Part shown: one piece after another, positions 1 to 22,081 of the stretch
How the letters are laid out: each line of letters starts with the position of its first letter
Numbering within the stretch: the first letter of the stretch is position 1
DNA from: a virus
DNA: 22,081 nt
Strand: one strand, 5' to 3'
IMG/VR virus record: IMGVR_UViG_3300043137_000545
Span: 1 to 22,081 of that record
Program-made: the position numbers and the translations under genes
The notes under the pieces: generated by a model
Told to the model about the DNA's origin: nothing
Database searches by the model: none
The model's input: only the letters and a program-made list of their open reading frames with translations

Positions 1-1
1 A

Positions 2-148
2 AGATTTGTAACTATCAAAGGAAAAGATTTTGAAGCATGTGGTATGTTTGGTGTAGATTCTGTTAAAAACGGAATATGTCCAGATGGTATCGCATATGAT
101 TGGAATAAAGCATCACGCATTGGTCGTGTAAAGAAAGAAAGAAAATGA
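2..148 (+). CDS. Truncated hypothetical protein, C-terminal 48 residues
   Basis: An open frame runs from the left edge and ends at TGA 146-148. Its 5' end lies outside the window, so only the last 48 residues are visible. They include a segment reading DSVKNGICPDGIAYDW and a very basic tail (RIGRVKKERK). I do not recognise the family. The frame has no stop over its whole visible length and ends just before the tRNA cluster, which supports a real gene; the basic C-terminus could suit a nucleic-acid-binding protein, but that is only a guess. Confidence 0.55.
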   Translation, partial: RFVTIKGKDFEACGMFGVDSVKNGICPDGIAYDWNKASRIGRVKKERK

Positions 149-176
149 AGCGAAAACATAAACCTCGAAAACCTAT

Positions 177-252
177 GGGGGTATAACTTAACGGCTTAAA
201 GTAACTGGCTTTTACCCAGTAAATCAGAGTTCGATTCTCTGTGCCCCTACCA
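177..252 (+). tRNA. tRNA-Lys (anticodon TTT)
   Basis: A full cloverleaf can be drawn. The acceptor strands GGGGGTA (177-183) and TGCCCCT (242-248) pair with two G-U wobbles, followed by discriminator A and an encoded CCA. The D arm is ACTT/AAGT with GG in its loop. The anticodon stem ACTGG/CCAGT encloses CTTTTAC, anticodon 211-213. The T arm is CAGAG-TTCGATT-CTCTG. First gene of a three-tRNA cluster. Confidence 0.93.
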
Positions 253-287
253 AAGATTATATAAAAGCTTTCTAAGTAACTACACTG

Positions 288-390
288 GAATAACAGCAAA
301 ACACTCGATGAAACCGGTCGAAGAGTGAACTGCCAGGAAGAGTTGGGTTACCAAGGATTCAAGCGCCGTAGAGAGCCTCTATATAATTTT
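288..390 (+). other. Structured noncoding stretch between tRNA genes
   Basis: The 143 bases between tRNA-Lys and tRNA-His hold no credible gene. They contain three hairpins in a row: CACTC/GAGTG (302-306 with 323-327), TTGG-GTTA-CCAA (343-354) and TAGAG-AGC-CTCTA (369-381), the last followed by an AT-rich run ending in five T. No tRNA cloverleaf fits. It may be a decayed tRNA, a processing spacer, a weak terminator or a small RNA; I cannot tell which. Confidence 0.3.
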
Positions 391-395
391 TCAAT

Positions 396-469
396 GGTGT
401 TAGTAGTGTAGTGGTTGCACAACTGTCTGTGAAACAGTTAGAGAGGGTTCGATTCCCCCTTTCACCCCA
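396..469 (+). tRNA. tRNA-His (anticodon GTG)
   Basis: The anticodon stem ACTGT/ACAGT encloses CTGTGAA, anticodon GTG at 429-431. The T loop is TTCGATT, the D-arm region has the usual GTGTAGTGGTTGCAC pattern, and CCA is encoded. As in bacterial tRNA-His, an extra 5' G (396) can pair with C at the discriminator position (466). Oddities: two adjacent T-T mismatches in the acceptor stem (400/462, 401/461) and an A-C mismatch in the T stem, so folding is weaker than usual. Confidence 0.85.
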
Positions 470-477
470 ATATTAAT

Positions 478-551
478 GCCTCTTTAGTTTAAAAGTAGAA
501 CACCCTCCTTACAAGTGGGATACGGCGGAGCGTTACCGTCAAGAGGTACCA
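478..551 (+). tRNA. tRNA-Val (anticodon TAC) with noncanonical elbow
   Basis: The acceptor stem GCCTCTT/AAGAGGT is fully paired (one G-U), followed by A and CCA. The anticodon stem CCCTC/GTGGG (one T-T mismatch) encloses CTTACAA, giving anticodon TAC. The T stem GGCGG/CCGTC closes a seven-base loop AGCGTTA instead of TTCRANT, and the D loop (AAAAGTA) lacks the usual GG pair. Both halves of the D-loop/T-loop contact are therefore altered. The fold is convincing; full function as a tRNA is less certain. Confidence 0.78.
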
Positions 552-588
552 AGGATAAATAGTTAGAAGAGCAACAGATGAGGTAGTT

Positions 589-1146
589 ATGAATGTGCTG
601 GCATTAGACGTAGGTGGAATTCCACGTCAATGGTTAAACTTAGAACAAGCGATTTTATATCAAGCTAAAGGTCAAGTTGCCTGGTCGCTAGGTGATACTA
701 TCGCAAAGTTCCGTGGAGGTATCCAAAATGATGGAACAGAATCAGTTCTTGAAACTCCTTCTATCATCGCCATTAAAGGCGGTGAAGGTTTTAATCCAGC
801 AAAGTTTGGTACAGTGGTTCTTAGCAATAAGACACTATTTGGTAGAGATCGCCATGTCTGTGCCTACTGCGGTAATCATTTTACTTCTAGCCATCTTTCC
901 CGTGATCATATCGTTCCTATGTCACGTGGTGGTGAGAATAAGTGGATGAACGTAGTAACCGCTTGTAAGAAATGTAATTCACAAAAAAGTGACAAGTCTT
1001 TGAAAGAAGCACACTTAGAATTAATTTACATGCCTTACGAACCAAACCACTACGAACACATTATCCTACAGAACCGCAATATACTTGCAGATCAGATGGA
1101 TTATCTTCGGACTGGTGTACCAAAACATTCACGTGTTTTGTCTTAA
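589..1146 (+). CDS. HNH endonuclease
   Basis: A 185-residue protein of the phage HNH nuclease family, which nick or cut DNA using a beta-beta-alpha metal site. The C-terminal half carries the signature: zinc-type CAYC at 91-94, the catalytic RDHIVP with H107, and CKKC at 126-129, followed by NSQKSDK. The first 80 residues lack this motif and may bind DNA or a partner. It sits directly after the tRNA cluster and is followed by a strong terminator. Freestanding HNH proteins of this layout are common in T4-like phages, as homing enzymes or in DNA processing; the sequence does not decide between these. The upstream Shine-Dalgarno match is weak (GAGG). Confidence 0.88.
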   Translation: MNVLALDVGGIPRQWLNLEQAILYQAKGQVAWSLGDTIAKFRGGIQNDGTESVLETPSIIAIKGGEGFNPAKFGTVVLSNKTLFGRDRHVCAYCGNHFTSSHLSRDHIVPMSRGGENKWMNVVTACKKCNSQKSDKSLKEAHLELIYMPYEPNHYEHIILQNRNILADQMDYLRTGVPKHSRVLS

Positions 1147-1151
1147 ACAAT

Positions 1152-1178
1152 AAATGGAGGCTTGACCTCCATTTTTTT
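1152..1178 (+). terminator. Rho-independent terminator after the HNH gene
   Basis: The inverted repeat AAATGGAGG/CCTCCATTT (1152-1160 with 1166-1174) has a five-base loop and continues into an uninterrupted T run. It lies 6 bases after the HNH stop codon. Confidence 0.9.
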
Positions 1179-1192
1179 CGATATATAATATT

Positions 1193-1738
1193 ATGAAAAA
1201 CTATATCTCTGTATTTGATAATGTTCTTGAAGACAACTTTTGTAAAAATCTTCGAGAGAAATTTGAACGAAGTAAAGACGTTTGGGTTAGACGCAATGAT
1301 AACTTTAAATCGTTTAATGAAATCAACTTTGGCCAATACCCAATATTTGCGGAAGAACAAAACACGATTCTTTCTAAAGTTCAACCATACGTAAAAAAGT
1401 ATTGTGAACAATGGGATATTAAATTTTTCCCAGAGCAAATTGGTTTCGAACAAGTTCGTATGAAGAAATACGAAGTGGGTGGAAAAGAAGAATTCCGACC
1501 GCATGTCGATGTAGGTGATTATGCATCTGCTCGACGTTTCCTCGTCATGTTTTTTTATCTCAATAATGTTGCTGAAGGCGGTGAAACTGCTTTCATTGGT
1601 ATTAATGACGATCAAAGAATTCAACCTAAAACAGGTCGCTTGCTAATGTTTCCACCAATGTGGACACATCCTCATGCAGGTTTGCCACCTATCACCAATC
1701 CAAAATATATCATAGGCACATACCTACACTATACCTAA
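1193..1738 (+). CDS. 2OG-Fe(II) oxygenase, prolyl 4-hydroxylase-like
   Basis: A 181-residue enzyme of the 2-oxoglutarate/Fe(II)-dependent dioxygenase superfamily, closest in pattern to prolyl 4-hydroxylases. The iron-binding HxD is H104-V-D106 (in FRPHVDVG). The distal histidine is H159 or H161 (in WTHPHAG), and K171 before YIIGTYLHY is placed to bind 2-oxoglutarate. The segment NVAEGGETAF is typical of the family. Such enzymes are frequent accessory genes in aquatic T4-like phages; the substrate (a protein side chain or another small target) cannot be read from sequence. No clear ribosome-binding site is visible before the ATG, which follows closely on an AT-rich stretch. Confidence 0.88.
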   Translation: MKNYISVFDNVLEDNFCKNLREKFERSKDVWVRRNDNFKSFNEINFGQYPIFAEEQNTILSKVQPYVKKYCEQWDIKFFPEQIGFEQVRMKKYEVGGKEEFRPHVDVGDYASARRFLVMFFYLNNVAEGGETAFIGINDDQRIQPKTGRLLMFPPMWTHPHAGLPPITNPKYIIGTYLHYT

Positions 1739-1747
1739 AGTACTACA

Positions 1748-1776
1748 TGTACAGCGGGATATTTTTGTGGTATAAT
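1748..1776 (+). promoter_or_regulatory. Promoter P1, TGTACA-N17-TATAAT type
   Basis: TGTACA (1748-1753), a 17-base spacer, and an extended -10 TGG-TATAAT (1771-1776). Expected start is near 1783, giving an 18-base leader with AAGGA ahead of the gene at 1801. One of seven near-identical sites in this window. Confidence 0.8.
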
Positions 1777-1800
1777 ATAACCTATATTTAAGGAATAATC

Positions 1801-2718
1801 ATGCGTATTGCAGTAGTTAGCGATGTACACTTAGAATTTGGTCCATTGCTGTTGAAAAATGAACAGAATGCAGATGTGCTAATCTTGAGTGGTGATATTC
1901 TCACTGCTAAACAACTTGATTTTGCTGCTTCAACTTATGGTGACATGTATCATAGCAACAAAGCTATGCGTTTCATCGACTTCATCAAGATGTGCACATT
2001 TCAGTTTCCACATGTTGTGTATGTGTTGGGAAACCACGAGAGTTACAACTTCGATATCAAATACACTGCTAAACACATTAAAGAACAACTACAGCAGTTT
2101 ACAAATTTGTATGTACTTGATGATGAATGTAAAAAGATTGATGACGTAACTTTTATCGGTGGTACGATGTGGACTGATATGAACAAAGAAGATCCGCTGA
2201 CACTATTTCATATCAAAGATAGAATGAACGACTTCCGTGTTATCAAAAATAGCAATCGTGAAGTATATCGCACTGTGCCAATTTATGAATACAATGAAGA
2301 TGGTAGCCTAAAGAAAGATGAGAAAGGTTACAATATTCCTGTTGGTCATAAAAAGAAAGCTGAAGCAGCTATGTTTTCACCTGAAGATTCAGTTGAGATG
2401 CATAGAAAGTTTACCGGTTATCTTAAACTAATGACTGAAGGCAAAGATGAAAAGTTTGTCGTATGTACACACCATAGTCCTAGCTTTCAAAGTATGGCAC
2501 CATGGTATGCTAACGATCAATTGATGAATGGTGCGTATCATAGTAGTTTAGAAGAATTGATTGAACAGCGACCATGTATTAAGTTATGGACTCATGGACA
2601 TACGCATGAACCATTCGATTATATGGTACATGATACACGCATTGTATGCAATCCACGTGGTTATGTTGGTCACGAACAAAGAGCTCGTGATTTTGAACTT
2701 AAATATGTAGAGGTTTAA
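1801..2718 (+). CDS. Calcineurin-like metallophosphoesterase
   Basis: A 305-residue two-metal phosphoesterase. The family motifs are in order: DxH as SDVH (D8, H10), GD as SGDIL (G31-D32), GNHE in the first third, a histidine in VCTHHSP, and GHxH as THGHTHEP near the C-terminus. Enzymes of this fold hydrolyse phosphomono- or diesters (nucleotides, nucleic acids, phosphoproteins); the substrate is not predictable here. The start has AAGGA at a good distance and its own promoter (P1). It heads a run of eight closely spaced or overlapping genes, so it is probably co-transcribed with them. Confidence 0.88.
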   Translation: MRIAVVSDVHLEFGPLLLKNEQNADVLILSGDILTAKQLDFAASTYGDMYHSNKAMRFIDFIKMCTFQFPHVVYVLGNHESYNFDIKYTAKHIKEQLQQFTNLYVLDDECKKIDDVTFIGGTMWTDMNKEDPLTLFHIKDRMNDFRVIKNSNREVYRTVPIYEYNEDGSLKKDEKGYNIPVGHKKKAEAAMFSPEDSVEMHRKFTGYLKLMTEGKDEKFVVCTHHSPSFQSMAPWYANDQLMNGAYHSSLEELIEQRPCIKLWTHGHTHEPFDYMVHDTRIVCNPRGYVGHEQRARDFELKYVEV

Positions 2719-2719
2719 T

Positions 2720-2917
2720 ATGTCATTAGAATTTGCAAAACGATTAGTTAGTGTTTTCTATGGTGAAGATCAACGTACTGCTACTGTATGGCAAGATTTA
2801 AAAACTAGAAAATATGTAGTTGAATGTAAAGTTGCTGGAGAAGAACGTGCTTTAATAGGTCGTGATAATGCTGCAGACGCTGAAGATTCAGCAGAAGATT
2901 GGGTGTTACAACAATGA
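2720..2917 (+). CDS. Hypothetical protein, 65 residues
   Basis: A small acidic protein (SLEFAKRLVSVFYGEDQ at its start) with no recognised domain. It begins one base after the metallophosphoesterase stop, with AGAGG upstream for ribosome binding, and its TGA overlaps the next ATG (ATGA), which indicates translational coupling. The central part alternates charged and hydrophobic residues as in a small beta-sheet domain, and the end (DAEDSAEDWVLQQ) looks helical. Probably soluble. Confidence 0.7.
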   Translation: MSLEFAKRLVSVFYGEDQRTATVWQDLKTRKYVVECKVAGEERALIGRDNAADAEDSAEDWVLQQ

Positions 2918-3354
2918 AATCATGGACATTAGATGTGCATGAAGGTGAAGATGGTGATAAATACATAGTCTTCACCGAAGAAATGTTAGAAGCTTCAGGC
3001 TTTAAACTTGGTGATGATTTGGTTTGGAATGATAATCATGATGGGAGTTGGACTTTGACTAAGAAGCAAGATAAAGTATGGGTAATGGTTGAGTGTGTAT
3101 CGACATTCCGTATGAGATACATGGTCGAAGCACCAGCAGATCATCCTGAATATGCACTAGATGACGTAACGATGGAGACTGCAAAAGAATTCTCACAAGA
3201 ATTCATTGGCGAACAAATTCTGTCTCATCGTGTTCTTAAAGAAAAAGAAGCGTTAGATCTGTGCGATGTTGATAATAACTATTGCATTGGTTGGACAAAA
3301 GATCAAAAAATCAAAGCTTTCTTCACCAAAGAAGGCGAAAAGAAAGATTACTAA
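2914..3354 (+). CDS. AbrB/MazE-like N-terminal domain protein
   Basis: A 146-residue protein. I chose the ATG at 2914 because it forms an ATGA overlap with the previous gene; a longer GTG start would intrude into that gene. Residues 1-45 (SWTLDVHEGEDGDKYIVF, EEMLEASGFKLGDDLVW, GSWTLTKK) match the swapped-hairpin pattern of SpoVT/AbrB and MazE-type DNA-binding domains. The remaining 100 residues are unrecognised and may have an alpha-beta fold. No toxin gene lies beside it, so it is more likely a regulator or structural domain than a classical antitoxin. The DNA-binding role is inferred from the fold only. Confidence 0.7.
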   Translation: MKSWTLDVHEGEDGDKYIVFTEEMLEASGFKLGDDLVWNDNHDGSWTLTKKQDKVWVMVECVSTFRMRYMVEAPADHPEYALDDVTMETAKEFSQEFIGEQILSHRVLKEKEALDLCDVDNNYCIGWTKDQKIKAFFTKEGEKKDY

Positions 3355-3575
3355 TGGGTGATATTCTAAACAACGCAATGGGTAATGAGAATGAACGTCG
3401 TTATAAACAGGCTGTTGAAAGATTGAGCACAAAAGGATATGAAGAAATCTATTTGTTGCTAAAAGATATTCAAATGGATGTGCAAACATTGTATTACGAT
3501 GAACGTCTATCATTAACACGTAATCAGTGGGCAGCGATATCGCGAATCCATAATGTAATGAAAGAATTGACATGA
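3354..3575 (+). CDS. Hypothetical helical protein, 73 residues
   Basis: The start ATG at 3354 shares its A with the previous stop (TAATG), so it is coupled to the AbrB-like gene. The product is mostly charged and predicted helical (NENERRYKQAVERLS, EEIYLLLKDIQMDVQTLYYDE), without membrane segments or cysteines. No family recognised. The stop overlaps the next start as ATGA. Confidence 0.72.
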   Translation: MGDILNNAMGNENERRYKQAVERLSTKGYEEIYLLLKDIQMDVQTLYYDERLSLTRNQWAAISRIHNVMKELT

Positions 3576-4270
3576 AAGTAAATATCGGTCCATATGTAAA
3601 TTGGATTGGACCGTATCAAATTGCTGATAAGATTTTTTTCTGGGTTGAAAAATATCCAGAGGAAGAACTTGAAAACCGTTGGGATTATAAACTTCACGAT
3701 AAGTTTGGCACATGGTTAGCTAGTACATGGGTTGCAGATTTTTGCCAATGGATTCACGACTTTAAAAAACGCAAAGTTAAAGTTCACATTGATTATTACG
3801 ATGTGTGGTCAATGGATTCAACGCTATCTCCAATCATTCTTCCGATGCTAAAGAAGCTGAAAGAAGTAAAACATGGATCAGGTTATATTGATTTAGAAGA
3901 CGTACCTGAATGTATGCGTCTTACTAACACCGAAGACTATGATTCGCAATCAACGTTTGACTTCTATAATGATCCAGATTTGACAAGACAAAACATCAAG
4001 TGTGATGTTCATACTCGTTATGAATGGGCATTAGATGAAATGATTTGGGCTTTTGAACAGCTCAATGATGAAAATTGGGAAGACCAATACTGGAAAACAA
4101 AACCGGAAATTGATTTCGACGAGTATCCAGAAGATGAAGGTAAAACTTCAAAACCTCTTCGTTGGAAAGTAGAAGGCGAAGCAGATTGGGAAGGAATGCA
4201 AAAACATAGAGATCGTATTCAAAATGGTTTGCGTTTGTTCGGTAAGTATTTTCAAACTTTGTGGGATTAA
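3572..4270 (+). CDS. Conserved phage-type hypothetical protein, 232 residues
   Basis: A soluble protein rich in Trp, Asp and Glu, beginning MKVNIGPYVNWIGPYQ. This N-terminus with a W/Y-rich core (FFWVEKYPEE, WDYKLHDKFGTWLASTW) resembles a protein I associate with T4-like phages of aquatic bacteria, but I know of no function. A 'DVWSMDSTLSPIILPMLKKLKE' type segment and a C-terminal segment with many Trp (DEMIWAFEQL, NWEDQYW) suggest a compact enzyme or capsid-associated fold. Start overlaps the previous gene by ATGA; followed after two bases by a small membrane protein gene. Confidence 0.8.
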   Translation: MKVNIGPYVNWIGPYQIADKIFFWVEKYPEEELENRWDYKLHDKFGTWLASTWVADFCQWIHDFKKRKVKVHIDYYDVWSMDSTLSPIILPMLKKLKEVKHGSGYIDLEDVPECMRLTNTEDYDSQSTFDFYNDPDLTRQNIKCDVHTRYEWALDEMIWAFEQLNDENWEDQYWKTKPEIDFDEYPEDEGKTSKPLRWKVEGEADWEGMQKHRDRIQNGLRLFGKYFQTLWD

Positions 4271-4272
4271 TT

Positions 4273-4458
4273 ATGCTAAAAGTTTTGCTTGTTATCGCTG
4301 TTGTTGTTGCTGTCATCGCTGGCGGTCCAATCGCAACTATTCTATCGCTAAATACATTGTTTAGCCTTGCAATCCCTGTTACATTTGAAACATGGTTATC
4401 TGCATTCTGGTTAGCTGCTGTAGTTGGCGGAACAATTAGTTATTCAAAGAGCAAATAA
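4273..4458 (+). CDS. Small inner-membrane protein, 61 residues
   Basis: The ATG at 4273 follows the previous stop by two bases and is preferred over an upstream GTG that would overlap. Two hydrophobic segments (about residues 2-20 and 38-55) flank a short loop with NTLF and FETWLSAFW; the C-terminus is polar (SYSKSK). Two-helix proteins with a 'NTLF...TW' core are frequent in T4-like phages without known function. The stop overlaps the next ATG (TAATG). Confidence 0.75.
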   Translation: MLKVLLVIAVVVAVIAGGPIATILSLNTLFSLAIPVTFETWLSAFWLAAVVGGTISYSKSK

Positions 4459-4793
4459 TGGATCTAATAATCGGTATCGCAACAGGAGTTATACTAACTC
4501 TTATTGTGCTTAATGTTCTTGCTAAGTTTGTCGAAGAGATTAGAAATAAAGAACTCGACAAAAAGCTTGAAGAAGGATTACAAAAACTCAGAGAAGTTGT
4601 AATCCCTAGTCGTATTGAAGCAGTCAATGGAATGTTGTTTTTATACAATAAAGAAAGCGGTGAATTCATTGCGCAAGGTAAGAACTTCATCGAGTTAAAT
4701 GATAATGCAAAAGCTCGTTATCCTGAGAAACTGTTTAATGTACCTCAAGATGAGATTGATGCAGTAACTAAAGGAATATCAATAAAGGTATGA
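4458..4793 (+). CDS. Single-pass membrane-anchored protein, 111 residues
   Basis: Residues 3-20 form one membrane helix (LIIGIATGVILTLIVLNV). A charged helical stretch follows (EEIRNKELDKKLEEGLQKL) and then a small soluble domain containing NGMLFLYNKESGEFIAQG. The soluble part is probably cytoplasmic or periplasmic; orientation is not clear. It starts by overlapping the previous stop and ends with ATGA into the next gene, so three membrane proteins in a row are translationally coupled. Confidence 0.75.
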   Translation: MDLIIGIATGVILTLIVLNVLAKFVEEIRNKELDKKLEEGLQKLREVVIPSRIEAVNGMLFLYNKESGEFIAQGKNFIELNDNAKARYPEKLFNVPQDEIDAVTKGISIKV

Positions 4794-5065
4794 TTAACGA
4801 TAATAAATTTTATACGATAGTTGTAGCTGTTACTATATTGCTTGGTGGATGTATTGGTTGGGGAATTATTTCAGGCAACAACCGCACAGAAGCAATTAAG
4901 ATGGCTTTAGAAAAAGGTCAAAATCCGTTGTATGTTAAATGTTCATTGCACGACCATACAACAGAAGAGTGTAAGACAATGATTATGGCGATGTCACTCT
5001 CAGGTCAATTTAAGGACGCCTCAGCTCCTATTTCAGTCTCACCAGCAAGTTCCTCTAAAAAGTAA
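4790..5065 (+). CDS. Single-pass membrane protein with Cys-containing tail, 91 residues
   Basis: A hydrophobic helix at about residues 8-27 (VVAVTILLGGCIGWGII) is followed by a 60-residue domain with two cysteines (VKCSLHDHTTEECKTM) that could form a disulfide if periplasmic. The C-terminus is Ser/Ala/Pro-rich. Last gene of the coupled run that begins at 1801. After its stop comes a late promoter and hairpin before the PAAR gene. A spanin or lysis role is conceivable, but there is no lipobox or partner gene to support it. Confidence 0.72.
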   Translation: MINDNKFYTIVVAVTILLGGCIGWGIISGNNRTEAIKMALEKGQNPLYVKCSLHDHTTEECKTMIMAMSLSGQFKDASAPISVSPASSSKK

Positions 5066-5073
5066 TATAAATA
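5066..5073 (+). promoter_or_regulatory. T4-type late promoter before PAAR
   Basis: An exact match to the T4 late consensus TATAAATA, starting right at the previous stop codon. The expected start of transcription is about 5079-5081, inside the left arm of the hairpin at 5071-5098. A gp33 coactivator gene is present in the window, as expected for late transcription of this type. Confidence 0.75.
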
Positions 5074-5098
5074 CAGATATCTAAAAGGATATCTGTAT
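5071..5098 (+). promoter_or_regulatory. Hairpin enclosing the PAAR ribosome-binding site
   Basis: A perfect 11-bp inverted repeat, ATACAGATATC (5071-5081) and GATATCTGTAT (5088-5098), with loop TAAAAG. The short Shine-Dalgarno AAGG (5085-5088) is at the loop, and the right arm includes the first two bases of the PAAR start codon. Transcripts read through from upstream can form it; transcripts from the late promoter would lack most of the left arm and could not. Confidence 0.72.
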
Positions 5099-5423
5099 GC
5101 CAGGAATTGCAAGGGTTGGTGTTGACAAAGCCGGTGGAGTAATCACCGGCAATTTAGCTCCCACAGTTTTCGTAAATGGTTCACCTATTGTAGTAATAGG
5201 TGCCACAATTGCTCCGCACGGCCGTGCTCCTCACGCTTCTCCAACCATGGTTGAAGGTGCTGTAGATGTGTTTGCAAATGGCATAGGTATCTGTAGAACT
5301 GGTGATCTAGCTTCATGCGGTCATGCGATTAGTGGTTCAGAAAATGTTTTAACAGGATTTTATCCAAATCCGGGTCCTACTCGATTTGGTATTTCGAAAT
5401 TTGGTGCGGAGAAACAAGGATAA
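5097..5423 (+). CDS. PAAR-domain tail spike tip protein
   Basis: A 108-residue PAAR protein, the metal-stabilised cone that caps the central spike of contractile tails (the T4 gp5.4 position). It begins MPGIARVGVDKAGG and has the repeating short beta-strands of the fold. Candidate zinc ligands are histidines in APHGRAPHAS and the Cys-His pair of ASCGHAIS. It is expected to act first at the cell envelope when the tail contracts. The next genes encode a tail protein and a wall hydrolase, consistent with a late tail cluster. Translation is probably controlled by the hairpin over its start. Confidence 0.92.
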   Translation: MPGIARVGVDKAGGVITGNLAPTVFVNGSPIVVIGATIAPHGRAPHASPTMVEGAVDVFANGIGICRTGDLASCGHAISGSENVLTGFYPNPGPTRFGISKFGAEKQG

Positions 5424-5424
5424 T

Positions 5425-5844
5425 ATGGCATTAAAATACGCAGATAACGTAGGATCACAATTATTTGATCCTATTGCTGAAGCAGACACATTCGCAGTAG
5501 TAGAATCTGTTACTTCATTTCCAGCAAATATATCACCAACAGATTTTGCGGTAGCAACTATTGCTAACGACGATAATAGTTTGACTGAATCTATTAAAAT
5601 CACGTTCATTGATCGTCCATCAAGGACTTTAACTATTGAACGAGGTTATGATGATTCAACACCTCGTAATTGGCCGAAAGGTTCTAAAATTGAGATTCGT
5701 ATTTCATCAGGGTTTTTTAGAGCCTTTGAAGAACAAGTAAACACATATACTGACGATGCGATTTCAGAATTAGAAACTTCATCTAATACAACAACAGAAG
5801 CTAAATCTAAAGCAGCATTCGCAGTTGCTTTTGTATTAAGCTAA
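5425..5844 (+). CDS. Tail fibre/baseplate-like structural protein
   Basis: A 139-residue protein; the ATG at 5425 follows the PAAR stop by one base and has AAGGA upstream. It carries a short beta-rich domain with SIKITFIDRPSRTLTIERGYD and STPRNWPKGSKIEIRIS, a pattern seen in phage tail-fibre and baseplate attachment domains. The C-terminal 40 residues look helical (FFRAFEEQVNTYTDDAIS) and end in an Ala-rich, hydrophobic tail. Its place between PAAR and a wall hydrolase supports a virion role. The precise position in the tail is unknown. Confidence 0.7.
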   Translation: MALKYADNVGSQLFDPIAEADTFAVVESVTSFPANISPTDFAVATIANDDNSLTESIKITFIDRPSRTLTIERGYDDSTPRNWPKGSKIEIRISSGFFRAFEEQVNTYTDDAISELETSSNTTTEAKSKAAFAVAFVLS

Positions 5845-5854
5845 GGAGAAAAAA

Positions 5855-6484
5855 ATGTCTTTTGAATTTGACTTTACGCAAGAAAAACTTGCACACATTA
5901 TTCCTAATGCAAAATATGGAGTAGAAACTTGGCACAAAGAATTAGTAGAACTTCTACCAGTTTTTGAAATCACTTCAGTTGGTCGTGTTGCTGCATTTAT
6001 TGCACAAACTGCCCATGAATCTGGCGGTTTTACAGCACTAAAAGAAAACTTAAATTATAGTGCTGAAGGTTTGCACAAGTTATGGCCAAATCGTTTCCCA
6101 ACGGTTGATTCAGCTATGCCATATAATCGTAATCCACAAGCTATTGCTAATAAAGTTTACTCATCACGTATGGGTAACGGAGATGAACATAGCGGTGAAG
6201 GTTGGTTATATTGCGGTCGTGGTTTATTACAATTGACTGGTAAAGCTAACTACTCTGCATTCGCACAGTATGCAGGTATGTCAGTTGAAGATGCACCAGA
6301 ATATATCGAATCTCCACGCGGTGCTGTGCACTCAGCATGTTGGTTCTGGTATACAAATGATTTGAATACATTCGCTGACGCTGGTGATTTTACTGGCATG
6401 ACTAAGCGTATCAATGGTGGTACAATCGGTTTAGACGATCGTATCAAACACTATAATCATGCTGTAGAAATTTTCACAGCATAA
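5855..6484 (+). CDS. GH19-type endolysin (chitinase-class muramidase)
   Basis: A 209-residue glycoside hydrolase family 19 protein, which in phages cleaves peptidoglycan glycan chains. The first catalytic Glu is E55 in TAHESGGF; a second acid is in GDEHSGEGWLYCGRG, and GRGLLQLTGKANY is the conserved substrate-cleft segment. No signal peptide or membrane anchor is visible, so it would need a holin or act from the virion. A strong Shine-Dalgarno (AAGGAG) precedes the ATG. Late tail genes lie upstream. The family includes chitinases, but in this setting peptidoglycan is the likely substrate. Confidence 0.9.
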   Translation: MSFEFDFTQEKLAHIIPNAKYGVETWHKELVELLPVFEITSVGRVAAFIAQTAHESGGFTALKENLNYSAEGLHKLWPNRFPTVDSAMPYNRNPQAIANKVYSSRMGNGDEHSGEGWLYCGRGLLQLTGKANYSAFAQYAGMSVEDAPEYIESPRGAVHSACWFWYTNDLNTFADAGDFTGMTKRINGGTIGLDDRIKHYNHAVEIFTA

Positions 6485-6499
6485 CAAATAGTTGTCATC

Positions 6500-7285
6500 G
6501 TGCAAACTACATACAGAACTATATTTGTTAGTGATATACATTTAGGAACGCGTGATTCACAGGCTGAAAAACTTAACAACTTTTTAAAGCATAACACTTG
6601 CGAGACGTTATATCTCGTGGGTGATATCATAGATGCTTGGAAAATCCAACAAAACAAATGGCGTTGGAAACAATCTCATACTAATGTAGTTCGTAGAATT
6701 CTTGGTCATGCAAAACACAAAACAAGAGTTGTATATGTTGCTGGTAATCACGACGAATTTCTAAGACCGATGATACCATATGGATTTTCATTTGGCTTAG
6801 TAGAAATACATAATCAAACTGAACATATCGGCGTAGATGGAAAAAAATACTTAGTTACTCACGGCGATTTGTTTGATGGAATTACAAGACTTGCTCCGTG
6901 GCTAGCATTTCTTGGCGATAAGTTGTATGACTTAGTGCTTGACTGGAATTCTAGGTTTAATTGGATTCGTCGTAAATTAGGATTTGGTTATTGGTCATTA
7001 TCAAAGTATTTAAAACATAGAGTTAAAAAAGCATCAGACTTTATGTTTCAGTTTGAAAAGAATATTTCAGCATATTGTAAGAAACGTGGATATGATGGAG
7101 TAATTTGTGGCCACATACATCATGCTGAAATCAAAGAAATTGATGGTGTTGCTTATATGAACGATGGAGATTGGGTTGAATCTTGTACTGCTTTGGTTGA
7201 ACATCACGATGGAAAATGGGAAATCGTAACTTGGACTAAGGAGAAAGACGATGAAAGTCAAGAAAATAATACAGAAAATGTATGA
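6500..7285 (+). CDS. LpxH-like metallophosphoesterase (UDP-diacylglucosamine pyrophosphatase family)
   Basis: A 261-residue calcineurin-like phosphoesterase. Motifs: SDIHLG (D12, H14), VGDIIDAW, GNHDEF, THGDLFD and CGHIHHAE. This set, with the long helical insert in the middle, matches the LpxH/YbbF-type group, which in Gram-negative hosts cleaves UDP-2,3-diacylglucosamine during lipid A synthesis. The role in a phage is inferred: changing host lipid A or a related nucleotide-lipid. The start is a GTG; no better in-frame ATG exists nearby and its ribosome-binding site is poor. A small basic gene overlaps its 3' end, followed by a glycosyltransferase. Confidence 0.85.
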   Translation: MQTTYRTIFVSDIHLGTRDSQAEKLNNFLKHNTCETLYLVGDIIDAWKIQQNKWRWKQSHTNVVRRILGHAKHKTRVVYVAGNHDEFLRPMIPYGFSFGLVEIHNQTEHIGVDGKKYLVTHGDLFDGITRLAPWLAFLGDKLYDLVLDWNSRFNWIRRKLGFGYWSLSKYLKHRVKKASDFMFQFEKNISAYCKKRGYDGVICGHIHHAEIKEIDGVAYMNDGDWVESCTALVEHHDGKWEIVTWTKEKDDESQENNTENV

Positions 7286-7382
7286 AGCATGCGTAAAACA
7301 CGACACACAAAAAGAAAAAAAGTTGTGGTTTAAAGCATTGAAAAAATCTATTAAGCATAAACACACTGAAGCAATTAAATGA
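7251..7382 (+). CDS. Small basic protein, 43 residues
   Basis: A short frame overlapping the end of the LpxH-like gene by 35 bases in another frame. It has a strong Shine-Dalgarno (AAGGAG at about 7238-7243) and its TGA overlaps the next ATG (ATGA). The product is almost all helical and very basic (KVKKIIQKMYEACVKHD, KALKKSIKHKHTEAIK). No family recognised. The good ribosome-binding site and coupling on both sides argue that it is real; it may mainly couple translation of its neighbours. Confidence 0.68.
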   Translation: MKVKKIIQKMYEACVKHDTQKEKKLWFKALKKSIKHKHTEAIK

Positions 7383-8089
7383 AGTTAGAAGATAAAATTA
7401 CTATTGTTGTTCCGTGCAAAAATGAAGAAAATTACATAGCACATTTGTTAATGCACTTGCGTCAGCAATCTATAGGTAAAACTAGAATTATAATTGCAGA
7501 TTGTTCTACAGACAAAACACGAGAAGTTATTGAGATAATGAAAGGTGAATTGAATGTTGAAATAATTGAAGGTGGACCAGTTTCAATCGCTAAAAATAAT
7601 GGTGCTAAGTTAGTAAAGACACCTTATATTTTATTCATTGATAGTGATGTAAGGTTTTTTTCTAATACAGTGATTGCTGATACAGTCGATGAATTAGAAA
7701 CTAACAATTTAGATTTAATTGGATTATATGCAAAATGCTATGATGATTCAATTAGAGCAAAGATTGGTTTTGGATTATTCAACATCATTAATGATATAAT
7801 GAAGCGTAAGGTACCATTTGCTGTTGGTGCTTATATGTTAACACGTAGAGATAAGTTTGAAGAGTTTGGTGGTTTCCCTGCTAAATATGAAACTAGTGAA
7901 GACTTTTTCTTATCTAAAAAATATGATCCAAAAAAGTTTAAATTAGTTAAACATTACTTTGGCCAAGATAGCAGAAGATTCCAAAAGATGGGATACTTTG
8001 GCATGGCTTGGTATCTTATTAAGAATTTTATAAATAGAAATAATGAACAATATTGGAATAAATTAGATTATTCTAAATATTGGAATTAG
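7379..8089 (+). CDS. Family 2 glycosyltransferase
   Basis: A 236-residue GT-A fold enzyme that would transfer a sugar from a nucleotide donor. Visible features: the N-terminal strand and binding loop ITIVVPCKNEENYI, the metal-binding DSD in ILFIDSDVRF, the acceptor-side GGFPAKYETSEDFFLS with its ED pair, and a C-terminal basic, aromatic helix (FGMAWYLIKNFINR) that may associate with the membrane. It is coupled by ATGA to the 43-residue gene and lies beside an LpxH-like gene, suggesting joint modification of host surface glycolipid. Modification of phage DNA or protein is an alternative. Confidence 0.88.
   Translation: MKLEDKITIVVPCKNEENYIAHLLMHLRQQSIGKTRIIIADCSTDKTREVIEIMKGELNVEIIEGGPVSIAKNNGAKLVKTPYILFIDSDVRFFSNTVIADTVDELETNNLDLIGLYAKCYDDSIRAKIGFGLFNIINDIMKRKVPFAVGAYMLTRRDKFEEFGGFPAKYETSEDFFLSKKYDPKKFKLVKHYFGQDSRRFQKMGYFGMAWYLIKNFINRNNEQYWNKLDYSKYWN
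8029..8036 (+). promoter_or_regulatory. Candidate T4-type late promoter for the tmRNA locus
   Basis: An exact TATAAATA within the last 60 bases of the glycosyltransferase gene, about 65 bases ahead of the tmRNA acceptor piece. Expected start near 8043. It lies in coding sequence, so chance cannot be excluded, but no other promoter is visible for the tmRNA. Confidence 0.45.
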
Positions 8090-8097
8090 AATTGTTG

Positions 8098-8155
8098 TAA
8101 TCCCTTCAAAATGAAGGACTTCTGGACGCGGGTTCGACTCCCGCCTCGTCCACCA
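8098..8155 (+). ncRNA. ssrA: tmRNA acceptor piece (3' half)
   Basis: Contains a 6-bp hairpin CCTTCA-AAA-TGAAGG (8103-8117), the P2 strand CTTCTG, a perfect T arm GCGGG-TTCGACT-CCCGC (8128-8144), the acceptor strand CTCGTCC, discriminator A and encoded CCA (8153-8155). The third pair of the acceptor stem is G-U, the identity element for alanyl-tRNA synthetase. Its left end is uncertain by about ten bases. Confidence 0.92.
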
Positions 8156-8168
8156 TAAGGAGATTAGT

Positions 8169-8243
8169 ATGAATGACAACTTAAATAGTTTGGCAATAGG
8201 TGTTGTTATTGTGCTTATAGTATTCGCGCTAGTACTCTTATGA
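8169..8243 (+). CDS. 24-residue membrane microprotein inside the tmRNA spacer
   Basis: A short gene in the spacer between the two tmRNA pieces. It has an ideal Shine-Dalgarno AAGGAG (8157-8162), two bases after the acceptor CCA and six before the ATG. The product begins MNDNLNSLAIG and ends in a run of 14 hydrophobic residues (VVIVLIVFALVLL from residue 12), a single membrane helix. The TGA (8241-8243) is one base ahead of the tmRNA 5' end at 8245. I do not recognise the protein. Translation and tmRNA maturation would use the same transcript and should interfere with or regulate one another; this is inference. Confidence 0.75.
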   Translation: MNDNLNSLAIGVVIVLIVFALVLL

Positions 8244-8244
8244 T

Positions 8245-8428
8245 GGGCGAGCCATGGTTTCGACAGAGGTAGATAGTAGAGACGGCAACACGGTAGATGA
8301 CGACCGTTAATCGCATAAATAAAGTAAACGCAAACGACTCACAGTTCGCATTAGCAGCCTAAACGCCGCTTAGGGTTTCGCAGGTTCCTCGTAACAGAAT
8401 ACCTGCATCTTAACACAAGGAATGTTAC
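8245..8428 (+). ncRNA. ssrA: tmRNA coding piece (5' half) with tag frame
   Basis: Begins with the acceptor strand GGGCGAG and a D-like loop with GGTTTCGAC. Codons at 8330-8359 encode the tag ANDSQFALAA, ended by TAA 8360-8362; with the alanine carried by tmRNA the tag would be AANDSQFALAA. The stop codon sits in a hairpin CCTAA/TTAGG (8358-8374). The 3' part folds as an H-type pseudoknot: GCAGGT (8380-8385) with ACCTGC (8401-8406), and loop GTAACA (8391-8396) with TGTTAC (8423-8428). Upstream, ACGGT/ACCGT (8290-8307) may belong to pseudoknot 1. Confidence 0.93.
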
Positions 8429-8429
8429 A

Positions 8430-8663
8430 ATGAAGAATTTAATGTTAGTAGTAGCTTTAGCGTTTGGTATGACTAGTGTTTATGCTGTTGATCCAAAACC
8501 AGCGCCAAAACTAGATTGCACAAAACCAGCGAATAAGAGTAAAGGACCATGTCAAAAAGCACCTGAGTCTAAAACTAAAGTAGAGATTAAGAAACCTGAG
8601 AAACAAAAAGCTGCACCTGCTGCAACACAAAAGAAAGCTGCTGAGAACAACGCTCAAAAATAA
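8430..8663 (+). CDS. Small secreted Lys/Pro-rich protein, 77 residues
   Basis: A Sec-type signal peptide is clear: MKNLMLVVALAFGMTSVYA, with cleavage likely after VYA. The mature part is short, very basic and rich in Lys, Pro and Ala (PKPAPKLDCTKPANKS, KPEKQKAAPAATQKKAA) and has two cysteines that could pair. It would be periplasmic and probably disordered, perhaps binding peptidoglycan or lipopolysaccharide. Its start is two bases after the tmRNA pseudoknot, and its AAGGA (8417-8421) lies inside that pseudoknot's connecting loop, so translation may depend on how the RNA folds or is processed. A terminator follows. Confidence 0.8.
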   Translation: MKNLMLVVALAFGMTSVYAVDPKPAPKLDCTKPANKSKGPCQKAPESKTKVEIKKPEKQKAAPAATQKKAAENNAQK

Positions 8664-8672
8664 TATTGCAAC

Positions 8673-8708
8673 TATATTCTAACTTTGCCGATGTTAGAAT
8701 ATATTTTT
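8673..8708 (+). terminator. Rho-independent terminator after the secreted protein gene
   Basis: An 11-bp perfect stem TATATTCTAAC/GTTAGAATATA (8673-8683 with 8693-8703), nine-base loop, then five T. AT-rich but long. It would end transcription of the tmRNA unit. Confidence 0.8.
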
Positions 8709-8746
8709 AAGTTAATATCGGCTACACACACAAAAAGGAAACACAC

Positions 8747-8965
8747 ATGTCAAAAACTCCATTTGAAATTCGCCAAGAACTTCTAAACCTTGCTAAGGAT
8801 AGACTCTCTACAGAGTATTTTTCAAAGCTTGAAGAAACGCGAGCATTCGATGATGAATCTTTGCAAAAAGAATTTGTGAAAAATCATAAATTCCCATCAG
8901 CCAAAGATATCATTACAGAAGCTCAACTTCTAAATGAGTTTGTAAGCGGCGAAACCAAAAAGTAA
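8747..8965 (+). CDS. Hypothetical helical protein, 72 residues
   Basis: A charged, mainly helical small protein (KTPFEIRQELLNLAKDRLS, EEFVKNHKFPSAKDI, EAQLLNEFVSGETKK). An AAGGA lies upstream of the ATG. Proteins with a 'TPFEIR-ELL-LAK' start are common in T4-like aquatic phages, function unknown to me. It lies between two terminators with no obvious -10/-35 match in the 40 bases before it, so its promoter is unclear. Confidence 0.75.
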   Translation: MSKTPFEIRQELLNLAKDRLSTEYFSKLEETRAFDDESLQKEFVKNHKFPSAKDIITEAQLLNEFVSGETKK

Positions 8966-9020
8966 CGTTGCAGAGAATAAGCTTTTTATAGATAATTCTA
9001 TAAGGGCCGGGGGAAATAAT

Positions 9021-9046
9021 AAAGGGGACGAAAGTCCCCTTTTTTT
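9021..9046 (+). terminator. Strong terminator between convergent genes
   Basis: AAAGGGGAC (9021-9029), tetraloop GAAA, GTCCCCTTT (9034-9042), continuing into a T run to 9046. On the minus strand the same stem is followed by TTTATTATT, so it may also stop leftward transcription from the block at 9061-12761. Confidence 0.92.
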
Positions 9047-9060
9047 ATGCTTAAAAGCTT

Positions 9061-9615
9061 TTAGATTGTTATTGGTACAACCAACCAAATACCTTGCGCG
9101 AGTAGAATGATACCTAATGCGCCAACACCCAAACTAGCATAGTACATACGCATATTGACCGCAATGATAGATGCTGATAGCAACACAATAGCAAGTTGGA
9201 ATAACATACCAGAGAATGTCAACCAAGGACCATGCTTACGAGCTTCTTCACGTTCTGTTTCTAAAGCTTTCGCTTTCGCTAATAGCTCTTTCTTACCTTC
9301 ACCAGATACTGGATCAGATTCATAACGGTCGATCTTTGCTTTTAGTTTTTCAGCTCGTGCTTTATCACCACGTTCTTTAGCTGTCTCATATTCTGCTTCA
9401 GCTAATGATTGTTTTAGTGATTTAGCTTGAAAGAATCCATATGTGTTAGATGCTTTCAGTAAGTTAGTCATCGCTGCACCGCTAAAGCTATTAGCAAAGT
9501 ATGTATTAACTGCTAAAAACAATGCCATGATAACGATAACTAAACCAGCTTTATCTTTAATTTGTGCTTCACGCTCACTACGTGTCAATGGTTTCTTTTC
9601 TACAACTTCGGTCAT
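9061..9615 (-). CDS. DUF4337-like membrane protein
   Basis: A 184-residue protein with one membrane helix near the N-terminus (AGLVIVIMALFLAVNTYFA), a long charged central helix (SLAEAEYETAKERGDKAR through ETEREEARKHGP) and two more hydrophobic helices at the C-terminal end. The AAMTNLLKASNTYGFFQAKSLKQ segment resembles the DUF4337 family, whose function is unknown. Last gene of a five-gene leftward block; ten bases after the previous stop, with AGGAAA upstream of the ATG. The architecture suits a membrane scaffold with a cytoplasmic or periplasmic coiled coil. Confidence 0.78.
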   Translation of the reverse strand: MTEVVEKKPLTRSEREAQIKDKAGLVIVIMALFLAVNTYFANSFSGAAMTNLLKASNTYGFFQAKSLKQSLAEAEYETAKERGDKARAEKLKAKIDRYESDPVSGEGKKELLAKAKALETEREEARKHGPWLTFSGMLFQLAIVLLSASIIAVNMRMYYASLGVGALGIILLAQGIWLVVPITI

Positions 9616-9625
9616 ATAATTTCCT

Positions 9626-10120
9626 TTATTTTCCTGCTAATGGATTATCCAGAGCTTTCTGAATCTTATTATCTATCTCTTTACGTACTGTACGGATTTC
9701 GCGATCTACTTCTTTTTGTGCTTCTGTTGCTTCACGCGCAGATTGTTTAGCTGAACGTTCTACTTGTTCAACAACACCTTCTAAACGACGGATATCATTC
9801 TTAAGATCATTCTTGATATCACGTGTATAGTCACTAGTTTTTTGGCTGTTGTCTTCAATGACAGCTAGCTTTTTATAAACTTCAGTTAAATCTGGTGTAA
9901 CATACTTAGCGATCTTTTCTTTCATGCTCTGATAGTCTTTATAGACTTCAAATACACCGTATAAACCACCAAGAGTTGATGATACAATAGTTGCTGCAAT
10001 CATTAATTTAGCAGGAGTAAATTCATAACCACCAATACTAATTACAGTATTAGCACTCATGTATTTTTCCTTAGCTTCCGCTAATTCGTCTACTTTTTTG
10101 TTTAAATCTTTATCTGACAT
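9626..10120 (-). CDS. Membrane-anchored coiled-coil protein, 164 residues
   Basis: Residues about 36-58 form a membrane helix (AKLMIAATIVSSTLGGLYGVF). The rest up to the C-terminus is heptad-like and charged (KNDLKNDIRRLEGVVEQVE, QKEVDREIRTVRKEIDNKI), a long coiled coil probably forming an oligomer. No catalytic motif. It lies between two other membrane proteins on the same strand and probably shares a transcript; a role in an envelope-spanning assembly is a reasonable inference but nothing more. Confidence 0.78.
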   Translation of the reverse strand: MSDKDLNKKVDELAEAKEKYMSANTVISIGGYEFTPAKLMIAATIVSSTLGGLYGVFEVYKDYQSMKEKIAKYVTPDLTEVYKKLAVIEDNSQKTSDYTRDIKNDLKNDIRRLEGVVEQVERSAKQSAREATEAQKEVDREIRTVRKEIDNKIQKALDNPLAGK

Positions 10121-10129
10121 TTTCTTCCC

Positions 10130-10309
10130 TTATTTCCACACGCTTTGTGTGTTCTTCTTTGTTGAATTAGATTTAGCAACTGATTTTACAGATGCTTTTG
10201 GCTTTTGTGGTGTTTTATTCTTAGTACAATTCAATTCGTAAAGCGTATAGGCGGAGAGTGCTAAGGATACAACTGAAATGATATAAGCTACAAATGGCAT
10301 ATAATCCAT
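10130..10309 (-). CDS. Small single-pass membrane protein, 59 residues
   Basis: A frame from ATG (complement of 10307-10309) to TAA (complement of 10130-10132). It starts one base after the stop of the large repeat protein and has AAGGA at a good distance. The N-terminus is a membrane helix (MPFVAYIISVVSLALSAYTLY); a Cys follows and the rest is basic and Ser/Thr-rich (TKNKTPQKPKASVKS). It fills what would otherwise be a 190-base gap. No family recognised. Confidence 0.75.
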   Translation of the reverse strand: MDYMPFVAYIISVVSLALSAYTLYELNCTKNKTPQKPKASVKSVAKSNSTKKNTQSVWK

Positions 10310-10310
10310 G

Positions 10311-12284
10311 TCAATCCTTTCTGTTATATTGTGAATCTACTATTTCTTGGTGCAGTCTGTCTGTGCCACCAAACATTCGTAAATTAGCGCGATTGTCAAT
10401 GTTTTTCTGATTGTCATAAACAGTGAATGGTTTATAAAATTGTTGTTGTACTATCATTTGTTTACTATACGTATCAAAACCAGGAGTAAATCCCATTGCT
10501 TGAATAACAACATTTTGTACTTGCTTTTGTGCTTCTAAGTCTGAAGCTTTACCCATTTCACCAGCAAGATTTTTACCTTTTTCTACGGCTTCGGCTTTTG
10601 CTGCGGCTTCTCGCTTTGCTTGCAATTCTTGTCTTGCTGTAGGAGCTGCTGGTTTATCAGATGACGCTTGAGCATTATTAGAATTCGATGGCGAATTACC
10701 GCCTCCAGCGCTTTTCGGAGTATCATCTCGTTTATCCTCTTGTTTATCTTTTCCACCACCTTTTGGTTCATTCTGTGCCATTTGTTGTGGTGGAGGTGGA
10801 GGTGCTGTTAATTGAACTGCCGCAGCAGGTTGATTTCCACTTGTTGATGTTGGACGTGGTGCTGCAATTACTTTATCAATGTTACTATCACCTGTAGTGG
10901 ATACTCCTGTTGAAACAGTACCATCACTACTAACAGTTGTACTTGCTGTATTAGTTGCTACTACAGTGTTTGTTGGATCATTTGCCTTTGTTGCAGCAGT
11001 ATTTGATAACGATGCATTCACAGCAGTTGAATCGATATTAGCCACTAGATACTTGATAGCGTACGCTGTAGCATAACCTTCACACTTATTACTATACAAT
11101 GAATCGATTATACATTGTGAATTTAAATATGCTTGCTCGTATCCTGGACAATCAGTTGCAAATAATGCATTTAAAGAACATTGTTGCGTTTTATAAGCAG
11201 CAGCGTATCCACTGCATGTAGTGGAATATAAAGGATTTGCAGAACATTGCTGATCTAAATAAGCTTGAGCATATCCTGGACAGTCAGTCGCATACAATGT
11301 ATTGATTGAACATTGTTGATCGTGATAAGCTTGTTGATAACCTCTACATGTTGTAGAGTAAAGAGGATTGATTGAGCATTGCTGTTCTAAATATGCAGCT
11401 TGATATCCAGGACATGACTGACTGTATAACGGATTAGTAGAACACTGTTGAGTAAAATACGCAGTTTGATATCCAGGACAAGATGGATCAAACAACGCAT
11501 TGACTGTACATTGTTGAACTGTGTAAGCAGCTTGATATCCAGGACATGTCGGTGATGACATAGGATTGATGATACACATATCCACTGCACCTGTTCCATT
11601 AGGTGCTTGCCAACTAAAAATACTTGGTCCACCAGGTGTAATGTTTATGCCTTGTCCGTGATATGCTTGAAAATATTCACCATTCGCTAAGTTACCTGCC
11701 ATTCCAGATGTAACAGCATTATATTCAACTCTAGCACCAGCGATACGTGTATCAACCAAACCGGCAGAATTTATTTTAATTTCGAAGCTATTACCACCAT
11801 TGCTACTACAACATTGACTTACACCATACCAACCGTAAGTCATACTGTTGCCTTCTCTTAGGTAATATTGGTTTTGACCGTTCCAAGAATACAAATCTGT
11901 GTGCATACCATAGATCGTATAATTATAACGTGGATCAGTTGTCGTTCTTAAATCAACACCTGAACAACATGCTCCACCCAAACCAGATTGTGCTGGATCT
12001 TGGAATGTAACCAATCCATTCGTCATTGCCCACGAATTATTAAACACTCTACCAAAGAATGGAAAATCAAAACCTAATGGTACATTATTATATGAGTCAT
12101 CGTGAGTTGTGATATTAACTGCGTTTGGATTTGTACGAATGTCTTGTAAAGGTAAAGCATTAGCACCCGTGCCAACTGTTATCGATAATCCTGGCGGAGC
12201 ACCAGGAATTTGAATCGTAACAAGTTCAGCGCGTGTAGATACAGCGCTTACTAATAATAGTAAGGACACCAGCAAATGCTTCAT
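10311..12284 (-). CDS. Secreted protein with NIDO-like region and eight Cys repeats
   Basis: A 657-residue exported protein. Residues 1-20 are a signal peptide ending TRA. Residues about 40-230 form a beta-rich region (GFDFPFFGRVFNNSWAMTNG, LYSWNGQNQYYLREG) resembling NIDO-type extracellular domains, with two CC pairs. Residues 235-410 are eight exact-length 22-residue repeats with consensus CSxNPLYxxxCPGYxxAY. A Thr/Ser/Ala-rich linker follows, then a low-complexity Pro/Lys/Asp part and a basic helical C-terminus. Two cysteines per repeat suggest disulfide-stapled units in an oxidising compartment. Likely a periplasmic or surface adhesin-like protein; whether it acts in the virion or in the infected cell is unknown. 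Confidence 0.8.
   Translation of the reverse strand: MKHLLVSLLLLVSAVSTRAELVTIQIPGAPPGLSITVGTGANALPLQDIRTNPNAVNITTHDDSYNNVPLGFDFPFFGRVFNNSWAMTNGLVTFQDPAQSGLGGACCSGVDLRTTTDPRYNYTIYGMHTDLYSWNGQNQYYLREGNSMTYGWYGVSQCCSSNGGNSFEIKINSAGLVDTRIAGARVEYNAVTSGMAGNLANGEYFQAYHGQGINITPGGPSIFSWQAPNGTGAVDMCIINPMSSPTCPGYQAAYTVQQCTVNALFDPSCPGYQTAYFTQQCSTNPLYSQSCPGYQAAYLEQQCSINPLYSTTCRGYQQAYHDQQCSINTLYATDCPGYAQAYLDQQCSANPLYSTTCSGYAAAYKTQQCSLNALFATDCPGYEQAYLNSQCIIDSLYSNKCEGYATAYAIKYLVANIDSTAVNASLSNTAATKANDPTNTVVATNTASTTVSSDGTVSTGVSTTGDSNIDKVIAAPRPTSTSGNQPAAAVQLTAPPPPPQQMAQNEPKGGGKDKQEDKRDDTPKSAGGGNSPSNSNNAQASSDKPAAPTARQELQAKREAAAKAEAVEKGKNLAGEMGKASDLEAQKQVQNVVIQAMGFTPGFDTYSKQMIVQQQFYKPFTVYDNQKNIDNRANLRMFGGTDRLHQEIVDSQYNRKD
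11055..11582 (-). repeat. Eight tandem 66-bp coding repeats
   Basis: Eight direct repeats of 66 bp (528 bp exactly), each coding 22 residues with two conserved Cys. Neighbouring units differ in several codons, so the array is old or selected, not a recent slippage product. The outer repeats (first DMC, last SQC-CEGY) are the most divergent. Confidence 0.9.
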
Positions 12285-12287
12285 GTT

Positions 12288-12761
12288 TTAGTCTTTACTT
12301 TTTACTTTTTGTGGTTTGCGTTCTGGATCTGCTTCCCAGATTTGTTTAGCTTGTTCACCAATTTTACCATCTGCTGGGCATGGTGTACCCGCATTCATCA
12401 TTGCTGAGAACACACGTTCATCTTGACACATAATAGCAACAGCTGCTACTTTCATGCCCATGTCATAGATACCACGTGCTAATTTTAAACGTTCACAATT
12501 TTTATCCGTCTGAGTACCGCCAAACGATATACCTAGAATTTGTGTTTGTGCGGCGCCTGAATAACCTACTGCGCAAACGTCACTATTGATAACCGTAATT
12601 GCTGGTGCAACTGCAGTTGGAGGAGGAGATTTTACTGTTGTTGTGCTATTTGAAGTAGAATCTGTTGTGGATCTACTAGTCGAGTCGGTAACGATTGGCT
12701 CAGCAATCGCTAATGATGTAGTCATAACAAAAAGCACCGTTGCGGCGATCTTTTTGTACAT
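12288..12761 (-). CDS. Secreted Cys-containing protein, 157 residues
   Basis: The start at 12761 is preferred over a longer frame because it gives a proper signal peptide (MYKKIAATVLFVMTTSLAIA) and has AGGA eight bases upstream. The mature N-terminus is a Ser/Thr repeat-like linker (TDSTSRSTTDSTSNSTTT) followed by Pro. The C-terminal domain has four cysteines (VCAVGYSGAAQTQ, KNCERLKLARG, IMCQDERVF, TPCPADGK) and probably two disulfides. First gene of the leftward block; its stop precedes the repeat-protein start by three bases. Probably a partner of that protein in the periplasm; function unknown. Confidence 0.8.
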   Translation of the reverse strand: MYKKIAATVLFVMTTSLAIAEPIVTDSTSRSTTDSTSNSTTTVKSPPPTAVAPAITVINSDVCAVGYSGAAQTQILGISFGGTQTDKNCERLKLARGIYDMGMKVAAVAIMCQDERVFSAMMNAGTPCPADGKIGEQAKQIWEADPERKPQKVKSKD

Positions 12762-12795
12762 GGTTTTTCCTGTTTTAGTTATTATAATGAAACCA

Positions 12796-12812
12796 GTGGC
12801 AATTTTTGCCAC
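12796..12812. promoter_or_regulatory. Hairpin in the leader of the leftward block
   Basis: A perfect 7-bp inverted repeat GTGGCAA-TTT-TTGCCAC between the divergent genes. It lies in the leader expected from the leftward late promoter and lacks a T run, so it is more likely an mRNA-stabilising or regulatory hairpin than a terminator. Confidence 0.5.
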
Positions 12813-12828
12813 CTATGACACTTATTGT

Positions 12829-12840
12829 TATTTATAAATA
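12829..12840. promoter_or_regulatory. Overlapping back-to-back late promoters
   Basis: The sequence TATTTATAAATA contains TATAAATA on the plus strand (12833-12840) and on the minus strand (12836-12829), four bases shared. The first would drive the gene at 12848, the second the block from 12761 leftwards. Predicted starts are near 12847 (plus) and 12822 (minus). Confidence 0.65.
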
Positions 12841-12847
12841 AAAACAT

Positions 12848-13357
12848 ATGAAAACACATATTTTAGGCAATGGTCCTTCTAACATTTTATATGAACCAAG
12901 CGATGGGTACGTAATTGGATGTAATGTACAAACTCATCCAGTTGATATATCAGTTGTGGTTGATATAAAACCATTCCATTTGTATATGTCGAACAGAATG
13001 ATTTTTCAAGGCAAACCTATCATCACATCTCAATATGCAATGAATGGAATGAAACATAAAAACCTTGAAACAGAACTAGACATATTATATAAGTTACCAT
13101 TCTTAGAAAAATACGTTAGTGCAGGACATATTGCTGCGTCATGGGCTATAGATAATGGATACACCGAAATACATTTGTGGGGATTTGACTCAATTTGGGC
13201 AGATACTCAAGAAACCAGCACAGACACAATCATTTTTCGAGATAGACAACAACATGACTTGTTTATCCATTGGAGAGAGAAATGGCAACCATACAAACAA
13301 CACAACATAATCGTGCATAACACAACAAAAGGCACACAACTGAAAGACTTACTATGA
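12848..13357 (+). CDS. GNGPS-motif protein, possible glycan-modifying enzyme
   Basis: A 169-residue protein beginning MKTHILGNGPSN. The N-terminal strand followed by GNGPS resembles the nucleotide-sugar binding start of DUF115 and some sialyltransferase-like proteins. Further segments (YVIGCNVQ, SVVVDIKPFHL, TEIHLWGFDSIW) look like alternating strands and helices of a Rossmann-type fold. The length is short for a full glycosyltransferase, so the function is tentative. No Shine-Dalgarno is visible and the predicted late transcript would begin almost at the ATG. Its stop overlaps the next start (ATGA). Confidence 0.72.
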   Translation: MKTHILGNGPSNILYEPSDGYVIGCNVQTHPVDISVVVDIKPFHLYMSNRMIFQGKPIITSQYAMNGMKHKNLETELDILYKLPFLEKYVSAGHIAASWAIDNGYTEIHLWGFDSIWADTQETSTDTIIFRDRQQHDLFIHWREKWQPYKQHNIIVHNTTKGTQLKDLL

Positions 13358-13632
13358 ACAAGAATCAAGTACAAGAAATCGACTTCGACTTTGGATTTAC
13401 TGCTGTTGATGAAGAAGAACTCGAAGCAGTACAAACAGTCACTGCACAAGTAGAAGCAACAAGTGGTGAAGTAGAGACACTCAAAGAAAAGTTGAAGACG
13501 TTACGTGCATGTATCGAACCATTGCTAAAAAATCTAGAGGCAAATCCTGAGAAGGCATACATTCATTGGCCAGATCGTACAAGCAAAGTGAAAGCATTCA
13601 GGAGTAAATTAGATTCGATACAAAAGTTCTAA
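13354..13632 (+). CDS. Conserved T4-like small coiled-coil protein, 92 residues
   Basis: An acidic N-terminus (IDFDFGFTAVDEEELE), a coiled-coil middle (SGEVETLKEKLKTLRACIEPLL) and a C-terminal segment NPEKAYIHWPDRTSKVKAF. I recognise this layout (DFGF..V-E-EL ... NPEK-YI-WP-R) as a family found widely in T4-like phages of aquatic hosts, without a known function. Coupled by ATGA to the previous gene, then followed by a palindrome and a strong terminator. Confidence 0.8.
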   Translation: MNKNQVQEIDFDFGFTAVDEEELEAVQTVTAQVEATSGEVETLKEKLKTLRACIEPLLKNLEANPEKAYIHWPDRTSKVKAFRSKLDSIQKF

Positions 13633-13648
13633 TTTCACCTGGTGAAAT
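13632..13648. promoter_or_regulatory. 17-bp palindrome after the coiled-coil gene
   Basis: ATTTCACC-T-GGTGAAAT is a perfect dyad of eight bases per half around one base, starting at the last base of the stop codon. It has too small a centre for a stable hairpin with full pairing and no T run, so a protein-binding site is possible. Confidence 0.35.
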
Positions 13649-13673
13649 GCACCAAATCCAAGACCACCCGTGT

Positions 13674-13699
13674 AAGCCAATGATTCCATTGGCTTTTTT
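13674..13699 (+). terminator. Rho-independent terminator before promoter P2
   Basis: A 9-bp perfect stem AAGCCAATG/CATTGGCTT with loop ATTC and six T. It separates the late unit at 12848-13632 from the next promoter. Confidence 0.92.
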
Positions 13700-13727
13700 A
13701 TTTACGAATTATTTTTAGGGGGGCCTA

Positions 13728-13756
13728 TGTACAAACTGCAGGTTATAGGGTATAAT
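13728..13756 (+). promoter_or_regulatory. Promoter P2, TGTACA-N17-TATAAT type
   Basis: TGTACA (13728-13733), 17-base spacer containing CTGCAG, TATAAT (13751-13756) preceded by GGG. Thirty bases ahead of the gene at 13786. Confidence 0.75.
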
Positions 13757-13785
13757 GGTTACATAAATTGAAAAAAGGTTAAATT

Positions 13786-13929
13786 ATGATAAACAAAAAA
13801 ATATACAACGGAATGACTAGAGCAACTATGGTTCACATGATCCATATGGAATGCGATACCTCTTCAGCATGCTATCGTATGACTGACGAACAATTGATCG
13901 CTGTTTACAAAGAAATCTTTGGAGAATAA
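13786..13929 (+). CDS. Small protein, 47 residues
   Basis: A short frame with AAGG upstream, behind promoter P2. The product (TRATMVHMIHMECD, YRMTDEQLIAVYKEIFGE) is probably a two-helix protein with two Cys and several Met. Its final codons supply the Shine-Dalgarno (GGAG) of the next gene, two bases downstream. No family recognised, but promoter, ribosome-binding site and coupling all agree. Confidence 0.75.
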   Translation: MINKKIYNGMTRATMVHMIHMECDTSSACYRMTDEQLIAVYKEIFGE

Positions 13930-13930
13930 T

Positions 13931-14278
13931 ATGAAATACACTTTAGACGAAGGCATCAATAAAGCTGTTGAGATTATGCAACAAAGTTACATCAACATGT
14001 ACAAAGCACGTGCTGATGACAACGCTGCACGTAAAGTTTTTGCTGCTGAGCAAGTAGAAAAGTTCATTAAAACTACACGTGTTGAAAAAGGTCGCAACTA
14101 TGTAAAAGTTGCTGCTGATGGTAGTGTTAAGTTTTTTGTAGTAGCAAAAGCAACAAAGGGTTTCAATGTAGGTGACATATTGAAAGCTGCATCGTGGCGT
14201 GCACCAGCAACAAATTTTGCACGCGGTAGTGTAATCGATGGAGATTTTAGTCAAATTACTTGGACAGGAGCATATTAA
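13931..14278 (+). CDS. Hypothetical protein, 115 residues
   Basis: The ATG at 13931 is chosen because GGAG lies seven bases upstream; a start four codons earlier would fall inside that ribosome-binding site. The N-terminal half is helical (LDEGINKAVEIMQQSYINMYKARADDNAARKV split over two helices); the C-terminal half looks beta-rich (NYVKVAADGSVKFFVVAK, GFNVGDILKAASW). The end DFSQITWTGAY is unlike known motifs. Soluble, slightly basic, unknown function. The stop shares a base with the next ATG. Confidence 0.78.
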   Translation: MKYTLDEGINKAVEIMQQSYINMYKARADDNAARKVFAAEQVEKFIKTTRVEKGRNYVKVAADGSVKFFVVAKATKGFNVGDILKAASWRAPATNFARGSVIDGDFSQITWTGAY

Positions 14279-14436
14279 TGATTCGTACATTTATCGGGTT
14301 TTTCATGGTATTCGGTGCAGTTGGTGGCATGGATAATGCAACTGACGGTCAATTGCTTCCTTTGATGGCTTTGGCAATTGCAGGTTTGGCATTGATGTAC
14401 TTTGGTACTAAAAAAATAAATGAAAATAATTCGTAA
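14278..14436 (+). CDS. Two-helix small membrane protein, 52 residues
   Basis: Start overlaps the previous stop (TAATG). Two hydrophobic segments, about residues 4-17 (TFIGFFMVFGAVGG) and 26-43 (LLPLMALAIAGLALMYFG), are separated by a polar turn (MDNATDGQ). The C-terminus is polar (TKKINENNS). Short proteins like this are common in phages as membrane-associated accessory factors; no role can be assigned. Confidence 0.7.
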   Translation: MIRTFIGFFMVFGAVGGMDNATDGQLLPLMALAIAGLALMYFGTKKINENNS

Positions 14437-14442
14437 AAAGCA

Positions 14443-14471
14443 TGTACAAGCAAGAAAAAGTGTGGTATAAT
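14443..14471 (+). promoter_or_regulatory. Promoter P3, TGTACA-N17-TATAAT type
   Basis: TGTACA (14443-14448), 17-base spacer, extended -10 TGTGG-TATAAT (14466-14471). The following start codon begins at 14477, almost at the expected transcription start, so this transcript may be leaderless. Confidence 0.78.
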
Positions 14472-14476
14472 TAATC

Positions 14477-14635
14477 ATGACAAAACGAAAGGTAACTCGC
14501 AAAGCAAATCCGATAGCGAAAGATTTGCGTACGCCGAAGTACCGTATGCGAGTTGTCAGTAGCAAGAAAGCTTACACACGTAAGCAACGAAGTGAACTTA
14601 TTAAATTTGAAATGGAGTTAAATCATGGGTCGTAA
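14477..14635 (+). CDS. Small very basic protein, 52 residues
   Basis: The product begins MTKRKVTRKANPIAKDLRTP and continues KYRMRVVSSKKAYTRKQ. The pattern 'NP-AK-LRTPKYR-RVV-SKK-Y-RK' resembles a small basic phage family (I believe DUF7230), probably nucleic-acid binding. There is no Shine-Dalgarno because promoter P3 is directly upstream. Its last eleven bases overlap the next gene in another frame. An internal start at residue 24 is possible but would drop half of the conserved part. Confidence 0.7.
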   Translation: MTKRKVTRKANPIAKDLRTPKYRMRVVSSKKAYTRKQRSELIKFEMELNHGS

Positions 14636-15110
14636 AGCACGCGTTTATCAAGCAGAATTTGTTCAAAAGTTCGAAGACAAGTTCTATTCAGAATTCCCTC
14701 AAGTCAAGAGTGGTGGCACATTCCTTTGGAAAGACGCAGTTAAAGTTATGCGTCAACTTGGTTTGAATCCACGTAACGGTAACGAATATCCGTTCTACTT
14801 TTTCACTAACAAAGTTTCGAAAGGTGTTTACAAAATGCCATCGAAACCAGCATTGATTTCTGGTACACCTGCAGCCACTGCAGCAAGCATCGTTAAGTCG
14901 AAGCAACCAAAGGTAGCGAAGACACCTAAAGCGACAGTAGCTCGCGTGTCCGCACCGAAAGTCACCACAGCTGTGACACGTATTAAGAAATCAGATAAGT
15001 CCGATTCAGATATCGGCACTGGCGGATATGACAACGATGTGTCATATGATGATGTAGCATCTCTTCGTGGCGAGTTTGGACTCGGCGAATTCCGTAACTC
15101 TATGGACTAA
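14625..15110 (+). CDS. Hypothetical basic protein with acidic tail, 161 residues
   Basis: GGAG precedes the ATG. Residues 1-75 form a folded region (VYQAEFVQKFEDKFYSEFP, GTFLWKDAVKVMRQLG, YPFYFFTNKVSKGVYKMP) that looks like a small winged-helix or similar domain. Residues 76-125 are a Lys/Ala/Thr/Pro linker, as in histone-like tails. The last 35 residues are acidic (SDIGTGGYDNDVSYDDVASL). This layout suggests a DNA-associated protein, but no family is recognised. Confidence 0.72.
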   Translation: MGRKARVYQAEFVQKFEDKFYSEFPQVKSGGTFLWKDAVKVMRQLGLNPRNGNEYPFYFFTNKVSKGVYKMPSKPALISGTPAATAASIVKSKQPKVAKTPKATVARVSAPKVTTAVTRIKKSDKSDSDIGTGGYDNDVSYDDVASLRGEFGLGEFRNSMD

Positions 15111-15178
15111 GCAAGCTCCTTTCCTAAAAGTAAGCTTAGACTGACCACCACATTCGGGAGAATCTGGCTATATAGGTC

Positions 15179-15207
15179 GCCGCAAGTTAGAGTAAGCGGC
15201 TCCATTT
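15179..15207 (+). terminator. Possible terminator hairpin
   Basis: GCCGC (15179-15183) and GCGGC (15196-15200) enclose a 12-base loop and are followed by TCCATTTTT. The stem is short but GC-rich. It may end transcription of the 14477-15110 unit or regulate the next gene. Confidence 0.5.
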
Positions 15208-15219
15208 TTGAAAGACTAT

Positions 15220-15396
15220 ATGATTAGACTTTGGTTGGCATTTGCCATCATATTTTTTGTGTTCTACGTAGGAATTCCTACTTTCCATAAACTCACAGGT
15301 CGTGAGAAGTGGGCAGTAACGAAATTGGTAGTTTACAGTTTGGTGTGCTCTCTGCTCGCAGTTTGTACAATGACATTGATCGTGATTTTATTTTAA
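15220..15396 (+). CDS. Two-helix membrane protein, 58 residues
   Basis: The ATG at 15220 is preferred to an upstream TTG. The protein has a hydrophobic N-terminal helix (LWLAFAIIFFVFYVG), a short basic loop (HKLTGREKW), and a second helix (LVVYSLVCSLLAVCTMTLIVIL). Both ends probably lie on the same membrane face. Its stop is just before AAGGA of the next gene, an SPFH lipoprotein, so the two may be co-translated and possibly associated in the membrane. No family recognised. Confidence 0.7.
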   Translation: MIRLWLAFAIIFFVFYVGIPTFHKLTGREKWAVTKLVVYSLVCSLLAVCTMTLIVILF

Positions 15397-15404
15397 GGAT
15401 TTAT

Positions 15405-16202
15405 ATGAAGACATCTATGAAACTCTTGGCCATCGCAATGGCAGTTGCAGCATTGCCTGCTTGTACACGCATTGAAACCGGTGAGGTTGGTGTTCGTGTT
15501 GGCTTTGACAAACAAGTTCAACAAGGCGAACTCTTGGCTGGTTCGTTTAATCAAGTATTGATTGGCGATGTGCTTACATTTCCAATCAAAGACGTTAACG
15601 TTAAACTGGACGACATGACACCAGTTGCAAAAGACAATAGCACAATGAAAGACTTCGATGCTGTTGTAATCTATAACATCAATCAAGCACAAGTTGCTGA
15701 GCTCTACAGTCAAAAGAGTCAAGCATTCCACGCTCGTCATAATGGCGACATCTATTTGATGTACAACTACATCGTTCAAGCTACACGTAATGCTATCTAC
15801 AAAGAAGCACGTAAGTACGAAGCATTGGATATGGCAGACAATCGTCAGCAAATGGAACAAGCAATTAAAGAACAGATCCAAAAATCACTTGCTGATGAAA
15901 AGCTTGATGGTAGTTTGATTGTTGGCCAAGTGTTGATTCGTAACATTGTACCTGCAGATTCTGTTGTTGAGAGCGCTAATGCATTGGTGCGAGCTAAGAA
16001 CGAATTGAAGCAAAAAGAAGTTGAAGTGCGCACTGCTAAAATGGAAGCTGAACGTATGCAAGCATTGTCCAATCAAGGTGCAAGTTCAATCGCATACATG
16101 AATGCTCAAGCAGCATTGAATATCTCTGAAGGTATTAAAAACGGCAAGGTGCAAACTATTGTTGTACCTAGCAATATGACTGGTTTGATGATTGGAAAAT
16201 AA
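15405..16202 (+). CDS. SPFH/Band 7 (prohibitin-like) lipoprotein
   Basis: The start at 15405 has AAGGA five bases upstream and gives a 265-residue protein with a lipoprotein signal: MKTSMKLLAIAMAVAALPAC, where LPAC is a lipobox with the lipidated Cys at residue 20. An SPFH domain follows (TGEVGVRVGFDKQVQQGEL, DNSTMKDFDAVVIYNINQAQ) and then a long charged helix (AKNELKQKEVEVRTAKMEAE) that in this family builds ring-like oligomers. It should be anchored on the periplasmic side of a membrane. Phages of this type often carry prohibitin-like genes; suggested roles are membrane protection or protease control, unproven. Confidence 0.88.
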   Translation: MKTSMKLLAIAMAVAALPACTRIETGEVGVRVGFDKQVQQGELLAGSFNQVLIGDVLTFPIKDVNVKLDDMTPVAKDNSTMKDFDAVVIYNINQAQVAELYSQKSQAFHARHNGDIYLMYNYIVQATRNAIYKEARKYEALDMADNRQQMEQAIKEQIQKSLADEKLDGSLIVGQVLIRNIVPADSVVESANALVRAKNELKQKEVEVRTAKMEAERMQALSNQGASSIAYMNAQAALNISEGIKNGKVQTIVVPSNMTGLMIGK

Positions 16203-16203
16203 T

Positions 16204-16446
16204 ATGATTAATAAAGATACGCTACGTGCTGAACTTAAAGAAGGTGTGAAGACTATCACCTTCACTAAAACAGATGGCACTCAACGTGTATTGAAGTGCA
16301 CATTGCAAGAGTCAGTGCTTCCACAAGTTGATACGACTAAATCGTCAACTGCGAAGAAACAAAATGACGATGCGCTTGCAGTATGGGATATTGAGAATGC
16401 AGGATGGCGATCATTCCGCTTCGATTCAATTATCAGTGTACAATAA
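16204..16446 (+). CDS. Small SH3-barrel (WYL_2/DUF2693-like) protein, 80 residues
   Basis: The ATG at 16204 follows the SPFH stop by one base. The sequence (LKEGVKTITFTKTDGTQRVLKCTL, DDALAVWDIENAGWRSFRFDSI) matches the small beta-barrel family once called DUF2693, now WYL_2, common in T4-like phages. The two halves are joined by a polar linker. WYL-type barrels often bind nucleotides or nucleic acid ends; the role in phages is unknown. The last bases form the -35 element of promoter P4. Confidence 0.8.
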   Translation: MINKDTLRAELKEGVKTITFTKTDGTQRVLKCTLQESVLPQVDTTKSSTAKKQNDDALAVWDIENAGWRSFRFDSIISVQ

Positions 16447-16465
16447 TAACTCGTTGTGGTATAAT
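16437..16465 (+). promoter_or_regulatory. Promoter P4, TGTACA-N17-TATAAT type
   Basis: TGTACA (16437-16442), inside the end of the WYL_2-like gene, 17-base spacer, extended -10 TGTGG-TATAAT (16460-16465). The leader to 16483 is short and holds GGAGG. Confidence 0.8.
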
Positions 16466-16482
16466 AACTCAACGGAGGAAAT

Positions 16483-17679
16483 ATGGCAACAGTAAAAATT
16501 AATGGTAAAGCCTTTAGGCCACCAAAGAAACGCATCGCAAATCCATTGTTGGTTGATGAGAAGTACACTGGTGAAGAACCAATTTTTACTGGTGTCGAAT
16601 TCAAAGATGAGACTCATCGCAAAGTCTCATTGATGCATGCCTTCAATTATTATAATTATTTTAATAGTGGTAAGCATTTTAAAAAGGACTTGATCAAATA
16701 TGCTAAAGACGAACTTAAGTTTAGTAAAGACAAGCTTGAATTGTTGGATGGCTCGCCTGATTGGACTGTTGAACTACAATCTGGAGCTCTTCTCCGCATG
16801 CGTGGCCGTGGTCTTATTTTACGCGATAATGAGTTTCAACACATAAGCAACACGCTTGAAAAGATGATGCTTGCGACCACACGCAAGATCAAAGATGATG
16901 CTGCTGCAGATGCAAAAGATGCTGCGAATGGTCATGTTAAGCGTGAAGTCATCTCAGTACAAGAACGTCTTAAGATGAAGATTGACGCTACTGTATTGGG
17001 TGATCTCGAGGATATGCTCGATCAATGGATTATGAATGAATCACCATCGATTGATGTATATGAAGCTATGAAAGCAGCCATTTTGCCTGCTATGGCATCT
17101 AAACACATCATCGATTGGGCTCAGAAGCATCTAGTGGAAATCCAAGGAGCTATAAATAAGACAGATCCTCAGTTAGTTGAGGGTTATTCTCATCTTACAT
17201 TAAAACGTAAGAAAGAATTTGTATCATGGTTCGAGGGTATTATTGCAGACGCTCAGCGTTTTGGTACTAACACTAAGACTGTTCGCAAATCCCGCACGAA
17301 AAAACCCGTATCTCTCGAGAAACAAGTCTCGAAGCTCAAATACTTAAAGGAGTCGCCCGAGCATAAATTAGTTTCGATCAATCCGTCTCTGATAATCGGT
17401 GCAACAGAGTTGTGGACTTACAATGTTAAGTACAAATCTCTAACGCGCTATATTGCTGAGTCAGGTCTTGGGTTTGAAATCAAGGGCACTTCCCTTATTA
17501 AGTTCAATACTTCCGAATCCCAAACACGTACATTACGTAAGCCTGAAGAAACATTGTCAGAGGTGCTGTCGTCTTCAAAAACGAAAGCAGCCAAACTTTT
17601 CGCTTCATTATCTACGAAGCCTAAAGAACCAAATGGACGGATCAACGAAGATACGATCATTTTAAAGGTAACTAAATGA
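16483..17679 (+). CDS. Hypothetical protein, 398 residues
   Basis: A large soluble, basic protein with a strong Shine-Dalgarno (GGAGG) and its own promoter P4. The N-terminus (VKINGKAFRPPKKRIANPLL) is basic; residues 45-75 are aromatic (SLMHAFNYYNYFNSGKHF), the middle is helical with an Ala/Asp-rich part (DDAAADAKDAANGHVKRE), and a basic linker (KTVRKSRTKKPVSLEKQ) precedes a beta-rich C-terminal domain with TELWTYNVKYKSLTRY. No catalytic motif. Its place just upstream of replication genes suggests a DNA-related or early role. Stop overlaps the next start by ATGA. Confidence 0.78.
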   Translation: MATVKINGKAFRPPKKRIANPLLVDEKYTGEEPIFTGVEFKDETHRKVSLMHAFNYYNYFNSGKHFKKDLIKYAKDELKFSKDKLELLDGSPDWTVELQSGALLRMRGRGLILRDNEFQHISNTLEKMMLATTRKIKDDAAADAKDAANGHVKREVISVQERLKMKIDATVLGDLEDMLDQWIMNESPSIDVYEAMKAAILPAMASKHIIDWAQKHLVEIQGAINKTDPQLVEGYSHLTLKRKKEFVSWFEGIIADAQRFGTNTKTVRKSRTKKPVSLEKQVSKLKYLKESPEHKLVSINPSLIIGATELWTYNVKYKSLTRYIAESGLGFEIKGTSLIKFNTSESQTRTLRKPEETLSEVLSSSKTKAAKLFASLSTKPKEPNGRINEDTIILKVTK

Positions 17680-18206
17680 CAGAAATATTAATCGCGATCA
17701 CCGCGTGGGCATCGGCGTTGGTAAACCCGATTCCACTTAATGAGCAAGATGTATATTGTCTAACACGTAACGCATACTACGAAGCGAAAGGGGATTCGCA
17801 GATGTCACAAATCGCTGTGACACACGTAGTTTTAAATCGCATGAAAGATCCAGCATTTCCAAAAAGTGCATGCGATGTAGTCTATCAGAAGACTAAACAC
17901 GAAGCAAGAACTACATGCCAATTTTCTTGGACATGTGATCGTCGTTTAATGGGTCAACTTGCACCACAAGAATCATCGGTGTGGGAAGAATCATTAGAAT
18001 CGGTTCGTAAAGCACTAACGATGTACTATCATCGTAATGTCGACGTAACACAAGGATCTACATTTTATCATGCACACTATGTCCATCCACAATGGAGAGG
18101 TGTAGAAAAAGTAACATCAATTGGTAGCCACATATATTATAAGGTAAATGAAAAATGTCAGAACAACCAGAAGGCATGTTCACAAAAAAGTCGTTCAGCG
18201 ATTTAG
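17676..18206 (+). CDS. SleB-type cell wall hydrolase
   Basis: A 176-residue protein of the SleB/CwlJ hydrolase family, which cut peptidoglycan glycan strands (lytic transglycosylase-type). Key signature: LTRNAYYEAKGD with the catalytic Glu at E36, then SQIAVTHVVLNRMKD, FPKSACDVVYQ and CQFSWTCD. A hydrophobic N-terminus (residues 3-19) may act as a signal or anchor. It is the second wall hydrolase in the window, unrelated to the GH19 enzyme, and lies in the early/middle-looking part. Its last 52 bases overlap the gp33 gene. Confidence 0.9.
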   Translation: MTEILIAITAWASALVNPIPLNEQDVYCLTRNAYYEAKGDSQMSQIAVTHVVLNRMKDPAFPKSACDVVYQKTKHEARTTCQFSWTCDRRLMGQLAPQESSVWEESLESVRKALTMYYHRNVDVTQGSTFYHAHYVHPQWRGVEKVTSIGSHIYYKVNEKCQNNQKACSQKSRSAI

Positions 18207-18391
18207 TTCAAGAACGAGTTAAGAAAGACAGATCCACATACCTCGATGCAATCATGGATATTTGCAAAGAACGTATGTTAGATCCTGAAGACGTGGCAAA
18301 AATGTTGAGTAATCCTATTAAAGCCAAACTCGAGGCTGAAGGGATGAATCTTGGTTATCTAAAGAAGAAGAATGAGTTACAATTCGATTGA
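18155..18391 (+). CDS. 33: Late transcription coactivator gp33
   Basis: A 78-residue homologue of T4 gp33, which links the RNA polymerase beta-flap to the sliding clamp at late promoters. The central part (STYLDAIMDICKERMLDPED, SNPIKAKLEAEGMNLGYL) matches the T4-like family. The C-terminal end NELQFD is the expected clamp-binding tail. It begins 52 bases inside the SleB gene in another frame, and overlaps gene 59 by 20 bases. The order 33-59-32 is the same as in T4. A gp55 sigma factor should be encoded outside this window. Confidence 0.85.
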   Translation: MSEQPEGMFTKKSFSDLVQERVKKDRSTYLDAIMDICKERMLDPEDVAKMLSNPIKAKLEAEGMNLGYLKKKNELQFD

Positions 18392-18992
18392 TGGTTTCAC
18401 AGCTTATCAAAAGTATATTGCAATCAAGTTGCATTTTGAATCAAAGTCGTATGACTATTTCAAATACAATGGTAAGTCGAGCGTAACACCAAAATCATTC
18501 TTTGCTCGTAGAGATAAGTACTTCTTTGCGAAACTTGTGAGGGCGTATGGTATCGACGAGTTACCATACTTCTTTGCTTGTAATTTTGCACATCATGGTA
18601 CGAAGTGGGTTGGTGGATTAACTGACGATCAAGCTGATGAGACATATAAATCTTATAAAAGTTTGTTAGAAAGTTTCACATATCGCTTCAAAAATGATAT
18701 AGATAAAATTATATCGGTGAATGACTTCAAGAGTTTGTTTGTGGTAGAGGATGGACAACATCCTAAACTCGTTAAGATGTTAATCCAAAACGAGATACCA
18801 CTTGAAACTTTCGTAGTCCTTAATCGATACATAGACTTCATGCCGAAGTTCGACAAAGAGATAACAGATCCCATCATGTGGCCTGATATCTCGCTGAAGA
18901 TCAGAAAGTATGATAAGTTTATTTCGGTGAATAACCAAAAAGTCGCAGAGGCACTAAAAGATTGTTTACAATCGAATGCCGTTGTGGTATAA
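18372..18992 (+). CDS. 59: Replicative helicase loader gp59
   Basis: A 206-residue homologue of T4 gp59 (217 residues), which loads the gp41 helicase onto gp32-coated forks. Diagnostic stretches: FFARRDKYFFAKLVRAYGI, PYFFACNFAHHGTKWVGGL, and LVKMLIQNEIPLETFVVLNRY. The protein should be all-helical. It starts inside the gp33 gene, and its 3' end carries promoter P5 for gene 32. Its order with genes 33 and 32 supports the call. Confidence 0.9.
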   Translation: MSYNSIDGFTAYQKYIAIKLHFESKSYDYFKYNGKSSVTPKSFFARRDKYFFAKLVRAYGIDELPYFFACNFAHHGTKWVGGLTDDQADETYKSYKSLLESFTYRFKNDIDKIISVNDFKSLFVVEDGQHPKLVKMLIQNEIPLETFVVLNRYIDFMPKFDKEITDPIMWPDISLKIRKYDKFISVNNQKVAEALKDCLQSNAVVV

Positions 18993-18993
18993 T
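18965..18993 (+). promoter_or_regulatory. Promoter P5 for gene 32
   Basis: TTTACA (18965-18970), 17-base spacer, extended -10 TGTGG-TATAAT (18988-18993). It lies in the last codons of gene 59 and would give gene 32 a separate transcript with a leader of about 40 bases, as in T4, where gene 32 also has its own promoters. Confidence 0.8.
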
Positions 18994-19039
18994 AGTTATT
19001 CCATACAATGTTAAACACTGCTATATAAAGGAACATAAT

Positions 19040-19936
19040 ATGTCATTAGCAAATCTCAAACTAAATCGCGTTTCAGCGATCAACAAACTAGTTGCAGCAG
19101 CCGAAAAAGTCGGCGGTGGTCAGCAACAATCTTTCGAAGACAATCGCATGTGGAAACCTGAGGTCGACAAAGCTGGTAACGGTTTTGCGGTCATTCGTTT
19201 CTTGCCAGCACCCGAAGGTGATGATTATCCATGGACTCGTTATTGGGACCACGGTTTTCAAGGTCCTGGTGGTTGGTACATCGAAAGGTCTTTGACTTCC
19301 ATCGGTGGTCAAGATCCAGTTTCTGAAATCAACTCTAAACTATGGAATAGTGGTTTAGAATCAGATAAAGATATTGCACGTAAACAGAAGCGTCGTCTTC
19401 ACTATGTGTCAAACGTTCTTATCGTATCAGATCCTGCTCATCCCGAAAATGAAGGTAAAGTATTCCTCTTCCAATATGGTAAGAAGATCTACGACAAGAT
19501 GATGGATGTTATGCAACCACAATTCCAAGACGAAACTCCGGTTAATCCGTTCGATCTATGGGAAGGTGCTAACTTCAAGTTGAAGATTCGTAACGTTGAA
19601 GGTTATCGTAACTATGACAAATCAGAGTTCGATAAGCCAAGTCCTGTTGCGAATGGCGATGAAGACGAGCTCGAAGCAATCTATTCTAAGTGCTACTCAT
19701 TAAAAGAGTTCACTGATCCTAAGACATACAAAACTTATGAAGAATTGAAAGCAAAACTTGAGCGCGTATTAGGTGGTTCTGCACCACGTACTACTGCTGA
19801 GTCTATCACACTCGATGAATCAACTGCAGCTCCATCTGCTGGTAAGACTAAGTTCGCACCAGTTGAAGCATCTGTTGATGAATCAGGCGATGATGACACT
19901 TTGTCATACTTCTCACGTCTAGCTAAAGAAGCTTAA
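19040..19936 (+). CDS. 32: Single-stranded DNA-binding protein gp32
   Basis: A 298-residue homologue of T4 gp32 (301 residues), which coats ssDNA in replication, recombination and repair. The ATG at 19040 has AAGGA upstream; longer frames would run into promoter P5. Parts: a basic N-terminus for cooperativity (LANLKLNRVSAINKL), the OB-fold core (VIRFLPAP, HYVSNVLIVSDPAHPENEGKVFLFQYGKKI), and an acidic C-terminus ending DDDTLSYFSRLAKEA for partner binding. The zinc ribbon of T4 gp32 is absent: only one Cys remains, and the site reads GGQDPVSE (residues 89-96). Confidence 0.95.
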   Translation: MSLANLKLNRVSAINKLVAAAEKVGGGQQQSFEDNRMWKPEVDKAGNGFAVIRFLPAPEGDDYPWTRYWDHGFQGPGGWYIERSLTSIGGQDPVSEINSKLWNSGLESDKDIARKQKRRLHYVSNVLIVSDPAHPENEGKVFLFQYGKKIYDKMMDVMQPQFQDETPVNPFDLWEGANFKLKIRNVEGYRNYDKSEFDKPSPVANGDEDELEAIYSKCYSLKEFTDPKTYKTYEELKAKLERVLGGSAPRTTAESITLDESTAAPSAGKTKFAPVEASVDESGDDDTLSYFSRLAKEA

Positions 19937-19943
19937 TTGAGGC

Positions 19944-19970
19944 ATGGGTGGGGGAAACTCCACCCATTTT
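19944..19970 (+). terminator. Terminator after gene 32
   Basis: ATGGGTGG (19944-19951) pairs with CCACCCAT (19960-19967) around an 8-base loop, then a short T run (TTTTA). It overlaps the region just before the next ATG at 19976, so read-through may be needed for that gene. Confidence 0.82.
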
Positions 19971-19975
19971 ATACC

Positions 19976-20389
19976 ATGCATGAAGACGAAAACAATTTCC
20001 CCTTTGAAATCAATCACGAGATGATTATGCGCGCCGATATGATGACGTGCACGCATGACTGTGTTCGTATGATTCAGAAGAACGAATATCTAACTGTAGG
20101 TGAATACTTACAGAGCATTACAACAAGCCAACTCGATGAGATGATGAATGTTGCAGATGACGAAGAACATCCAAAGTTCGAAGAATTCTTGCTTATTGCA
20201 GAGATGCTAGCGAGAGCAGAAGGTTTAGAAGGATCACCAGATTTTGATGTACTTCATAAACGATTGAATATTTTTATTGCATTGATTGCAGTTGAGAGCC
20301 TTTATCGTAAAGGCATGATTAGAATCTATCGCGAGAATTTCTCATTTGGCGATGATATGAGCACAAAGAAAATCGCAGAGAAATTGTAA
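19976..20389 (+). CDS. Hypothetical helical protein, 137 residues
   Basis: The first plausible ATG is at 19976, directly after the gp32 terminator; a longer frame with TTG start would cover the hairpin. No Shine-Dalgarno is visible, so the start is uncertain. The protein is acidic and helical (TVGEYLQSITTSQLDEMMN, HPKFEEFLLIAEMLARAEG, NIFIALIAVESLYRKGMI) with two Cys in MMTCTHDCVRMI. Unknown family. The next gene starts directly after its stop. Confidence 0.72.
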   Translation: MHEDENNFPFEINHEMIMRADMMTCTHDCVRMIQKNEYLTVGEYLQSITTSQLDEMMNVADDEEHPKFEEFLLIAEMLARAEGLEGSPDFDVLHKRLNIFIALIAVESLYRKGMIRIYRENFSFGDDMSTKKIAEKL

Positions 20390-20704
20390 ATGGCTGGTGT
20401 TTACAAACAAAAAGAATGTAAGCAATGCGGAGAGGTTCACAGAAAACGTGGACCTTTTTGCTCTCAAGCTTGCTCTAATTCTTTTAGGGATGTAGGCATA
20501 AAGACAAAGTTATTGCATTCTCATAATGCTAAAGAATGGAAGAAAACACCCGAGGGTGTAGCGAGTACTAAAAAGTTTGCACGTGATATTGAGACTCATA
20601 AAAAGAACGAAGAACGTCGTGCAAATGGTGAGTATGTGTTACAAGAAGATGATTGGTATGTGTTACCACCATCTGATTATGATGACGATGGGATTGAATT
20701 ATGA
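20390..20704 (+). CDS. Zinc-ribbon protein, 104 residues
   Basis: An N-terminal zinc finger is clear: CKQC (residues 10-13) and CSQAC (residues 24-28) with GEVHRKRGPF between, a treble-clef or ribbon type site. The middle is basic and helical (KEWKKTPEGVASTKKFARD), the C-terminus acidic (SDYDDDGIEL). It begins at the base after the previous stop, and its stop overlaps the next ATG (ATGA). A nucleic-acid or protein-binding role is likely; the partner is unknown. Confidence 0.78.
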   Translation: MAGVYKQKECKQCGEVHRKRGPFCSQACSNSFRDVGIKTKLLHSHNAKEWKKTPEGVASTKKFARDIETHKKNEERRANGEYVLQEDDWYVLPPSDYDDDGIEL

Positions 20705-20895
20705 CAGACAAAGACAAACAAAAAGCACGATGTGAGTTAATGATTGAAGCATTAGTTGGTAAAGAAAATGTGTCGAAATGGTGGGCATCTCCAAACAAAG
20801 CATTTAAAAACCAAACTCCATTCCTTGCATTCGAACTAGATTCTGATTCAGTACACGATTATTTGGCATGGCATTGTTATGGAAGTTTTGCATGA
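20701..20895 (+). CDS. MbcA/ParS/Xre antitoxin-like C-terminal domain protein, 64 residues
   Basis: A small protein whose middle (GKENVSKWWASPNKAFKNQTPF) resembles the toxin-binding domain of Xre/MbcA/ParS antitoxins (DUF2384), where a 'W---PN-AF---TP' pattern is typical. The usual N-terminal DNA-binding domain is absent. In complete systems the partner is a RES-type NAD-degrading toxin; none is visible nearby. It may be a stand-alone antidote to a host toxin, or a domain re-used for another purpose. Coupled on both sides by ATGA overlaps. Confidence 0.6.
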   Translation: MTDKDKQKARCELMIEALVGKENVSKWWASPNKAFKNQTPFLAFELDSDSVHDYLAWHCYGSFA

Positions 20896-21143
20896 AGTTT
20901 GTGATCGCAGGAAATCACCAAGAATACATTAATTTTTTGCGTGATCGTAATTACTATACAACAGACTACAGATATGTCACTAACGCAAATTCTTTGCGAG
21001 GTGTCATGGATCCACACGGATTTTTTGTAGGTACGTGGGACAAACGAGAAGATAGAGATCAAATCTTATCGCAACTGTGGATGTGTACAAAAACACATAA
21101 TCCTCAACTAAACGATATAATTGAAGAAATCGATAAAGGATAA
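20892..21143 (+). CDS. Hypothetical protein, 83 residues
   Basis: The ATG at 20892 overlaps the previous TGA and is preferred over an upstream start inside that gene. The product (KFVIAGNHQEYINFLRDRN, YRYVTNANSLRGVMDPHGF, GTWDKREDRDQILSQLW) looks like a small Rossmann-like or flavodoxin-like alpha-beta protein. Similar phage proteins with a 'VIAGN-QEY--FL' start are familiar to me but unassigned. It ends the unit, followed eight bases later by a terminator. Confidence 0.72.
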   Translation: MKFVIAGNHQEYINFLRDRNYYTTDYRYVTNANSLRGVMDPHGFFVGTWDKREDRDQILSQLWMCTKTHNPQLNDIIEEIDKG

Positions 21144-21150
21144 CTCGCAG

Positions 21151-21171
21151 CCACCTTCGGGTGGTTTTTTT
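21151..21171 (+). terminator. Terminator with UUCG tetraloop
   Basis: CCACC-TTCG-GGTGG (21151-21164) followed by seven T. The C(UUCG)G loop is unusually stable. Confidence 0.93.
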
Positions 21172-21175
21172 GGCA

Positions 21176-21204
21176 TGTACTGCAGTGAATAAATGTGGTA
21201 TAAT
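21176..21204 (+). promoter_or_regulatory. Promoter P6, TGTACT-N17-TATAAT type
   Basis: TGTACT (21176-21181), five bases after the terminator T run, 17-base spacer, extended -10 TGTGG-TATAAT (21199-21204). CTGCAG overlaps the -35 element. Confidence 0.8.
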
Positions 21205-21231
21205 ATACTATAGAACAATTAAGGATTTTAA

Positions 21232-21543
21232 ATGAGTACGTATACACCTGATCGATGGGTTTTGGTAGAATTGGTCGTCAATGAAACAGGCGAGACACAC
21301 ACGAAAGTATTTGCTGGTTGGTACGGTGGATATGGTGGCTCAGATTCATGGAAATTATCCTCAGGAGTGGTAAACACCGAGGATCGTGATGACTACTATG
21401 AATTTACCAACCATAGTGGATCTGTTTATAAATGTTATAAGAATGCCCAAGGAATGGGATCATATATGCGAAGTGTTTATAGCGGATTCGAGAAAGACGC
21501 CAAAGACACAGGTAAGTTCACAATCAACGTATTGAACATGTAA
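21232..21543 (+). CDS. Hypothetical protein, 103 residues
   Basis: Behind promoter P6 and AAGGA. A beta-rich protein with many Gly, Tyr and Trp (PDRWVLVELVVNETGETHTK, FAGWYGGYGGSDSWKLSSG, GSVYKCYKNAQGMGSYM). It may be a compact beta-barrel. No family or active site recognised. It forms a single-gene unit: a new promoter of the same type follows 37 bases after its stop. Confidence 0.78.
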   Translation: MSTYTPDRWVLVELVVNETGETHTKVFAGWYGGYGGSDSWKLSSGVVNTEDRDDYYEFTNHSGSVYKCYKNAQGMGSYMRSVYSGFEKDAKDTGKFTINVLNM

Positions 21544-21579
21544 TAGTCTACCGTTTTAGTAGAGTACTAAAGCACTACA

Positions 21580-21608
21580 TGTACATAGGCCACAAACTGC
21601 AGTATAAT
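21580..21608 (+). promoter_or_regulatory. Promoter P7, TGTACA-N17-TATAAT type
   Basis: TGTACA (21580-21585), 17-base spacer ending CTGCAG, TATAAT (21603-21608). It lacks the TG extension but shares the ACTACATGTACA context with P1. Thirty-two bases ahead of the ATG at 21641. Confidence 0.72.
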
Positions 21609-21640
21609 TGTCCTAACAAAACAAACAAAGGATAAAATAT

Positions 21641-21841
21641 ATGGCATTCGAAAAAGTTGTCTTGGCTGCAGTAGCCAAAGTGTTGAAAGAAGAACGTAAA
21701 GCATCATTCACAAATGGTACATTGTTTGTTGAATGCACTGTTGAACAAGCTGTGAAGATCGAGACCGCATTGTTGAAGATCGTCAATTGCGGAATTATTC
21801 TCTCCCGTGTTGGTGATGAATCAGCATATGATTTTGTATAA
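21641..21841 (+). CDS. Hypothetical protein, 66 residues
   Basis: Behind promoter P7 and AAGGA. The protein (AFEKVVLAAVAKVLKEERK, GTLFVECTVEQAVKIETALL) has the alternation of two helices and short strands expected for a small alpha-beta sandwich. No family recognised. The next gene begins nine bases later and is probably co-transcribed. Confidence 0.78.
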   Translation: MAFEKVVLAAVAKVLKEERKASFTNGTLFVECTVEQAVKIETALLKIVNCGIILSRVGDESAYDFV

Positions 21842-21850
21842 GGTGGCATA

Positions 21851-22081
21851 ATGGGTGCAATGGCTGATTATTTTGAGCGAGTGAAGTACAAGTCAAAGTA
21901 CAGCATCGGTGATCGAGTACGAGGGTTTTATAAGAAAATCCCAATCTCGGGCACTGTAGGTAATGACACACTCATCAACGAGGAGGAAGGTCCTCGTATC
22001 TCGGTACATTTAGATTTGCCAATCAAGGTAGATGGTAAGGTAATGAATTTCGTCATTGTGAAGCATAAAGACATCAAGGCT
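21851..22081 (+). CDS. Hypothetical protein, truncated at the right edge
   Basis: An open frame from ATG 21851 with AAGGTGG upstream runs to the window end (77 codons seen). It begins MGAMADYFERVKYKSKYSIG, and then reads DRVRGFYKKIPISGTVGND, a beta-barrel (SH3 or KOW-like) pattern, followed by a strand-rich part (RISVHLDLPIKVDG). The size beyond the edge is unknown. A nucleic-acid-binding or virion-associated role would be a guess. Confidence 0.7.
   Translation, partial: MGAMADYFERVKYKSKYSIGDRVRGFYKKIPISGTVGNDTLINEEEGPRISVHLDLPIKVDGKVMNFVIVKHKDIKA

Follow-up and report, generated by a model that had tools for sequence, protein, structure and literature searches.

A single transcript can combine an RNA function with a small protein, as in the dual-function RNA SgrS/SgrT, whose open reading frame (ORF) is part of the functional RNA; at the locus described here, the ORF instead lies in the part that would be removed, and it is exchangeable. 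Permuted tmRNAs are known in phages, for example in Melnitz (PMC9004378), and permuted pre-tmRNA is cleaved by tRNA processing enzymes (PMC11915505). With regard to the content of their intervening sequences, a database paper notes only one tRNA-Ala and one repetitive element (PMC11915505). We found no description of a protein gene in this position in the literature covered, which did not include the older work on two-piece tmRNAs. ORFs in removed RNA are known from T4, where ORFs within introns have a ribosome-binding site (RBS) masked by an RNA stem (PMC2988022). In Coxiella, inserts in the 23S rRNA carry an S23p ORF that loses its Shine-Dalgarno sequence (SD) upon excision, is decaying, and is apparently untranslated (PMC4990558).

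The window analyzed here is a whole 22-kb IMG/VR record (22,081 nt) with a permuted tmRNA gene, all of whose features given below lie on the plus strand. Because the gene is permuted, the acceptor piece, i.e., the 3' part of the tRNA-like domain (8093..8155), is found upstream of the coding piece (8245..8413), which was delimited by Rfam, ARAGORN, and the sequence itself. The Rfam model tmRNA_permuted (RF04321) matched positions 8093-8362 over the full model with 140.2 bits, and beta_tmRNA matched with 158 bits. The acceptor piece ends with an encoded CCA (8153-8155), and the sequence places the mature 5' end of the tmRNA at G8245. GGGCGAG (8245-8251) pairs with CTCGTCC (8145-8151) to form an acceptor stem of 7 bp, including a G3-U70 wobble; seven acceptor pairs are also present in every tmRNA locus listed. 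The tag reading frame (8330-8362) encodes ANDSQFALAA and thus ends with ALAA and a stop. The order of acceptor piece, intervening sequence, and coding piece is that of a permuted tmRNA, and as host RNA the molecule is ordinary, having the same pieces and tag frame as those already described (RF04321/RF01850; Melnitz). What differs from the permuted tmRNAs reported so far is that its spacer carries a protein gene.

The window also encodes an endolysin and a protein matching a single-strand DNA-binding protein PHROG (E=8e-114), which we take to be T4 gp32-like. A pattern search found TATAAATA, identical to the core of the T4 late promoter, at 8029..8036, where it is a weak candidate promoter for the tmRNA and its cargo. 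The motif occurs five times in the window, compared with 1.95 expected. It lies 60-220 nt upstream of 4 out of 52 coding loci (0.28 expected), and we rejected it as a general rule since, although enriched, it is present in so few of them. Directly after the tmRNA, positions 8430-8663 encode a small Lys-rich protein with a signal-peptide-like start, and the minus strand at 10311-12284 encodes a 657-aa protein with several Cys-rich QQC-x-NxLY-x-CPGY-like repeats; neither had a PHROG match.

The spacer between the encoded CCA and the mature 5' end is 89 nt long (8156..8244), and homologous slots were found at about 200 IMG/VR loci. An earlier sequence-only reading of the window had proposed that a membrane-microprotein gene is nested in this spacer. 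The SD, AAGGAG (8157..8162), follows the CCA after one base, not two as that reading had it. The remaining geometry was as it had described: an ATG (8169-8171) six bases past the SD opens a frame of 24 codons (8169..8243) whose stop, TGA (8241-8243), is separated by a single T (8244) from the mature 5' end. The product, MNDNLNSLAIGVVIVLIVFALVLL, has one hydrophobic helix.

Such a frame could have arisen by chance in a non-coding processing dumbbell. In shuffled spacers of close relatives, a spacer-spanning ATG frame appeared in 5-10% of the cases, and in short spacers generally in roughly 5-15%; therefore, the window spacer alone proves little. For a blind scan, IMG/VR was searched for the acceptor T-arm regardless of spacer content, which returned 71 permuted tmRNAs; of their distinct spacers, the 50 with a length of 45 nt or more were tested. 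A spanning frame was defined as an ATG frame that starts near the CCA and ends near or beyond the mature 5' end. Spanning frames were found in 24 out of the 50 spacers, compared with 5.2 expected, among loci retrieved by patterns that favor one kind of T-arm and acceptor stem. A few of the 24 (L015, L056, L088) resemble non-coding dumbbells, as the chance explanation would have it. In a second set, comprised of loci matching the 3' junction, 47 out of 74 distinct spacers were coding; this set was not blind, since it included loci from an SD-selected scan. An SD-like motif was present in 18 out of 21 coding spacers and in 2 out of 26 non-coding ones.

The substitutions point the same way. The membrane microprotein was found at about 36 loci with 23 distinct sequences, in which the frame is conserved, with a dN/dS of about 0.30-0.36 (pS 0.56 vs pN 0.295). 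In the nine family members with an 89-nt spacer, the true frame had 31 amino acid changes and no stops, while 500 permutations of the alignment columns gave 47 +/- 3.3 changes, none of them as low as 31. Comparison of the spacer across related phages, the check that had been named beforehand, thus bears out the nested gene: the relatives keep both frame and SD, and their changes are biased toward synonymous ones. Together with thioredoxin and IscU domains inside other spacers (see below), the counts and the synonymous bias refute chance reading frames for the spacer set as a whole, and we consider this explanation hardly credible.

The slot holds very different cargoes. Greedy clustering gave about 40 families and BLAST gave 39 clusters, a few of them non-coding; the counts depend on the clustering and include doubtful short frames (L253, L015, L056, L088). 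Among the cargoes are several families of single-helix membrane proteins, a small Cys-rich protein, a thioredoxin, a full-length IscU, and unknown soluble proteins. Others were labeled acetyltransferase-like by eye, a label for which Pfam gave no support. The thioredoxin domain (PF00085) in the spacer ORFs of L124, L156, and L170 scored above the cut-off (E=4.1e-21) and has WCGPC as its CxxC motif, while the spacer ORF of L193 matched NifU_N/IscU (PF01592) with E=3.3e-55 over profile positions 1-124 of 127. Close relatives of both are free-standing genes in other phages, from which the spacer versions differ with a pS of about 0.5-0.8 and a pN of about 0.06-0.13. The C-termini are altered, KVSL and KKISL in the spacer versions as against KVK and KKH... 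in the free-standing ones, because the 3' strand of a stem closing the spacer dictates the last codons. No second IscU copy was found elsewhere in its 90-kb record, leaving the spacer copy as the only one found. Three spacers (L148, L171, L174) hold two tandem genes; in L174, one is related to an L171 cargo and the other to the cargo that L076 carries alone. As to the cargo of the window itself, our best guess is a small protein of the inner membrane that acts while the phage infects its host, e.g., in superinfection exclusion, counter-defence, or membrane modulation.

Several tmRNAs and spacers in the set were unusual in other respects. L305:1428-1947 is a degenerate permuted tmRNA (83 bits) that was missed by ARAGORN, with altered T- and D-loops and a thioredoxin gene in its spacer; it could be decaying or specialized. 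The non-coding spacers of L088, L107, and L268 contain T-arm-like sequences, e.g., GGTTCGAGTCC, GGGTTCGATTCCC, and GGGTTTGAGTCC. The tags of the L049, L078, and L088 tmRNAs are unusually long at 28 aa, e.g., ATADTFDFSAMSFTGNSVSGKSKVALAA.

Comparison between phages showed how cargoes are replaced. L049 and L078 share 7.5 kb almost identically: the stretches compared, 3 kb upstream and 3.4 kb downstream of the spacer, contain one mismatch and none, respectively. Their spacers are nevertheless unrelated, with a Cys-rich protein encoded in one and a membrane protein in the other (the L078 cargo being a single sighting). The same pattern, with lower identity, was seen in the pairs L096/L169 and L030/L144. 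In the opposite case, the window and L073 have a cargo in common, while their DNA aligns only in the tmRNA halves. Since cargoes are swapped within shared flanks, and a shared cargo can be accompanied by alignment of the tmRNA halves only, these halves are likely the recombination arms, and the cargoes were probably exchanged by recombination within them. The sharp borders of the cassette exchange would also suit selfish genes that move themselves into the slot in the manner of homing endonucleases. However, a Pfam scan of 20 cargo proteins found no endonuclease, integrase, or recombinase, and no group I intron was found in the window at the Rfam gathering threshold; we consider self-mobilization highly improbable.

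Cargo exchange also bears on the role that the sequence-only reading had assigned to the microprotein, namely that it could be dedicated to the tmRNA as its partner or regulator, being produced from precursor RNA only while that RNA is unprocessed, or controlling tmRNA levels through its translation. The SD within the processing stem, the stop abutting the cleavage site, and the purifying selection on the microprotein family are all in line with such a role. However, the same position holds about 40 unrelated cargoes or a non-coding dumbbell, and the cargo is swapped between near-identical phages; therefore, the microprotein is not a required tmRNA partner. Intact tmRNA halves around a frameless spacer, the case that the reading had named as its own refutation, do exist; they exclude an obligatory pair and leave the gene itself standing. 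A dedicated microprotein is thus improbable.

Instead, we consider it likely that phages use the spacer of permuted tmRNAs as a slot in which small protein genes are carried as cargo, among them that of the window microprotein, and that the slot works as follows. Lying between the two halves, the cargo is transcribed within the pre-tmRNA. A ribosome would load either co-transcriptionally, as long as the 3' strand of the closing stem and the coding piece do not yet exist, or once the stem breathes. Closure of the stem would then mask the SD, and the precursor would pass to processing, in which RNase P would make the 5' end of the coding piece and other enzymes would mature the 3' CCA end. With the stop located before the cut, the cleaved RNA would still be a complete message. 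Between phages, cargoes would be swapped by recombination in the tmRNA halves.

The closing stem is central to this cargo-slot model. In the minimum free energy (MFE) fold of the precursor segment, its 5' strand (8154..8168) continues the acceptor stem and includes the SD, and its 3' strand (8228..8242) consists of the last ORF codons and most of the stop. The stem is predicted to extend the acceptor stem, with the CCA end facing a conserved U-G/A-A-U that precedes the mature 5' end. When 5' strands were combined with the 3' strands of other spacers, pairing was poorer than in the native combination, for coding as well as non-coding spacers (P=5e-5, the limit of the test). The stems of coding spacers are weaker, with a median of -8.2 kcal/mol compared with -14.4 kcal/mol for non-coding spacers (P=2e-6). 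The predicted probability that the SD is unpaired had a mean of 0.05 (median 0.003) in 43 precursors and rose to 0.54 when the 3' strand was omitted. Pairing is moderate in some members: the predicted value was 0.18 in the window, which is looser than the median, and 0.66 in L052. By prediction, then, the RBS is masked by RNA structure.

The placement of the stop codon follows the same stem. In 24 of the 40 families, the stop is the terminal TGA; in 13 it falls shortly upstream of the 3' strand, and the remaining three continue into the tmRNA. Among the 27 families that read through the stem, 24 use the frame of the terminal TGA, compared with nine expected (binomial P about 3e-9). In 37 out of 40 families, the stop lies upstream of the position where RNase P is predicted to cut, so that these families keep their stop codon if it is RNase P that cuts at the mature 5' end. 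The families that lack a spacer stop and read into the tmRNA are that of L009/L187/L190/L209, the L004 family, and the L080 family; if cleaved, their RNA would be a message lacking a stop codon, which is what tmRNA naturally acts on.

Because the SD lies in the closing stem, where nearly all of it is predicted to be paired in most precursors, translation and processing could plausibly interfere with each other, and translation may plausibly compete with tmRNA maturation. The alternative is that real genes sit in the spacer because insertion there is harmless, the overlap of stem and SD being a matter of economy. It shares the cargo-slot part of our explanation and differs only in denying a coupling of translation to maturation. 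The diversity and interchangeability of the cargoes, no single one of which is needed, agree with it, as does the fact that the tmRNA evidently fares no worse with a non-coding spacer. Yet coding spacers keep the pairing of their own strands, have weaker stems than non-coding spacers, and in one family after another incorporate the SD into the stem, as though a single helix had to satisfy two demands. We regard harmless insertion as a real but lesser possibility. More tentatively, and rather speculatively, ribosomes on the spacer ORF might keep the stem from closing and occlude the RNase P site; translation would then gate a switch by which a pre-tmRNA becomes either message or tmRNA.

Next, we considered the range of the cargo slot. 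All coding spacers were in metagenomic contigs. T4-type capsid protein Gp23 was found in nine out of ten tested records above 150 kb with coding spacers; our impression from the phage type is that the sources of these T4-like phages are largely freshwater. The host is probably a betaproteobacterium, judged from the tmRNA type only. A blastn search with the tmRNA region of the window returned only records of XacN1 and an Alcaligenes phage, and both isolates inspected, XacN1 and QDWS595, have non-coding spacers. No match to the 24-aa microprotein was found in isolated phages by tblastn. One coding-spacer pattern, searched in 84,980 bacterial and archaeal genomes, gave six stretches (mostly Caldiserica), none of which came out as a permuted tmRNA. 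In Alcaligenes phage QDWS595 (L222), a predicted tRNA (1796-1872) with a UUA (stop) anticodon lies directly after the permuted tmRNA, and in XacN1 (L223) two CUA tRNAs lie nearby. On the sequence evidence, we conclude that a cargo slot nested in a structural-RNA precursor is real and has so far been seen only in phages.

The slot resembles the T4 ORFs of I-TevI, I-TevII, I-TevIII, and mobE/segB (PMC2988022) in belonging to T4-like phages, in placing an ORF within removed RNA (there, introns), and in having a stem-masked RBS. However, the T4 cases are self-splicing introns with religated exons, or free-standing genes, and their cargo is a homing endonuclease throughout, whereas here a tmRNA spacer would be cleaved without ligation, many unrelated cargoes are not endonucleases, and the SD is in the closing stem itself. 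The S23p inserts in the 23S rRNA of Coxiella and Leptospira (PMC4990558) likewise hold an ORF within an excised, unligated insert of a structural RNA with a terminal stem. They are excised by RNase III and carry one protein family, whereas here there are dozens of families, the SD is kept, and selection is purifying; moreover, the host RNA is a tmRNA according to Rfam, and Pfam found no S23 domain among the cargoes scanned. The combination of host RNA, predicted cleavage without splicing, variety of cargo, and a merged SD and processing stem has no counterpart in either system and in this respect is new. On a stricter view, the slot might be regarded as a kind of nested ORF in removed RNA segments.

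Thus, the intervening sequence of permuted tmRNAs, which the literature covered here treats only as a removable part, serves phages as a site for storing and exchanging small genes. Their translation signals are merged into an RNA-processing helix, a case in which one helix would serve both translation initiation and the maturation of a stable RNA. This accounts for small phage genes that have been overlooked, and more of them can be found by reading between the tmRNA halves. If the translation-gated switch were true, a phage would tune its ribosome-rescue capacity to the supply of free ribosomes, whatever the cargo.
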